From NCBI GenBank assembly GCA_945787445.1, contig CALZHT010000004.1, forward strand, positions 1 to 60,694: a DNA stretch of 60,694 nt, in the 5' to 3' direction. Source of the stretch: an uncultured Desulfobulbaceae bacterium (GTDB lineage: Bacteria > Desulfobacterota > Desulfobulbia > Desulfobulbales > CALZHT01). Under the pieces are notes generated by a model. The model did no database searches and was not told the DNA's origin. It saw only the letters and a list, made by a program, of their open reading frames with translations. The position numbers were made by a program, and so were the translations under genes. Shown here piece after piece: positions 1-60,694 of the stretch; positions within the stretch are counted from its first letter, which is position 1, and each line of letters starts with the position of its first letter.

Positions 1-129
1 CAGGTCTCCACGCAGCTGATCCACGGTGATCTGCAGAACAAGTTTTGGTTCGTTATCTGCTGCATGTATTGGCAGGACAATTCCAATGACAGAAAAACAG
101 ACTAAAGCAAGCTGAATTAATTTTTTCAT
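1..129 (-). CDS. Alkaline-phosphatase-like / type I phosphodiesterase family protein, 5' end only
   Basis: Only the first 43 codons lie in the window; the gene runs off the left edge. The ATG is preceded by AAAAGGAG at normal spacing. Residues 1-24 form a Sec signal peptide (MKK, a hydrophobic core, then a likely cut after IHAA). The mature start reads PKLVLQITVDQLRGDL. From knowledge of the family, a 'KLVVQITVDQLR' start with its metal-binding Asp is typical of periplasmic alkaline phosphatases of the phosphodiesterase/nucleotide pyrophosphatase group. The assignment rests on this short stretch alone, so it is moderately sure. The product would be exported to the periplasm. Confidence 0.55.
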   Translation of the reverse strand, partial: MKKLIQLALVCFSVIGIVLPIHAADNEPKLVLQITVDQLRGDL

Positions 130-188
130 TTTTTTCTCCTTTTAAACAAACAGCTATAAAATTAGAAGCCTGCGTTGCTATGGTGGAA

Positions 189-553
189 CTATTCCTTCCG
201 CAAAAAAACAACCTCGAAAGTCTTTTGCACAGCGGCCTGGTAATAAAATCCGGCCAGAGCATCTCTTTCAGCGTAATAATAAAGGGTATACCTTGAACCA
301 GGATACCCCTCTACTTCTAATTTGATGAAGAGATTCACCAGTCCTTTCCATAAAGCAATATCGGTCCCAGCAATAGTTATCTCTCGGGGATTGAAATACC
401 TCGCTTCAACTGTGCCGACAGGCCGCACCACTTCCCGACAAGGACCTTGAAGTCAGGTTGTTCCATAGCAAGGACCGTATCTGTTACTTGAAATTGAAAT
501 GTAACTGTCAAAAAGAATGCAAGAAGCACTCCTTTTATTGGTTTTATTATCAT
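189..553 (-). pseudogene. Small secreted protein with a single-base frameshift
   Basis: An ATG at 553 opens a signal peptide (MIIKPIKG, hydrophobic core, TVLA) followed by MEQPDFKVLVGKW. That frame then stops. A second frame beginning near 431 continues with VRPVGTVEARYFNPREITI and GYPGSRYTLYYY, ending at 189. Adding one G at the TGG/TGC junction (about 429-432) would join them as KWVRPVG and give a protein of about 121 residues. The 'W-RP ... YFNP-I ... GYPGS-Y-L-Y' pattern resembles a family of small secreted proteins of unknown function. Either the gene is inactivated or there is a one-base sequencing error. It lies downstream of the sulfatase on the same strand. Confidence 0.55.
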
Positions 554-568
554 TTTATCGTCTTATAA

Positions 569-600
569 CAGAACGCCCACCATGAGAGGCAGGCGTTCTG
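569..600 (-). terminator. Stem-loop downstream of the sulfatase gene
   Basis: Perfect 9-bp inverted repeat CAGAACGCC / GGCGTTCTG with a 14-base loop, 83 bases past the sulfatase stop and just before the next gene on the same strand. The tract that follows is only TTATAAG, so it is a weak rho-independent terminator at best. Confidence 0.4.
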
Positions 601-682
601 CATGGATCAGGCTTGCAATAAATAATATTAGCGGCTGACTGGAAATCTTGATTCCTCAGTTTTTTTAAGAATTTTTATCAAC

Positions 683-2308
683 TCACTGCCCTACAGTCAG
701 GCCTATCTTATCAAGCTCCTTAAGAACCTGTAACGCTTTAAGTGATCTATAGTTAATCCCAGAAGCAGACAAGCTGGATCCTGCTTGGAATGGATACCCA
801 TCAAGCGATACAAGAAACTCTTTTACTTTGGCCCGGATTGGAACGAACAGCCACATGTTGTCAGCATACCAGCGCATGTACATCCGGGACTCATCCCACA
901 TCTTCTCGTACGGATCAGCTTTGAGATGAATAATAAGCGGCCATGAGGGGGTTTCACGGATAGCCTTGGTAATGTCGCCCTCCAGTGTGGCGAAATGAAC
1001 TTTCCAGTCATTCCAACGCACAGCGTTCAGCTCGCCGCCCTGTCCAAAGTAGAAGATCTCCTCCCGAGGGCCTTTTGAGGTTTCGCCTTTGAAGTACGGC
1101 ATGAAGTCGTACCCGTCCAGATGTACCTTCCACACTTTGCCGTTAGCCTTGTATCCCTTCTTCAACTTCTCTACGATGCCCGGTTTGCCGACGGCAGCCA
1201 TCAGAGTAGGAATCCAGTCTTCGTGAGACATGATCTCACCGATTTTTGTCCTCGGCTTGATCACACCCGGCCAGCGCATGACACAGGGTGCACGGAAACC
1301 ACCTTCCCAGGTTGTTCCCTTTTCACCGTGGAACGGTGTGATGCCTCCGTCGGGCCACGAAACCGTCTCAGCACCGTTGTCGGTGGAGTAGATAACAATG
1401 GTATTGTCGGCAATACCCAGTTTGTCGAGTTGGTCCAACAACTGCCCGACCTGATCGTCATGTTCGACCATGCCATCCGGGTAAAGGCCAAGTCCTGTTT
1501 TTCCTACCGATTCCTTTTTCAGCCGGGTCCAGACATGCATGCGGGTTGTGTTGAACCACATGAAAAAGGGCTTCTTTTCCTTGACGGAACGGTTCACAAA
1601 ATCCATTCCGGCTTTAAGAAATTCCTCATCAGCCGTTTCCATCCGTTTTTTGGTCATGGGCCCGGTATCTTCTATTTTGCTACCGGCTGTAGCTTTAATG
1701 ACGCCGCGCGGGCCGTATTTTTTCTTGAACGCAGGGTCTTTTGGATAGAAGTAGGTCTCCGGCTCCTCTTCTGCATTCAGGTGGTAAAGGTTCCCGAAAA
1801 ATTCATCAAACCCATGCGCCGTTGGAAGGTGTTTATCACGGTCACCGAGATGATTTTTACCATATTGGGCAGTCGCATATCCTTCTTCCTTAAGTAGGTC
1901 GGCAAGAGTGGGTGCCCAGTCAGGCATACCGTGGGCAGAACCGGGCATGCCGATGGTCAAAAGTCCTGTCCGGAATGGATGCTGACCGGTGATAAAGGAG
2001 GCCCGGCCTGCCGTACTGCTCTGCTGGGAATAATAATGGGTGAACATCGCACCCTCTGAGGCAATTCGGTCGATATTCGGGGTTTCATACCCCATAACAC
2101 CGTTGTTATAAGCACTTATATTGTGCACACCGATATCATCACCCCAGATGACCAGAATGTTCTTTTTGCCTTCACCTCCTTTTGCAGGCTCCGCTACAGC
2201 AATCGCCGCATCCTCCCCGACACCGGGAGACATGACCACAACACTCACCCCCACGAGGAAAAAGGTTTTTCTCCACCAAAAGATGAACTTTTGTTTGAAA
2301 AGTCTCAC
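683..2308 (-). CDS. Exported sulfatase (arylsulfatase family), Ser-type
   Basis: A 541-residue type I sulfatase that would hydrolyse sulfate esters in the periplasm. It starts at GTG 2308 behind AGGAGGTGCA. Residues 1-40 form a long positively charged signal peptide. IWGDDIG (residues 54-60) gives the paired metal-binding Asp D57/D58. The formylglycine motif is S98-T99-A100-G101-R102 followed by ASFITGQHP. The residue to be oxidised is therefore Ser, and Ala replaces the usual Pro. Other family marks are the TPNIDR and YSTDNGAE segments. Its maturase is encoded immediately upstream with an 87-base gap, consistent with Ser-type sulfatases needing the radical-SAM enzyme. The substrate cannot be read from the sequence. 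Confidence 0.88.
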   Translation of the reverse strand: MRLFKQKFIFWWRKTFFLVGVSVVVMSPGVGEDAAIAVAEPAKGGEGKKNILVIWGDDIGVHNISAYNNGVMGYETPNIDRIASEGAMFTHYYSQQSSTAGRASFITGQHPFRTGLLTIGMPGSAHGMPDWAPTLADLLKEEGYATAQYGKNHLGDRDKHLPTAHGFDEFFGNLYHLNAEEEPETYFYPKDPAFKKKYGPRGVIKATAGSKIEDTGPMTKKRMETADEEFLKAGMDFVNRSVKEKKPFFMWFNTTRMHVWTRLKKESVGKTGLGLYPDGMVEHDDQVGQLLDQLDKLGIADNTIVIYSTDNGAETVSWPDGGITPFHGEKGTTWEGGFRAPCVMRWPGVIKPRTKIGEIMSHEDWIPTLMAAVGKPGIVEKLKKGYKANGKVWKVHLDGYDFMPYFKGETSKGPREEIFYFGQGGELNAVRWNDWKVHFATLEGDITKAIRETPSWPLIIHLKADPYEKMWDESRMYMRWYADNMWLFVPIRAKVKEFLVSLDGYPFQAGSSLSASGINYRSLKALQVLKELDKIGLTVGQ

Positions 2309-2395
2309 ACTGCACCTCCTTTTTATTTGGCTTATGAGTTTTATGAAAATAGACCTCTCAATACAATTAGAGTAAACAACTTAGAATCCAATCCC

Positions 2396-3634
2396 TCAGC
2401 CTGTAAGACTTTGCCCTGCCTGCACTCTTGCCGCCATTTCCTTTATGTAAGGGTGTATATGGGCGAAGTATTTTTTCAGCCCGCTGCATAAGTAATTGAG
2501 CCCCGGCTCTTCGGACGGAGTCCTGATAAATCTGTTCTTCGGACACTCCCCGTAACACATGGCCAGGTGCTCACAGTCCAGGCAATACTGCGGGAGACCA
2601 TACTTTTTATCGAAGCCGAATTTCTTCTGCTTCTGGGAAAACAAGGCAGAGTTAAGCTTCTTGTCCCTTATATTTCCCAGATGGTACTTGGGATAGACGA
2701 AATGATCACAGGAATAGATCTCGCCGTCATGTTCAATTGCCAGACCTTTGCCGCAGATCTCGCCGAAAACGCACATATAGCCGTAGATCCCCATCTGCTG
2801 GGCAATTGCACACTCAAAGTTATAGACGAAGGTTTTGCCGACATCATTACGGTACCACTCGTCAAAAACTTCACTCATGAAAGTGCCGTAATCATCCGGG
2901 TCGACTGACCAGTCATAAACCACAGAATCAGGTGTCCCAGGTTTGGCAGCATCATCTCCCAAAACAGGAAATTTTATGGAGTCCCAATAGGGTGGGGCAA
3001 TTTCCTTGAAAGTCTTTGCCTCGACACAGGCATTAAACTGGATTGCCCTTGGCTGCACCTCATCCCTTATAAAACGGTAAACGTTCAGAGGGTGCTTGGT
3101 GTTGTCATAGTTGAGGGTGACAAGGGCATTAAAGGGCACATCATGTTTATGCAGCAGCCTTACCGCATTCATTACTCTGTCAAAGGTCTGCTTTCCTCCC
3201 TTTGTGACCCGATGCATGTCATGGAGTTCCCGCGGACCGTCAATACTCAAACCAACCAGAAAATTATGCTCTTTGAGAAAAACACACCACTCGTCATCCA
3301 GCAGGGTGCCGTTGGTCTGCAGGTCATTTTGGATAATCTTTCCGCCCATGTACTTTCGTTCAAAGGCCGCGACCTTTTTAAAGAAATCAAGACCGCAAAG
3401 GGTTGGCTCTCCGCCCTGCCAGGAGAAGATTATCTCGTCGTGATTCTGCCCCTGGATGTACTGCTTGATAAACTCCTCAAGCACCTCGTCAGACATCCGC
3501 CAATTGTTACTGGTGGATAAGAGTTTCTCCTTATGCAGATAAAAGCAGTATGTGCAGTTCAGATTGCATATCGGGCCAATGGGTTTAGCCATGACATGAA
3601 ACCGGGTTTTTTGTCTATTGCTTGTACGCATCAA
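2396..3634 (-). CDS. Anaerobic sulfatase-maturating enzyme (radical SAM, SPASM)
   Basis: A 412-residue radical SAM enzyme that oxidises the sulfatase active-site Ser or Cys to formylglycine without oxygen. The SAM [4Fe-4S] motif is C23-x3-C27-x2-C30 (CNLNCTYC). SWQGGEPTL (71-79) is the GGE motif. A C-terminal SPASM region supplies two auxiliary clusters through cysteines around 275, 288, 294, 309, 351, 354, 360, 364 and 383 (CLDCEHLAMCYGEC). The length fits anSME (about 370-410). It lies directly upstream of its probable client on the same strand, so the two are likely co-transcribed. It acts in the cytoplasm before export of the sulfatase. Confidence 0.93.
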   Translation of the reverse strand: MMRTSNRQKTRFHVMAKPIGPICNLNCTYCFYLHKEKLLSTSNNWRMSDEVLEEFIKQYIQGQNHDEIIFSWQGGEPTLCGLDFFKKVAAFERKYMGGKIIQNDLQTNGTLLDDEWCVFLKEHNFLVGLSIDGPRELHDMHRVTKGGKQTFDRVMNAVRLLHKHDVPFNALVTLNYDNTKHPLNVYRFIRDEVQPRAIQFNACVEAKTFKEIAPPYWDSIKFPVLGDDAAKPGTPDSVVYDWSVDPDDYGTFMSEVFDEWYRNDVGKTFVYNFECAIAQQMGIYGYMCVFGEICGKGLAIEHDGEIYSCDHFVYPKYHLGNIRDKKLNSALFSQKQKKFGFDKKYGLPQYCLDCEHLAMCYGECPKNRFIRTPSEEPGLNYLCSGLKKYFAHIHPYIKEMAARVQAGQSLTG

Positions 3635-3904
3635 AATTCGTGCATCCTAATTATTAAGCAATTCAATCTTTGAACTTTTATACTTTCCTCGACCTTGAAC
3701 ATGATTAGTTAGTGTATTCATGCAGGGTATGGTTTGTGCGCCAAGGCGGCTGCGTATATTTTGGGGGTCAGCATTTTGGGGCCAGGTCTTGAAAAATCAG
3801 TTTCTTAAGACTTATCTGGCAATAATTGTATTTAGCATTGGAAATTATAAAAATGTATTGTAGCCTTGCTGACCTCATATTCTTCGGCAGAACCGCTTCG
3901 CCGA

Positions 3905-4324
3905 TTACTTTGCACTCACGTCCTTGACCGCCTGCTTGCAGCGTTTGCTGACCTTCTTCTTGTTCTTGTCGAGACAGGCGAGCAACCGTCCCTCACCCGG
4001 TTGAGTACCGGAGCAGTACTTCTCCAAATCTTCTTCGCATTCATTCGCCACATACGTCAGTGCGGCCACGAAACGCTCGAGCTGCACAGCGGCGTCATAG
4101 AGAGCGTACTCGCATTGACTCGAGATCTTGTCGCCATGGGCATACAAACAGGCAAGGATTCGTCCTTCTCCCGGCGTTACGTCTTTGCAATAGGTTTTGA
4201 ACTCCTTGTCGCACCCTTTGGCCACCGATTCGATCAGCTCCTCGCCCTTGCCTGCAAAGGTGGGTGTTGCCATTACCAGGGCCAAACTCAACACTCCGAT
4301 TAACGTGAATAGTTTCTGTTTCAT
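3905..4324 (-). CDS. Secreted cysteine-rich protein with two GLG1-type repeats
   Basis: A 139-residue protein with a Sec signal peptide (MKQK, hydrophobic core, cut after PTFA at about 24). The mature part holds two tandem repeats with identical cysteine spacing. Repeat 1 has C38, C46, C59 and C71; repeat 2 has C96, C104, C117 and C129. Both follow C-x7-C-x12-C-x11-C and contain the core PGEGR-LACL. This is the signature of the cysteine-rich GLG1 repeat (PF00839 type), best known from a eukaryotic Golgi glycoprotein and also scattered in bacteria. Disulfides would form in the periplasm. The function is unknown. The start has GGGAGG upstream of the ATG. Confidence 0.8.
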   Translation of the reverse strand: MKQKLFTLIGVLSLALVMATPTFAGKGEELIESVAKGCDKEFKTYCKDVTPGEGRILACLYAHGDKISSQCEYALYDAAVQLERFVAALTYVANECEEDLEKYCSGTQPGEGRLLACLDKNKKKVSKRCKQAVKDVSAK

Positions 4325-4862
4325 GATAATCCTCCCTTTATATATATTTGTTGCCTTTCCACCTTAGGTGGTTACAAAACTCTTGTAAAGCTGCTTCCAA
4401 TCTCGATGGTAGGGTTGGATCATGCCGCACTCTTTTCTTCCTGTTTAGTTCCCGTACTGCGGCCCCGCGTATGATCAGCATCCATTTCTGTCACCCGAGA
4501 TGCCTGATGATCAAGTGCCGGTCTCCCTTCCAAGCCGCTATCCGCGCAAGCCGGACGAACATGCGCATGCCGGCAGCTGCCCCCAAGCTTCCTGCAGCAT
4601 CCATTCACAGCGGGCTGCTTCCATCAATTCGGCAATGGTTGTCGCATCAATTGATTGTTTATTGTGATTGTGGATGTGATTTTTTGTGAATGCAACTCGT
4701 AAAATTACGGGTTTTTAGAAATGAAGTGCCTAGAGTGCCTAAAGTTAGGGAACAGCTGGCCAGCGTGGCCCTACCCAACCCCAAACACAGTGAACATTCG
4801 GCACGAAAAGGGAGTATTGCTCCACTTTCAATAATTGCATATGAAGACGGATAGTAAACTTA
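4325..4862. other. Gene-poor interval of 538 bases
   Basis: No convincing coding region was found. On the minus strand around 4420-4640, two short stretches in different frames look vaguely protein-like (IAELMEAARCEWMLQEAWG, then SRVTEMDADHTRG). They are interrupted by stops and may be decayed coding sequence. The right part carries one copy of the mosaic GTGCCTAAAG repeat. Confidence 0.4.
4692..4747 (+). repeat. Copy A of mosaic dispersed repeat (AACTCGTAAAATTA + GTGCCTAAAG units)
   Basis: The stretch combines AACTCGTAAAATTACGGG with GAAGTGCCTAGAGTGCC and TAAAGTTA. The same blocks recur at 9859-9993 and, in part, at 34372-34477. Confidence 0.7.
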
Positions 4863-6084
4863 TTAAAAATGATTTAGAAAAAACTGGATCATCAGCGCGT
4901 TCACCAGATCGATGAAGAATGCACCCACCAGTGGCACGATGATAAATGCCATGTGAGATGCGCCATAGCGTTTTGTCACCGCTGACATGTTCGCCATCGC
5001 CGTGGGCGTCGCTCCCATGGAATAGCCTGCGAATCCCGCCGAAACCACCGCGGCATCGTAATTGCGTCCCATTGCCGGAAAAACCGCAACCAGAATCACC
5101 AGCACTGCCACCACTACCTGTGCACCAAGGATTGCAAAGATTGGTCCCGCCAAATCGATCAAAGTCCAGAGTTGCATGCTCATCAATGACATGGCCAGGA
5201 AAGTACCCAAGGAAATATCGGCAACCAACGCCATGGCCGGTGTGCGGCTCGGCCACTTGGTACCCGTAATACGGGGAAAGGATTTCGGCATCAGGTTGGT
5301 GATAAGTATGCCGGCGAACAAACAGGTCACGAAATTCGGCAGCTTCAGCCCAGACACCTCCAGTCCCCTATTGAGTAATAAGCCGATAATAATGCAGATA
5401 TGGATCGCCAGGACTGCATCCAGCAATTCCAGATAATCAATTTCCAGGTTCTTATCCTCTTTTGAAACCCCGACATCCAGTGGGTCTATCTTCTCCGGCT
5501 GCAGTTTGTAACGGCTGATAAGAAACTTGGCGATGGGGCCGCCTATGGAACTGGCCAGGATCAAGCCGAAGGTGGCGCAGGCGATGCCAATTTCCATGGC
5601 ATTTGCCACGTGATACTCTTCAACAAAACGCGGGGCCCAGGCGATGGACGTACCATGACCGCCAATAAGCGACACCGTACCGCCAATCAGGCCGACGGCC
5701 GAAGGTTGTCCGAACAAACCCGCTACGGTGATTCCTGTGAGGTCCTGCAGGAACATGTAAAGAATCGTGATCGCCAGCAGGATCATGAGGGGTTTGCCGC
5801 CGGAGATCAGATCCTTGAAGCTGGCGTTGATGCCGATGGTGGTAAAGAAATACACCAGCAAAACATCGCGGGCAGCAAGTTCGAACTCGACGCCAATTCC
5901 CGTGATGAAGTACACCATTGCGAACAGGATGGAAAACAACAATCCCCCTGTGACCGGTTCGGGTATGCTGAATTCGCGTAGAAAGGAAATCACAATTTAG
6001 ACGTTTACCGATAAACAATACATGGATCCCCAATGTCACTGTTAAAAATGTATCGATATGCAAAATCCCGTTCTCGAGTTCCAT
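4863..6084 (-). pseudogene. gltS: Sodium/glutamate symporter GltS, one frameshift near the N-terminus
   Basis: The main frame (4863-5993) encodes about 376 residues of a GltS permease with SFLREFSIPEPVTGG at its start, TTIGINASFKDL, and GLIGGTVSLIGGHGTSIAWAP. The family is usually about 400 residues and has another transmembrane segment in front. That segment is present in a second frame opening at ATG 6084 (MELENGILHIDTFLTVTLG ... FIGKRLN). Skipping one T at about 5994 joins the two as GKRLN-V-ISFLREFS and gives roughly 407 residues. So this is a full-length gltS broken by one inserted base, or a sequencing error. If intact, it would import glutamate with Na+. Confidence 0.75.
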
Positions 6085-6250
6085 AGTGTCTGTCCTTTCT
6101 ATACCTTTACTATGTGGTTTTAGGAACTAGATGGCCCTTTTTGCCCACAAAAAGTGGCCTTAAGCCTGATAATAACATTGCTTTTGAGTTCTCATATCGC
6201 AAAAACAGCTAGTTAGCATGGTCCGACCCCAACCAACCCAACCAAAAACC

Positions 6251-6322
6251 AACACGGCAGTTAAGCCTCTCAGCGCCGATGGTCCTGCATGGGTAACTGT
6301 GTGGGAGAGTAAGTCGCCGCCG
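6251..6322 (+). rRNA. 5S rRNA 3' fragment (orphan, truncated)
   Basis: The stretch beginning AACACGGCAGTTAAGCC and continuing with CAGCGCCGATGGT, CTGCATGGGTAACTGTG and GGGAGAGTAAGTCGCCGCCG matches the 3' 60% of bacterial 5S rRNA. The first 45 or so bases of a normal 5S gene are missing; instead there is a low-complexity CCAACC tract. No 23S or 16S sequence is adjacent. It is probably non-functional. Confidence 0.75.
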
Positions 6323-6356
6323 ATTCACCTTTAAAAGCCTCTTGGGAATTCTCTGA

Positions 6357-7283
6357 TCATCCAAAAATCCTTGCATATCTATCAGCCAGGACCTGAAAAT
6401 ATTTTTCCTTCATCATCGGTGATAAGAAACTGATATCGATCACTGCTTCCCACGCGGTTTGCACCCTTACAAAATCTCCCAGCACCTTGTCCAGTATCCT
6501 TTCCGTAAGTCCCAATCGTTCCTTGCCAAAATAATCCACCAGGTCCTGGCGTTTAAGCCTGTTCTTTTTGCCGGTGATCGGTAGGGCAAGCTCCTCCTTG
6601 GGACTGGAAACAACGATGGTGGTGTTCACCAAGTCATAGGCGGGTGACAGGGATATGACATCCTTATTACGAATAACGGAAAAGTTTTTCAGATGCATGT
6701 CTTCGTTGCCCGTGAGAAAACAGAAGATGGTCAGACGGAATAATTTTGGTTTTTCCACCGCCGGGAAAGTGCAGTAGGTCTCTATTAGTCCTGTCACCTG
6801 CTCCATACTTGAGCGGTATTTCGTATCCCTGTTCTGACCGCTCAGTTGGGCAAAATCCTCTACATGGAGTTTGTCCTTACGTCCGATGCGGTCAAAACGT
6901 TTGACAAAATACGTCATTGCACCGTCAAGTCCATACACCAGCCCATGGGGCGGCACCTCAATCCCGGCAAGATCGGCCAGGCGCATGGTAAGATCCTCGT
7001 TTTCCGGTACTTCCGGGTAGTCGTCGAGCTGCGGCTTGAGAATATATTTTCCTCCCAAATCAACTATCTCGAATCGTTGTTCTTTGATACGGAGTTGCGC
7101 CGACAGTTTGGGTTGAACTCCCTGGATGGACATCTTGCCGGCCCGGGCCGCCGCCTCCTGCCGCAACTCTCTGGACGAAAACGGCAAATCTTTTAAATCG
7201 GTGAGTTGCCGGGAAAGGAGTTTGAGCCCTTTGTTTGAATAACGGTCCTCGCAAGGCTCATAACTTATCGGACACCTGTTCAT
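6357..7283 (-). CDS. hipT: HipT-type serine/threonine kinase toxin (HipA C-terminal domain)
   Basis: A 308-residue HipA-like kinase without the N-terminal subdomain, which is encoded separately by the gene before it. The glycine-rich loop is S52-I53-Q54-G55-V56-Q57-P58-K59. K83 in YILKPQ is the likely ATP lysine. G192-N193-E194-D195-M196-H197-L198-K199-N200 carries the catalytic Asp195 and metal-binding Asn200, and D217 in SPAYDLVN is the second metal ligand. In E. coli O127, HipT phosphorylates tryptophanyl-tRNA synthetase; the target here is unknown. The loop has one phosphorylatable Ser rather than the SxS pair of the E. coli protein. Its ATG overlaps the hipS stop by 4 bases (ATGA). Confidence 0.88.
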   Translation of the reverse strand: MNRCPISYEPCEDRYSNKGLKLLSRQLTDLKDLPFSSRELRQEAAARAGKMSIQGVQPKLSAQLRIKEQRFEIVDLGGKYILKPQLDDYPEVPENEDLTMRLADLAGIEVPPHGLVYGLDGAMTYFVKRFDRIGRKDKLHVEDFAQLSGQNRDTKYRSSMEQVTGLIETYCTFPAVEKPKLFRLTIFCFLTGNEDMHLKNFSVIRNKDVISLSPAYDLVNTTIVVSSPKEELALPITGKKNRLKRQDLVDYFGKERLGLTERILDKVLGDFVRVQTAWEAVIDISFLSPMMKEKYFQVLADRYARIFG

Positions 7284-7591
7284 GACTCTTCGGCGATGGT
7301 TACAGCGCCGACTGTGTCAGCGCCTATTAGTAACAGTTGTCCAAACTTGTCATCCCGGTCGAGTTTATGCAGTCGAAGCAAGGCCTCCAATTGAGCCCCT
7401 TCCGGCAACAGACCGTCAAAAAAAGGAGGGAATTCTTTGAATACATACACCTCCGTTTGAACCGGCATGGTTAGTGATATGGGGAGGCCGGCATATTCCG
7501 GTGTGTACTCGAATATATACTCTCGGCCATCTTCCGCTTCCTGAAGGCAACCGGCAAGCATGGACTGGAAAAAAACGTTAGCGGTCCGCAT
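7280..7591 (-). CDS. hipS: HipS-like protein (HipA N-terminal subdomain), antitoxin of HipT
   Basis: A 103-residue protein equal to the small N-terminal subdomain of HipA (Couple_hipA). It contains FEYTPEYAGLPISLTMP and the conserved FFDGLLPEGAQLEALLR, FGQLLLIGADTVGAV. In characterised HipBST systems HipS, not HipB, neutralises the kinase HipT. It overlaps hipB by 14 bases upstream and hipT by 4 bases downstream, so the three are almost certainly translated in a coupled way. Confidence 0.85.
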   Translation of the reverse strand: MRTANVFFQSMLAGCLQEAEDGREYIFEYTPEYAGLPISLTMPVQTEVYVFKEFPPFFDGLLPEGAQLEALLRLHKLDRDDKFGQLLLIGADTVGAVTIAEES

Positions 7592-7817
7592 TGGTATGCT
7601 CTTTCAGATAGGCTTCCTTCAAGGGGCTTTGGAAGTCAAGTTCGATATTCAGTACTCGCAAAACCTTGAGCAGGTTTTCCAGCCGTACACTTTCTTGGCC
7701 GTTTTCTAAGCCGTAGACAAGGTTTTTTCCAACGCCGGCTAATTCGGCGAGATCCAGTTGCGTCAAGCCGCTCCGCTTCCGATGAAAACGTATTATGGCC
7801 CCCAACTTGTTACGCAT
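7578..7817 (-). CDS. hipB: HipB-like HTH repressor of the HipBST operon
   Basis: A 79-residue Xre/HTH_3 DNA-binding protein. The helix-turn-helix lies at about residues 15-45 (SGLTQLDLAELAGV ... LVYGLENG). It is the first gene of a three-gene operon and would repress its own promoter. The ribosome-binding AAGGGGA lies inside a palindromic operator (7823-7838) just upstream. Confidence 0.88.
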   Translation of the reverse strand: MRNKLGAIIRFHRKRSGLTQLDLAELAGVGKNLVYGLENGQESVRLENLLKVLRVLNIELDFQSPLKEAYLKEHTNADR

Positions 7818-7822
7818 AAATT

Positions 7823-7838
7823 TCCCCTTATAGAGGGA
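7823..7838. promoter_or_regulatory. Probable HipB operator 1 (TCCC-N8-GGGA)
   Basis: TCCC CTTATAGA GGGA, starting 6 bases upstream of the hipB ATG and covering its ribosome-binding site. The geometry equals the E. coli HipB operator (TATCC-N8-GGATA). Confidence 0.6.
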
Positions 7839-7888
7839 CTAATTGCTATTTTTCTAATAGATTACCAGATTTTTGTATTTATGAAATG

Positions 7889-7914
7889 TTTTTTCCCTGT
7901 TTGACGGGAAAAAT
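7889..7914. promoter_or_regulatory. Probable HipB operator 2 (TTTTCCC-N8-GGGAAAA)
   Basis: An inverted repeat with the 8-base spacer TGTTTGAC and 7-bp arms. Its centre is 71 bp upstream of the centre of operator 1. The two share the TCCC-N8-GGGA core, which suggests cooperative repression. Confidence 0.6.
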
Positions 7915-8159
7915 ATTTAAAAAAGCAACTCGAAAGATGAATTGTGGAGGAAGAATATTAAATATACCCTGTTAACAGGGATAAATCTCACGGACAAACC
8001 ATTCCTCATAACTCTTGGGGGAGGAGTTCTCCAACAAAAATCTGCGGACCGTTTGCTACTGCGCTTGAGATCATTTTCTGTCAACGTTAATGCAGGACAG
8101 AAGTGAAGCCAGGCATGGAAAGCACAGTGCACTCTCGGGTCAGGCTGGACAAATGGTTA

Positions 8160-8312
8160 TTATTGCGTTGAGAAACACCCATTTGCCAGTCTTCCGTTCT
8201 TCAACTCCCTTGGCCCGAACATGCATCCGGCCGGCATGACCAGAGTCATGAGCAGGACCAGAGAGAAACAAGGAGGTTTTGTCCTGGATAGTCTGAATTC
8301 CCTATCATTCAT
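8160..8312 (-). pseudogene. Lipoprotein 5' remnant
   Basis: A 50-codon reading frame encodes a lipoprotein-type leader. The charged start is followed by SLVLLMTLVMPAGC and then MFGPRELKNGRLA before two stop codons. The lipobox (P-A-G-C) is good, and 'GPREL--GRLAYN' starts are common in outer-membrane lipoproteins. The rest of the gene is not recognisable downstream, so this looks like a truncated remnant. Confidence 0.45.
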
Positions 8313-8329
8313 AGGTCTGTTCCAGGGTG

Positions 8330-8470
8330 TCATCTTATTTCTCCATATGAATAATGTGGGCTACGTATCCTTCTTCTCCGAGCGTTAAAAATAACTCTGT
8401 GGGGCAGCGGGATCTTAATCCCCTCTTCATCAAACGTATTCTTTATCCGGCGAAGCATCTCGCGCTTTAT
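8330..8470 (-). pseudogene. C-terminal fragment of an MscS-family mechanosensitive channel
   Basis: About 46 codons read KREMLRRIKNTFDEEGIKI then PLPHRVIF, ending in a stop at 8330. This is the characteristic C-terminal cytoplasmic segment of MscS-type channels (R-VLRRVK-AFDE-GIEIPFPH). A stop lies directly upstream in frame and no other MscS sequence is present, so it is a relic. Confidence 0.7.
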
Positions 8471-8668
8471 TTAGGCGTGGTCAGAGTCTGAAGGCTTTGC
8501 CTAAAGACTGCCCACTGTGCTAATCCTAAACTTGAGTTGTTCCCGCAACATCAAGAAAGGAGAAGCAAGTAAGCAGGTTCAATAAATTATCACATGTAAT
8601 ATGGCAAACGCATGGTTTCCCCAGCAAAGTTGGAGACTCCAATTCTGCTAAAAACTCGCGGTGGATTT

Positions 8669-9244
8669 CTACTTCGCCTTGAAATTGAACTTCTGCCCAC
8701 CAATAGTTGCCTCGTACATTAACCCACCTTTTGCGTGAATGAATACAGCCATTCCTTTTCGATAACTTGTTTTTAGTTGTTTTCCAGTGGCAGGCCCGGT
8801 ACTTGCGCCGGCTGAAGAGCCTTCGGTGCCGACCTTTGCCTGCGCACCTGCAGTGATTGCGACAGCAGAAGCTGATGCGTCAAACTCAAAGTCGCCACCG
8901 GTGAATTCGTCGTAGGCTCTTTTGTCTTGGAAAAATATGATCTCGCTGAATGCCTGACCGCCCAGTTGAAAACCGAAGGTTGCTTTTATGAGGGAAGTCT
9001 CGCCGGTGACCTTGCCGCCACGGTACACTTGTCCTGTACCATAGGCACCACCGATGCCGAAACCAGCCTTGCCGATAGTCGGGAAAACCGCATAGCCGTA
9101 AGCATTTTTTAAAAAGGGCTGGACCGCTTCAGACTTTTTAAAGACCGCTACGGTATCTGTGAATTTATCGGCCTGTGCCGGACTCACTAAGGCCAATGCC
9201 AACATAACTGTAACCAACATACGTAACAATAGATTGATTCTCAT
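8669..9244 (-). CDS. Exported SYLF (Ysc84) domain lipid-binding protein
   Basis: A 191-residue protein with a signal peptide (MRINLLLRMLVTVMLALALV, cut after AQA at about 25). The mature part is one SYLF domain, with the typical GYAVFPTIGKAGFGIGGAYG, RGGKVTGETSLIKATFGFQLGGQ and SEIIFFQDKRAYDEF segments. Bacterial SYLF proteins are periplasmic and probably bind lipid. The start follows AAGGAG. It heads a block of envelope and signalling genes. Confidence 0.85.
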   Translation of the reverse strand: MRINLLLRMLVTVMLALALVSPAQADKFTDTVAVFKKSEAVQPFLKNAYGYAVFPTIGKAGFGIGGAYGTGQVYRGGKVTGETSLIKATFGFQLGGQAFSEIIFFQDKRAYDEFTGGDFEFDASASAVAITAGAQAKVGTEGSSAGASTGPATGKQLKTSYRKGMAVFIHAKGGLMYEATIGGQKFNFKAK

Positions 9245-9354
9245 AATTGATTCTCCTTTTTTTTGTTTATTGTGGATGAGTTTTTTTCTGAGCGCAACTC
9301 GTAGAATTATCAGTTTTTACGAGAGCATATTTTTTAGTGTCCTTTGTTTCAGTG

Positions 9355-9762
9355 TTATTTTTCTCCTTGGGAAGCAGCTGAAGGGGATATATACGTTTTT
9401 TCCATGAAAACAGTCTCAACAGCGGGGATCAGGTCGGTGGCAGCAGCCCGTTTGATGACATACCCCTTAACTCCTTGCTTTAAAATTCTCTTTACAGCTG
9501 TTGCATCATCATAAGCGCCCAGAATGATCACCTTATACTCGGGTAAGGAATCTTTGAGATTCCCTAATAAGGTACTGTTATCGGATGACGGCAAAGAGAG
9601 GTCCGCCACAATAAGGTCAGGTTTGATTCTTTTTGCAGCTTCCAGCAATGATTCGACTGATGCCACCATCACCACGGTTTCAAAATGGATTTCCAGCAAG
9701 CCCCGGATGGCTTCAAGCATGGGGTGATAATCATCTGCCAGTAGGACACAGTCATGTTTCAT
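9355..9762 (-). CDS. Stand-alone response-regulator receiver domain
   Basis: About 135 residues, receiver domain only, with no output domain. The start is placed at ATG 9762 (MKHDCVLLADDYHP) rather than the in-frame GTG at 9771. The acidic pair is in LLADD, the phospho-accepting Asp is in PDLIVADLSLP (residue 54 from this start) and the conserved Lys is in YVIKRAA. The residue normally Thr/Ser after strand 4 is Gly here (ILGAYDD), which is unusual and may alter signalling. It lies downstream of the kinase and NarL-type regulator on the same strand but is separated from them by 289 bases that contain a repeat. Confidence 0.8.
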   Translation of the reverse strand: MKHDCVLLADDYHPMLEAIRGLLEIHFETVVMVASVESLLEAAKRIKPDLIVADLSLPSSDNSTLLGNLKDSLPEYKVIILGAYDDATAVKRILKQGVKGYVIKRAAATDLIPAVETVFMEKTYISPSAASQGEK

Positions 9763-9858
9763 GTTACCCACCCTATTCTGAAGAAGGATGTATCATTGGA
9801 TTTCCAAAGTTCAATCCAATAGCCACATGAAGTTTCATATCCTTATTATGAGGGGTGC

Positions 9859-9993
9859 GGAACTCGAAAAATTACTGGTTTTTGATATAGAAGTGCCTAA
9901 AGTGTGAAGTGAACTAAAGTGAGCTAAAGTTTGAAGTGCCTAAAGTTAAAGAATTAATCTGATCAGAAAAGCACCCCGCAATGGGGCATAAAT
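9859..9993 (+). repeat. Copy B of mosaic dispersed repeat with CCCC/GGGG hairpin
   Basis: Blocks in order: AACTCGAAAAATTACTGG, GAAGTGCCTAAAGTG, two degenerate CTAAAGT units, GAAGTGCCTAAAGTTA, TCTGATCAGA, and the hairpin GCACCCCGCAATGGGGC followed by ATAAAT. It is most similar to copy C after gltX. Confidence 0.75.
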
Positions 9994-10051
9994 ATCATAA
10001 TTTAAGTACCTTAGGTAGTTCAAACTTCAGGCACTCTCACCTGTAAACCTA

Positions 10052-10681
10052 TCAAATGGTGATGATCCCGTGTTTGATGGCGAATTGAACAAGTTCGGCA
10101 CTGGATTTCACCCCCAGCTCTTCCATGACGCGATATTTATGGAACTCCACGGTTCGCGGGGATAAATAGAGGATTTCAGCCACCTCTTTGGCTTGTTTGC
10201 CTTCGGCCAGCAACTGCAGGACTTCGCGTTGCCGGGGTGTGAGCTTTCTGAGAGGGCTTTTACGGGAATGCGGAGAAGTCGCAAGCTCTTCGGCAATTGT
10301 CGGGGTTACATAAATTTCACCGAGTAAAGTCTTTTCAATTGCGATGATGAGTTCAGCAGGCGCCGAGTGTTTGATGACGAAACCCAAGGCCCCGGCCTCA
10401 AGGGCCCGGGTTGCGTAGGTCACGTCCGGGTGCATGGTGAGAAAGATGATTTTTGCGGGGATGTTTTTCTTTTTGATCTGCCGCACAGCTTCTATGCCGT
10501 TGAGAAGAGGCATGGATATATCCACGACAATAACATCGGGATTAAGGGTTTCCGCCTTTTCCACCAGCGTTTTGCCGTCTTCCACAATGCCGATTACTTC
10601 AAATTGCGGCTCCAAGAGACTCTTTAATCCCTCGGTGATAAATTGATGATCATCAGCCAACAGTATTCTGGTCTTAGTCAT
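10052..10681 (-). CDS. NarL/FixJ-family response regulator
   Basis: A 209-residue regulator when started at ATG 10681 (MTKTRILLADDHQF), which overlaps the last codons of the kinase by 8 bases; the longer frame reading further upstream lies inside the kinase gene and is not used. It has an N-terminal receiver with the phospho-Asp in PDVIVVDISMP, T in FLTMHPD and K in FVIKHSA. A C-terminal LuxR-type helix-turn-helix follows (LTPRQREVLQLLAEG and SPRTVEFHKYRVMEELG). It is the cognate partner of the kinase upstream and would bind DNA when phosphorylated. Confidence 0.92.
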   Translation of the reverse strand: MTKTRILLADDHQFITEGLKSLLEPQFEVIGIVEDGKTLVEKAETLNPDVIVVDISMPLLNGIEAVRQIKKKNIPAKIIFLTMHPDVTYATRALEAGALGFVIKHSAPAELIIAIEKTLLGEIYVTPTIAEELATSPHSRKSPLRKLTPRQREVLQLLAEGKQAKEVAEILYLSPRTVEFHKYRVMEELGVKSSAELVQFAIKHGIITI

Positions 10682-12305
10682 TGAGCTTCTCCGACGAATT
10701 ATTGCTCTGAAAGTCTCGGCTGGAATGTCTATTGACCTCGGCAGAAACCTCAGTGCCCTGATTCGGCTGAGAGGTGTAGGAAATACTCCCATTCACCAAC
10801 CTGATCCTCTCCCGCATGCTTTTCAGGCCAAGCCCGGGCAATTTCCTGACCTCTTTTGGATCAAAACCTTGACCATTATCGCGGATTTTCAAAAAAATAG
10901 TATCGCCCTGCAGGAGTAGTTTGATCGTCACGTTTTTTGCCTTCGAGTGTTTCTTGATATTACGAAGGCTCTCCTGGGTTATCCTGAAAAGACAGATGAC
11001 AATATCCAAAGGTAGGTTGCCTGAGCCGAGGTTGGATTCGAAGGAGACAGGGATTCCTTCCCGTTGTGAAAAATTATTGATCTCGGACCGCAACCCATCC
11101 TCCAGTCCCAAGTCTTCGATGATTGAAGGATGCAGCTGCCTGGAAATACTGTGGACATCTTCTGAAATCTTAATCAATTTCTCTTGCATGGATAGTAAAA
11201 CACCGGCTGCCTCACTGCTGCAGGATTGCTTCATTTTGAGCTTGCCCGCATCAATGGCCAGCACTGCCAGACGCTGGGTAAGATCGTCATGGAGTTCCCG
11301 TGCCAGGCGACGGCGCTCCTCTTCCTGAACAGATAGAAGTCTGCCTGCCAGATTCCGGAGATCTTTCTGGCTTTCCTTTAGTTCTTTTTCCGCTTCTTTT
11401 TGTTCGGTAATATCTCTTAATGTTCCCCATGCTCTCAGTAAATGCCCTTCTTCAACTATGCCGATTATATTATTAAGAAACATCCGCATTTCACCGTGTT
11501 TGTCGGTTCCATACGTTTCGATGTTTACAATGTTATACTGTTCTGTAACGACCTGCCTTAAGGTGTTAATACTTTCTGGCAAAGAACGAGGCATAAAATC
11601 ATCGAGACGGAATCCCTTAAGCTCCTTTCCTTTTTCATATCCCAAAAATCTGGCATACGTATCATTGGCCTCTGAAATGTAGGCATGTTTATATGCCAGT
11701 TCAATCTGTTCATCAACCGGCAGGCAAATGTTTATGGGTTGTTCTAGTTCAAAGCACCAAATGGCTTCACTACTGTTTATTACAAAAGCCCGAAACCGTT
11801 CATCACTTAGACGCAGCTCATTTTCAATTTTTTTCCTTTCAGTAATATTTTGTGTAAATTCTACAACGCCGATGACTTTATCGGCTTTTCGGATAGGGGA
11901 CCATCTGATATCAAAATAGTTTGTTTCACCGTTTGGCAAGGTGTAGGTAAATTCCGAGATCTGCTTCTCGCCAGCCAGAACCTGTTGGAATAATTTCTGC
12001 TGTTGGGCAAAGTTATCACGCTGGTCCGGGGCAAGATAGTCCACGGTCTTCATGCCGACGTAAGGTTCCACACCAAAAGAAGCCCTGATGGATTCGGCAA
12101 AAGCATCATTCCAGACAACCAGCGCGCCTTCAAGATCACGGGAACAGACCAGGTCATCAATACTATTGATTAGAGCGGCAAATTCGGAGAACCTCTCCTG
12201 AAATTCTTCCCTTGTCTCGTGCTCTTTTACTCTAAATTCCTTCATGTTGGTCCACATAACTTTTATTTCAGTAAACATAATTAATGTATTTAATTTTGTA
12301 ATCAA
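10674..12305 (-). CDS. Soluble PAS-PAS sensor histidine kinase (NarX/DegS type)
   Basis: A 543-residue kinase without transmembrane segments. Two PAS domains sit at about 40-155 and 165-305, each ending in a typical linker (ITERKKIENEL, ITEQKEAEKEL). The HisKA_3 dimerisation domain has phospho-acceptor H339 in RRLARELHDDLTQRL. The HATPase_c domain follows (ITQESLRNIKKHS as N box, DNGQGFD as G1 box, GLGLKSMRERI). Several Met codons near the N-terminus (1, 10, 17, 21) could be the true start. The stop overlaps the start of the NarL-type regulator, so the two form a two-component pair. The cytosolic signal sensed is unknown. Confidence 0.9.
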   Translation of the reverse strand: MITKLNTLIMFTEIKVMWTNMKEFRVKEHETREEFQERFSEFAALINSIDDLVCSRDLEGALVVWNDAFAESIRASFGVEPYVGMKTVDYLAPDQRDNFAQQQKLFQQVLAGEKQISEFTYTLPNGETNYFDIRWSPIRKADKVIGVVEFTQNITERKKIENELRLSDERFRAFVINSSEAIWCFELEQPINICLPVDEQIELAYKHAYISEANDTYARFLGYEKGKELKGFRLDDFMPRSLPESINTLRQVVTEQYNIVNIETYGTDKHGEMRMFLNNIIGIVEEGHLLRAWGTLRDITEQKEAEKELKESQKDLRNLAGRLLSVQEEERRRLARELHDDLTQRLAVLAIDAGKLKMKQSCSSEAAGVLLSMQEKLIKISEDVHSISRQLHPSIIEDLGLEDGLRSEINNFSQREGIPVSFESNLGSGNLPLDIVICLFRITQESLRNIKKHSKAKNVTIKLLLQGDTIFLKIRDNGQGFDPKEVRKLPGLGLKSMRERIRLVNGSISYTSQPNQGTEVSAEVNRHSSRDFQSNNSSEKLND

Positions 12306-12499
12306 ACAAATAATAATGATAGGTCAGGTAATTTTACGGGTTTCCCCGGGAAGTTTTTCTTGCAATATTCTTATAAAAAAGTTCGCAATAAAACTGGCAA
12401 GTTGAGTAGTCTTAATAAAACTCTAAAGAATGCAGTAATGTCACTGCAACCGCATTTAGGTGCTGCCTAGACATTTTTTTAATTATCAGGAGACAACCA

Positions 12500-13129
12500 A
12501 TGAATAATAATTTGGGTAAGTTCTTAGGCCTTGCAATCTCTTGTATGTTGCTGTTGGCGTCCTGCGCCATGACCACACCAACGAAAATCTGGAAAGACCC
12601 CTATTATGTAGGCGGCACGTTCAAAAAAGCGTTGGTCATTGTTGTTGCCAAACATCCGTCGATCAGAGAGTTGGTAGAAAATGAATTTGTCCTGAAATTG
12701 CAGGGACAGGGAGCTGATGCTGTAGCAAGTCACATGGTGCTGGCCACAGATAAAAAGGTGGACAGGAAATTTATTCTGTCAACAGCCCAAAAATTAGGGA
12801 TCGATGCCGTCCTGGTTACCCGGGTTATAGAGGCAAAGGAGAAAGACGACGTGTATTATGAAACGGCTTCTCCCTACAGAGTTCCGATCGCCACTTTAAA
12901 CGCCAAGCTCCATGAAGAGTACATGCAGAAGCATGGTAAAGTGCATCCCTCCGCAGTCATAGCGCGGTTTAAAGAAATCATCCTGGAAACAAAGGCATAT
13001 GAAGTGGTGTCTGATAAGGCTGTCTGGTCCTTAGAGTCTGATACACGAGTGCAGGATACTTTCAGCAAGCTTTTATCATCGTATCTTGATGTGGTAGTAA
13101 AAAGACTGACGGTTGACAAGTTGATTTAA
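12500..13129 (+). CDS. Putative lipoprotein of unknown function
   Basis: A 209-residue protein with a lipoprotein leader (hydrophobic stretch then LLLASC, lipidated Cys22). The mature part begins TTPTKIWKDPYYVGGTFKKALVIVV and continues as a mixed alpha/beta domain with a DAVLVTRVIEAKEK strand. The layout resembles small periplasmic DUF4136-like lipoproteins, but I do not recognise a specific family. The start follows AGGAG. It sits between the two-component system and the HtrA-like protease, and its 3' end runs directly into an inverted repeat. Confidence 0.75.
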   Translation: MNNNLGKFLGLAISCMLLLASCAMTTPTKIWKDPYYVGGTFKKALVIVVAKHPSIRELVENEFVLKLQGQGADAVASHMVLATDKKVDRKFILSTAQKLGIDAVLVTRVIEAKEKDDVYYETASPYRVPIATLNAKLHEEYMQKHGKVHPSAVIARFKEIILETKAYEVVSDKAVWSLESDTRVQDTFSKLLSSYLDVVVKRLTVDKLI

Positions 13130-13230
13130 CCTAAATTGAGCGTTTCAAATTTTGAAAAGGGATGTATTTTGTTTTTTATAATGTACTTATACTAATTTGA
13201 GTTTTCAAAATTTGAAACGATCAATTTAGG
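13130..13230. repeat. 101-bp palindromic AT-rich element (MITE-like or giant hairpin)
   Basis: Left arm 13130-13158 and right arm 13202-13230 are inverted copies with 28 of 29 bases matching. The tips read CCTAAATTGA. Each arm contains the near-palindrome TTTCAAATTTTGAAA. The 43-base centre is AT-rich. The element starts right after a stop codon and ends 33 bases before the next start. Confidence 0.75.
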
Positions 13231-13262
13231 TTTGACATTAACCAGGTGGAGGTTCATGAAAA

Positions 13263-14321
13263 ATGCGGCGCAGACTGATTGGAAAAGTTTTTTTAGTTTT
13301 GTCTTTTGCACTCTTGTCATTGCTATGGAGCAGCCCTGAAGTTCAGGCTCACGAGCTGGACAAACTTTTCGAGCAGGTCAGCCAATCAGTGGTGGTGATA
13401 CACACCAAAAGGGTGAAAAAGAAGGCATATACCCTTAAAAAAGAAAAGCTTGTTACAGAAAAGAGGTTCGGCTCCGGCGTTCTCATTTCCGAAACAGGAC
13501 TGATCCTGACCGCTGCTCATGTGGTGCATATTGAAGACAAGATAATGGTTGAGTTTCTCAGCGGCGAAAAGATTCCTGCTCGGGTTGTTATTTCCACCCC
13601 CTGGGCAGACATTTCTCTGTTGCAGCTTGAGAGACTGCCTGCCTCTATCAAGCCGGTGAATTTAGGCGACTCTGATAAGGTTAAGGTGGGTGAGCAGATA
13701 TTTGTTATTGGGACACCGTATGGTTTGGAACATACATTTACCTCAGGCTATATCAGTGGGCGTCATTCCAAAAAAACAAACAAAAAACTTCAGTTTGACG
13801 GTGAATTTTTTCAAACCGACGCCGCCATCAACCAGGGAAATTCCGGTGGTCCGATGTTTAATTTGCAGGGCGAGGTTGTAGGTATTGTGAGTTACATAAT
13901 GAGCAGGTCCGGAGGATTCGAAGGGATAGGCTTTGCGGTTACTTCCAATATGGCGAAAAAATTGATCACTGAAAACAGGTTCTGGAGTGGTCTGGAAGGA
14001 TTTATGCTTTCGGGGCGTCTTGCGCAAATTTTTAATCTTCCCCAGGAAGAAGGCTTGCTTGTCCAATTGATAGCTGAGAATTCCCTGGCCTCCAGACTGG
14101 GCATAAAACCAAGCACATTGCTGGTCAATATTGGTGAGGAAGAGTTTATGGTGGGTGGCGATATAATTCTGGAAGTGCAAGGAACAATGGTTTCAAGTAA
14201 TCCGGGTATGTTTGCAAAACTGCAAAACCTTCTCAATTCGCTTCGACCCGGAGATACGATCGCCATGAAGGTCTTGCGGGCCGGGAAAGTTACAACTCTT
14301 TCAACTATTATTATAGATTAG
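13263..14321 (+). CDS. Periplasmic HtrA/DegP-like trypsin-type serine protease with one PDZ domain
   Basis: A 352-residue protein with a signal peptide (cut near VQA, residue 29). The protease domain spans about 40-235 with catalytic triad H86 (TAAHVV), D116 (PWADISLLQL) and S194 (GNSGGPM). A single C-terminal PDZ-like domain follows (about 240-350; GIKPSTLLVNIG, GGDIILEVQG, LRPGDTIAMKVLRAGK). It is shorter than DegP, which has two PDZ domains, and nearer to DegS or HhoB in size. It would act in periplasmic protein quality control. GGAGG lies 9-10 bases upstream. Confidence 0.88.
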   Translation: MRRRLIGKVFLVLSFALLSLLWSSPEVQAHELDKLFEQVSQSVVVIHTKRVKKKAYTLKKEKLVTEKRFGSGVLISETGLILTAAHVVHIEDKIMVEFLSGEKIPARVVISTPWADISLLQLERLPASIKPVNLGDSDKVKVGEQIFVIGTPYGLEHTFTSGYISGRHSKKTNKKLQFDGEFFQTDAAINQGNSGGPMFNLQGEVVGIVSYIMSRSGGFEGIGFAVTSNMAKKLITENRFWSGLEGFMLSGRLAQIFNLPQEEGLLVQLIAENSLASRLGIKPSTLLVNIGEEEFMVGGDIILEVQGTMVSSNPGMFAKLQNLLNSLRPGDTIAMKVLRAGKVTTLSTIIID

Positions 14322-14325
14322 CAAA

Positions 14326-14547
14326 TAGCTAGTTCCCATCCGGAAAGTCGCAGACTTGGATGATGCTGGAACAAGTTGTTTCCAATTCGGAAACTGACAA
14401 TTTTGCGAAAGGTCAAGGAGATCAAGGAATTGCCCTAAAGGATTTCCGTTGGTCATGCGGAGATGTACTCGAGTACGTCGCACAAGCAATTCCGCAGATC
14501 GACGCAGAGATTTCACAGAAGGGGCGTTTTCGGATGGAAACTAGCTA
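14326..14547. repeat. 222-bp MITE-like element with TAGCTAGTTTCC terminal inverted repeats
   Basis: Left end TAGCTAGTTCCCATCCGG and right end ending GGATGGAAACTAGCTA are inverted copies (19 of 21 bases). An internal block, CAGACTT...GATGCTGGAACAAGTTGTTTCCAATTCGGAAACT, is shared with the shorter element at 47274-47344. It begins 5 bases after the protease stop. It encodes no protein I recognise. Confidence 0.75.
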
Positions 14548-14580
14548 GGATCGTCCCTTTTACGTCATGAGGAAGCTTGT

Positions 14581-15507
14581 ATGAACAAACTCACTTTCGC
14601 CGGATTATCCCTACTTTCTTTAAGCCTTTTCTGCCTGGCCCTCACGGGGGTCTATTTCACAATAGAACTCAGCAAGATCAGGGAGCAGATACCCCTTATT
14701 CTGCAACAGGTTGAAAAGACAAGCGAACAGATCGCACCGGTGGTTTCGGAGGTTCCTCAAATTCGGCAATTAATAGAGCCGATCATCGAAGAAGTTGGGA
14801 AAACCCGAGAAACCATCCCCTCTATTCTTGAAGAGGTGAGGGCAACCCGTAAGTTGGTGGATCCAGTGCTCAAAGAGGTTGACCTTACCCGGCAGTCTTT
14901 GAATGAACTGATTCCATCGGTCGTTGAAGAAGTTGCGGCAACCCGCAAGGAATTACCAAATATGCTGATCACTGTTGACAAGGCCTCCGCTGCCGTGCAA
15001 AGCATTTCCGAAGAGGTGGGTAAGGTGCGGCCTCTGGTCCCGGCCGTGCTGGAGGAAGTGCAAAAGACCAGGGATGCCATTCCCGATACCCTTGACCGGA
15101 CGGAAAAGATAGTGGCCAGTGCAAAAGATTTGGGTGCCGAGGCAGGCAAAGGAGCGGTGGGCGGGGTGATAACCGGTATAGTGAGCGCACCAATGAATAT
15201 CGTGGGCGGCATTTTTTCGGGCAAGAGATGGGCAGCGCTGAAAGGCATGACCGACAAAGACATTGAACTTGCCCGGGAAAAAGAGGCAGAACTTTTTAAA
15301 GCAAATAAAACAGGGATTGTTTTGGAATGGAAAAATCCCGAAAGCGGATACTCAGGGACGGTAACTTTATTGAAAATCTTCCAGGAAAAAGGGCGGGAAT
15401 GCAGGCGCTTGCAGCATGACGTCTGGTTAAAGGCGAAAAAGGTCCATGGCGAAACAAAAGAAGGGTGCCTACAGCCCGACGGTACTTGGATTATACGAGA
15501 CTCTTAG
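14581..15507 (+). CDS. Membrane-anchored coiled-coil protein with 17-kDa surface-antigen-like C-terminus
   Basis: A 308-residue protein. Residues 8-30 form one membrane segment or uncleaved signal. Residues 32-180 are a long helix of about 18-residue repeats of the form EEV-TR-IP-ILEEV, likely a coiled coil. A glycine-rich linker (GKGAVGGVITGIV) follows. The last 70 residues (WKNPESGYSGTVTLL ... GRECRRLQHDVWL ... CLQPDGTWII) match the domain at the end of the 17-kDa surface antigen family. It would span the periplasm from the inner membrane. It starts after GAGG at good spacing, 33 bases after a MITE. Confidence 0.75.
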   Translation: MNKLTFAGLSLLSLSLFCLALTGVYFTIELSKIREQIPLILQQVEKTSEQIAPVVSEVPQIRQLIEPIIEEVGKTRETIPSILEEVRATRKLVDPVLKEVDLTRQSLNELIPSVVEEVAATRKELPNMLITVDKASAAVQSISEEVGKVRPLVPAVLEEVQKTRDAIPDTLDRTEKIVASAKDLGAEAGKGAVGGVITGIVSAPMNIVGGIFSGKRWAALKGMTDKDIELAREKEAELFKANKTGIVLEWKNPESGYSGTVTLLKIFQEKGRECRRLQHDVWLKAKKVHGETKEGCLQPDGTWIIRDS

Positions 15508-15562
15508 GTCTCAAAACCATAAGGCTCCACGTTTAAAGGGCACGTTATGTCGGGCATTGTAT

Positions 15563-16273
15563 TTATTTGGCGAGCAGGACCTTTACAGGATGGCTTTCTG
15601 TCTTGATATAAAGAAAGCTAGACGGATTTTTTTTCCCTTCAATCATAAGATATACATCAGCTTTGACAAAAAATGTCTTTTCAATTTGTAAATAATCGTT
15701 CTCCTGAAAACGCTGCAGTGTTTGCCGGTCAAATCGTGCTCCATATACTTTTTCAACAAAAGGTTTAAATCTTTTCTGGCGCCGTAACAGCTTTTCGTCT
15801 TTTGAGTAAATCATTTCTAAGATTAAAAACCTTCCATTGGGTTTTAATACCCTGACTATTTGATTAACTGCTAAATGTTGTATATCGTCCGGCATAACAC
15901 AAAACATAAAAAAGGAAACATACCAGTCAAAATAGTTTGGAGGCATATCGATTAATTGGGTGGAATCATTTTGTATGAGGGTGATTTCGCATGGGGCCTT
16001 TCGGGCTCTTTTCTTTGCGATTCTTAGCATATTTGAACTGATGTCAATTCCAGTAAGGTTTGTTGTGGCAGGATAATGGCGGAAGTTTCTTCCGGTTCCC
16101 ACTCCGGCCTCCAATACATTACCGCTCACCACACCTAATATTTTTGGTCTGAACAGTCTGTATTGTCTTTCCCAGTAATAATCAAGGAAATCATAAAACC
16201 ATGCCGTGATCTGATATTTTCTCTGAAGCGATCTGCTTTCTTGATTCATGGTAGAGATAATGCCATTGTTCAT
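15563..16273 (-). CDS. Class I SAM-dependent methyltransferase (UbiE/PmtA-like)
   Basis: About 236 residues when started at ATG 16273, which has AAGGAT seven bases upstream; an in-frame extension to 16342 has no such site. Motif I is VLEAGVGTGRNF, motif II LTGIDISSNMLRIA and motif III QIVRVLKPNGRFLILEM. The N-terminal YDFLDYYWERQYRLFRPKIL resembles phosphatidylethanolamine or quinone methyltransferases. The substrate is not determined. It is a single gene converging with the coiled-coil gene. Confidence 0.8.
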   Translation of the reverse strand: MNNGIISTMNQESRSLQRKYQITAWFYDFLDYYWERQYRLFRPKILGVVSGNVLEAGVGTGRNFRHYPATTNLTGIDISSNMLRIAKKRARKAPCEITLIQNDSTQLIDMPPNYFDWYVSFFMFCVMPDDIQHLAVNQIVRVLKPNGRFLILEMIYSKDEKLLRRQKRFKPFVEKVYGARFDRQTLQRFQENDYLQIEKTFFVKADVYLMIEGKKNPSSFLYIKTESHPVKVLLAK

Positions 16274-16334
16274 TAATTTTATCCTTATCACAAGGATGAA
16301 GCATAGACTACCGGGCAGGGGGCAAAACACAAAA

Positions 16335-16371
16335 GCCTCCAAGAGATTTTTTAATCCCTGGAGGCTTTATT
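16335..16371. terminator. Terminator-like hairpin in front of the IS200-like element
   Basis: GCCTCC / GGAGGC stem around an A/T-rich loop, with T-rich tracts on both strands. There is no intact gene ending here in either direction, so it may be left from a gene displaced by the insertion. Confidence 0.45.
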
Positions 16372-16398
16372 GAGGCTTTTTTAGTCCAATGTAGAAAC

Positions 16399-17041
16399 CC
16401 TTGCCCTCAGGGCAAGGTCAGAGTTCAGTGGCTCTGCCGTCTGGACATATGGGCATAACATTGTTACTCCAAGGTTGAGTTGCCCCGAAGACAACCACAA
16501 CCGAGGAGTAACAAATGAGCAGATTTCGTAAATTATCACAGACTATATGGCATTGCCAATATCATATTACATGGACTCCCAAATATCGGTACCGTATTTT
16601 GGAGGGCCAGATAGCGAGTGAAGCAGAAAACTATATCCGTGCATTTTCTGACCAACAGAAATGTGAAATTGTGGAGATGAACATTCAAGGAGACCATGTA
16701 CATTTGGTAGTGATGGTCCCGCCCAAGCTCGCAATATCTGACTACCTTGGCATAATCAAGGGGAGAAGTGCTATCCGCATACTAAAAAATCATAAAGGGC
16801 TGAAGCAAAAACCCTATTGGGGTAATCATTTTTGGTCAAAGGGATATTGTGTGGACACCGTAGGTCTTGACGCAGAAATGATTCGAAAATATGTAAAATA
16901 CCAAGAGAAGCAAGAGCGACGAGCTGAGCAATTAAACTTGTATTAATATAAAATATCGGGGCAACTTAACCTTGTCCCCTCTGGGGGCAAGGCAGAATAA
17001 CCCCTTCAAGGGGTAATCAAAGCCGGGCCCTCAGGGCTCGG
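16399..17041 (+). mobile_element. IS200/IS605-like insertion element, tnpA only
   Basis: A single Y1 transposase is bracketed by subterminal hairpins. On the left is CCTTGCCCTCAGGGCAAGG (16399-16417). On the right are CCTTGTCCCC-TCTG-GGGGCAAGG type (16970-16992), ACCCCTT-C-AAGGGGT (17000-17014) and CCGGGCCCTCAGGGCTCGG (17023-17041). Hairpin ends without terminal inverted repeats are expected for this family. The exact cleavage sites cannot be fixed without an empty site. Confidence 0.75.
16515..16946 (+). CDS. tnpA: IS200-like transposase TnpA (Y1, HUH)
   Basis: A 143-residue single-strand transposase. The HUH metal motif is H61-V-H63 in GDHVHLVV, and the catalytic tyrosine is Y126 in MIRKYVKYQ. 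The full family length (about 140) is present and uninterrupted, so the element may still be active. The start follows GAGGAG. No tnpB/OMEGA partner is present. Confidence 0.93.
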   Translation: MSRFRKLSQTIWHCQYHITWTPKYRYRILEGQIASEAENYIRAFSDQQKCEIVEMNIQGDHVHLVVMVPPKLAISDYLGIIKGRSAIRILKNHKGLKQKPYWGNHFWSKGYCVDTVGLDAEMIRKYVKYQEKQERRAEQLNLY

Positions 17042-17701
17042 ATATTTACAATAACATCTTTCATCGTGAGGTACCCACGTTTGATGTTATGAAGGAAAGT
17101 GGGGGCTGACTTGCTAAAGTTAATCCCTTATAGATGAATGGTAGGACTTGGTACAGATATTGTCAATAAAAAAAGTACCACAATGTGATACCTCCAGTTG
17201 TGGTTATTTAACTCTTTTACATCTATACACGGCCACAAACAATCAAAGATTTACTATGGAAACCTTTAATATTTTATGGGAAGGATTTCATCGACTTAGC
17301 AGCAGTCGAAAGTTTGTTTCTTAGGGCGTGAGGTTATTATTAAAGAGCACTGTAAAGTTCAATCCAAATTGACGCCCTTGTTATCTATTACCATAACATA
17401 GACGACGGGCAAAATTTTAAGGGGAATTACGAATAACCTTCAGTGATTTGATAATCGCCTTTTCTATGATGTACTTTTCTTTGTCGAGAATACGTGTTAT
17501 TCTATATCCCTTCGGGTGTTACGGGGTATATGTATGTATTTTTTTACTATCCCTATTTGGGGTAATGCAGAATGTCTTGCTGTTACTGGCACCTTTTCAT
17601 GGAGGTAACTTTCTACCCCGGTATCCTGGCTCGATAAAAAGAGCAAAGATGCTGATCTGTATAAAAAACATCTAATTGTTTTAGTATACTGAGGAAATAC
17701 A
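17042..17701. other. 660-base non-coding interval upstream of the diguanylate cyclase
   Basis: Apart from the palindrome at 17175-17191 there is no supported gene or RNA. A 75-codon open frame at 17448-17675 has no ribosome site and an implausible composition. The final bases carry GAGG before the cyclase ATG. Confidence 0.4.
17175..17191. promoter_or_regulatory. Palindromic site GTACCACA-A-TGTGATAC
   Basis: Two 8-bp arms around a central A with one mismatch. It is nearly identical to the perfect palindrome at 25211-25227 upstream of the small HTH regulator, so it may be a second target of that regulator. Confidence 0.5.
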
Positions 17702-18865
17702 ATGGAGTCCATTGACCTGTCCATTCTCGAAATGCTCAGTCTTATTTATGAGGAGCTTGACGTTTCCAACGTAGAAGAGCGTTTTTTCGAGCTGGTCAAT
17801 GAAATCTACCGTTTTGACCGGAGCGCGCTGTTTTTTGTCAAACACAAAAAAGGTGTCCTGCAAGGCAAACTTTCCAAGGGATTTGCGTCTGAATCCATAA
17901 AGAAGCTTGAAATTGGCATTGACCAAGACTGTCTGTTCACTCGCCCCCTGGTTTCCGGTTTTCCCCTATGGCAGAAAGAAAATAACAATGATCACTACCT
18001 GGCAGAATTAGGGGTAGAGAATTTTGCCCTTGTTCCTGTAGTAAATAGAAAACGGGTTTCCTGCTGGAAAGTTCGCAACTGCAAGGCCCTGGATTGCCCG
18101 GCTTTTGGCAAGAAATGGGTGCGGTGTTGGCTTGTTTCAGGAACGCTTTGCAGTACCGGCTATAGATTGACTGAGGAAGAAAAAAAGAAGGAGTGTCTCC
18201 AGTGCTCAATTTTTAAAGACCAGAATGTTGATGAAGTTGAAGGTGTTATGTTGGTGGATAATAGCTTAACGGGCAAACCGATTGGCAATGATGTGATCAC
18301 ATCCTTATCAATCGTTGCCCATACGGTGGGCGTGGCGATCAACAACTCCAAGATGTTCATGAGAACATTAAATAACGCCATCCGCGACGATCTGACCGGG
18401 CTTCATAACCGACGATACTTTAATGAGCGCCTTATCGACGAGCTGGAACGTGCCAAAAGGTATGATGAGACATTAAGTCTGATTATCTGTGATATCGATC
18501 ATTTTAAGCGGGTAAATGATTCGTACGGCCATATTGTTGGGGATATGGTCCTGATTTGGATTGCTAACCTTATCCGGGAGCAGCGCCGAAAAAGTGATGT
18601 GGTGGCGCGATTTGGCGGTGAGGAGTTCGCCATCCTACTGATGAATACCGATAAGAATTTGGCCCTGGAAATTGCTGAAAACCTCAGGTGCCAAATTGAA
18701 GAAACGCCATTTCTTGGAGATGACGACAAGATTTTCCTGACCACGAGTTTCGGAGTTGCCACTTTGGGAGAAGATGCCAATTCTTTTGATGGACTGGTGT
18801 CAAAAGCAGATAAGTATATGTATTGTGCAAAAGCTCAAGGGAGAAATCGGGTTTTTTCAGCTTGA
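17702..18865 (+). CDS. GGDEF diguanylate cyclase with GAF-like, cysteine-rich sensor
   Basis: A 387-residue cytosolic protein. Residues 20-215 look like a GAF-type sensor carrying an inserted cysteine motif: C121-W, C127, C132-P-A, C142-W, G147-T148-x-C150, C165-x2-C168. Such a cluster could bind Zn or an Fe-S centre. Residues 225-387 are a GGDEF domain with DDLTGLHNRRYF, active-site G305-G-E-E-F309 and the inhibitory I-site RKSD (296-299). It should make cyclic di-GMP and be feedback-inhibited. The same window has a c-di-GMP riboswitch at about 36.3 kb. The stop lies 7 bases from the stop of the convergent MOSC gene. Confidence 0.9.
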   Translation: MESIDLSILEMLSLIYEELDVSNVEERFFELVNEIYRFDRSALFFVKHKKGVLQGKLSKGFASESIKKLEIGIDQDCLFTRPLVSGFPLWQKENNNDHYLAELGVENFALVPVVNRKRVSCWKVRNCKALDCPAFGKKWVRCWLVSGTLCSTGYRLTEEEKKKECLQCSIFKDQNVDEVEGVMLVDNSLTGKPIGNDVITSLSIVAHTVGVAINNSKMFMRTLNNAIRDDLTGLHNRRYFNERLIDELERAKRYDETLSLIICDIDHFKRVNDSYGHIVGDMVLIWIANLIREQRRKSDVVARFGGEEFAILLMNTDKNLALEIAENLRCQIEETPFLGDDDKIFLTTSFGVATLGEDANSFDGLVSKADKYMYCAKAQGRNRVFSA

Positions 18866-18872
18866 TTGAAAT

Positions 18873-19307
18873 TCAATTCTTTTTTACAGTAATCTGCGCG
18901 TCCTTATGCAGATCACCAGGTTTAATGACTCTGGTAAAAATTCCTTCCTTGGGCATGATGCAGTCGCCGACCTGATGGAATATATTGCATTTGGTGTGGC
19001 ATTTCTTGCCGATCTGCGTGACCTCGAGTTCAACAGAACCGGATACGAGCCTGGTGCCCAGCGGCAGATCTTCAAGAACAAGCCCTTCTGTAGTGATATT
19101 TTCCGCAAAAGAACCAGGCCTCAGGTCAAATCCTTTTTCGACCATTTTGTCGATGCTTTCCCGGGCTAGCAGGCTTATCTGCCTATGCCAGTCGCCGGAG
19201 TGGGCATCGCCATCCACTCCATGATTCAACCGGACCGTCACATGCTCAACCGGTTCCTTTTCCGTACCTTTGCTTTTGCTGATATTAACTGAAACGATTC
19301 TTCCCAT
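18873..19307 (-). CDS. MOSC domain protein
   Basis: A 144-residue single MOSC domain with NHGVDGDAHSGDWHRQISLL at the N-terminal half, and the conserved Cys in QIGKKCHTKC, which in the family takes part in sulfur transfer to the molybdenum cofactor or related substrates. It is the last gene of the sulfur amino-acid cluster, 20 bases after cysK. Small lone MOSC proteins are not well characterised, so only a sulfur-carrier role is suggested. Confidence 0.85.
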   Translation of the reverse strand: MGRIVSVNISKSKGTEKEPVEHVTVRLNHGVDGDAHSGDWHRQISLLARESIDKMVEKGFDLRPGSFAENITTEGLVLEDLPLGTRLVSGSVELEVTQIGKKCHTKCNIFHQVGDCIMPKEGIFTRVIKPGDLHKDAQITVKKN

Positions 19308-19327
19308 TTTTTTGCCGTACGAAAAAA

Positions 19328-20254
19328 TTATTTTTTAAGGAGATCGGTAGTAAGATAGCGTTCGCCAGTATCCGGCAAAATGAAAACTATCATTTTGCCT
19401 TTGTTTTCCGGTCTTTTGGCAATTTCTAATGCAGCCCAGGCAGCGGCACCGGAGGAGATGCCGCAAAGGATGCCTTCCAGCTCAGCCATGCGCCGGGCTG
19501 TGGAAATGGCCTGGTCGTTGGTTACAGTGATGATTTCATCAATGATGTCCACGTTTAGAACCGCCGGCACAAAGCCGGCTCCGATCCCTTGAATTTTATG
19601 GGGCCCGGGATTGCCGCCTGAAAGGACAGGCGAATCAGCCGGTTCAACAGCAATAGCATGAAAAGATGGCTTACGTGGTTTGATCACTTCGGTTACCCCG
19701 GTTATGGTGCCTCCGGTTCCTACTCCGGCCACAAAAATATCAACCTTTCCGTCCGTGTCAAGCCAGATTTCCTCTGCCGTTGTCTTGCGGTGGATCTCAG
19801 GGTTTGCAGGATTGGCAAACTGGTTGGGCACAAATGAGTTGGGAATCTCTGCCGCAACTTCCTCAGCTTTGGCAACAGCTCCTTTCATTCCTTCCGCACC
19901 AGGGGTCAGGACAAGCTTTGCACCCAGGTGCTGCAAAAGCAATCTTCTCTCAAGGCTCATGGTTTCAGGCATGGTAAGGGTGAGGGCATAATTCTTGGCA
20001 GCACAGACAAATGCCAGAGCGATGCCGGTATTGCCGCTGGTGGGTTCTATAATCGTGGTGTCTCCATTGATCTTTCCTTGAGCCTCAGCAGCCTCGATCA
20101 TAGCGAGTCCGATCCTGTCCTTAACCGATGAAAGTGCGTTCTGCGATTCCAGTTTGGTGTATATTTCAGCGCCATGCCCTTCGGCTATCCTGTTAAGTCT
20201 TACAAGAGGTGTGCAGCCGGTTACATTTGTGATGTTTGGCAGTAATGAAGCCAT
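19328..20254 (-). CDS. cysK: Cysteine synthase (O-acetylserine sulfhydrylase)
   Basis: A 308-residue PLP enzyme that makes cysteine from O-acetylserine and sulfide. The PLP lysine is K45 in [11 protein letters not shown], the substrate loop is [10 protein letters not shown] and the phosphate-binding loop is [10 protein letters not shown]. The length is normal for CysK. The end [12 protein letters not shown] resembles the CysK C-terminus. It follows cysE on the same strand, with a 293-base repeat between them, and precedes the MOSC gene. Together they form the cysteine branch of the cluster. Confidence 0.93.
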
Positions 20255-20273
20255 GGTATTGTCTCTCTTATTG

Positions 20274-20498
20274 TCTCAGTTAAGGTTAACACCCCTGCCT
20301 TTCTGGCGGGCAGCTTTAGCTCGTATTTGCTATTTTCGTGCTCGTGCTCGTGCTCGTGCTCGTGCGCGTAATCGTAATTGTTTTTCCTTGTATTAATAAT
20401 CAAACAGGTAATGCTTCCTTTTCGATTACGAGCACGAGCACGATATAAACGGGTTTATTTGTCCTGTATCCGGACTTTCAGTCCTTTTTATTCAAAAC
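20274..20498. repeat. Dispersed repeat with (CGTGCT)n hexamers, copy 1
   Basis: Four CGTGCT units plus CGTGCG and two CGTAAT face the inverted series ATTACG-AGCACG-AGCACG about 60 bases later, giving a long hairpin. Flanking blocks (TCTCAGTTAAGG, GGCAGCTTTAGCT, TATTTTCG, TAATGCTTCCTTTTCGATTACG) are shared with copy 2 at 56977-57190. It lies between cysE and cysK. Confidence 0.8.
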
Positions 20499-20547
20499 CC
20501 ACCGCCTTTAGACGGAAGTTGGTTAGTTTTTTCGGATGGAACCATTA

Positions 20548-21513
20548 TTATTTTTTCCTACCATTGCCGCGATAGACGAGTTCGGGGCGCTTAAGCAGGA
20601 CCTTTGTAGCTGGAGGAACGCTTTCCGTGAGCCAGATGTTGCCGCCGATGACTGAATTGGCGCCGATGACCGTATCGCCCCCCAGAATGGTAGTATTAGA
20701 ATAGATGATAACATCATCTTCAATAGTTGGGTGTCTTTTTTTGTTGCGATAACGGTCCCCTGCATCTCTGGGTAGCGAGAGAGCGCCCAGGGTGACACCT
20801 TGGTAAATCCTTACATGATCACCGATTTCCGTGGTTTCTCCCACCACAACCCCGGTGCCGTGATCAATGAAAAAACTTTTCCCGATAGTGGCTCCTGGGT
20901 GGATATCGATGCCGGTCAGGCTGTGGGCGTGTTCGGTCATGATGCGAGGGATAATCGGCACGTCGAGTTTGTAGAGCTCGTGAGCAATCCGGTAAACAGT
21001 GATAGCCAAGAGGCCTGGATAGCTGAAGATTACTTCGTCCCTGCTTTTAGCCGCAGGGTCTCCTTCCAGCGATGCCTGGATATCGCTATTGATAGAGGCC
21101 TTGAGCTCCGGCAAGGTTTCGATGAATTGCAGGGCCGGTTCATGGCCCCGTTCCGCGCAATGGGTACATTCTTCATTGTTGCGAAGACAATTATACTGGA
21201 AAGCCAATAAAATTTGTCTTGAGAGGTTTTCAAAGAGTTCCATGGTCTCCTGACCCAGATAGTACTCCAGATTATCGGCATTTATCGTGGTACGGGTGAA
21301 ATACCCCGGGAATAGAATACTTCGTATCTGATGAATGATTTCGATTATCGATTCATGGGAGGGGATGGGTATGGGGCCGACATAGTCGCAGTAATCCTTT
21401 TCGCTCCAGAAGGCTGCCAGCTTTTTCACCACCTGAGGTATTTCCTTGTAAAGATTAGCAGGTGTCCCCAAGGAGTTCACAAGATGTTTTGGATTAGGGT
21501 TGGTGTCACTCAT
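20548..21513 (-). CDS. cysE: Serine O-acetyltransferase
   Basis: A 321-residue enzyme that makes O-acetylserine from serine and acetyl-CoA. The N-terminal helical half (about 1-190) is of the longer EpsC/SAT type. The C-terminal left-handed beta-helix has hexapeptide repeats including TGIDIHPGATIGKSFFIDHG, GVVVGETTEIGDHVRIYQG and TILGGDTVIGANSVIGG. AAGGAC precedes the ATG. It follows metW by 15 bases and supplies the substrate of the CysK encoded next. Confidence 0.92.
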   Translation of the reverse strand: MSDTNPNPKHLVNSLGTPANLYKEIPQVVKKLAAFWSEKDYCDYVGPIPIPSHESIIEIIHQIRSILFPGYFTRTTINADNLEYYLGQETMELFENLSRQILLAFQYNCLRNNEECTHCAERGHEPALQFIETLPELKASINSDIQASLEGDPAAKSRDEVIFSYPGLLAITVYRIAHELYKLDVPIIPRIMTEHAHSLTGIDIHPGATIGKSFFIDHGTGVVVGETTEIGDHVRIYQGVTLGALSLPRDAGDRYRNKKRHPTIEDDVIIYSNTTILGGDTVIGANSVIGGNIWLTESVPPATKVLLKRPELVYRGNGRKK

Positions 21514-21528
21514 TGTCTGTATGTCCTT

Positions 21529-22155
21529 TTAACGAATGTCTATATTGAGTCTGTTGCCGTTCCTTCCAATTAATAAGATGCCGTAAGTGGCGCGGAGGTT
21601 CGGTAAAAAGGTGATAATGCTCCCTTGTTTGTCTTCGTGCTGGGTATTGATTGCCACTTCTTTGAGGATGGAGAAGCCGACTTTTTTGGCAAACGCCTTG
21701 AAGTCCTTGATGGTAACAACCCTGATATTGGGAGTGTTATACCATTCAAAGGGCAGTTGCTTGCTTTTGGGGGCATGGCCCGAAAAAAGAAGCCGCAATC
21801 GAATGGCCCAGTGACTGAAATTAGGAAAACTGACAATGACTTTTTTGCCGATCCGTAGAAGATCAAGAAGTAATTTGTCCGGTTCATATACCTGTTGCAG
21901 GGTCTGACTTAATATTACGTAATCAAAGGCGTTCTCCGGGTAATCCTGCACTTCTTCATTCATATCCCCCTGCACAACAGGGAGACCCTTGGCAATGCAC
22001 AGGGCGACCTTGTCCTCATGGCGGTCGATACCGGTTACTTGCACCTGTTTGTTTTCTTTAAGATGTTTCAGGAGTTCCCCGTCGCCGCAACCAAGGTCTA
22101 GTACCTTGGAACCCGGATCAATCAATGAGGCAATTACTTCAAGATCGTAGCGCAT
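21529..22155 (-). CDS. metW: Methionine biosynthesis protein MetW
   Basis: A 208-residue SAM-methyltransferase-fold protein with motif I VLDLGCGDGELL and VTGIDRHEDKV, plus the MetW-typical SFPNFSHWAIRLRLLFSG and PFEWYNTPNIRVVTI. MetW proteins are encoded next to metX and assist homoserine acylation. Only 3 bases separate it from the metX stop, so the pair is translationally coupled. Confidence 0.93.
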   Translation of the reverse strand: MRYDLEVIASLIDPGSKVLDLGCGDGELLKHLKENKQVQVTGIDRHEDKVALCIAKGLPVVQGDMNEEVQDYPENAFDYVILSQTLQQVYEPDKLLLDLLRIGKKVIVSFPNFSHWAIRLRLLFSGHAPKSKQLPFEWYNTPNIRVVTIKDFKAFAKKVGFSILKEVAINTQHEDKQGSIITFLPNLRATYGILLIGRNGNRLNIDIR

Positions 22156-22158
22156 AAT

Positions 22159-23331
22159 CTATAACATAATTTCGTCTGCGACCCGGTCGAGAAAGCCTTT
22201 GAGCAGGGAAGTCAGTCGTTCGTTGGGCAACAGAAAGGCATCATGGCCCCAATCCGCCTCTATCTCGCAAAAACTCACATCAACGCCTGTTTTTTTCATG
22301 GCCTTGACCATTTCCTTGGACTGGTAAGTGGGATAGAGCCAATCCGAAGTAAATGAAACCACGAGAAATTTTGCCTTTGTTTTTGAGAACGCCTTGGTGG
22401 TTGAGCCATTACCGTGCTGATTTTTTAGGTCAAAGTAGTCGCCGGCCTTGGTGATGTATAAAAAGGAATTGGTATCAAATCGGTCGACAAATTTCTTGCC
22501 CTGGTAGCGCAGATAGCTTTCAATTTGAAAATCTGCATCAAAATTGAAGGAAAAGTCGGTTTTGTCCTGAAGCCGGCGGCCGAATTTACGGTGCATTGCA
22601 TCGTCGGAAAGATAGGTGATATGGCCGATCATGCGCGCTACCGCCAGACCGAGGTTCGGCCTCTGTCCCCTGTAATAATTGCCGTTATTCCAGTTGGGAT
22701 CTGCCATGATGGACTGTCTGGCCACCTCATTGAAAGCTATGGCCAGGGCTGAGTGCCTGGTTGTGGTGGCAAGCGGGATGGCGGAGAAAACCATATTAGG
22801 ATATCGCACCGTCCATTCCAGCACCTGCATGCCACCAAGGGAGCCGCCGATAACCGCGAGAAGCTTGGGGATACCCAGATGGTCAATAAGAATTTTTTGA
22901 GCCTTCACCATGTCGCCGATAGTGACCATAGGAAAATCAAGCCCGAAAGGCTCACCTGTGAAGGGATTAATGGAAGAGGGCCCGGTGGTGCCCATGCAGC
23001 TTCCCAGGACATTGGAACAAATGACAAAATATTTATCGGTGTCGATTCCCTTGCCTGGGCCGACCATAATATCCCACCAACCAGGTTTGGCATCATCTTC
23101 CGCGTAGCAACCGGCCATGTGCGAATCGCCTGAAAGGGCATGGAGCACGAGAATAGCGTTGTTCCTGTCTCTGTTCAGTTTACCGATGGTCTCGTAGGCA
23201 ATGGTCACCGGGCCGAGCCGTTTGCCGTTATCAAGGACCATTTCATTGGGGGGAGCGGCAAATGTATGGAATTTTTTCTCAACAATGCCGGCTGAAATCC
23301 CGTTTTCATCATGTGCAGCGTATTCACTCAT
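22159..23331 (-). CDS. metX: Homoserine O-acetyltransferase
   Basis: About 390 residues from ATG 23331; a longer frame to 23376 overlaps metY and is less likely. An alpha/beta hydrolase that makes O-acetylhomoserine from acetyl-CoA and homoserine. The triad is S164 (GGSLGGMQ), D330 (TSDWLYP) and H363 (WGHDAFLL). The GCYAEDDAKPGWWD and MGTTGPSSINP segments are typical. Family members can be acetyl- or succinyl-specific and this cannot be settled by eye; the adjacent metY supports acetyl. There is no clear Shine-Dalgarno and the start lies 8 bases past the metY stop. Confidence 0.93.
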   Translation of the reverse strand: MSEYAAHDENGISAGIVEKKFHTFAAPPNEMVLDNGKRLGPVTIAYETIGKLNRDRNNAILVLHALSGDSHMAGCYAEDDAKPGWWDIMVGPGKGIDTDKYFVICSNVLGSCMGTTGPSSINPFTGEPFGLDFPMVTIGDMVKAQKILIDHLGIPKLLAVIGGSLGGMQVLEWTVRYPNMVFSAIPLATTTRHSALAIAFNEVARQSIMADPNWNNGNYYRGQRPNLGLAVARMIGHITYLSDDAMHRKFGRRLQDKTDFSFNFDADFQIESYLRYQGKKFVDRFDTNSFLYITKAGDYFDLKNQHGNGSTTKAFSKTKAKFLVVSFTSDWLYPTYQSKEMVKAMKKTGVDVSFCEIEADWGHDAFLLPNERLTSLLKGFLDRVADEIML

Positions 23332-23339
23332 ATTCGTTT

Positions 23340-24596
23340 TTATAATGCATTCAGCGCCTGCTCCAGGTCGGCGCAAATGTCCTCAGCCGCTTCAATGCCG
23401 ACTGAAAGTCGGATAAGGTCAGGAAAAATGGAAAGTTCCTGTCTGGTTTTCACTGGGAAAGAGACATACTGGGAGGAATAGGGATGGATAACCAGGGACT
23501 TGCAATCCCCCAGGTTTGCCAGATGGTAGATCATTTTCAGGTTGTTGATGAATTTGAAACAGGTTTCCTGGTCTTTGAGGCCAAAAGCGATCAAGCCGCC
23601 GTAGCCTTTGTCCGCGAACTGTTTTTTTGCAGTACCGTGCGAAGGATTATCCTCAAGGCCAGGATAGTTCATCCACTTTATTTCATTTCTATTCTGTAGA
23701 AATTTGGCGACCTTGGAGGTATTTTCCAGATGCCGCTCCATGCGCAGGGCAAGGGTATCCAATCCCACCATGGTCAGATAGGAATGAAGCGGCGCCTGGG
23801 TAGTCCCGAAATTGATGTGGTGTTCGCGCCATACTTTATCGATATATGCCAGTGGTCCTTTGCGGTCGATAAAAGGCTTAAAGTCAGGGAAAAGGTCACT
23901 GTTCCAGTCAAAGGTGCCGCCGTCAATAACCACACCGCCTGTGGCGTCTCCATGTCCGGACAAATATTTAGTGGTTGAGTGGATTACCACATCGGCACCC
24001 AGTTCCAGCGGTCGGCAAAGGAAAGTTGTGGCCAGGGTGTTGTCCACCAAAAGGGGCAGGCCGTGCTTGTGGGCTACTTCCGCGGCCTTGGCAAGGTCAG
24101 GCACATCCATCTTAGGATTGCCGATGGTTTCCAGATAGACAAACCGGGTTTTTTCAGTGATCGCCCGTTCAAGCGCGTCCAGGTCTGTCGATTCAACCAA
24201 CTTGGCAGTTATGCCGTATTTTTTGAAAATGTTGGCGAAAAGGATATAGGTGGACATGAACAGAGAGTTACCGCTCACGAATTCATCACCGGTCCGGAGA
24301 ATGGCCATGCAGGCGTTGGTTATGGCAGCCATGCCGGAAGACATAACCACCGCAGCTCGACCGGATTCAAGAGCTGCGAGTTTTTCCTCCAGAATCCTGT
24401 TAGTTGGATTGGTAAGTCTCATATATATATGGTCGGTAGTTTTGCCGGAGAAGGTATCACTCAAGTTTTCCGCGGTGGGATGCCTGTGGGATGCGGTTTG
24501 AAAAATGGGGGGGAGAGTAGCGCCGTGCCAGTCTTCAGGCTTTTGGGCAGTGTGGATAACCCTGGTGTGAAATTTTCTGGTATCTTTTTCACTCAT
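23340..24596 (-). CDS. metY: O-acetylhomoserine sulfhydrylase
   Basis: A 418-residue Cys/Met-metabolism PLP enzyme that condenses O-acetylhomoserine with sulfide to homocysteine. The PLP lysine is K210 in VIHSTTKYLSGHGD, and SSGMAAI (86-92) and VDNTLATTFLCRP are family marks. It is the first gene of metY-metX-metW-cysE-cysK, with AGGAGG before the ATG. The upstream 150 bases contain a GCGCC palindrome but no recognisable SAM riboswitch. Direct sulfhydrylation fits an organism rich in sulfide. Confidence 0.92.
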   Translation of the reverse strand: MSEKDTRKFHTRVIHTAQKPEDWHGATLPPIFQTASHRHPTAENLSDTFSGKTTDHIYMRLTNPTNRILEEKLAALESGRAAVVMSSGMAAITNACMAILRTGDEFVSGNSLFMSTYILFANIFKKYGITAKLVESTDLDALERAITEKTRFVYLETIGNPKMDVPDLAKAAEVAHKHGLPLLVDNTLATTFLCRPLELGADVVIHSTTKYLSGHGDATGGVVIDGGTFDWNSDLFPDFKPFIDRKGPLAYIDKVWREHHINFGTTQAPLHSYLTMVGLDTLALRMERHLENTSKVAKFLQNRNEIKWMNYPGLEDNPSHGTAKKQFADKGYGGLIAFGLKDQETCFKFINNLKMIYHLANLGDCKSLVIHPYSSQYVSFPVKTRQELSIFPDLIRLSVGIEAAEDICADLEQALNAL

Positions 24597-24787
24597 GGTT
24601 GCCTCCTGTTTCGTTGTTTCTGCCAGCCGGCGCCGGTATCGTTGGTTACGTTCAGTGTTCTTTCTGGAAAGAGTGGTATTTAAATGATAATGACCATTTT
24701 GGCATTTCAGTCGTATAAAGTAAAAATATTAATGTTATTTAGAGGCGGTTCTAAAAAGATTGCTGGGGCAAGGCTCAGAGAGTTTCA

Positions 24788-25168
24788 TCAGAGCAGAGGT
24801 TTTAATACCTCGCATTCGCGGCAGATTTTCATTTTTTCCTTCCAGTTTTTCTGCGCCGTGCATTCACAGATGGTGCCATTGATAAACCAGCACAATTCAC
24901 CTGCCTGGTATTGCCAGGCAGGGCAATTTTTCTTGCGTTTTTGGGGGCATTTTTTTATCTGCCAGCAGGATTTTGTCTCTTTGCTTTTACCTTTTTTTCG
25001 ACGTCTTGAGAGCAGGAAAAAGATTTGTCGCTCGACATGGGGTGGCACGGCCCTCCAGTTCTGCTCGTAGCTGTGGATCGCCTTTATGGAAGTGCCGAGA
25101 AGCTCGGAAAGTTGTTTTTGTGTTTTATTTAATATTTTGCGGGATCGCAAAAATTCTTGGCTGTCCAT
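24788..25168 (-). CDS. Small Xre-like HTH regulator with C-terminal cysteine cluster
   Basis: A 126-residue protein. The helix-turn-helix is at about residues 12-45 (LNKTQKQLSELLGTSIKAIHSYEQNWR) and is followed by a basic linker (RRRKKGKSK). The C-terminal half holds eight cysteines: C68-W, C74, C82-P-A, C93-W, G98-T99-x-C101, C103, C116-x2-C119. The pattern and spacing match the insert in the diguanylate cyclase at 17702-18865. It may be a metal- or redox-sensing repressor. The start has GAGAGG upstream, and a perfect palindrome lies 43 bases before the ATG, suggesting autoregulation. Confidence 0.8.
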   Translation of the reverse strand: MDSQEFLRSRKILNKTQKQLSELLGTSIKAIHSYEQNWRAVPPHVERQIFFLLSRRRKKGKSKETKSCWQIKKCPQKRKKNCPAWQYQAGELCWFINGTICECTAQKNWKEKMKICRECEVLKPLL

Positions 25169-25210
25169 TTAGTTCCTCTCAGATATATCACAGAAAAAAT
25201 CACTCACTAT

Positions 25211-25227
25211 ATACCACAATGTGGTAT
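25211..25227. promoter_or_regulatory. Perfect palindrome ATACCACA-A-TGTGGTAT, likely operator
   Basis: Perfect 8-bp arms around a central A, 43-59 bases upstream of the HTH/cysteine gene start. A near copy is at 17175-17191. Confidence 0.6.
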
Positions 25228-25392
25228 TGGTCTGTCAACCCTAAAGAGTAGAATTTTGAAAATAATCATTCATTTCTCTGTTTGCATTATGGATATTTTT
25301 TTTATTGGAATTACCTCCTTTGTTGGCCTATCCTAAAAAAAGGCTTTGCATATTTGGAATGCCGTGTTATAAATTATTATTAAGTTGTTGCG

Positions 25393-25487
25393 CAGTACCT
25401 GTTTGAAGTCCCACCAATACAGATGTTAAGCCGCACAAACCTTTATTCAGTCTTAGGGCGTGCGGCTTTTTTTGTATCAGGGTACTG
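25393..25487 (+). promoter_or_regulatory. Structured leader with terminator-like hairpin upstream of the cold-shock gene
   Basis: The outer stem CAGTACC (25393-25399) / GGTACTG (25481-25487) encloses GCCGCAC / GTGCGGC (25430-25466), which is followed by TTTTTTT. No gene ends just before it, so it may be an attenuator or a small RNA terminator in the csp leader. Confidence 0.5.
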
Positions 25488-25579
25488 AAAGCAGACGGCG
25501 GGTCCGGTTTACCGTTGGAATTCTGGGCATGTTTTAAAGTGGTTCCCAGAGGGAACAGAGTACAAAGGAGTATAAAGAA

Positions 25580-25780
25580 GTGTTTACAGGAACAGTAAAA
25601 TGGTTTAATGCGTCCAAGGGTTTCGGTTTTATCGCACAGGATGATGGCAACGATGTTTTCGTTCATTATTCTGCAATCAAGGGACAAGGGTATAAAAGTC
25701 TCGATGAGGGAGCTCGGGTACAGTTCGAAATTGTCGAAGGCCCGAAAGGTCCCGCAGCCGACAATGTTGAATTGCTGTAA
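25580..25780 (+). CDS. Cold-shock protein (CspA family)
   Basis: A 66-residue single cold-shock domain with GTG start behind AAGGAG. RNP1 is KGFGFI and RNP2 is VFVHYS. It would bind single-stranded RNA/DNA and act as an RNA chaperone. It is followed by a strong terminator, then a DEAD-box helicase, a common cold-response pairing. Confidence 0.95.
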
Positions 25781-25806
25781 GATCTTTTAGTACCCAAAAT
25801 GAATTT

Positions 25807-25831
25807 GCCCCGCATTTGCGGGGCTTTTTTT
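25807..25831 (+). terminator. Rho-independent terminator of the cold-shock gene
   Basis: GCCCCGC-ATTT-GCGGGGC perfect stem followed by TTTTTTT, 27 bases past the stop codon. Confidence 0.92.
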
Positions 25832-26019
25832 ATGCATGGTTTACTAAAAAGCTCTTGCCCTCCCCCCATCACTTCATAAACGGAAATGTATTCAAAAAGA
25901 AAAAGAGGCGGCATGAAGTAGGCCCCAGAGGCGTGGATAGAGAAGCACGGCGAGGAGTCGACAATGAAGCTAACAAAATCTGCGTTTGAATGCGAATCCG
26001 TACTGCAAAGAAAATTTAT

Positions 26020-27795
26020 ATGACTACATTTACTGAGATAGGCATCCACGAGAATATTCTGAAAGGATTGGATATGTTGGGGTTTTCAGCTCCTACTTCC
26101 ATTCAGGAACAAGTAATTCCCCTAGTATTAAAGAGCCGCGCAGATCTTGTCGCCCTTGCCCAAACAGGAACCGGCAAGACAGCAGCGTTTGGCATTCCTC
26201 TGATTCAAGGTGTCGATATTAACTGCAAACAGACCCAGGCCCTGGTGTTATGCCCGACCCGAGAGTTGTGCGTTCAGGTAACCAGGGATATTTCCGACTT
26301 AGCCAGATATATGACAGGATTTAAGGTTGTGGCAGTGTATGGCGGAGCCAATATGGAGCGTCAGATTAACTCTTTGGCAAAAGGCGCCCAGATAATTGTT
26401 GCAACACCTGGCCGATTAAATGATTTGATTCGTCGACAGAAAGTTGATCTCTCGGCCATTCGCACCGTTGTTTTGGATGAAGCCGATGAAATGCTGCAAA
26501 TGGGCTTTAAGGAAGAGTTGGATGGCATATTGGCTCAAACACCTGAATCCAAAAATACGCTGTTGTTTTCAGCGACCATGCCAAAAGAAGTGGCAGCCAT
26601 CGCCAGCAACTATATGACCGACCCGATTGAGATCACCATTGGTCAACGTAATGCCGGCGCTGAAAATGTTAATCACCTCTATTACATGGTACATGCCAGG
26701 GACAGGTATTTGGCTTTAAGGCGAATTGCTGACAGCAATCCCTCTATGTATGGTATTGTGTTTTGCCGCACCCGCCAGGAGACCAAGGAAGTAGCGGATA
26801 AACTGCTTCAGGATGGGTACAGTGCCGATGCCCTCCACGGCGAGCTGTCTCAAAGTCAGCGAGACCACGTGATGAACAAGTTTCGCCGCAAAAACCTGCA
26901 AATGTTGGTGGCAACCGATGTAGCTGCAAGGGGTTTGGATGTGAATGACCTGACCCATGTTATCAACTATAATCTGCCCGATGAAATCGCCAACTACACG
27001 CACCGGAGTGGACGCACCGGCCGGGCCGGCAAGACGGGAACATCCATTGCCATTATACATATGCGTGAAGCCCATAAGATTAAAGAGATTGAAAGAAAAC
27101 TCAAAAGAAGGTTTGATAAGCGTCGTATTCCCACCGGAAATGAGATTTGTCAAACACAATTGTTGACCATGATCGAGGGATTGAAACAGGTTGACATAGA
27201 TCATGGGCAGATTGCCCCCTTTCTAGCGGCTATTTCCGAGACATTAGCGCATATTGACCGGGAAGAATTAATCAAACGGTTTGTGTCTCTGGAATTTAAC
27301 CGCTATCTGGAGTATTATAAAGATGCCCCTGACCTCAATGTTTCAGAAAAAGGCAAACATCGCGAACCCAGAAATGGTAAAGAGAATACATTCAGTAAAC
27401 ACCATCAACGGCAGAAGTTAACCCGATTTTTTGTCAATGTCGGAAAAAAAGATGGCGTACAACCGATGTTCTTTATCGGGGGAATAGGCGGAGCCACAGG
27501 TATTCCCAATGTTACTATCGGCAAGATAGAAATATTGAATACTTTTACCATAGTAGAGGCGGACAGCAAGTATACGCGAGAGATACTCTCTGGTTTTCAG
27601 CACATGGTAATCAACGGCAAGGATGTATCCATTGAGATTGCTCGAGAAAGAGGGACAAAATATGGGGGCGCAGGTTTTCGCAAGAATCGGTTTCAATCAA
27701 AGAGCAGCAAAAACGGCCAGCGCAAAAAAGGGAAAAAGAAAGGCATTTCCAAAAAAAATGCCAGAGCGTCAAGTGCCACCTCCATTTTTCTGTGA
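26020..27795 (+). CDS. deaD: DEAD-box ATP-dependent RNA helicase (DeaD/CsdA type)
   Basis: About 591 residues from ATG 26020; an in-frame ATG at 25990 is also possible and neither has a clear Shine-Dalgarno. Motifs: Q motif PTSIQEQ, motif I AQTGTGKT (47-54), DEAD (153-156), SAT (184-186), and HRSGRTGRAG near 330. The C-terminal DbpA-type RNA-binding domain (FFVNVGKKDGVQPMFFIGG) and a basic Lys-rich tail identify the DeaD/CsdA class. It helps ribosome assembly and mRNA decay at low temperature, in line with the csp gene upstream. Confidence 0.92.
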   Translation: MTTFTEIGIHENILKGLDMLGFSAPTSIQEQVIPLVLKSRADLVALAQTGTGKTAAFGIPLIQGVDINCKQTQALVLCPTRELCVQVTRDISDLARYMTGFKVVAVYGGANMERQINSLAKGAQIIVATPGRLNDLIRRQKVDLSAIRTVVLDEADEMLQMGFKEELDGILAQTPESKNTLLFSATMPKEVAAIASNYMTDPIEITIGQRNAGAENVNHLYYMVHARDRYLALRRIADSNPSMYGIVFCRTRQETKEVADKLLQDGYSADALHGELSQSQRDHVMNKFRRKNLQMLVATDVAARGLDVNDLTHVINYNLPDEIANYTHRSGRTGRAGKTGTSIAIIHMREAHKIKEIERKLKRRFDKRRIPTGNEICQTQLLTMIEGLKQVDIDHGQIAPFLAAISETLAHIDREELIKRFVSLEFNRYLEYYKDAPDLNVSEKGKHREPRNGKENTFSKHHQRQKLTRFFVNVGKKDGVQPMFFIGGIGGATGIPNVTIGKIEILNTFTIVEADSKYTREILSGFQHMVINGKDVSIEIARERGTKYGGAGFRKNRFQSKSSKNGQRKKGKKKGISKKNARASSATSIFL

Positions 27796-27805
27796 GATTC
27801 ATAAT

Positions 27806-27941
27806 TGATGAAATCGTAAAAAGTCTTTTTATACCACAGAGGACACAGAGTGCACAGAGTAAAAACTTATTATTTAAGGTCAGTTACCTCTGTGCACTCT
27901 GTGTCCTCTGTGGTGAATTTATATCTTTTGCGAGTCTGTCA
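27806..27941 (+). repeat. 136-bp dispersed element with CCACAGAGGACACAGAG hairpin, copy 1
   Basis: Perfect 26-bp inverted arms (27834-27859 and 27888-27913). The flanks TGATGAAATCGTAAAAAGTC on the left and TTTTGCGAGTCTGTCA on the right belong to the element, because copy 2 (56269-56404, reverse orientation) has the same 136-bp extent. It starts 11 bases after the helicase stop. Confidence 0.88.
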
Positions 27942-28008
27942 TAATTGGTTTGTTACACGTTTTTTGATCGCTGTCTGTTATTACGAAGTCCCATTCAAAA
28001 AAATAACA

Positions 28009-29538
28009 TCAGCTTTTTCTATCCAGTCTCCGGTATTGCACAGCTTCGGCGATATGTGCTGTCTTGATGTTTTCGCTTGCCGCCAAATCAGCTATAGTTC
28101 GTCCAATTTTCAGAATACGGTGGTACGAGCGCGCTGAAAGTTTTAAGCGGTTCATAGCCTCTTCCAACAGTTTTTGCGAAACTTCATCCAAAACACAATA
28201 TTTCTTAATATCACGGGGCGTCATTTGGCTGTTGCAATGAACCTTTCTTTTTTTTCGGAACCGGTCGTGCTGGATGCGGGAGGCTGCTTCCACGCGTTCT
28301 CTGATTGACTTCGAATTTTCTCCTGTTCCGGCATCTGACAGTTTTTTGTAAGGAACGGCAGGGACTTCCAGATTGATGTCAATCCGGTCCATAAGCGGAC
28401 CGGATATGCGGTTTTCGTAACGCTGCACCATGACTGAGGTGCAGGTGCAGTCATGGTTGGGATCACCCATATACCCACAGGGGCAAGGATTCATGGCAGC
28501 CACCATGATGAATCTGGCAGGAAAACTTAAAGAATGTGCGGCTCGCGCAATAGTCACAGTGCCATCCTCAAGGGGTTGCCGCAGAACTTCAAGAACATTT
28601 TTTTTAAACTCCGGCAGTTCATCCAGGAATAGAACACCGTTATGGGCAAGGGATACTTCACCGGGTCTCGGCAGATGGCCGCCGCCGATGAGCCCTGCAT
28701 CAGAGATGGTATGGTGCGGCGCCCGAAAAGGTCTGATGGTAATCAATCCTTTATCTTTCGGAAGTAAACCCATAACGCTGTAAATCTTTGTGGTCTCCAG
28801 GGCCTCCTCAAAGACGAGAGAAGGAAGTATAGTGGGCAGGCGTCGGGCCATCATGGTTTTACCGGTGCCGGGAGGACCTTTCATCAGCACGTTATGGCCT
28901 CCGGCCGCAGCGATTTCCAGTGCCCGCTTGACATGCTCCTGGCCCTTTACTTCATTGAAGTCAATATCATGGTTAGCGGCTGTTTTGAATACCTGGTCCA
29001 GGTCTATCTCGGTAGGATCTATCGCCTTGATTCCTGCCAGACATTCCACAGCCTGATGGAGCGATTTAACGCCAATGACCTTGATGCCCGTCACGATTGC
29101 CGCTTCTTGGGCGTTGGCCTGTGGAACGATGATGCTGTCAAGTCCTGTCTTCCTTGCAGCCATTACCATAGGCAGGATGCCCCGGGTTGGACGCACGCTG
29201 CCGTCAAGAGAGAGTTCACCGATCACCGCCAATTGTGACAATATGTCGTTTTTGAATATTTCTGTTGCTGCAAGAATACCAAGCGCCATGGGCAGATCAT
29301 AACCGGCCCCCACTTTTTTCAAATCAGCTGGGGCAAGATTAACGGTAATTCTGCGGCTGGGAAAATGATAACCGCAATTCTTTATGGCTGCCTTGACTCT
29401 GTCTTTACTTTCCCGGACAGCGCCCTCTGGTAAGCCAACCGTGGAAAAAGCAGGCAGCCCCATGGCAATATCCACTTCCACCTCAACCAAAAGGCCATCA
29501 ACGCCGTTTACCGCGCAACTTAAGATTCGTGCAAGCAT
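28009..29538 (-). CDS. comM: YifB/ComM-family AAA+ ATPase (Mg-chelatase-like)
   Basis: A 509-residue protein. The N-terminal ChlI-type domain (about 1-125) has the Lon-like fold and starts MLARILSCAVNGVDGLLVEVEVDI. The central AAA+ domain has Walker A GPPGTGKT, Walker B VLFLDELPEF and sensor AAMNPCPCGY, followed by a zinc-like CPCGYMGDPNHDCTC segment. In characterised species ComM is a helicase for branch migration during natural transformation. The family length is about 500. It is isolated here, with no obvious operon partners. Confidence 0.92.
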   Translation of the reverse strand: MLARILSCAVNGVDGLLVEVEVDIAMGLPAFSTVGLPEGAVRESKDRVKAAIKNCGYHFPSRRITVNLAPADLKKVGAGYDLPMALGILAATEIFKNDILSQLAVIGELSLDGSVRPTRGILPMVMAARKTGLDSIIVPQANAQEAAIVTGIKVIGVKSLHQAVECLAGIKAIDPTEIDLDQVFKTAANHDIDFNEVKGQEHVKRALEIAAAGGHNVLMKGPPGTGKTMMARRLPTILPSLVFEEALETTKIYSVMGLLPKDKGLITIRPFRAPHHTISDAGLIGGGHLPRPGEVSLAHNGVLFLDELPEFKKNVLEVLRQPLEDGTVTIARAAHSLSFPARFIMVAAMNPCPCGYMGDPNHDCTCTSVMVQRYENRISGPLMDRIDINLEVPAVPYKKLSDAGTGENSKSIRERVEAASRIQHDRFRKKRKVHCNSQMTPRDIKKYCVLDEVSQKLLEEAMNRLKLSARSYHRILKIGRTIADLAASENIKTAHIAEAVQYRRLDRKS

Positions 29539-30105
29539 ATTTTGTTAATATCTCAATGGTTGTTTTGACGTCCTTGTCATGTTTTTGGAAAAGCCCAATT
29601 GAAGGTGCAATAATAAGTTAGAAAGTGCCGAATGTCAAACTCGGTGTGAAGATATGGAAAGTTTTGTTTCAGTTCAATGGTGGGGGGGACTTCTGGATTC
29701 TTGTGGTGTAATGTGCCACAAGGTTGGCGGGTGGTAATCATAAAATTTTACAGCGGGTTTTCTAGCCCGCATTTTTCACAAGCGACCTACTGCGAATCCG
29801 GCAAGCATGGCGTCTACTGCGTTGGGTTTGGAAAACATTCTCAACATACTATAAGTATGCACCCCAAGGGCATTTGCTTCGCGGCACCTGCGGGTGTTTT
29901 CCTGCACGCGCCTTGTATCCACAACGCTTTCCAGCTTCTCGCGACGTTCTTTGTGAGAAATGCGAGCTAGGGTTTATCAAGTTCGGTGTTACGTCTTTTT
30001 TTTACCGCAGGAGTGAATTTTTTTTATTTAAAATCTCTAAAAAAAAGTGGCGTCCAGTATTCCTAGACGCCACCCATTTGCCCACTTTGTGATAGTTGGA
30101 ATTTA
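29539..30105. other. 567-base interval with repeat debris and a terminator
   Basis: No gene supported. 29740-29990 is composed of short repeat-like blocks, including TGCACCCCAAGGGCA, also present at about 43230. The right end holds the terminator of the VWA lipoprotein gene. Confidence 0.4.
30040..30072 (-). terminator. Rho-independent terminator of the VWA lipoprotein operon
   Basis: On the minus strand GTGGCGTC-TAGGAATACTG-GACGCCAC is followed by seven T. It lies 34 bases past the stop codon. Confidence 0.9.
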
Positions 30106-30762
30106 TTAATCAGACAGCATTGAATCCAGTTTTTCAAGATCGTTTATCACTTTCCAGTCTCCACCACCATTTTCAACCCGTTCACGCCAATGATCCAGTC
30201 TGTTGAGATATTCCCGTGGATCAACATTGTCGCTCCTGAGTTTTGTCACGTTGAGTGCAAGCACTCGGTAGCCATTCAACTGTAAGGGAAAATCCCGTAC
30301 ATGCCCTTTAGCGAGTTCCTCTTCCAAGTCTGAAAAGATAAGGATGGTCTTTTGCGAGGCTCCTGTTTCGTCCAGAAATTCAATGGCCTGCAGAAGACCT
30401 CCGCTGATGTCGGTAAATGAGCTGCCTTTTACGGTTTTGACAAATTCATCAATATTTTTGCTGAAGGCCCTTTTTTGGTTATTTGCTACAGACGGTCGGA
30501 TATCAAAGTTGACCTTGCTGATAATATCTTTTTCACTGAAACTGCCGCTGTCAATCCTTGCCACACTGAGAGAATCACCGGGATTAAGGTTGGCCAGCAG
30601 AAAATTTATTATTTTTTGGGCCTTTTGCAATTGCTTTGCATAGGTGCCGGAAGTGTCGAGGAGCATATATACCCCTTTGCTGTGGCTGGTTGTGTCCGGA
30701 CACCCGACCAACAGTAAAGCAGCTGCAAATAAAAGTATGGAAAGACATACAATCTTTTTCAT
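30106..30762 (-). CDS. VWA-domain lipoprotein
   Basis: A 218-residue protein with a lipoprotein leader (LLVGC, lipidated Cys21). The mature part is a von Willebrand A domain with a partial MIDAS: DTSGT, a Thr in SSFTDISGG, and FSDLEEE. It would bind a divalent ion and a partner protein in the periplasm or outer membrane. AGGAGG lies 9 bases before the ATG. It is the second gene after a large membrane protein, 14 bases apart, so they are co-transcribed and probably work together. Confidence 0.75.
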   Translation of the reverse strand: MKKIVCLSILLFAAALLLVGCPDTTSHSKGVYMLLDTSGTYAKQLQKAQKIINFLLANLNPGDSLSVARIDSGSFSEKDIISKVNFDIRPSVANNQKRAFSKNIDEFVKTVKGSSFTDISGGLLQAIEFLDETGASQKTILIFSDLEEELAKGHVRDFPLQLNGYRVLALNVTKLRSDNVDPREYLNRLDHWRERVENGGGDWKVINDLEKLDSMLSD

Positions 30763-30776
30763 TGTGTCATTGCCTC

Positions 30777-32267
30777 CTACATCGGGTTAGTAACCTGGGT
30801 GTCATCGAGATCCATTGCTGAATCATTTATTGCAAGAGAGGGGCTTTCTTCTGTTTTTTCAGGGTGTTCCACGGACTCCCGTGCTTTTCCTTTGATAGTA
30901 TCTTCCACCCATAGAGGCGGGAAAATCAGCAGATCATAAAGGCCCACAAGAGCGGAGCCTAAATAATAGAAGAAAATGCCTATGAGACGGAGTGTTACAG
31001 CGATAAACCGTAAAAATCCTTCCAGACCATAGCCCAGCATTGTCCGGGCAGAGTGGATGAATGATTCAAGAGGCCAGGCCACAAAGGTCAGAATAAAGGG
31101 GAGAATAAATCCCATAGCCATCTGTCCGATAGTGGGGATTGTGCTATAGGCGCCATAGCCTTCTTCCGCCCCAGAGAGCGATTGGATGAGGGCCTGGTTG
31201 TTGGCGGCGATGATATCCCGCATAAAAGCCAAGGAAGATTCAATACAGGCAAGAATAAAGAGAAAGATAAATGCGGCCCATGTGATTCTTAGTCGCAGTT
31301 TGTCATCAATGCTGCCAACAATGGGGAATAGCTTTGTCACCCGTAAAAGATCCATGAGAAAGATGCCAAGGGCGGTTTCGAGTAAGACAATTACCATGCC
31401 CGCCACATTGGAGGTTTTGAAACCTGCAATATAGCTGCCGCCGCCCACCATCTCGGACATGGGGAGCGCGATAAGATTAAAATTGATCACTGCACCGCCG
31501 ATGGCGATGAGCAATACGAGGCCGGAGATGAAAAATTGGGTCATTGAGGATGAGGAAAGTTTGCGGACGGCCTTGTTCGTCCCTTTCTGGATTTCCTCGT
31601 ATTCCTGCATTCGGTTGTCAATAACCATGGCGCGTTCTTGAAAACCGTTCATGGTCTTGTCAACTACGCTTAAGGTTTTGGCGAGCCGGCGCCAATATGG
31701 CATCATTTTTTTCAGCAGTTCATGCCGTTTGTTTGTGGCTTTCCAATATTCTTCCATGGCTTCTTTCTGGATCTTGATGATGGTTTTATGGATATCCTTG
31801 AGGATTTCAGAAACCATTTGATTGCCCTTGTCAGGTATCTTGGCGACCGCATCAACGGCATTGACCCAGATCGGTGGAGTAGGGGGCACTTCATCGCTTT
31901 GTCGGTAATCTTCATCAATATTGGCAATCTGCTCCGACAGCTTGCGGTTGAGTGATGGATACCCTTGCAGGTCACGTTCAACTACGACACCAACCCTGTG
32001 AAATTCCCTCTCCACTTCCCGTTCAATGGCCGCCATTCCATCAGCCAGTAAAACCTCGCGATTGCGGGAGGCAAGCCTTTTTTCCGCACTCAAGATGGAA
32101 CGGGATGCAAACCTCATGGCGTTGCGCATGACCTGGCATACACCACGAATGCTCCGATGGGCGGATGTCCTAGCGAAGTAGAGCAGGACAATGACAATAA
32201 CCGCCCAGATTAATAGGGAGAGAAAGGAGTGGCCTGGTACAATCTGCAGATAATCTGGTAACGACAC
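30777..32267 (-). CDS. Multi-pass inner-membrane protein of unknown function
   Basis: A 496-residue protein starting at GTG behind GGAGGTTACC. There is one N-terminal membrane helix (about 15-33), a long charged, largely helical region (40-240) and then about five further helices (near 246-268, 285-310, 327-350, 379-402, 420-447). The C-terminal tail is acidic. I do not recognise a family. The alternation of a long coiled domain and membrane core suggests a scaffold or channel-like protein. It is in an operon with the VWA lipoprotein. Confidence 0.75.
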   Translation of the reverse strand: MSLPDYLQIVPGHSFLSLLIWAVIVIVLLYFARTSAHRSIRGVCQVMRNAMRFASRSILSAEKRLASRNREVLLADGMAAIEREVEREFHRVGVVVERDLQGYPSLNRKLSEQIANIDEDYRQSDEVPPTPPIWVNAVDAVAKIPDKGNQMVSEILKDIHKTIIKIQKEAMEEYWKATNKRHELLKKMMPYWRRLAKTLSVVDKTMNGFQERAMVIDNRMQEYEEIQKGTNKAVRKLSSSSMTQFFISGLVLLIAIGGAVINFNLIALPMSEMVGGGSYIAGFKTSNVAGMVIVLLETALGIFLMDLLRVTKLFPIVGSIDDKLRLRITWAAFIFLFILACIESSLAFMRDIIAANNQALIQSLSGAEEGYGAYSTIPTIGQMAMGFILPFILTFVAWPLESFIHSARTMLGYGLEGFLRFIAVTLRLIGIFFYYLGSALVGLYDLLIFPPLWVEDTIKGKARESVEHPEKTEESPSLAINDSAMDLDDTQVTNPM

Positions 32268-32886
32268 GGTAACCTCCTTTAGCTATGGGAAATTTTGCCA
32301 ATGACGGCATTACTCAAATGCTATCAGTTGCCGCCTAAAACAAAAAAAGCCGGCAAAGGCTCAACAAACATTATCTCATTTTAAAACCTATTTTTGAAGA
32401 GAAAAGGATAACAAATAATATTGGCAGTTTTAGGCTCTAAATTTCTGATATTATAAAATATAAATAAAAATCTGAATCTTTCAGCTCTCCTTTTTTGTGA
32501 TATATTACCAAAAGTTGACACACTCGTAAAAAAGCGGGAATGCGGCTAACGTGCCATGTAATTTCAACTAGTTACAACGTAATACATCGATGAAATTGAA
32601 TTTTTTCGATTTCATCAAAAGTATAAATTTGCGAAAGGCATGGAATATTTTGGCCATTTTCAGATAGCATGTTGAATCTGTTTACAAAAAGGTATATAAG
32701 GTACATCATTTTTCATGTATTCGTGATTTTGCGAATGTATCGTTTTAGTGTGCTTTTACACCTTGAGACCACAGGGTAGATAAGCCCTTTTCCAGGCCTT
32801 ATACCGGAGAATCTTTCCTGAAATACCTGCCACATGTGACGAACATTCCTTGTGGTTGATAGTGTATATCCTTAAAGGAGCTAACA
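32268..32886. other. 619-base divergent promoter region
   Basis: AT-rich DNA between divergent operons. It holds a promoter-like pair for gltX and a GATGAAATTGAATTTTTTCGATTTCATC inverted repeat at about 32589-32616. No gene was found. Confidence 0.4.
32672..32700 (+). promoter_or_regulatory. Sigma70-like promoter upstream of gltX
   Basis: TTGAAT and TATAAG separated by 17 bases, leaving a leader of roughly 180 bases before the gltX start. Judged by consensus only. Confidence 0.4.
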
Positions 32887-34374
32887 ATGTCTGAAGTGCG
32901 TGTACGATTTCCACCCAGCCCAACAGGGTATCTTCATATCGGCGGCGCCCGGACCGCCATATACAACTGGCTTTTTGTCAAAAAGCATGGTGGTAAACTG
33001 ATACTCAGAATTGAAGATACCGATGTTGAGAGATCTACCCAGGAATCCATTGAAGGCATATTGGACGGCCTCAAATGGCTCGGCATTGACTGGGATGAGG
33101 GGCCCTATTTTCAGTCGGAATATGCCGATGAACATGTGACGGCCTCAAAAAGACTGCTTGAAAGCGGACACGCGTATAAATGCTTTTGCACTAAGGAAGA
33201 ATTGGAGGCAAAACGCGAGGCTGCAGCTGCCGCAAAAGGCGATTATAAGTATGACAAAACATGCCGGAACCTTTCTACCGACCAGATTGCGGAAAAGGAA
33301 AAACAGGGCCTCCCCTATGTTATCCGTTTTAAGGTTCCAGAGGAAGCCGGTGGTGTTATTTTTGTAGATAAAGTTTACGGCAGCATCGAACGGGCCTATG
33401 CTGATATTGAAGACTTTGTTATTGTTCGTTCAAATGGTAAGCCTTTATATCTCTTGAGCAATGTGGTCGATGATATCCGGGACAGGATTACCCACATTAT
33501 TCGCGGCCAAGACGGACTGGTTAATACACCGCGGCAGATCTTGATTTACAAGGCGCTTGGGGCGGATATCCCGGTATTTGCCCACATGCCCTTAACCCTT
33601 GATTTGAAGAAGGCAAAGATATCCAAACGATCGCACGGCGAAATTGTTGCGGTCCAATATTACCGGGATAATGGATTCATCCCCTGGGCCCTTATCAACT
33701 TTCTCGTATTGCTCGGCTGGTCCACGACAGACAACCAGGAGATTTTTTCTCGAGACGAACTCATTGAAGTCTTTTCCCTTGAAGGTATCAACCGGGCGAA
33801 CTCTGTTTTCAATTATCGCAAAGGCGACCCAAAATTCTTCACAGATCCCAAGGCAATTAATATCAATGCCCATTACCTCCGCACCATGCCGATCGAGGAA
33901 TTAGCCGCAATGGTTAAAAAGGAATTCCAGGCTGGAGGGCTCTGGGATGAAGCCTATGATGGCGAGAAAAGTCAGTGGTTCCTGAAGACGCTGGACATGA
34001 TCCGTGATCGTTTTCATACTTTGAAGGACTTTACTTCTTTGGGCAGGGCCTATTTTGCTGACGATTTCACCATTGATGAAAAGGCCTTGAAGAAAAATGT
34101 CCTCAAATATCCTGAACTCAAACACTGGTTGCCCATGTTTGCCGACAGGCTTGAGGCCCTTCCGGAGTTGACTCCGGAGGCAACCGAGCAGGTGGCCCGC
34201 GCATTTGCCGAAGAACTGGGGGTCAAGCCGGGAATTCCCATAAATGCTGCCAGGGCTGTTATTACCGGGCTGATTAAGGGACCCAGCATGTTCGAACTCT
34301 TCGCGCTGCTGGGTAAGGAAAAAGTCATCCCCAGACTGCGTGATACGGCGAAATTTTTTGAACAGAACAATTGA
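32887..34374 (+). CDS. gltX: Glutamyl-tRNA synthetase
   Basis: A 495-residue class I aminoacyl-tRNA synthetase. The HIGH-type motif is H17-I-G-G in PTGYLHIGG and the KMSKS-type motif is KISKR (244-248). The C-terminal anticodon-binding region has normal length (discriminating type). AAAGGAG precedes the ATG. Its TGA stop is also the first three bases of a dispersed repeat. glnS follows 161 bases later. Confidence 0.96.
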   Translation: MSEVRVRFPPSPTGYLHIGGARTAIYNWLFVKKHGGKLILRIEDTDVERSTQESIEGILDGLKWLGIDWDEGPYFQSEYADEHVTASKRLLESGHAYKCFCTKEELEAKREAAAAAKGDYKYDKTCRNLSTDQIAEKEKQGLPYVIRFKVPEEAGGVIFVDKVYGSIERAYADIEDFVIVRSNGKPLYLLSNVVDDIRDRITHIIRGQDGLVNTPRQILIYKALGADIPVFAHMPLTLDLKKAKISKRSHGEIVAVQYYRDNGFIPWALINFLVLLGWSTTDNQEIFSRDELIEVFSLEGINRANSVFNYRKGDPKFFTDPKAININAHYLRTMPIEELAAMVKKEFQAGGLWDEAYDGEKSQWFLKTLDMIRDRFHTLKDFTSLGRAYFADDFTIDEKALKKNVLKYPELKHWLPMFADRLEALPELTPEATEQVARAFAEELGVKPGIPINAARAVITGLIKGPSMFELFALLGKEKVIPRLRDTAKFFEQNN

Positions 34375-34477
34375 TGAAATCGTAAAAATGCAAGCTTAAA
34401 AGAAGTGCCTAAAGTGCCTAAAGTTATGGTACTATTCTGATCAGACTGTTTTCAGTGCCCCCTTGAGGGGTATAAAT
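34372..34477 (+). repeat. Copy C of mosaic dispersed repeat, overlapping the gltX stop codon
   Basis: Blocks in order: TGATGAAATCGTAAAAA (also the left end of the 136-bp element), GAAGTGCCTAAAGTGCC, TAAAGTTA, TCTGATCAGA, and the hairpin AGTGCCCCCTTGAGGGGT followed by ATAAAT. Confidence 0.75.
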
Positions 34478-34535
34478 CCTTAATTCTACCTTATTCCCAT
34501 TCGGAAACCACCTAATTGCCGACAGAGATAATTCC

Positions 34536-36227
34536 ATGACGAACCAAACAAAAGCATCCGATTTTATCCGAGATATTATTGCTCAAGACCGCAAAGCCAA
34601 TAAAAACGAGGGCCGGGTTATTACCCGGTTTCCTCCTGAGCCCAACGGGTACCTTCATATTGGCCATGCCAAGTCCATCTGCCTCAATTTTGAAGTTGCC
34701 AAAGAAAATAACGGCAGGTGCCATCTGCGGTTTGATGATACCAACCCCACCAAGGAAGAAGAGGAGTACGTGCAATCCATTAAAGAAGACGTGCGCTGGC
34801 TGGGATATGATTGGGGGGAGCATCTCTTCTTTGCTTCTGATTATTTTGACAAGCTCTACGAATATGGAGTCCATCTCATCAAAACCGGCAAGGCATATGT
34901 CTGTGACTTGACCGCTGATGAGATTCGGGAATACCGGGGCACTCTGACCGAACCGGGAAAAGAGAGCCCGTACCGGAAGCGCTCCATGGCGGAAAATCTG
35001 GATTTGTATGAGCGCATGCGGACAGGGGAGTTTCCGGACGGAACCCGTGTCCTGCGGGCCAAAATCGATATGGCATCCGGCAATCTCAACATGCGTGATC
35101 CAGTAATCTACCGTATTCTGCATGCCAGCCATCACCGCACCGGAGATTCATGGTGCATTTATCCCATGTATGATTACACCCATCCCATTTCCGACGCGGT
35201 TGAGAACATCTCCCATTCCCTCTGCACTCTTGAATTTGAAGACCATCGCCCCCTGTATGATTGGACCCTTGACAACCTACCGGTTGCCTGCCATCCGCAG
35301 CAGATAGAGTTTGCCAGACTCAATCTGAGCTTTACTGTGGTGAGTAAACGTAAACTTCTGCGTCTAGTAAACGAAGGGTTCGTGGATGGTTGGGATGATC
35401 CGCGTATGCCCACTCTTTCGGGAATACGAAGACGAGGATATACCCCTGAAGCCATCCGTAACTTCTGTGAACGTATCGGAGTTGCCAAACGTGACAGCAC
35501 AGTTGATGTGGCATTGCTTGAACATACAGTCCGGGAAGATCTCAATAATAGGGCGCCAAGGTCCATGGCCGTGCTCCGGCCACTTAAGGTGGTGATAGAA
35601 AACTACCCCGAGGGCCGGGTTGAGGAGCTTGATGCCCAAAATCATCCGGGCAATCCTGACATGGGTACGAGAAAGGTCCCATTTTCAAGGGAATTGTATG
35701 TGGAAAGAGATGATTTCATGGAAGAGCCGCCAAAGAAATTCTACCGTCTCACACCCGGCCGGGAAGTGCGGTTCAGATATGCCTATTTCATCAAATGTGA
35801 GCGCGTTGTTAAGGACGATAAAACCGGCGAGATTATTGAACTGCGCTGTACCTATGACTCGGAATCCCGTGGCGGCTCGGCGCCCGATGGCCGTAAGGTC
35901 AAGGCCACCATCCATTGGGTATCGGCCGCCCATGCAATTCCTGCAGAAATCCGTCTGTATGACAGATTGTTTGTCACGGAAAATCCGGAAGCTGATAAAG
36001 AAAAAGACTTTATCGAGAACATCAACTCGAAATCCCTTGAAATCCTTACAGAATGCCGCCTTGAGCCGAGTCTGGCAAACGCGGCGCCAGGATCACTGTA
36101 TCAGTTCGAGCGGCAGGGGTATTTCTGTGCAGACAGTAAAGATTCTGCAGCAGAAAAGCTGGTATTCAATCGCACTGTGACCCTGCGTGATTCCTGGGCC
36201 AAAATTAAAGGGAGGGGAAAAAGCTGA
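34536..36227 (+). CDS. glnS: Glutaminyl-tRNA synthetase
   Basis: A 563-residue class I synthetase that charges tRNA-Gln. HIGH is at 41-44 in [11 protein letters not shown], and the KMSKS-type motif is VVSKRKL near 268-272. The two C-terminal beta-barrel anticodon domains are present. Having glnS beside gltX suggests direct glutaminylation of tRNA-Gln rather than only the amidotransferase route. No frameshift was noted. Confidence 0.95.
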
Positions 36228-36316
36228 TTTTTTTTGACAAAAGTACACTTTTTTATCTTCTTGCTTGACATCAATTTTTGGGTGTGATGATTTTTATTTA
36301 GAAATTCAGTGAAAGT

Positions 36317-36396
36317 CACCCGATAATGCCAAACCCATCGCGAGGTGGGGGCGGAAAGCTATGGATCCGCTGGATGCGGAAGGCCGAGCCACCGAA
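36317..36396 (+). promoter_or_regulatory. Cyclic di-GMP-I (GEMM) riboswitch aptamer
   Basis: The core AATGCCAAACC, the stem CCAT-CGCGAG-GTGG with a GCGA tetraloop, the conserved GGCGGAAAGC, and a second stem ATCCGC-TGGAT-GCGGA with receptor bases ending GGCCGAGCC follow the GEMM layout (CAAACC ... GNRA loop ... ACGCAAAGCC). It is followed by an intrinsic terminator that shares its 3' bases, so ligand binding would switch transcription of the DUF2780 gene. Variants of this fold bind cAMP-GMP; the ligand cannot be decided by eye. Confidence 0.75.
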
Positions 36397-36427
36397 GGTT
36401 TCACTTTTGGTGAGTTCGGCTTTTTTT
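36383..36427 (+). terminator. Riboswitch expression-platform terminator
   Basis: GCCGAGCCACCGA pairs with TGGTGAGTTCGGC around a short loop, followed by TTTTTTT. The 5' arm overlaps the 3' end of the aptamer, so the two structures are mutually exclusive. Confidence 0.8.
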
Positions 36428-36574
36428 ATGGCATAATCAATTAAAAATAGAAAAAGATCTTGGAGATATACGGATCCTTTCAATGCAAAATTGGGGCAGT
36501 ATCAGCGATTACAACCGAAAATGACCGATTATGTTGTAAGCAACTCTACTGGGCTAGCAAAGGAGGAGGATATT

Positions 36575-36958
36575 ATGGAGCTGTTAAATCTTTTAATCCA
36601 GAACCTTGGTGTTAATGCTGAACAGGCAAAAGGAGGCGCAGGTCTTATTTTTCAACAAGCACGGGATACGCTTGGGGATGGGGATTTTGGAAAGATTGCC
36701 GCGGAAATTCCAGGCATCTCTGATTTACTCAATGCAGCGCCGAAAAGCAGTGGTTTGGGCGGCGCTATAGCGAGCATGACCTCAGGGTTTGGCGGTGGTT
36801 TAGAAAAATTGGGTGGACTGGCAGGCTTAGCGGGCGGATTTTCAAAGTTAGGCTTGGAATCCGATATGATCGGCAAATTTATACCAATTGTTCTTACTTA
36901 TGTTCAGTCAAAAGGAGGAGAGACCATAAAAAATCTCCTAGCCGGTGCGCTGAAATGA
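36575..36958 (+). CDS. DUF2780 (VcgC/VcgE-like) protein under riboswitch control
   Basis: About 127 residues from ATG 36575, which has AAAGGAGGAGG at ideal spacing; an upstream in-frame ATG at 36491 lacks a site. The protein starts MELLNLLIQNLGVNAEQAKGG, has a helical DTLGDGDFGKIAAEIPGISDLL segment and a Gly-rich middle (GLGGAIASMTSGFGGGLEKLGG), and ends FIPIVLTYVQSKGGETIKNLL. This matches DUF2780, of unknown function. It is the first gene after the riboswitch. Confidence 0.8.
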   Translation: MELLNLLIQNLGVNAEQAKGGAGLIFQQARDTLGDGDFGKIAAEIPGISDLLNAAPKSSGLGGAIASMTSGFGGGLEKLGGLAGLAGGFSKLGLESDMIGKFIPIVLTYVQSKGGETIKNLLAGALK

Positions 36959-37016
36959 AAAAATTAGTTGGAGTGCTACATGTAATCAACCAAAAACGTA
37001 AAAAAGGAGGTTGGCT

Positions 37017-37421
37017 ATGACAAAATTGGAACATATTGAAGGAGTTGGAGACGCTTACGCCCAGAAGTTACAGGCAGTGGGCATCACTACAGCGGAAACA
37101 TTATTGGAAAAAGGTTCCACCGCAAAGGGGCGTAAAGAAATTGCGGATCAGAGCGGACTCAGTGAAAAATTAATTCTGCGTTGGATCAATCATCTTGATC
37201 TTGCTCGTATCAAAGGCATTAGTGCCCAATACAGTGAACTGCTGGAAGCTTCAGGAGCTGATACTGTTCCGGATCTGGCTCGCCGCAAGGCAGAGAATTT
37301 ACTGAGAAAAATGGAAGAGGTCAACGATCAAAAAAACCTTGTCCGTAAACTGCCATCCTTAAGCCAGTTGAGCGATTGGATCGAGGAGGCAAAAACACTT
37401 CCCCGTGTCATTACACACTAA
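37017..37421 (+). CDS. DUF4332 helix-hairpin-helix protein
   Basis: About 134 residues from ATG 37017 behind AAAAAGGAGG; the earlier TTG at 37011 is less likely. Two helix-hairpin-helix-like units read LEHIEGVGDAYAQKLQAVGI and LARIKGISAQYSELLEASGA, the DUF4332 pattern. Such proteins resemble nucleic-acid-binding HhH folds, but their role is unknown. It follows the DUF2780 gene by 58 bases on the same strand and may belong to the same riboswitch-controlled unit. A MITE begins at the last base of its stop codon. Confidence 0.8.
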   Translation: MTKLEHIEGVGDAYAQKLQAVGITTAETLLEKGSTAKGRKEIADQSGLSEKLILRWINHLDLARIKGISAQYSELLEASGADTVPDLARRKAENLLRKMEEVNDQKNLVRKLPSLSQLSDWIEEAKTLPRVITH

Positions 37422-37592
37422 GAGCTTGTCCGTAAATAAGCTTTTCAATGATCGCGCTGGCTGTTGAGCCGGATTTGGCCGTGACGATTGAGCAAAACCG
37501 CAGGCGCAGCAGCGTTACGTTGAGGATTTTGCGATTGAAAAACGGCCAAAGGCCAGATGCGGGTATAAAAGTATTATTTACGGATAAGCTCT
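37421..37592. repeat. 172-bp MITE with AGAGCTTGTCCGTAAATAA terminal inverted repeats
   Basis: The left 19 bases and the inverted right 19 bases differ at one position. Inner segments (GGATTTGGCCGT / ACGGCCAAAGGCC) also pair, so the whole unit can fold. It lies between the DUF4332 and DUF853 genes. Confidence 0.8.
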
Positions 37593-37625
37593 AAATGCAC
37601 GATTATTTAAGGGCATAATAATTCT

Positions 37626-39110
37626 ATGAGCGAACCCGTTAGTTTTGTGGTTGGAGGAAACCAAGGAGAGCCAGTTGAGCAACTCGGCAAGATGAGCAAT
37701 CGGCATGGTCTCATCGCCGGAGCAACCGGAACCGGCAAGACCATAACCTTGCAGACCCTGGCAGAGAGTTTTTCGCGCCTTGGTGTGCCTGTCTTCGCTG
37801 CTGATATCAAGGGCGACCTCTCCGGTTTGGGTGCTCCTGGTTCTCCTCATCCTAAGATTGATGAGCGTTTGCAGAAAATTCCATTGGCCGGCTATCAGCA
37901 GCGGCCATATCCTATCCTGTTTTGGGATATCTTCGGACAGAACGGGCATCCCATACGATCGACTATCTCGGAAATGGGTCCCCTGTTACTATCAAGCCTT
38001 CTGACTCTCAATGATACGCAGTCAGGTATTCTATACTCCTGCTTCAAGATCGCCGATGATGAAGGTCTCTTGCTCCTGGATCTGAAAGATCTTCGTGCAA
38101 TGCTGACGTGGATGAGTGAAAATGCAAAAGAGCTGCGTGGTGAGTACGGCAATATTTCCAGCGCGAGCATCGGTGCAATTCAACGGCAGTTGCTGGTATT
38201 GGAAGAGCAGGGAGCTGAGAATTTTTTTGGTGAGCCGGCAATAACTCTCTCTGGCCTCATGCAGGTTGACTTTTCAGGTAATGGCGTTATCAGTATCTTG
38301 GACGCCACAAAGTTAATGGCCCAGGCACCTCGGGTATACGCTACCTTCCTGCTATGGTTGCTTTCTGAACTGTTTGAACAACTTCCGGAAGTTGGCGATC
38401 CTGACAAGCCGAAGCTCGTTTTTTTCTTTGACGAGGCCCATCTTTTGTTTGCCCAAGCACCAAAAGTGCTCATCGAAAAGATAGAGCAGATGGTGCGATT
38501 AATTCGTTCCAAGGGTGTAGGAGTCTTTTTCATCTCGCAAAGTCCTCTGGATATTCCAGAGGCGATTCTTGGCCAATTGGGACTTAAGATCCAACATGCC
38601 CTGAGAGCCTTTACGCCCAAGGATAGAAAAGTTGTAAAGAGTGTGGCTCAGTCTTTCCGCGCCAATCCGGAGTTCGATTCCGAGAAGGTCGTTACGGAAC
38701 TCGGAATCGGTGAGGCATTGGTCTCCACCCTGGATGCAAAGGGAAGTCCTCTTCCGGTACAGCGCACCTTAGTTCGTCCTCCCGAGTCCCGCATAGGTCC
38801 TTTGGTTGATGCAGAACGTAAGGATCGTATCGACCGTTCACCTCTAAAAGGGCGCTATGATAATGTTGTGGATCGCGAGTCTGCCTATGAATTGTTAAAG
38901 AGCCGAGCTGAAGAAATGCAAGTTATTCAGGCTGAAGCTGAAAGGCAGGAAGCAGAAGCAAAAAATAAAGCAAAACCTGCAAGCAGCAGGGGCCGTCAAA
39001 GCATGGGCGAGGCCTTTATGAAAAGTGCGGCGCGGACTATAGGTAGCCAAGTCGGCCGCCAGATTATTCGGGGAATACTGGGTTCTATCTTCGGTGGCCG
39101 AAGGAAGTAA
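37626..39110 (+). CDS. HerA-like ATPase, DUF853 family (YjgR-like)
   Basis: A 494-residue P-loop ATPase of the HerA/FtsK class. Walker A is GATGTGKT (32-39), Walker B is KLVFFFDEAHLLF, and VFFISQSPLDIPEAILGQLG is the DUF853-typical C-motif region. The end is a charged, Ala/Glu/Lys-rich helix, then SMGEAFMKSAARTIGSQVGRQ and a GGRRK tail. The function of DUF853 is unknown; relatives pump DNA or protein. The start has no clear Shine-Dalgarno and lies 34 bases past the MITE. Confidence 0.88.
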   Translation: MSEPVSFVVGGNQGEPVEQLGKMSNRHGLIAGATGTGKTITLQTLAESFSRLGVPVFAADIKGDLSGLGAPGSPHPKIDERLQKIPLAGYQQRPYPILFWDIFGQNGHPIRSTISEMGPLLLSSLLTLNDTQSGILYSCFKIADDEGLLLLDLKDLRAMLTWMSENAKELRGEYGNISSASIGAIQRQLLVLEEQGAENFFGEPAITLSGLMQVDFSGNGVISILDATKLMAQAPRVYATFLLWLLSELFEQLPEVGDPDKPKLVFFFDEAHLLFAQAPKVLIEKIEQMVRLIRSKGVGVFFISQSPLDIPEAILGQLGLKIQHALRAFTPKDRKVVKSVAQSFRANPEFDSEKVVTELGIGEALVSTLDAKGSPLPVQRTLVRPPESRIGPLVDAERKDRIDRSPLKGRYDNVVDRESAYELLKSRAEEMQVIQAEAERQEAEAKNKAKPASSRGRQSMGEAFMKSAARTIGSQVGRQIIRGILGSIFGGRRK

Positions 39111-39169
39111 GGAGGGATATATATGGTGTGACACTTTGGGCAGACAAAATCGTATTTTTTGCGATTTCA

Positions 39170-39415
39170 TTAATCTTCATAATTTTCTGGATATTCAAAC
39201 AGTGAATTTTTCCATTCCGTTATGAGCTTCGACGCACGTTCGTAATCAGATTCGTCTACTTTAATTACACCCCAACCATATTGAGTTTGGAATATCCCAT
39301 TGTATGCAGTGTCCCGGAATGAAGTGATTTGGGCGACTATTCCATTTTTTTCCAAAAAGGCTTGTAATGCCAATGCTTCAGCTTCGTTATGGGGCTTTAT
39401 CAGATTCTTCATCAT
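39170..39415 (-). CDS. DUF2007-like small protein
   Basis: An 81-residue protein with the pattern KNLIKPHNEAEALALQAFLE then NGIVAQI, and GWGVIKVDESDYERASKLI, which fits the DUF2007 'putative prokaryotic signal-transducing' fold (a PII-like alpha/beta unit). It is downstream of the S9 peptidase by 4 bases on the same strand. No function is known. Confidence 0.75.
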   Translation of the reverse strand: MMKNLIKPHNEAEALALQAFLEKNGIVAQITSFRDTAYNGIFQTQYGWGVIKVDESDYERASKLITEWKNSLFEYPENYED

Positions 39416-39419
39416 TACA

Positions 39420-41399
39420 TCAAAAGATTAACGCTCCCAGTTCGTAGTAATCGAATCCGTTGCTACGTCCCCCTAGATGTTTGGCCAGGAAGTCTTCAGC
39501 GCTGCGAAACAGTTGTAATCGGTTTTTCCAGTGCTTGATGCCATGCCCGTCATTAGGAAAAAGCAGATACTGGACATCTTTGCCTGCTTTGCGAAGCGCT
39601 GCCACCATCTGTTCCGACTCTTGTTGTTTGACTCTGGGATCATTGCCGCCTTGGGCGATCAGTAAGGGGCTTTTCACCTGGTCGACGTAAAAGAGTGGCG
39701 ATCGCTTTTTCATATCGGCGCGATCCTCAGGATTGTCCGGATTACCGACATACTTGTAAAAATGTGGCATAAAGAGTTTCCAGTATTCCGGTACTGATTC
39801 CAGCAACGATACCAGATTGGAAGGCCCGACAATGTCCACCCCGCAGGCGAATATATCAGGAGTGAATGTCATGCCGACCAATGCCGCGTAACCGCCATAG
39901 CTGCCGCCGAAGATACAAATCTTGTTGGGATCGGCGATGTTGTTTTCCACTGCCCAATTGACACCATCCAGCAGGTCTGTATGCATTTTGCCTGCAAATT
40001 CACGAACTGCCGCCTCCATAAAACTCTTGCCGTATCCGGTCGAACCCCGGAAATTAACGTACAATACCGCGTACCCACGGTTTGCCAGGAACTGGGAAAG
40101 TGGATCAAGACCCCATCCGACACGGGCCCAGGGACCACCGTGGACCAGCAGTACCATGGGCAGAGGCTTTTCAGTTACCCCGGGCGGTTGCAGCAAATAC
40201 CCATGCAGTGTCCATCCGTCCCGGCTTTTGAAGGAGATCGGCTTCATTTCAACCAGTGATTCCTTGTAGCGTGACAACGGATGACGATTGAGAAGCTGTT
40301 TCCTGCGATGAACGCGGTCGAGCAGGTAATTCTCAACACTCCGATCCGTGTATACGGTAACGGTGGCCATCGCTTCTTGATCGTCGACGCTGCCCAGCGA
40401 CAAACCGAAGTTATGGTGGTCCTTAAAGAGAGCAGCGTCCTGTTTCACCTTCTCATCGAAAAAATGAATCTTCGGAAAGTCCGCGTTGACCAGCACAGCC
40501 ATTAAGCGCTTGTTTAGCCTACTGACCAGTATTTCCGCCACATCGACGTTGGGGTCTTCATAAACAAAAGATTCTTGGCCCGTGGCGAGATCGAACCGCC
40601 AAACGCCGATCCGGTCCCGTGCGCGGTTGGAAGTGACCCACAAGCCGCGGTCATCCGGAGTAAATCCCCAGACATTGAATGTGTCATCGAATTCCCAGTC
40701 CGCCATTGTTCGCCAGTCCGAGGTTGCCTGCTGCCATACTTCCAGGTGATGGCGGAAGCTCGGCGCCGTTTGACGGATGCGGGCGCGCAGCCGGCCGTCT
40801 TCATCCGTGATCCAGGCCAATACATCACCCGGATTCTCACCCACCATTTGCAGTTCACCGGTATTGATATTCAAACGGTACAGATCGAAGATCGACTTAT
40901 CGCGCTCATTATGTACTATAAGGATATGGTCAGGATCGTTTTTTATGATCCGGTGGATTGCCGCTCTTATGTTTGCAAACGGCGTCAAATCATTCGGTTT
41001 TGCCTGAGGATTTTCGGTGCCGCTGATGAAGATATGATAATTCTCGTCGCCCTCCTGATCCTGTACATACATAATTCTGCGGCTGTCTTGCGCCCACTCG
41101 AAATTGAAAACGCTACGTTTTGAATGGGTGTCAATGACCTGTACTGCATCACTCGCCAATGAGCGGAAATGAACGGTCAAACGACGTTTTTTAACAGCAA
41201 GCCACGCAAGCTTCCTGCCGTCCGGAGACACCTTGTATCGGAAAGCGGTTGCAGGATTAGCAAAGAACTCACGGGTCGGGATCAACTCCGGTAACGCTGC
41301 ATCCTGCAATGCAGGATGTATCGGCCTTGTCGCACAGCCATTACTAAGCAATACAATGAACAAAACAATGAGAAGTAGAAATCGACTATTTCTTGTCAT
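39420..41399 (-). CDS. Lipoprotein prolyl-oligopeptidase (S9 family) hydrolase
   Basis: About 659 residues from ATG 41399 (MTRNSRFLLLIV); Met codons further upstream overlap the HAD fragment. A lipoprotein leader with VLLSNGC directs it to the envelope. The N-terminal beta-propeller region includes FRYKVSPDGRKLAWLAV and SRRIMYVQDQEGDEN. The C-terminal alpha/beta hydrolase has the nucleophile Ser in FGGSYGGYAALVG (about residue 500), the acid in AQGGNDPRV and the His in PNDGHGIKHW. It would cleave peptides in the periplasm. Confidence 0.88.
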   Translation of the reverse strand: MTRNSRFLLLIVLFIVLLSNGCATRPIHPALQDAALPELIPTREFFANPATAFRYKVSPDGRKLAWLAVKKRRLTVHFRSLASDAVQVIDTHSKRSVFNFEWAQDSRRIMYVQDQEGDENYHIFISGTENPQAKPNDLTPFANIRAAIHRIIKNDPDHILIVHNERDKSIFDLYRLNINTGELQMVGENPGDVLAWITDEDGRLRARIRQTAPSFRHHLEVWQQATSDWRTMADWEFDDTFNVWGFTPDDRGLWVTSNRARDRIGVWRFDLATGQESFVYEDPNVDVAEILVSRLNKRLMAVLVNADFPKIHFFDEKVKQDAALFKDHHNFGLSLGSVDDQEAMATVTVYTDRSVENYLLDRVHRRKQLLNRHPLSRYKESLVEMKPISFKSRDGWTLHGYLLQPPGVTEKPLPMVLLVHGGPWARVGWGLDPLSQFLANRGYAVLYVNFRGSTGYGKSFMEAAVREFAGKMHTDLLDGVNWAVENNIADPNKICIFGGSYGGYAALVGMTFTPDIFACGVDIVGPSNLVSLLESVPEYWKLFMPHFYKYVGNPDNPEDRADMKKRSPLFYVDQVKSPLLIAQGGNDPRVKQQESEQMVAALRKAGKDVQYLLFPNDGHGIKHWKNRLQLFRSAEDFLAKHLGGRSNGFDYYELGALIF

Positions 41400-41643
41400 G
41401 TTGTTCAGGATCTTCATAGTCACGGGACATGCCTTCATAGCAAGAGAGGATGGCATTTGTCACTTCTTTTTCTAGGAGACGATTGCCGCCAATGGAACGA
41501 TAAGTAGTGAAATAATCTTCTCTTTCTGAAAACCGATCTTCACCAAACATGAATGTGCCGTTCATGTCTAGCAAAATCACTTTATAGTGCTCCAATAGAT
41601 ACAAAATATGTGGCCGCGTGCTTGAATAACGGAGGATTGCCAA
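41386..41643 (-). pseudogene. N-terminal fragment of a HAD-family hydrolase
   Basis: An 85-codon frame begins with a HAD motif I in KVILLDMNGTFMFGEDRF and continues EREDYFTTYRSIGGNRLLEKE, then ends EDPEQHDKK. HAD hydrolases are more than 200 residues, so motifs II-IV are missing. Its 3' end overlaps the start of the S9 peptidase gene. It is probably a truncated gene whose 3' part was lost. Confidence 0.7.
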
Positions 41644-42255
41644 TCAGAAATCAGCACCATAGGCGGCGCTGTTTTTCTCCCACCGGTAAACCCGCACCGG
41701 CGGTATATTGAAAAACTCAACTTCCAGGCGACCCGGCCCTAGGATGGGATGCGATAGAGAGGCAACGCGATTAGTCACCTGGTAGGCAACGAAACGTCCT
41801 CCCGGGGCAAGCGCTGACGAGATCGCCTCAATAATTTGCGATCCTGAACTTTGGCTCATGGTGGAGAATGGAATGCCGGAAATGACTACTTCCGGGGCAT
41901 TCAGGCCGTACATGGAAAGGATTTCCTTCAACCCTTGCGCGCTACCGAGATGGGAAATGTGCCGGCTGTCCGGTATCCGGCTTACCAGACCGTGTAAATG
42001 CGGATTAAGTTCAATACTGATGAGCTTGGCGTGCTGTTTCATTTCATCCAGTATTGACAGGGTTGTGCCTCCACTGCCAGGGCCCAACTCAACTATGGTA
42101 TTGGCGGATCTGACGCCGGCTGCCTCCACAATCCGGCGCTCAAGGAAACGGGAGCTGGGTATGATTGATCCGATCTGGCGCGGGTGTTTCAGGAATTGCT
42201 GAAAAAAGGCAACCCGGCCATTCCTATGGGCATGAAGGAGGTCATTATTGGACAT
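41644..42255 (-). CDS. Class I methyltransferase, phospholipid N-methyltransferase-like
   Basis: A 203-residue protein with FFQQFLKHPRQIGSIIPSSR at the start, motif I IVELGPGSGGTT, LISIELNPHL, and the VVISGIPFSTM motif. This combination is typical of the group annotated as phospholipid N-methyltransferases or rRNA-adenine-dimethylase-like proteins. It would methylate membrane lipid or a related target; the substrate is uncertain. It ends directly before the HAD fragment start. Confidence 0.78.
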   Translation of the reverse strand: MSNNDLLHAHRNGRVAFFQQFLKHPRQIGSIIPSSRFLERRIVEAAGVRSANTIVELGPGSGGTTLSILDEMKQHAKLISIELNPHLHGLVSRIPDSRHISHLGSAQGLKEILSMYGLNAPEVVISGIPFSTMSQSSGSQIIEAISSALAPGGRFVAYQVTNRVASLSHPILGPGRLEVEFFNIPPVRVYRWEKNSAAYGADF

Positions 42256-42428
42256 GCGAAGGTCTCCAGTAATATCGATTGTTATTCACGATGTTTATAA
42301 TTAGGTAGTAAGCCCAGCTTCCCTGTTGTTGCTATTTGATATTCGGATGTTGGGTGAAAAGTCAACAAAAAAAGCTTTTTCAGCATACCGTGATGACTAT
42401 ATCCATTGCCTTTGAGGTCATAATGCAA

Positions 42429-42941
42429 TTACAGATGCTTAAAGGTTTCATGGTATTTTACTGTCCCACGGCAGTTGGCAAGGGCGCCTTTATTTATTTC
42501 TTTAGCCATGAACACTTCCTCGGGGACGTCATATTCTGATGTAATCCCATATTTCACTGAAGGGATAAAACCAAAGCGCGGGTAGTAATCCGGATGACCC
42601 AAAACAACTACAGCATCATACCCGGCATCTTGACATTGTTTTAGGCCTTCTTTTACGAGTAATGTACCAACTCCCTTTTTTTGCCACCCTGGCAATACTG
42701 CCATAGGCGCCAGACCTGCTATGGTAATTCCTGACTTATTGCCTGCCAAGGCAACAGGGCTAAACAGTATATATCCGGTAATTTCACCATCCTTTTCAGC
42801 AACTAAAGAAATAATCGGGATGGCGCTGTTTCTCAATGCATCAACAAGATTTGCCTCTGCTTCAGTCTCAAAAGCCTCAATATTAAGCTGTCTTACTTTT
42901 TGTTGATCTTCCGGTTTTTCCGGCCTGATAATTGGGTCCAC
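42429..42941 (-). CDS. GNAT-family N-acetyltransferase (YhbS-like)
   Basis: A 170-residue acetyltransferase with acetyl-CoA motif A in LAPMAVLPGWQKKGVGTLLV and VVVLGHPDYYPRFGFIPS, the YhbS-type signature. The substrate is unknown. It is a single gene on the minus strand. Confidence 0.88.
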   Translation of the reverse strand: MDPIIRPEKPEDQQKVRQLNIEAFETEAEANLVDALRNSAIPIISLVAEKDGEITGYILFSPVALAGNKSGITIAGLAPMAVLPGWQKKGVGTLLVKEGLKQCQDAGYDAVVVLGHPDYYPRFGFIPSVKYGITSEYDVPEEVFMAKEINKGALANCRGTVKYHETFKHL

Positions 42942-43371
42942 GGTATTTATTTCTCTACTGATGTGATTGCAAAATTATAGAGCCGCCAATGGCATGCTAT
43001 ATTTGCGAAGCCTGCTTTCCTTAACCAACTAAAATGATCAGTAAGAATCATCGGATGATCTTTTTCCATATGTTTTGAAAACCAGAATACCCTGATATTT
43101 TTTTCTCATAAGCCTCTAACATATTTTTAGGCAGAGCAAAACCAACTATAGGAATAAAGTTTTTATTTTAGGAAAGGGGGGGGCCATCAATATGGCTAGG
43201 ATATAAAAATATTAATCACGATCAACGCGTGCACCCCAAGGGCACTTCCTTCGGGCGCATTCCTTGCAGGTTACGCAAAAAAGATTGCGTGCGCAAGTGG
43301 CGGCGGGGAGCTTCAATTCGGCACTCATTCAAAAGGAAAATCAAAGCCGGATAAACTCAGTGACCGGATTC
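42942..43371. other. 430-base interval without a gene
   Basis: It contains a G-run (AAAGGGGGGGG near 43177) and repeat-like GTGCACCCCAAGGGCA (about 43229) resembling part of the 29740-29990 block. No coding sequence or RNA is supported. Confidence 0.4.
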
Positions 43372-45483
43372 TTAACTTCCATTGCCTTTGCGGCCATAGA
43401 CGATGACCATTGGTCTACTGCACTGGTTGGCAACATCATCGGCAAGGGAACCGAACAGCTTACGGGGTAAGGTAAATTCTTCAGCGCCAGCCATTAGTAT
43501 CAGATCGTGCTGGGCGGATTCCTGGATAATGGTTGCAAGTCGCGTTTCAGTGGCGACCGCCAGGCAGCGAACAAACGGGAGATCATTGGCAGCAGCCCAG
43601 GCCTGGAGCTTCTTTTCCTGCTGGGTAACTTCATCCAAAGGGATGTCAGGTGGCAGCAGCCGTAACAAACTGATACGGTGCTGCCCCACTGTTGCAAATG
43701 AACAGAGCACCGCTCCCAGGGTTTCCAAGTGTTGGGAATGAATGATGGGTACTAGAATGCGCTCTGTATGGAGCATGCCCACCAAGCGGACCAGTATGAC
43801 CTGGCAAGGAGCATTATTGACAACATCTTCCACAACTTTTTTGAACTCCTGGGGGGAATGCTGGAGCGGATAGCCTATTATGAGGGCAAGAGCATCCTGG
43901 CCGCGGGCACTTTCCACAAGACCATCTGCAACCTTGTCAGTTTCAATAGTAATTGACTGCAGGTCATAACCCATTGTTTTTACTTCTTTGCCGGCCAGGG
44001 TGAAGAGCGGATTGATAGATGAGGATTTTGACGATGAATCCGGGTCTATTGCTGGAGGCAAGATACTGACTGCCATGGGCGCTGCCTTGTGGTAATGGGC
44101 AAGCAGGGTGGCCAGTCTGGCCAATCCTGAAACCGTTTTATAATGCGAGGCGCCGAAGATTATAGAGCCAATGGGCGGTATTGTCGGTTCAAGCTTTCCC
44201 CAGGCCCAGGGTACAAGCTCCACCTCTGTTAAATCATTGGCCAAAGAACATGTATTATTTTCAATATTCTCTGTAGTTTCACCGCATTTTTGTAGAGCAT
44301 ATTTTGTGCTTGCCGGCCCTACCAATTCGGCAAGAAAAACCCCAGCCAGGACTGCAGGAGTGAGAATCTCTCCATAGCTGCTAATGTCCGGATCACTGTT
44401 AATGAGAAAAACAAGGCCGATGGCAATACCGGCTTGGGGAACCAAGGCTACACCCAGATTGGCACGCAACTGCTTCGGCGCTTTAACCAGCCAGCCGCCG
44501 AGATTTGCTCCACAGATTTTTCCTATGCAGCGCAGTAGGAAATATAACAGCCCCAGCCAGCCGGCAACGATCAATGAATTAAAATCGAGGTGGGCGCCGG
44601 CCAAGGTAAAAAATAGGACATGAATCGGTGGTTCAAAGGCATTGAATACCCTGAATAATCTAACATCACGGCGGTCACGATTAACGATGGTGAAACCGAC
44701 TGCCATACCTACGAGAAGAGGGGAAAGTTCCAGCAAGTGGGCCAACTCACCGCTGAGCAGCAGCAAAGCCAATCCGCTGATCAGCATTTCGGCCCGGTTG
44801 CGTAAACGATGCATCAGATCATCTATGATCAGACCGGTTATGATGCCTATTGTCAGGGAAAAAACAATAACCATCAAACTGTGTGCCACAGCACCAGCAA
44901 AAGAACCGCCGGCTGTCCCTGCCAATTGGTGAGTTACGGCCAAGGCAAACCCGAATAGCATGATGGCCATGCCGTTATTGACCGCAACAACCTGCAGGAG
45001 AGTAGTGGTTAACGGACCCACAGCTCTTGTTTCCCGCATAACAAGCAGCGTTGAACCTGGTGCAGTGGCAATTGAAACAGTACCAAGCAGCAAAGAGATC
45101 ACCAGGTAATCAACTCCTTGCCAGCTTTCATCACCGAAATACAAAAAGCGGCTCAGGAGAATTACCCCAAACATGACACAGAGCAAGGTGCCCAAAACCT
45201 CACCCAGGCTGAAGGCCGTCAGAAGCCGGGCGTTCTGGCGTAATCGTTTGATTTCAAGGTGCTCTCCTATGCCCAGAGCAATCAGCATCAGAGCAATCTG
45301 GGTAAAGTGGTCGAGCCGTTCACCGAGCAGGTCGGCACTGACCAGGTTGAACCCGGCCGGTCCAAGCATAAAGCCGGCGCAGATGTAGCCCGTAACTGAC
45401 GGCAGGCGGAGCATCTGGCCGACTTTAGCTATAGCAAAGCCAATGGCAAGCAGGATGGCAAGGGCTAATGTTTCTTCCTGCAT
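43372..45483 (-). CDS. CPA2 cation/proton antiporter with C-terminal universal-stress-like region
   Basis: A 703-residue protein. Residues 1-390 form a Na+/H+-exchanger core with about twelve membrane helices (VTGYICAGFMLGPAGFN, ATAPGSTLLVMRETRAVGP, LRANLGVALVPQAGIAIGL). Residues 420-703 are cytosolic and resemble paired universal stress protein units, ending HDLILMAGAEEFTLPRKLFGSLADDVANQ and RPMVIVYG. It would exchange K+ or Na+ for H+ under control of the nucleotide-binding tail. It is a single gene. Confidence 0.88.
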   Translation of the reverse strand: MQEETLALAILLAIGFAIAKVGQMLRLPSVTGYICAGFMLGPAGFNLVSADLLGERLDHFTQIALMLIALGIGEHLEIKRLRQNARLLTAFSLGEVLGTLLCVMFGVILLSRFLYFGDESWQGVDYLVISLLLGTVSIATAPGSTLLVMRETRAVGPLTTTLLQVVAVNNGMAIMLFGFALAVTHQLAGTAGGSFAGAVAHSLMVIVFSLTIGIITGLIIDDLMHRLRNRAEMLISGLALLLLSGELAHLLELSPLLVGMAVGFTIVNRDRRDVRLFRVFNAFEPPIHVLFFTLAGAHLDFNSLIVAGWLGLLYFLLRCIGKICGANLGGWLVKAPKQLRANLGVALVPQAGIAIGLVFLINSDPDISSYGEILTPAVLAGVFLAELVGPASTKYALQKCGETTENIENNTCSLANDLTEVELVPWAWGKLEPTIPPIGSIIFGASHYKTVSGLARLATLLAHYHKAAPMAVSILPPAIDPDSSSKSSSINPLFTLAGKEVKTMGYDLQSITIETDKVADGLVESARGQDALALIIGYPLQHSPQEFKKVVEDVVNNAPCQVILVRLVGMLHTERILVPIIHSQHLETLGAVLCSFATVGQHRISLLRLLPPDIPLDEVTQQEKKLQAWAAANDLPFVRCLAVATETRLATIIQESAQHDLILMAGAEEFTLPRKLFGSLADDVANQCSRPMVIVYGRKGNGS

Positions 45484-45755
45484 ATTGCCTTCTGGTGATC
45501 TTTAGTGGAAGTTGGGTAGATAATGACAGGCTTAGGATCCATTTATAGGGATATCATTAATTATTGATGGGCGATGCGTCTGGTCTAATAGAGACCAATC
45601 CATATATGTTTACATTCGATTAATTACGTTTGTGCTCTGAATAATTGTACCATCCTTTTGTGGCTTTTTAAAATCTGTTTGGCTCATCTTCCTTCTTTCC
45701 GACTTACACCGCAAGACAAACAAAAAAGGCAACGCACCGTTAATCATTGTGCCCT

Positions 45756-45781
45756 AAAAAAACGGCCTCTTTATGAGGCCG
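45756..45781 (-). terminator. Rho-independent terminator downstream of fbp
   Basis: On the minus strand CGGCCTC-ATAAA-GAGGCCG is followed by seven T. It lies 124 bases past the fbp stop. Confidence 0.85.
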
Positions 45782-45804
45782 GTGGTGGAAAATATATTTG
45801 AAGC

Positions 45805-45826
45805 TCCCCGCGGCTTGCCGCGGGGA
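45805..45826. repeat. GC-rich hairpin (REP-like)
   Basis: TCCCCGCGG-CTTG-CCGCGGGGA, a perfect 9-bp stem in the 3' region of fbp without a T tract. It may stabilise the mRNA end or be a dispersed palindrome. Confidence 0.55.
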
Positions 45827-45904
45827 ATACACTCGCTAATCGTGTTCAAGATGGTTTTGCCAGCTTCGTAAAAGGCACAAAGCAGACAGGCAATGCAGGT
45901 GTAA

Positions 45905-46921
45905 TTATTTTTTGCCTGCCAGGAATTCTTGGACCATATCCACATCGTGTTTGCAGCCGATGATCAGCGGTACCCGCTGATGGAGATCGTAAGGCTCGAT
46001 ATCCAGGATGTCCTGGCATTCGTCGGTAATGGCGCGTCCGCTTGCCTGTTCGGCAATAAAGGCGAGGGGAGCAGCTTCATAAAGTAGACGGAGCTTTCCG
46101 GTTTTTTTGGCCGGGTTTTTGTTGTCCCTGGGATAGAGGAAGATACCGCCTGCTATCAGGTTCCGGTGGAAATCCGCAACCAGTGAGCCGATATATCTTC
46201 CACTATAAGGTCTGCCTGTCTTCTTATCTGTTTCCTTGAGGTATTCTATATAATTCCGCACGGGATCGTCCCAGTAGTGGTAATTACCCTCATTGACGCT
46301 GAAATATTTGCTTTTATGAGGCATCTTGATGTCCGGATGGGAGAGGTAAAACTCGCCAACGCTGGGGTCAAGGGTGAAGCCATGTACGCCTTCCCCGGTG
46401 GAGTAGACCAGCATGGAGCTTGAACCATAGATAATGTATCCGGCAGCAACCTGCTCGCTGCCTTTCTGGAGAAGGTCGTTTTCCGAGCCCGGAGTTCCGC
46501 CGTTTAAGGCCCGGTGAATGGAAAAGATCGTGCCTATACTGACATTGACGTCGATGTTGGACGACCCATCCAAGGGATCAAAGGCAAGGGTGTATTTGCC
46601 TTCATAGCCTTCCGCCACCGGAATGGCGTCTGCCTCTTCTTCTGAGGTCATAACGGAGATGTAACCACATCTGGCCATGCGTCGTTTAATGGTGTTGTTG
46701 GCAAACTCGTCCAACTTCTGGACATGCTCACCCTGGATGTTCATTTTGCCCGACATACCCAGAATATCGGCCAAACCCGCCATGTTGACCTCTGCAGAAA
46801 TGGTTTTAGCCGCTACAATCAGCTCAATCAAAAGGCTTGAGAGTTCGCCGGTGGCTTGGGGATGTATATGTTGGCTGTCAAGGATGTGTCGGCTTACCGT
46901 GATTCCGAGTGGTCTGTCCAT
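45905..46921 (-). CDS. fbp: Fructose-1,6-bisphosphatase class I
   Basis: A 338-residue enzyme that converts fructose-1,6-bisphosphate to fructose-6-phosphate in gluconeogenesis. The metal-binding core is LAFDPLDGSSNIDVNVSIG. The substrate region YSGRYIGSLVADFHRNLI and RLLYEAAPLAFIAEQASG are typical. The length is normal. GAGGA lies upstream of the ATG. It is a single gene followed by a terminator. Confidence 0.95.
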   Translation of the reverse strand: MDRPLGITVSRHILDSQHIHPQATGELSSLLIELIVAAKTISAEVNMAGLADILGMSGKMNIQGEHVQKLDEFANNTIKRRMARCGYISVMTSEEEADAIPVAEGYEGKYTLAFDPLDGSSNIDVNVSIGTIFSIHRALNGGTPGSENDLLQKGSEQVAAGYIIYGSSSMLVYSTGEGVHGFTLDPSVGEFYLSHPDIKMPHKSKYFSVNEGNYHYWDDPVRNYIEYLKETDKKTGRPYSGRYIGSLVADFHRNLIAGGIFLYPRDNKNPAKKTGKLRLLYEAAPLAFIAEQASGRAITDECQDILDIEPYDLHQRVPLIIGCKHDVDMVQEFLAGKK

Positions 46922-47273
46922 GGAGTAGTCCTCAGATTTGGGATGTTTGTTGCTTCTTAGCTTGACATAAGAGGGACAAGCGGCAATAAAGAGTGCCCCT
47001 TTATAATATATTGTCGGCTTCGCAAAAAGGCCGCTTCGCCGACGCTACAACGCTTTAAATTCTCGATTTTTCGTGACGGAAAAATGGCGACAGCGACTTT
47101 TGCGAGTATGTCAATATTGATAAAAAACAAAGAATTAATTTCCGATTAGCATAATACTAAGTAAAATCAGCGTTACGGTCAAACAAAAATATGAGTTGCC
47201 CTTGGGGCAATTTGATTAGATAACGCATAAGACCATTTTTTCAAATGTATATAAAAATTCATCTATATAACTC
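46922..47273. other. Intergenic interval of about 350 bases with repeat debris
   Basis: 46996-47120 carries GTCGGCTTCGCAAAAAGG and GCGACTTTTGCGAGTATGTC, related to the right end of the 136-bp elements. No gene was found. Confidence 0.4.
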
Positions 47274-47344
47274 ATTAGTTTCCATCCGGAAAGTCACAGA
47301 CTTTACGGATGCTGGAACAAGTTGTTTCCAATTCGGAAACTAAT
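47274..47344. repeat. 71-bp short form of the TAGTTTCC MITE family
   Basis: Ends ATTAGTTTCC and GGAAACTAAT are perfect inverted repeats. The interior CATCCGGAAAGTC-CAGACTT and GATGCTGGAACAAGTTG match the 222-bp element at 14326-14547. It ends 8 bases before the MFS start codon and contains the in-frame stop upstream of it. Confidence 0.8.
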
Positions 47345-47352
47345 CAAAAACC

Positions 47353-48669
47353 GTGGCACAATCCAACCAGGATGTAAAAGACAAAACAACAGCCTATCTC
47401 TCTGTGAGCGACTGGCATTCCTACGTTATCCTGTTGAGGAATAATCCTCAGTTCGGCAGACTCTGGCTGGCAGGAGTCATCAGCCATATAGGCAATTGGT
47501 TCAACTACATCGGCATTTTTGTATTGCTTACCAAACTCACAGGCTCAGGCCATGCCATCAGTTGGTTTTTGATTGCCAAATTTATTCCCACCACAATATT
47601 CGGCCCTGCAGCAGGAGTGATTGCCGACCGTTTTTCTAGAAAAACGATCATGATTGCCAGCGATCTCAGCAGGGCTATAATCGTTCTCGGATTTTTACTG
47701 ATTCGCAAGCCCGAGCATGTCTGGGCCGTTTATGTTTTGGCTCTGCTCCAAGAAACAATCTGGACATTCTACGATCCAGCCAGAAGGGCTTCGGTACCGA
47801 ACCTGTGCAGCAGGGAGGAATTGAATCTGGCAAGCGCTCTGGGTGGTGCCACTTGGTCGGTCATGCTTGCCGTCGGCGCTGCTCTGGGCGGTTTCGTCAC
47901 TGCATATCTGGGTTGGCATGCGGCCATAGTAATTGATTCGCTTACCTTCCTTGCTTCCGCCTGGATGCTCACCGGACTCAAGTTGCCTATTGCCGCAGCA
48001 GAGGAAGAAGAATCCGTCAAAAAAGAACCAACCTGGCGAGACTATACTGGGCTGGCGGATTTGGTAGAAGGCAGTAAATACGTTGCAGCCAACCGGGATG
48101 TTGCGGCCTTGCTGTTGGTAAAAAGCGGCTGGGCCCTATCAGGCGGTATCCTCGTCATGCTTACCATTTTTGGGGAACAGGTCTTTGTTGAGCAGGGTCG
48201 GGGAGGTGGAAGCGGTGTCCTTTACAGTATTCGGGGCATTGGTGCTGCCATCGGGCCCATTCTGGCCTGGCGCTTACTCGGTGAAACCAAAAAGGCAATG
48301 TACAGGGCAATCGGTCTTTCGTTTTTTGTCGCGTCCGGGGCGTATATCATGTTCAGTCAGGCCACCGGTTTTGTATCCGCCGCACCATTTGTGTTGATCG
48401 GCCATCTCGGCGGCTCGGTGCAATGGATCTTCAGTACCAACCTGTTGCAAAAGAGGGTGCCGGATCAGTTCCGGGGCCGGGTATTTGCTGCGGAGATGGC
48501 ATTGCTTACTCTGGTCTTAAGTTTGTCTACCTATTTCACCGGCGCGGCCCTGGACCACGGCCTTGACCCCCGCCTTGTCCTGCTGCGGCTTGCCACTATG
48601 TTCCTGCTGCCGGGAACATTGTGGATGGTTTATGTTATGGTGCAATACAAAAAACTGTCCGAGAAATGA
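47353..48669 (+). CDS. MFS transporter (MFS_3 / EntS-like)
   Basis: A 438-residue permease with twelve predicted membrane helices. The start is taken at GTG 47353, since an in-frame TAA lies 12 bases upstream. No Shine-Dalgarno is visible because a MITE abuts the start, so the native leader may have been replaced. The family loop GVIADRFSRKTIMIASDLSRA between helices 2 and 3 is present, as is VPNLCSREELNLASALGGATW. This subgroup exports siderophores, drugs or metabolites; the substrate is unknown. Confidence 0.87.
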   Translation: MAQSNQDVKDKTTAYLSVSDWHSYVILLRNNPQFGRLWLAGVISHIGNWFNYIGIFVLLTKLTGSGHAISWFLIAKFIPTTIFGPAAGVIADRFSRKTIMIASDLSRAIIVLGFLLIRKPEHVWAVYVLALLQETIWTFYDPARRASVPNLCSREELNLASALGGATWSVMLAVGAALGGFVTAYLGWHAAIVIDSLTFLASAWMLTGLKLPIAAAEEEESVKKEPTWRDYTGLADLVEGSKYVAANRDVAALLLVKSGWALSGGILVMLTIFGEQVFVEQGRGGGSGVLYSIRGIGAAIGPILAWRLLGETKKAMYRAIGLSFFVASGAYIMFSQATGFVSAAPFVLIGHLGGSVQWIFSTNLLQKRVPDQFRGRVFAAEMALLTLVLSLSTYFTGAALDHGLDPRLVLLRLATMFLLPGTLWMVYVMVQYKKLSEK

Positions 48670-48919
48670 TCAAGTTTTCAAGTTATTTCTCTGAAATTAT
48701 TGTATATTTCATATTTCAAGACGAGATTGCAAAGAGCTTTAATTTTTGGCGGGAATATAATTGTTTGGGATTTTAATGGTGCATTACAAATTCATTGATG
48801 TATTGTCCCCTGAAGGGATTTCCTCTTTGACGATCAGGGCATACTGTAATCCATTGAAATCAAGTATCACATGAGCAACGTTCCCGACCTTTTATGGTAT
48901 TAAAAAATTTACTGGAGGG

Positions 48920-49978
48920 ATGATGGATCTACAAGAATTAAAGGGGCACAGCAAGGTGGTAGAGGTTGCAGCACTGACTGTTTTGGTGACTTTTTGGGTC
49001 ATCATTCTTAGGACCCTGGATTTTATTTTCATACCGCTCAGTTTTTCCTTGTTGCTCTTTTATGCGCTTGGTATTCCTCTCGAATTTTTGAAACGGTTCC
49101 GAATCCCCAGTTTTTTCCGGATTGTCTTGGTGGTGTTCCTCGTGCTGACGGTTCTTTATCTGCTGATCCGGTTGTTAAGTGTCAACGTCAGGGAGTTTCA
49201 GAACCAGCTTCCTGAATATGAGATAAAATTTTGGGAGTATGCCGGTTATATTTTAACAAGCCTTGATATCAGTACTGAACAGGCCAAGGAAATGTATGCG
49301 GCATTTCTCGAAAACTTCAAACAGGCAGATCTTGCCCCGCTGGGAACCATGGTGCAGCGCGTGGGTAATTCCTTTTTTGCCTTTCTCGGCAATCTTATCT
49401 GGGTGCTGTTGTTCATGGTGTTCATTCTTACCGAAAGAGAGAGCATGTCCCGGCGTCTGATCAAGAGCCTTGGCGAGGAGAAAACAGGCCCGGTGCAGGA
49501 CACGGCCGCCCGGATCAATCTGGCGGTACAGCGCTATCTGGGTTTGAAAACAATGGTGAGTCTGATCACCGGTACCTTGGTCGCCCTGCTGCTTTGGATA
49601 GCAGGCGTGCACTTTGCGCTGATGTGGGGAGTGCTGACCTTTGTGCTTAATTTTATCCCGAATATCGGCTCACTAGTGGCCACGGTACCACCGGTGGCGA
49701 TAACCTTGTTTCAATATGGCTCACCAACCAGGGCCATCATTATTGCTATTCTGCTCACTGCAGTCCAGATGGGAGTGGGAAATATTCTGGAACCAAAGCT
49801 TATGGGTAAGGGTCTAAATCTCAGTCCGCTGGTTGTCCTTCTTTCTCTGCTGTTCTGGGGCTGGATGTGGGGGATAACCGGCATGTTGCTTTCAGTGCCG
49901 CTCACTGCAGCAATAAAGATAGCCTTGGAACAGGTCGAGCAAACAAGGCCGGTGGCGGTTCTCATGAGCAGTGATTAG
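48920..49978 (+). CDS. AI-2E family transporter (PF01594 type)
   Basis: A 352-residue membrane protein with the AI-2E layout. There are two to three N-terminal helices, an amphipathic region (about 100-150), and then C-terminal helices with AARINLAVQRYLGLKTMVSLITG, LNFIPNIGSLVATVPP, ILEPKLMGKGLNLSP and WGWMWGITGMLLSVPL. Members export autoinducer-2 or act as Na+/H+ antiporters; the substrate is not deducible. GGAGGG precedes the start. Confidence 0.88.
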   Translation: MMDLQELKGHSKVVEVAALTVLVTFWVIILRTLDFIFIPLSFSLLLFYALGIPLEFLKRFRIPSFFRIVLVVFLVLTVLYLLIRLLSVNVREFQNQLPEYEIKFWEYAGYILTSLDISTEQAKEMYAAFLENFKQADLAPLGTMVQRVGNSFFAFLGNLIWVLLFMVFILTERESMSRRLIKSLGEEKTGPVQDTAARINLAVQRYLGLKTMVSLITGTLVALLLWIAGVHFALMWGVLTFVLNFIPNIGSLVATVPPVAITLFQYGSPTRAIIIAILLTAVQMGVGNILEPKLMGKGLNLSPLVVLLSLLFWGWMWGITGMLLSVPLTAAIKIALEQVEQTRPVAVLMSSD

Positions 49979-50054
49979 ATATTGCACTATTCCATTTAAT
50001 GGTTACATTGCTTACTACATAAATAATGATTGTATTTTGAGGAGGAAAAAAATA

Positions 50055-50771
50055 ATGGAGAATTTCGGATACGACAACAAAATCTCAGTTGACCAGGCAA
50101 GGGTTGAGGCATCATCTCTGTTTCTTGCCAAGGTCTTTTACTGGATGGCCATCGGCCTGGCCCTCACCGGGGTGGCGGCATTTCTGGTGGTAAGCTCCGC
50201 TGCGGCACAACAGCTTATTTTTGCAAATAAACTCGTATTTTACGGGCTGATTTTTGGTGAATTGGGCCTGGTCATCTATCTTTCCGCCAGGATCCAGAAG
50301 TTGTCGGCCCAGGCAGCTACCGGTCTTTTTATCGCCTATTCCGTCTTAAACGGCGCAACCCTTTCGGCAATATTTTTTATTTATACGACTTCATCGATTG
50401 CGGTTACCTTCTTCGTAGCCGGCGGTATGTTTGCGGCCATGGCAATATACGGCACTGTGACAAAGAAGGATTTAACCAGTATGGGCTCGTTCATGTTCAT
50501 GGGTCTGATCGGTATTATCATTGCCTCAGTGGTGAATCTATTCATGCAGAGCGCCATGATCTCCTGGGTGGTCTCAGCCATCGGCGTTGTTGTGTTCACC
50601 GGCCTTACAGCCTATGATGTCCAGAAATTGCAAAATATTGGCACAAGCGGCATTATGGAAGGAGGCGAGACTGCCATCCGTAAAGGCGCCATTATGGGGG
50701 CACTGGCCCTGTATCTTGATTTTATCAACCTGTTCCTGAGCCTTCTCCGGCTCATGGGTGATCGCAGGTAA
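50055..50771 (+). CDS. Bax inhibitor-1 / YccA family membrane protein
   Basis: A 238-residue protein starting at ATG 50055 with GGAGG nine to ten bases upstream; the longer frame from 49971 overlaps the AI-2E gene and is not used. Seven membrane helices are predicted. The FYWMAIGLALTGVAAF start, GSFMFMGLIGIIIASVVN and TAYDVQKLQNIG near the C-terminus are typical of BI-1 proteins, which leak protons or Ca2+ and interact with FtsH in bacteria. Confidence 0.9.
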   Translation: MENFGYDNKISVDQARVEASSLFLAKVFYWMAIGLALTGVAAFLVVSSAAAQQLIFANKLVFYGLIFGELGLVIYLSARIQKLSAQAATGLFIAYSVLNGATLSAIFFIYTTSSIAVTFFVAGGMFAAMAIYGTVTKKDLTSMGSFMFMGLIGIIIASVVNLFMQSAMISWVVSAIGVVVFTGLTAYDVQKLQNIGTSGIMEGGETAIRKGAIMGALALYLDFINLFLSLLRLMGDRR

Positions 50772-51299
50772 CGATCTTTTTACAAAATGCATTACTACCA
50801 TTAAACCTTCAGCTATGCTGATGGTCCAAGCTTTGCTATGCTTTACACTGGAAGATTTTCAAAATAATTTATTCTAATGCTCCTTTTGAACATGCAAACT
50901 ATATCAATCTGTTCTTTTTCTTTGCTTGCCCGAAAGAAAAAGAACCAAAAAGAAAGGGCAGCCGTTCACTTGGTCCCGCGTTGCGTGACTACCCGAAGTT
51001 TATACCCCCTTGCGGGGTGCTGCTCGAATTGACCGGGCGCTGCGGAACTCGCGTAGTTTATACCCCCTTGCGGGGTGCTCAGACAGTCCTCGCGCTTAAT
51101 CCGGCCAATTCTGTGCTGCTCGGCTGCGTGAAATGGCAATGAAAAAAGCTTGACTGCCGATATTGATTACCCTTTTAGGGTCACATTGTATACCACCTTT
51201 TCTAGGGGGGCGTTAATTTGTTGTTACCTACTTCGTGAGACCTTCTTGATTCAAAATATTTTTATTTTGCGCAACGACGTAATGCGCTGAGTATAAACA
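50772..51299. other. Non-coding interval with two tandem-like hairpin repeats
   Basis: It contains two direct copies of GTTTATACCCCCTTGCGGGG type (50998-51021, 51056-51079) and a TTGCCCGAAAGAAAAAGAACC block that is a frequent dispersed motif in proteobacteria. No gene was found. Confidence 0.45.
50998..51079. repeat. Two direct copies of the ACCCC-GGGGT hairpin family
   Basis: 24-base units 58 bases apart. Read in reverse they match the hairpin modules AGCACCCCGCAATGGGGCAT at 9971-9993 and AGTGCCCCCTTGAGGGGTAT at 34454-34477. Confidence 0.7.
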
Positions 51300-51340
51300 A
51301 AAAAAGGCGGCAGAGATTATTTCTCTTGCCGCCTTTTTTA
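51300..51340. terminator. Bidirectional rho-independent terminator
   Basis: GGCGGCAGAGA / TTCTCTTGCCGCC stem with A-run on the left and TTTTTTT on the right. It serves the minus-strand gene at 51367-52308 and possibly the plus-strand BI-1 gene. Confidence 0.9.
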
Positions 51341-51366
51341 CATAAAAAAGTCTCTTTCTCCGCCTT

Positions 51367-52308
51367 TTATTCTTTTTCACCCATCTGCTGTCTGTATATT
51401 TCCTGAAGATTCAATAATGTTCGCATATACTCCTCTCTGTATACCAAGGTTTCGGAGGCTTCCATTTCTTCAAGCAGTGTCTTGATGTGGGGCCTGATGT
51501 CAATGCCGTATTTGTTGAGGACCCCGGTATTGGCCCTGTCCAGAACCAGGATGCTGTAATACTTTACGAGTTTCCGCACGCGGGAGCCTCGTCTGAACAG
51601 GTAGGCCTGGCCTCCCATTGTATTGAGAAAATAGCTGGAATATTCGTAAAGGTTTTCCAGAGGCAGTTGCATTTCGATTGGCTGTCCCTCACATTCCTTG
51701 CCCATAAGAGACCACTCGTAGAAAAGGGCCATTGTCACCTCGAGCAAGTGGCCCTCTTTGAGGAGCATTTCCTTGATCAGTGCCACGTTGTATTTGCCGA
51801 GGGTTCGGTAAAAATGGGCAGTGTTTTTGAGAATAGTCATGAGGTTTTCCGTCTCACCCACTACCACAGGCTGATTTTTAAATACCTTGTTGACCATGCC
51901 GGTAAAGTGTTTATTCGAACCATCTTTGAGTTCATAGGCCTTGATATATTCCTGCTCATCAAGATAATTGAAGAACTGGTCGATTTTTACTGCTACCTTT
52001 TCGCAGGATTCGGCTTTGGGAACTTGACCTTCAATCTGCAAATCCGCGAGAGGTGAAACCGCTTCTTCCGGTGAAGCATCATCACCGGGACCGCCGGTTC
52101 CATTACCTTTGGTGAGGTCGGCAAGTTCCTGTTCCAAAGTGGCGACCTCCTGCTCCCACTCTTGCCGTTCTTTTTCCATCGCCTTTTTGGTAGACATTTC
52201 AACAAGCTTATTCCAGCTCAAAATCAAGGCAACAGCAATGAGAATGAATACAGCAAGCAATACTTTAATATTGCTTTGCTTCTTTCTGTGGATTCCTTTT
52301 TTTGCCAT
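51367..52308 (-). CDS. Membrane-anchored coiled-coil protein of unknown function
   Basis: A 313-residue protein with a basic N-terminus (MAKKGIHRKKQ), one membrane helix (about 13-33), a coiled coil (about 37-66; EKERQEWEQEVATLEQELADL), an acidic linker and then a mostly helical periplasmic domain (95-313) with C101 and C204. I do not recognise a family. It has its own terminator and a clear single-gene setting. It may be a structural envelope protein. Confidence 0.75.
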   Translation of the reverse strand: MAKKGIHRKKQSNIKVLLAVFILIAVALILSWNKLVEMSTKKAMEKERQEWEQEVATLEQELADLTKGNGTGGPGDDASPEEAVSPLADLQIEGQVPKAESCEKVAVKIDQFFNYLDEQEYIKAYELKDGSNKHFTGMVNKVFKNQPVVVGETENLMTILKNTAHFYRTLGKYNVALIKEMLLKEGHLLEVTMALFYEWSLMGKECEGQPIEMQLPLENLYEYSSYFLNTMGGQAYLFRRGSRVRKLVKYYSILVLDRANTGVLNKYGIDIRPHIKTLLEEMEASETLVYREEYMRTLLNLQEIYRQQMGEKE

Positions 52309-52446
52309 GGGATACGGATATAAAAAAGATTTAAGACAGTTTTAGGATCATAGTCATATAACAGCCGGAATGGTCAAGTACTTTAGCGAAGAAGTATGAC
52401 GAGGTCAAATGAAATTGTGGGCGTATTTTCGATTTCTTATCTCTTT

Positions 52447-53553
52447 TTATTGAATTTCCTTATAAAACTCTCTTTCCGAACTATCCTCTGATAGATGTAC
52501 CTCAAAATTGATCCTGCCTATCTCCAGGCCGTTTTCAGTTTCGATCAGGGCGCGCCAGGAACCGGGAACATAGTTCCGTTTATAGGCGTATCCCCGATAT
52601 CCTTCTTCCCGGCCGCCCACTATGGGGAGCAGGATCCTGTCTGTGTTTTTCCAGGTGTCTTTATTATTTCTGAACTGAAAATTGATAAACACATTATCCT
52701 TAAAACCGCCTGGTGAAAATATCTTGGTAAACAGAAAAATCCGATCGCCGGTCTTTGCGTCAAATATCTGGTCTCCCTTGTGCCAGAATTTCCATTTCGG
52801 TGTTTGCTGGTAAAGATAATAGTCACCACCGCTCTTTTCAATGTTGTGGTATATGCCAATATGCTTGAGGCTTAAGGGCACAGGAGGAATTACCTTCAGG
52901 AAATAGAGAAGGATGAAAAGGACCAGCATACTGATACTCGGGGCAAGAAGATGGTTATTGATCCTTTTCTTCGCAATATTTTTTTTACGCAGCACATAAT
53001 ATACCGCAGCGACAACTAAACTGGAGCAGGTAAGACTTGCAAAAAATATAAATATGCCGGTTTCGCCCGCAATAGTGGGAACGATATAGAGGAAATAGCT
53101 GATAAGGCTGAGTTTGAGGATGGCAACCTTTAAGGCCGGACCCTGTTTTTTGAATAGTGCGGTTTCATTAAGGAGCAACAAGACACTCATGATGAGCAGG
53201 AGAAGGAAGGAATTGGCAAAAGAACTGCTTTTAAAGTAAAAGATTACAAAAGCGTTCAGCAGGGCGCCGAGCAGAAAGTGCAGGACCTCATTCTTGTATT
53301 CGTGAAACAGCCTGACAAATTTTTTTGCATCAGGTGGTGGCTCCATATCAAGGAGGATCACCAGGAGAATGGCAAGAATAAAAGCAAGGTACGTACCGTG
53401 ACTGATAATAGTGAGGATATTATCGATTCTGCCGAGGGTAAGAATGTCAAAGAGAAAACCTGAAACGAAAAACAGGGCAGGGAGATACGGATTGAGTATG
53501 GTATAGTGGCTGGTAATCTTCTCTTTGAGAATATCGGGAGCAATAGTTTTCAT
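52447..53553 (-). CDS. DUF2914 membrane protein
   Basis: A 368-residue protein with about eight membrane helices in residues 20-230, followed by a C-terminal periplasmic DUF2914-type domain (IYHNIEKSGGDYYLYQQ, HKGDQIFDAKTGDRIFLF, GYRGYAYKRNYVPGSWRALI). The family function is unknown. A single gene on the minus strand, diverging from the CGGC gene. Confidence 0.82.
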   Translation of the reverse strand: MKTIAPDILKEKITSHYTILNPYLPALFFVSGFLFDILTLGRIDNILTIISHGTYLAFILAILLVILLDMEPPPDAKKFVRLFHEYKNEVLHFLLGALLNAFVIFYFKSSSFANSFLLLLIMSVLLLLNETALFKKQGPALKVAILKLSLISYFLYIVPTIAGETGIFIFFASLTCSSLVVAAVYYVLRKKNIAKKRINNHLLAPSISMLVLFILLYFLKVIPPVPLSLKHIGIYHNIEKSGGDYYLYQQTPKWKFWHKGDQIFDAKTGDRIFLFTKIFSPGGFKDNVFINFQFRNNKDTWKNTDRILLPIVGGREEGYRGYAYKRNYVPGSWRALIETENGLEIGRINFEVHLSEDSSEREFYKEIQ

Positions 53554-53743
53554 AGTGTAAAAGTACTAAATTCAGTTTTTTTTTCTCCAGGCAATTTATC
53601 AAAAATAACAGTGCCCAGAATGTTGTCCAGAGAGATAGAAATAGTGTTCTGTTGGAAACGCTGGGATCTTGGATACTTTTTCGGAACTTTGCAAGACCAC
53701 TATAAAATATTATGTAAATTTTGTGGCAATAAATGAGGATTCT

Positions 53744-54208
53744 ATGGCACGTATCGGCATAATTACTTGTTCCAACTGCACCCAGGAGGCGAATTGTGCT
53801 TCTGTAGTGTGCCTGGGGGATATGCGGAAGCGCAGGGGTTTTTTTGAGGAATATAAAGAGGAGGAGCTTTATCTGATCGGCATCATTAATTGCGCCGGAT
53901 GCCCCACCCTGGCAGCCCCGGAAAAGATATTGCGGCGAGTTAAAGCCATTGCAGAGTATAGGCTGGACGCCCTCCATTTTTCCTATTGCATGACAGCACT
54001 ATGTCCGTTTATCAAAAAATATCAGAAAGTCATTCAGCAGGCGTACCCTGAACTGAAGATTGTCCATGGCACACATGCACCCAAGGATGACGAAGAGTTC
54101 CGCAAAGGGGTAAAAGAATTATTATGCCCAAGAATTTCCTCTATCCAGGATATGAATGATATCATCAAAGGCACTTTGAAGATTCCGGGTGATTTAAAAG
54201 ACACGTGA
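53744..54208 (+). CDS. CGGC-domain protein
   Basis: About 154 residues from ATG 53744 with GAGG seven bases upstream; an earlier in-frame start at 53669 has none. Cysteines C9, C12, C18 and C23 form CSNCTQEANCASVVC, and C50-A-G-C53 replaces the namesake CGGC. Further cysteines are in FSYCMTALCPF. The family (PF08821) is found in anaerobes and may bind metal or an Fe-S cluster. It lies about 90 bases before the AhpD-like gene. Confidence 0.85.
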   Translation: MARIGIITCSNCTQEANCASVVCLGDMRKRRGFFEEYKEEELYLIGIINCAGCPTLAAPEKILRRVKAIAEYRLDALHFSYCMTALCPFIKKYQKVIQQAYPELKIVHGTHAPKDDEEFRKGVKELLCPRISSIQDMNDIIKGTLKIPGDLKDT

Positions 54209-54301
54209 GTTGGAATCGGTGTCAATGCCCAATGATTTGAGTGATAAATATTTTGATATTATTAACTATTTCGCTATCAAACCCAGGAAATGGAGGATGT
54301 C

Positions 54302-54829
54302 ATGGCGTTGTTGAAGATGGTTCCACCGGACCAGGCTGAGGGGAAGCTTGCAGAACTGTATGGAGATGCTGAAAAGTTTTTTGGCATGGTACCCAATAAT
54401 GTTAGGCTGTTCGGTGTAAGTTCTGATCTGCTTGAAAATCAGGTGCAGTTCGCCACCTATTTCATGAAACATCCGAGGTTGAGCGCCCCGCTCCTTGCCA
54501 TGATCCGGATGCTTGCCGCCCATGCAAGCGATTCTCATTACTGTGCTAAAATGAATACCGCTATGCTCATCCAGAAGGGGATAACGCTGGATCAGGTTGA
54601 AGAAATGAAAAGCGATCCTGGCAAGGCCCCGTTAGATGGAAATGAGAAAGCTATGCTTATCTTTATCCTCAAAGCAATTCGCGATCCTCATGCTATCAGT
54701 GCAGCCGAGATTGATGATCTCCGGGTTCATGGATGGAGTGACAAGGATATTATTGACGGACTGGCTCATGGCGCGAGAGCGGTTGCCACCAATTTGCTTT
54801 TTGATGCGTTCAAGCTTGAAAGTGATTAG
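54302..54829 (+). CDS. Carboxymuconolactone decarboxylase / AhpD-like protein
   Basis: About 175 residues from ATG 54302, which has GGAGG seven bases upstream. The all-helical CMD fold is indicated by [26 protein letters not shown]. The AhpD redox motif is normally CxxC with a following His; here only one Cys is present, so classical alkylhydroperoxidase chemistry is doubtful. The CGGC gene is on the same strand upstream, so the two may be co-transcribed. A heptamer repeat starts 3 bases after the stop. Confidence 0.8.
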
Positions 54830-54831
54830 GT

Positions 54832-54915
54832 GCAGAAGGCAGAAGGCAGAAGGCAGAAGGCAGAAGGCAGAGGGCAGAAGGCAGAGGGCAGAAGGCAGAG
54901 GGCAGAGGGCAGAGA
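54832..54915. repeat. Heptanucleotide tandem repeat (GCAGAAG/GCAGAGG), 12 units
   Basis: Twelve 7-base units alternate between GCAGAAG and GCAGAGG; the last ends GCAGAGA. It lies 2 bases after the AhpD-like stop. Confidence 0.92.
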
Positions 54916-54998
54916 GTTTTGCTTTTGTGGATTTGATCCCTCATCATTTCGCAGCTACCTAAACGATACAAAGCTTAACCTGTTGATTAATGCTATGT

Positions 54999-55068
54999 CT
55001 GTCATTTCGAACGAACGTGAGAAATCTTTTCCTGGGCAATAAGATTTCTCGCTGTGCTCGAAATGACA
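54999..55068. repeat. TGTCATTTCGA hairpin element
   Basis: TGTCATTTCGA...GAGAAATCTT pairs with AAGATTTCTC...TCGAAATGACA, about 70 bases in all. Elements with this sequence are scattered in many genomes. Confidence 0.75.
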
Positions 55069-55244
55069 AGGGATTCTAAAGCACGAATAAAAAAATAGCT
55101 GAGTTTTAGTGATAATCAGGTTAGAAAATGTTTGAAGCCCCGTCAATATACCCGACGCCCAGGGATAACATGCAGCGCTTTGGAAAAAAATAAGTACTTT
55201 CTTACATTTGTTCCTAAGGTTTTTCACCTACCACTTTAAAATCA

Positions 55245-56240
55245 TTATAAATTTTCATAATGTCCTGCCGGTTGAAGTTCCCTTGATTGGATGTTTTTTT
55301 CAAGAACCAGATATTTTCGTATTGCAAAGCAAAGCTCGCATTTTGAGCTGTACGAATTATTTTTTGGCATAAAGGCAAAGAGTTCTTCCGCCTTTGCGAG
55401 AAATCCGCCGATCCCTTCTGAATAGAGAGTTGTGATAAAGGGGTAGTGCTCCGGGTCAAGTGGCTTCCCAACGTCATTTTTTCTAATGGCCAATCCGGCG
55501 CATAGGCCAGGAATATAATTGCCGTAAAGGTCAAAATGGAAATGGTTCGTTCCTGTCAATTCCAGGCATCCAGCGCTGTTTCTTGAAACCAGCTCGGAGA
55601 GGGTGTGTTGCTCTGAAACTTCTCTGAAAGTTTCAAGGGCCCGGCCTCCCGGCGAAATCCAGTATCTCGTGGGAAGCCGGGCAACATAGCTATCACCGAA
55701 AACTTGGCTGTACTCATCCAGGGAATGTGGTTTTTGCTCATCAAAAGTGGAAATGTCGGCAATAAAGTCGGCAATCCATGGGATAATCTGTATTCCTGTT
55801 GCGAGACAGGCATTGAGCACGCCCTTAACTTTGGAGAACGGGATATATTCGTTATGGAATGGGCTGATGGACACAAGCAGGGCTCCCATGCCGCGGTCTT
55901 TCAGTCTTTTCAAGAGATCACAGGCACTGCCATGGCTTGAATACCAGGATGAGTTGGTTTCCACGTATTCCACGTTGATCCCCATTTCTTTGGCTGTTTC
56001 AAGGATTTTACAGATCTTCTCGGGTTTGAGAAGCGGTTCGCCTCCACCGATATGGATGGAATTGCATCCGAGTCGGCGCATGGTTTTGAAGCTCTCCCGG
56101 GCTGTGGCTTGTGAGATAAAATCCTTTTTCCACTTCGGGCTGCACCTGTACAGGCAATGCCGGCATGAGGAGGTGCAGTAATAGTTGGTGATCAGACCTC
56201 CTGATGTGAGCCGGGATATTGTTAAAGTTTTAGAAGTCAT
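55245..56240 (-). CDS. Radical SAM protein of unknown specificity
   Basis: A 331-residue protein with the cluster motif C22-x3-C26-x2-C29 (CTSSCRHC), IHIGGGEPLL as GGE motif and VEYVETNSSW. The C-terminal part has cysteines in GLCAGL and SSKCELCFAIR, perhaps an auxiliary cluster. There is no SPASM signature and no substrate clue. It is convergent to the CGGC/AhpD pair and is preceded by a methyltransferase and the 136-bp element. Confidence 0.82.
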   Translation of the reverse strand: MTSKTLTISRLTSGGLITNYYCTSSCRHCLYRCSPKWKKDFISQATARESFKTMRRLGCNSIHIGGGEPLLKPEKICKILETAKEMGINVEYVETNSSWYSSHGSACDLLKRLKDRGMGALLVSISPFHNEYIPFSKVKGVLNACLATGIQIIPWIADFIADISTFDEQKPHSLDEYSQVFGDSYVARLPTRYWISPGGRALETFREVSEQHTLSELVSRNSAGCLELTGTNHFHFDLYGNYIPGLCAGLAIRKNDVGKPLDPEHYPFITTLYSEGIGGFLAKAEELFAFMPKNNSYSSKCELCFAIRKYLVLEKNIQSRELQPAGHYENL

Positions 56241-56268
56241 TAGGTATTGATTTGCGATGTATCACTTT

Positions 56269-56404
56269 TGACAGACTCGCAAAAACTATAAATTCACCAC
56301 AGAGGACACAGAGTGCACAGAGGTAACTGACTGAAATAATAAGTTTTTACTCTGTGCACTCTGTGTCCTCTGTGGTATAAAAAGACTTTTTAAGATTTCA
56401 TCAC
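56269..56404 (-). repeat. 136-bp dispersed element, copy 2 (inverted relative to copy 1)
   Basis: Perfect 26-bp arms at 56297-56322 and 56350-56375, with the same flanks as copy 1 in reverse. Its left part supplies the end of the methyltransferase gene at 56286-56966. Confidence 0.88.
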
Positions 56405-56966
56405 TTTTCGCAATTGTATAGATATACACCGGATCATTAATTAAGGATCCTGAAGGCCTTAAAACAGATTGCAGTTCCAGGTCAGGAATAGGGAAATTGC
56501 AGGAGATTACCGTAGCGCCGTTTTTAAGTTCTTTTTGTAATTTGACAGACATGTCTTTCATCACATCGGGAAAGAGGTAGCAGAAGACCACGTCTGCTGT
56601 CGACAGGTCCGCCTGCCAGAAGTTTTGCCATTTGACCTTAATCCTATGACATCCCAGGCATTGAAGCTTTGCCTTAATGTATGCAAGGAGATTCAGTTCG
56701 TATCCTACGCCCCTAATTCTATAAAGCCTACTGGCCATTCTCAATACACGTCCGTCCCCACAGCCCAGATCAACAAGAATCTGCCCCTCCTGCATGGGGA
56801 CTGCCTCTAAAATTTCCGAAATCCTCGACCTTGGGGTGGAAACATAGAGGGCGCCGCGGGTGGCTGGAAGGGCCAATGATGTGCACAGAGCATAGGCCAC
56901 CTTTAATCCGACTAGAGTTCCGGACAAGAGCATGAAAATGACGAGCCATTGGGGCATAGCATACAC
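56286..56966 (-). CDS. Membrane-anchored SAM methyltransferase with repeat-derived C-terminus
   Basis: A 226-residue protein. One N-terminal membrane helix (about 6-28) is followed by a methyltransferase domain with motif I ILVDLGCGDGRVLRMAS, GVGYELNLLAYI and DVVFCYLFPDVM. The natural end seems to be near YIYTIAK. The last 39 or so residues (FIPQRTQSAQS ... SVTSVHSVSSVV) are translated from the 136-bp element, which replaced the original stop codon. The protein probably tolerates this tail. The substrate is unknown. Confidence 0.78.
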   Translation of the reverse strand: MYAMPQWLVIFMLLSGTLVGLKVAYALCTSLALPATRGALYVSTPRSRISEILEAVPMQEGQILVDLGCGDGRVLRMASRLYRIRGVGYELNLLAYIKAKLQCLGCHRIKVKWQNFWQADLSTADVVFCYLFPDVMKDMSVKLQKELKNGATVISCNFPIPDLELQSVLRPSGSLINDPVYIYTIAKSDEILKSLFIPQRTQSAQSKNLLFQSVTSVHSVSSVVNL

Positions 56967-56976
56967 CTTTTATTAG

Positions 56977-57190
56977 TCTCAATTAAGGATAATATTCCTC
57001 CCTTTCAGGCAGGCAGCTTTAGCTTGTATTTGTTATTTTCGTGCTCGTGCGCGCAATCCTAATTGTAATCGATTTTCCTTTAATTCATAACCAAATACGT
57101 AATGCTTTCTTTTCGATTACGAGCACGCGCACGATACAAACAGGTCTATTTAAGCCGTATCTGGCTTACAGCCCTTTTCATTCAACATCC
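56977..57190. repeat. Dispersed repeat with CGTGCT hexamers, copy 2
   Basis: Same blocks and order as copy 1 at 20274-20498, but with fewer CGTGCT units and a shortened inverted half (ATTACGAGCACGCGCACG). It lies between nupC and the methyltransferase gene. Confidence 0.8.
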
Positions 57191-57238
57191 ATTTCTGCCA
57201 ATGCACTCCCTATTCTCCATAGTTCGCTATAGGCTTTA

Positions 57239-58477
57239 TCAGATGAGAATTCCAACCACCGCGCCCGTCATACAAGTAGCAATAGTGCCGGCCAGAATGG
57301 AGCGTAATCCGAGGGAGACGATTTCTTCCCGTCTATCCGGCGCCATAGCGCCAAGGCCGCCGATCATGATCCCCAGGCTGCCGGGATTGGCAAAGCCGCA
57401 CATTGCATACATGAGAATGATTTTGCTCCGTGGGCTCAACGCGCCTTCTGTCATTTTACTCAAATCCAGAAAGGCGATAAATTCATTTAACACGGTTTTG
57501 GTGCCCATGAGCGCTCCTGCGGTAAGCGATTCGCTCCACGGGATGCCCAACAGCCAGACGACCGGCGCCATAATATAACCCAATATCCTCTGCAGGGTAA
57601 TCTTGCTGCCGCCAAGTTCAGGGATAATGCCCAGCAGAATATTGACCAGGTGGACCAGGGCCACGAGCACGATGATCATGGCAATGATGTTTATCAGAAG
57701 CTGGACGCCCTGGATGGTTCCCTTGGTGATGGCGTCCATGGGTGAATGCGCCTCTTCAGGAGCGACAAGTTCTCCGGTGGTAAGGGGTTGTGATTCCGGA
57801 ATCATTATCTTGGAGACAGTAATTGCGGCGGGTGCGCTGATAATCGACGCAGTGAGGATATGTCCCAGAACATTGGGGATGATCTCGCCGAGGACGCTGG
57901 CATAAAGTACCATAACCGTGCCGGCTATGGTTGCCATGCCGCAGGTCATGACGCTGAAAATTTCGCTGCGGGTCATATTTTTGAGATAGGGCCGGATAAG
58001 GAGCGGCGCTTCCACCATGCCTACAAAGATGTTTGCCGATACACCAAGGCCTTCGGCGCCGCCGATCCGCATGGTTTTCTGCAGCATTTTTGAGAATGTT
58101 TTGACGATCAGCGGCAGGATTTTCCAATAGAAGAATAGGGAGGAAAGGGCGCTCATCAGCAGGACCAGGGGGAGGCCCCTGAAGGCCAGGATAAAACTTG
58201 CTCCGGGGAAGGTTTCCTGAAAGGGGAGAGCACCGCCGGCAAGATATCCGAAAACAAGTTGCGTTCCTGCTGAGGTCGATTCTTCCAGGGCCAGGATAAC
58301 GTTATTGAGCCCGATAAATAGTTCTTGAAAATAGGGGAGCTTCAGGAGGAGAATGCCAAGGATTATTTGTATAGTGACGCCGGTTGCGACCATGCGGAAA
58401 GGGAAAATTTTTCTGTTTTCGCTCGCCAGCCAGGCAATAGCGTTAAGCACAAACAATCCAAATATACTCTGCAGCAT
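57239..58477 (-). CDS. nupC: Concentrative nucleoside transporter
   Basis: A 412-residue CNT-family permease that imports nucleosides with Na+ or H+. Typical segments are FVFGYLAGG, SANIFVGMVEAPLLIRPYL, MTCGMATIAGTVMVLYA, SAPAAITVSKIMIPES, GTKTVLNEFIAFLDL and MYAMCGFANPGSLGIMIGG. The length is normal. GAGG is upstream of the ATG. A single gene. Confidence 0.93.
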   Translation of the reverse strand: MLQSIFGLFVLNAIAWLASENRKIFPFRMVATGVTIQIILGILLLKLPYFQELFIGLNNVILALEESTSAGTQLVFGYLAGGALPFQETFPGASFILAFRGLPLVLLMSALSSLFFYWKILPLIVKTFSKMLQKTMRIGGAEGLGVSANIFVGMVEAPLLIRPYLKNMTRSEIFSVMTCGMATIAGTVMVLYASVLGEIIPNVLGHILTASIISAPAAITVSKIMIPESQPLTTGELVAPEEAHSPMDAITKGTIQGVQLLINIIAMIIVLVALVHLVNILLGIIPELGGSKITLQRILGYIMAPVVWLLGIPWSESLTAGALMGTKTVLNEFIAFLDLSKMTEGALSPRSKIILMYAMCGFANPGSLGIMIGGLGAMAPDRREEIVSLGLRSILAGTIATCMTGAVVGILI

Positions 58478-58557
58478 GATTTATGCCTCTGGGAAACAGT
58501 TACAAAAATAAAAACTTCAGCAGAACATTGCTGAATTACTAAAAGGTTCTTTTTTTA

Positions 58558-58634
58558 CCACAGAGAACACAGAGTGCACAGAGTAAGAGTATATTTTTTA
58601 AAAATTATCTCTGTGACCTCTGTGTTCTCTGTGG
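58558..58634. repeat. Diverged third copy of the CCACAGAG hairpin
   Basis: Arms CCACAGAGAACACAGAG... (58558-58583) and ...CTCTGTGTTCTCTGTGG (58609-58634) with a few mismatches. The outer flanks of the 136-bp element are absent. Confidence 0.8.
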
Positions 58635-58744
58635 TGAATTCATAATCTTTTCGAAGCAGAGAATATTTTTTAACAATAACAATGAGATAAGGTGAGAGCC
58701 CTTGGACAGGTAATCATGGAGAAGGTATTCCTGAGTATAGCTGT

Positions 58745-59329
58745 TCAAGCGGCAATATAAATGGAGAGGTAATTCTGAGGCCCGACTTCTACTGTCTTTT
58801 TGAGCATGAATCCATAAGGAGCGACTAACTTTTCAACCTCATCCGGTGTTAACCGGATGTGAATGGGTGGTCCGGGTTTCCGGTCTATTTTTGTAAATTC
58901 CACGATTCCCAGGGTGCCGCCATGCTTCATAACTCTGGCAGTTTCCTTAAGAGTGCCCGCATCTGTTCCATCCAGTTTGAGGTCATGAAGTACCGTGGCC
59001 ATAAGACAGACGTCGATGCTATGATCATCAACAGGAATGTGTTCGCTGACGTTAGCAGCAATAGCTGTGATATTGTTTATACCTTTTGCCTCTATTTCCT
59101 TTTTTATGGCGACAATGCCCTCTTCCCAGAGATCAATACCATAGATCATACTGTCCTTGCCCATGATCTCCGCGGCCGCAATACTGTAACGGCCAACACC
59201 GCAGGCAATGTCAAGGAAGGTCCTTTTCCCCTTAATTTCCAGTTCCTTGAAAACCAGGGCGTTGTCCACCAGCTCAAAACTGCTTTTTCCGGCCGCAATC
59301 GGTGTATCATTTTTTTCTTTAGTTGCCAT
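58745..59329 (-). CDS. Class I SAM-dependent methyltransferase (UbiE-like)
   Basis: A 194-residue protein with motif I FLDIACGVGRYSIAAAE, IYGIDLWEEGI, CLMATVLHDL and ARVMKHGGTLGIVEF. It is the last of three tightly packed genes: CDP-alcohol phosphotransferase, HAD phosphatase, methyltransferase. It starts 1 base after the HAD stop. The grouping suggests a lipid headgroup as possible substrate, but this is inference. Confidence 0.82.
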   Translation of the reverse strand: MATKEKNDTPIAAGKSSFELVDNALVFKELEIKGKRTFLDIACGVGRYSIAAAEIMGKDSMIYGIDLWEEGIVAIKKEIEAKGINNITAIAANVSEHIPVDDHSIDVCLMATVLHDLKLDGTDAGTLKETARVMKHGGTLGIVEFTKIDRKPGPPIHIRLTPDEVEKLVAPYGFMLKKTVEVGPQNYLSIYIAA

Positions 59330-59330
59330 A

Positions 59331-59972
59331 CTATTCTATACACTCCCATGAATGTTCGCGGGCGTGGCGCCGCAGTCCTTTGTCCGGATACACTGCCACC
59401 GGATGTGCCACAGCTTCGAGTAAGGGTATGTCATCCGTAGAATTTCCATAGGCAGTACAATCAGATAATTCGCAGCCGAGTTTTTGACATATTTCTTTGC
59501 TGAACCGCAACTTGTCAGGCCCAAAAGGGTGGATAAGCGGAGGATTCGAGGTGAAAATGGAGTTTCGTGAAGAACAGGTTGTGGCGCAGATGTAATGGAT
59601 TCCCAGGGCCAGTCCAATCGGCCCGGCGATCATGTCCAGAGTACCGGTGAGGAGCACGGTAACATCTCCTTTTTTATGGTGGTCTGCAATGCGTTGAACC
59701 ATTTGCGGATGAAAACGTTTAATGATTTTGCTCTTCACAAAAAGTGCTGCCTGTTCCTTGATCCTGTCACAGTTGAGGCCGGCAAGGTAGGCCTTGTTTT
59801 TTTTGAATACCGTTACCCCGAAAACATGGGACCAGCGGGCCAGGAAAAAAACCGTGGCGGCTATCTGCCGGAGGCCGATAATTCTGTTTTTTAATAGAAA
59901 AAGAAAAAAGAGCTTTTCGGAACTCGGCCCTTTTAACAGGGTTCCATCCAGATCAATCAGCGTCAGGGCCAC
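59331..59972 (-). CDS. HAD-IB family phosphatase (SerB-like)
   Basis: A 213-residue phosphatase. Motif I is D7-L-D9-G-T in LIDLDGTLL; motif II is VLLTGT; motif IV is YGNSTDDIPLLEA. It starts at GTG with GAGG upstream. The HAD-IB group includes phosphoserine and phosphatidylglycerophosphate phosphatases. Being between a CDP-alcohol phosphotransferase and a methyltransferase, it may dephosphorylate a phospholipid intermediate. Confidence 0.85.
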   Translation of the reverse strand: MALTLIDLDGTLLKGPSSEKLFFLFLLKNRIIGLRQIAATVFFLARWSHVFGVTVFKKNKAYLAGLNCDRIKEQAALFVKSKIIKRFHPQMVQRIADHHKKGDVTVLLTGTLDMIAGPIGLALGIHYICATTCSSRNSIFTSNPPLIHPFGPDKLRFSKEICQKLGCELSDCTAYGNSTDDIPLLEAVAHPVAVYPDKGLRRHAREHSWECIE

Positions 59973-59994
59973 TCAGGAATACCTCGATTACTCG

Positions 59995-60642
59995 TTAACT
60001 GTGCTGGACCTGTACTTCCTTTTTCGCAATGTGAATGAACTCGAGAAGCACAGGCAAACCCCGTAAAAGACAAATGATTACGCAACAGTATACCAGGATA
60101 TATTTTATAATAGTTATGGGAGTCAGCCATTCATTGTAAAGGACAGGAAGAAGAGCAGGCCAGGGCTGGATAAAGAAAAGATAGCCGAATGTCGTTCCTT
60201 TTAAGGCGGCATAAAAAATTCGCATAAAGCGGCCGGATACCAGAAATTTTCCGGCCGGGGATTGCATCATCCCGAAAGGAGTAACGCCGAAAGAAGCGGC
60301 ATGGGAACGGATTGAATCAATGAGCAGGCCGCGGATGATAAAGACAAGGGCAACCCAGACCGGAACAATATCGAGATCGGCAAACACAATCCACAGGACA
60401 TTTTCCACAATCCTATCCGCGGCAATATCGTAAATAGCGCCGAAAAGCGATTCTTCCTTTTTTTTTCTGGCCACATAGCCGTCAACGCCGTCCAAGACAA
60501 AGATGATAATCAACAAGGGCAGGTTGAGAAGTTGCAGGTACGCATTGGGCAGGTAGGCCAGCCAAACAAGGATCAATAGCAAAGCCAGACGTGAGGAAGT
60601 TATAAAATTAGCCATTTTCCTGAATCCTTGAGCGTTTGTCAA
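59995..60642 (-). CDS. CDP-alcohol phosphatidyltransferase family protein
   Basis: A 215-residue integral membrane enzyme with about six helices. The full catalytic signature is D54-G55-x2-A58-R59-x8-G68-x3-D72-x3-D76, with D51 in front. It transfers a phospho-alcohol from a CDP donor, as in phosphatidylglycerophosphate or related lipid synthesis. An alternative start is M10. Only 22 bases separate it from the HAD phosphatase. The specific alcohol is unknown. Confidence 0.9.
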   Translation of the reverse strand: MTNAQGFRKMANFITSSRLALLLILVWLAYLPNAYLQLLNLPLLIIIFVLDGVDGYVARKKKEESLFGAIYDIAADRIVENVLWIVFADLDIVPVWVALVFIIRGLLIDSIRSHAASFGVTPFGMMQSPAGKFLVSGRFMRIFYAALKGTTFGYLFFIQPWPALLPVLYNEWLTPITIIKYILVYCCVIICLLRGLPVLLEFIHIAKKEVQVQHS

Positions 60643-60694
60643 CGGTCCGATTTGAAACCGGGAAATCCACTCATGCGTAACGGCTTCTATAATT

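Follow-up and report, generated by a model that had tools for sequence, protein, structure and literature searches.

A class I c-di-GMP riboswitch, probably of the ON type, upstream of an unstudied DUF2780-DUF4332 gene pair in an uncultured Desulfobulbaceae bacterium

The gap between glnS and a DUF2780 gene in the genome of an uncultured Desulfobulbaceae bacterium holds a structured RNA element, and the questions raised by this locus are which ligand the element senses, in which direction it switches, and which genes it governs. The whole stretch of DNA analysed, 60,694 nucleotides of contig CALZHT010000004.1, is referred to as the window. Our main reading, to which we assign a probability of roughly 0.86, is that transcription of a DUF2780-DUF4332 operon is governed by a c-di-GMP riboswitch of class I that acts as an ON switch. 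The features concerned are as follows.

36308..36405, + strand: extended P1 helix (antiterminator side), 36308-36314 paired with 36399-36405, 7 bp; pairs read from the sequence and from minimum-energy folds
36318..36397, + strand: c-di-GMP-I (GEMM-I) aptamer; RF01051 and RF03167 scores, alignment with the 23 other aptamers of the genome
36382..36427, + strand: intrinsic terminator with a hairpin of -26 kcal/mol
36575..36958, + strand: leaderless DUF2780 gene, 127 aa, ATG at 36575, SD AAAGGAGGAGG; PF11075, 111.8 bits
37017..37421, + strand: DUF4332 gene, 134 aa, behind SD AAAGGAGG; PF14229, 140.4 bits, and HHH_5, 36.5 bits
37626..39110, + strand: HerA-like ATPase gene; PF05872, 738.9 bits
17702-18865: GGDEF protein gene within the window, ~18 kb from the riboswitch

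The covariance-model search that had been proposed along with the original prediction of a GEMM-like aptamer returned a significant match of class I, and in the Rfam scan of the whole window RF01051 (c-di-GMP-I) was the sole family above its cut-off, with 53.3 bits (E 1.3e-7) against a gathering cut-off of 35 bits. RF03167 (c-di-GMP-I-GGC) gave a higher score for the same aptamer, 58.2 bits on a 401-base stretch, which is under the 59-bit cut-off of that family, whose consensus also differs in having G where the window aptamer has A47 (36355). The start and end positions predicted for the element proved correct to within 1-2 bases, and so did the presence of a GNRA tetraloop, which is GCGA at 36340-36343 and caps P2 (36334-36339/36344-36349). 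In Vc2 numbering, which is used for all aptamer bases here, the pocket bases G20 (36328), A47, and C92 (36392) are kept; these bases and the identity of the aptamer are established computationally. Fold, loop, and pocket bases are those of Vc2 of Vibrio cholerae (RF01051), while the window aptamer departs from the Vc2 type by a C21-G46 pair in place of G21-C46 and by an A49-C90 mismatch, and from c-di-GMP-I riboswitches in that its target genes have no known function. The C21-G46 pair also occurs in Geobacter cGAMP aptamers.

The likely direction of the switch can be read from the terminator. Its 5' arm (36382-36399) overlaps the 3' strands of aptamer P3 and P1, in line with the predicted overlap with the aptamer, and includes C92; its 3' arm extends to 36421, where the U-tract (36421-36427) begins. 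The fold of the whole region is far more stable than that of shuffled sequences (z = -4.27, with 0 of 200 shuffles equally stable). When minimum-energy folds were computed for growing transcripts, P1 was present at 36407, whereas from about 36410 onward (36410, 36413, and later) the terminator hairpin had formed and P1 was gone, which places the changeover between 36407 and 36413. The terminator and the aptamer are mutually exclusive, as shown by these computations. Because the 5' arm contains C92 and the aptamer 3' strand, ligand binding should prevent termination, and we infer that the switch acts in the ON direction in cells. When c-di-GMP is low, the aptamer 3' strand including C92 would fold into the terminator and transcription would halt at 36421-36427; when c-di-GMP is bound, P1 and the pocket would be locked, the terminator blocked, and both genes transcribed. 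The same ON logic is found in the pilM cGAMP riboswitch of Geobacter metallireducens (PMC9262584), where the 3' strand of the aptamer is likewise drawn into the terminator, together with the C that pairs with the ligand.

The identities of the two genes behind the terminator, which had been called correctly, are also established computationally, as both Pfam scores greatly exceed the curated cut-offs (27.5 bits for PF11075 and 23.2 bits for PF14229). The start codon of the DUF2780 gene is supported by alignment with relatives that begin with MEL, and the product is without a signal peptide. The protein is predicted to be helical (model pLDDT 86), and the fold search gave only TTHA1432 (2ysk; Z 7.8, 105 residues, rmsd 3.1 A), a likeness that was set aside, as TTHA1432 is itself a protein of unknown function and helical arrangements commonly match to this degree. 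DUF4332 is predicted to be a tandem helix-hairpin-helix protein; its AlphaFold model has a pLDDT of 90.7, and its fold matches, to NusA AR2, RadA, and POLQ, are partial and weak, none with E < 0.001. Sequence searches gave no relatives of solved structure for either protein, and our literature search found nothing on DUF2780 and a single figure-legend mention of DUF4332.

We consider the two genes to be presumably co-transcribed under the riboswitch. The alternative that the riboswitch governs DUF2780 only, with DUF4332 expressed from its own promoter and the HerA-like gene unrelated, seems unlikely: an insert-like stretch (37416-37597) with 24-base inverted repeats at its ends (37416-37439/37574-37597) does precede the HerA-like gene, but only 58 bases separate DUF2780 from DUF4332, a strong SD precedes each, a simple consensus scan found no promoter-like site between them, and the DUF2780-DUF4332 neighbourhood recurs in other bacteria. 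The insert lies in the 204-base gap between DUF4332 and the HerA-like gene; the idea that it is an abundant repeat was rejected, as the genome holds one partial second copy elsewhere. The riboswitch-controlled operon may extend to the HerA-like gene as a third member.

Another possibility, which starts from the A49-C90 mismatch, is that the riboswitch is decayed or weak, so that it responds poorly and what stands between glnS and DUF2780 is in effect largely a simple terminator. The A49-U90 pair at the base of P3 is present in the 23 other aptamers of the genome and lost only in the window copy, and a comparison of the printed sequences indicates that the changed bases 90 and 91 favour termination at the expense of the aptamer, for in the terminator they form C-G and A-U pairs, against U-A and G-U in a relative, L009. 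The mismatch may weaken ligand binding, and the better terminator pairing of bases 90 and 91 than in L009 might raise the c-di-GMP threshold. We nevertheless regard a largely decayed switch as improbable, because every modelled pair apart from this one (17 in all) is intact, as are the pocket bases, and the score is far over the RF01051 cut-off.

As to the ligand, base 20 tells the two kinds of aptamer apart, G20 being typical of c-di-GMP aptamers and A20 of the cGAMP type. G20, A47, and C92 are common to all 24 c-di-GMP-I aptamers of the genome, the window's included, and A20 was found in none of them; with G20, and so c-di-GMP, and with its different target genes, the window riboswitch is unlike the pilM switch. 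The genome has 17 GGDEF matches, 15 of them full-length domains, and all 15 have Asp at the site occupied by Ser in the Hypr-type cGAMP synthases (PMC6456294). Because of the G20 pocket and the Asp, without the Hypr Ser, in the GGDEF domains, c-di-GMP is the expected ligand of the window aptamer. That the aptamer instead binds 3',3'-cGAMP, or both dinucleotides, as do GEMM-I variants of Geobacter, is very improbable, since the shared C21-G46 pair and the resemblance of the overlapping terminator to that of pilM are outweighed by a G at position 20 in 24 of 24 aptamers, where the cGAMP type has A, and by GGDEF domains that have Asp and in 0 of 15 cases the Hypr-type Ser. The original prediction had further proposed that the GGDEF protein of the window may form an input-output pair with the riboswitch. 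The protein is indeed encoded there, but the pairing is weak, and the gene was rejected as a dedicated partner, because 17 GGDEF genes and 24 riboswitches exist in the genome, the ligand is diffusible, and the two loci are ~18 kb apart.

The window riboswitch and its 23 relatives (loci L009-L032) also allow a comparison of expression platforms within one genome. Their helices covary, with 15 of 18 pairs changing on both sides (covariation 0.544 versus 0.213 when shuffled), and base 21 divides them into 15 aptamers with C21 (14 with C-G and one with C-A at 21-46) and nine with G21-C46. An automatic scan found a C92-sequestering terminator in 13 of the 15 C21 aptamers (the window's and 12 of the other 14) versus none of the nine G21-C46 aptamers; in the latter group the same scan found four in which a hairpin and U-tract are present but C92 stays outside the terminator stem, and five with none. 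The base-21 group tracks the expression platform, which points to ON regulons for c-di-GMP, and perhaps OFF ones too, within a single cell.

Several of the other loci deserve mention in their own right. In L014, L023, and L032, inspection by eye showed a separate terminator whose 5' arm, GTCACCC, is the complement of GGGTGAC, the 3' strand of aptamer P2, and this pairing is a possible antiterminator, which would make these OFF switches. The five G21-C46 aptamers in which the scan found no terminator are L015, L022, L024, L028, and L029, the last at a contig end; three of the five are on one contig (C41), and two of those three precede Ig/cadherin-like surface proteins. L012 and L018 lie upstream of genes that, named by eye, look glyoxalase-like (VOC) and, further down, superoxide-reductase-like, which would be unusual c-di-GMP targets. 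Downstream of the other riboswitches, many genes appear to encode exported, surface-type, or signalling proteins, and the cytoplasmic DUF2780-DUF4332 pair therefore stands somewhat apart.

Beyond this genome, DUF2780 occurs in two forms, a leaderless one that starts with MEL and in most cases has an SD at its start codon, and an exported one with a signal peptide, a split made by eye after the data had been seen. DUF4332 adjoins leaderless DUF2780, with both genes in the same orientation, in one genome each of Thermodesulfovibrionia, Ignavibacteria, and Zixibacteria, and lies ~3 kb from it in a Nitrospirae genome. Strong DUF4332 matches occur in 14 of 27 leaderless-DUF2780 genomes versus 0 of 21 exported-DUF2780 genomes (Fisher P 5e-5, a value that, like the other co-occurrence P values, ignores relatedness and MAG gaps). 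Eight of the 14 are cyanobacteria, in which DUF4332 may be common, and without cyanobacteria the contrast persists (10 of 22 versus 0 of 24). In the class to which the window belongs, all four leaderless-DUF2780 genomes have DUF4332, and a strong-score DUF4332 is found in 12 of 251 genomes. Because of these neighbourhood and co-occurrence data, we suggest that DUF2780 comprises two biologically different forms, the leaderless one working with DUF4332. Six loci from other phyla (L042, L044, L050, L060, L074, and L077) have a gene for a HerA-like ATPase near leaderless DUF2780, as does the window. The association with a riboswitch was seen once among 71 DUF2780 loci, in the window's genome, the 70 others giving no convincing match; those at L067 (18.8 bits, E 0.0016, GC 29%, 1.8 kb past the DUF2780 gene) and L097 (13.5 bits) were taken as chance.

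The locus is, then, an ordinary class I c-di-GMP riboswitch before an unstudied, recurrent gene pair. Our guess that the pair acts on DNA is based on the helix-hairpin-helix prediction and the HerA context, and a wider reading, which we put forward only tentatively and think rather doubtful, is that a conserved cytoplasmic module, not described so far and probably DNA-acting, is made up of leaderless DUF2780, DUF4332, and the HerA-like ATPase and is here under c-di-GMP control. Induction by c-di-GMP would offer a testable handle on both protein families, neither of which has a known function; one of them, according to its Pfam title (VcgC/VcgE), includes the vcg typing marker of Vibrio vulnificus.
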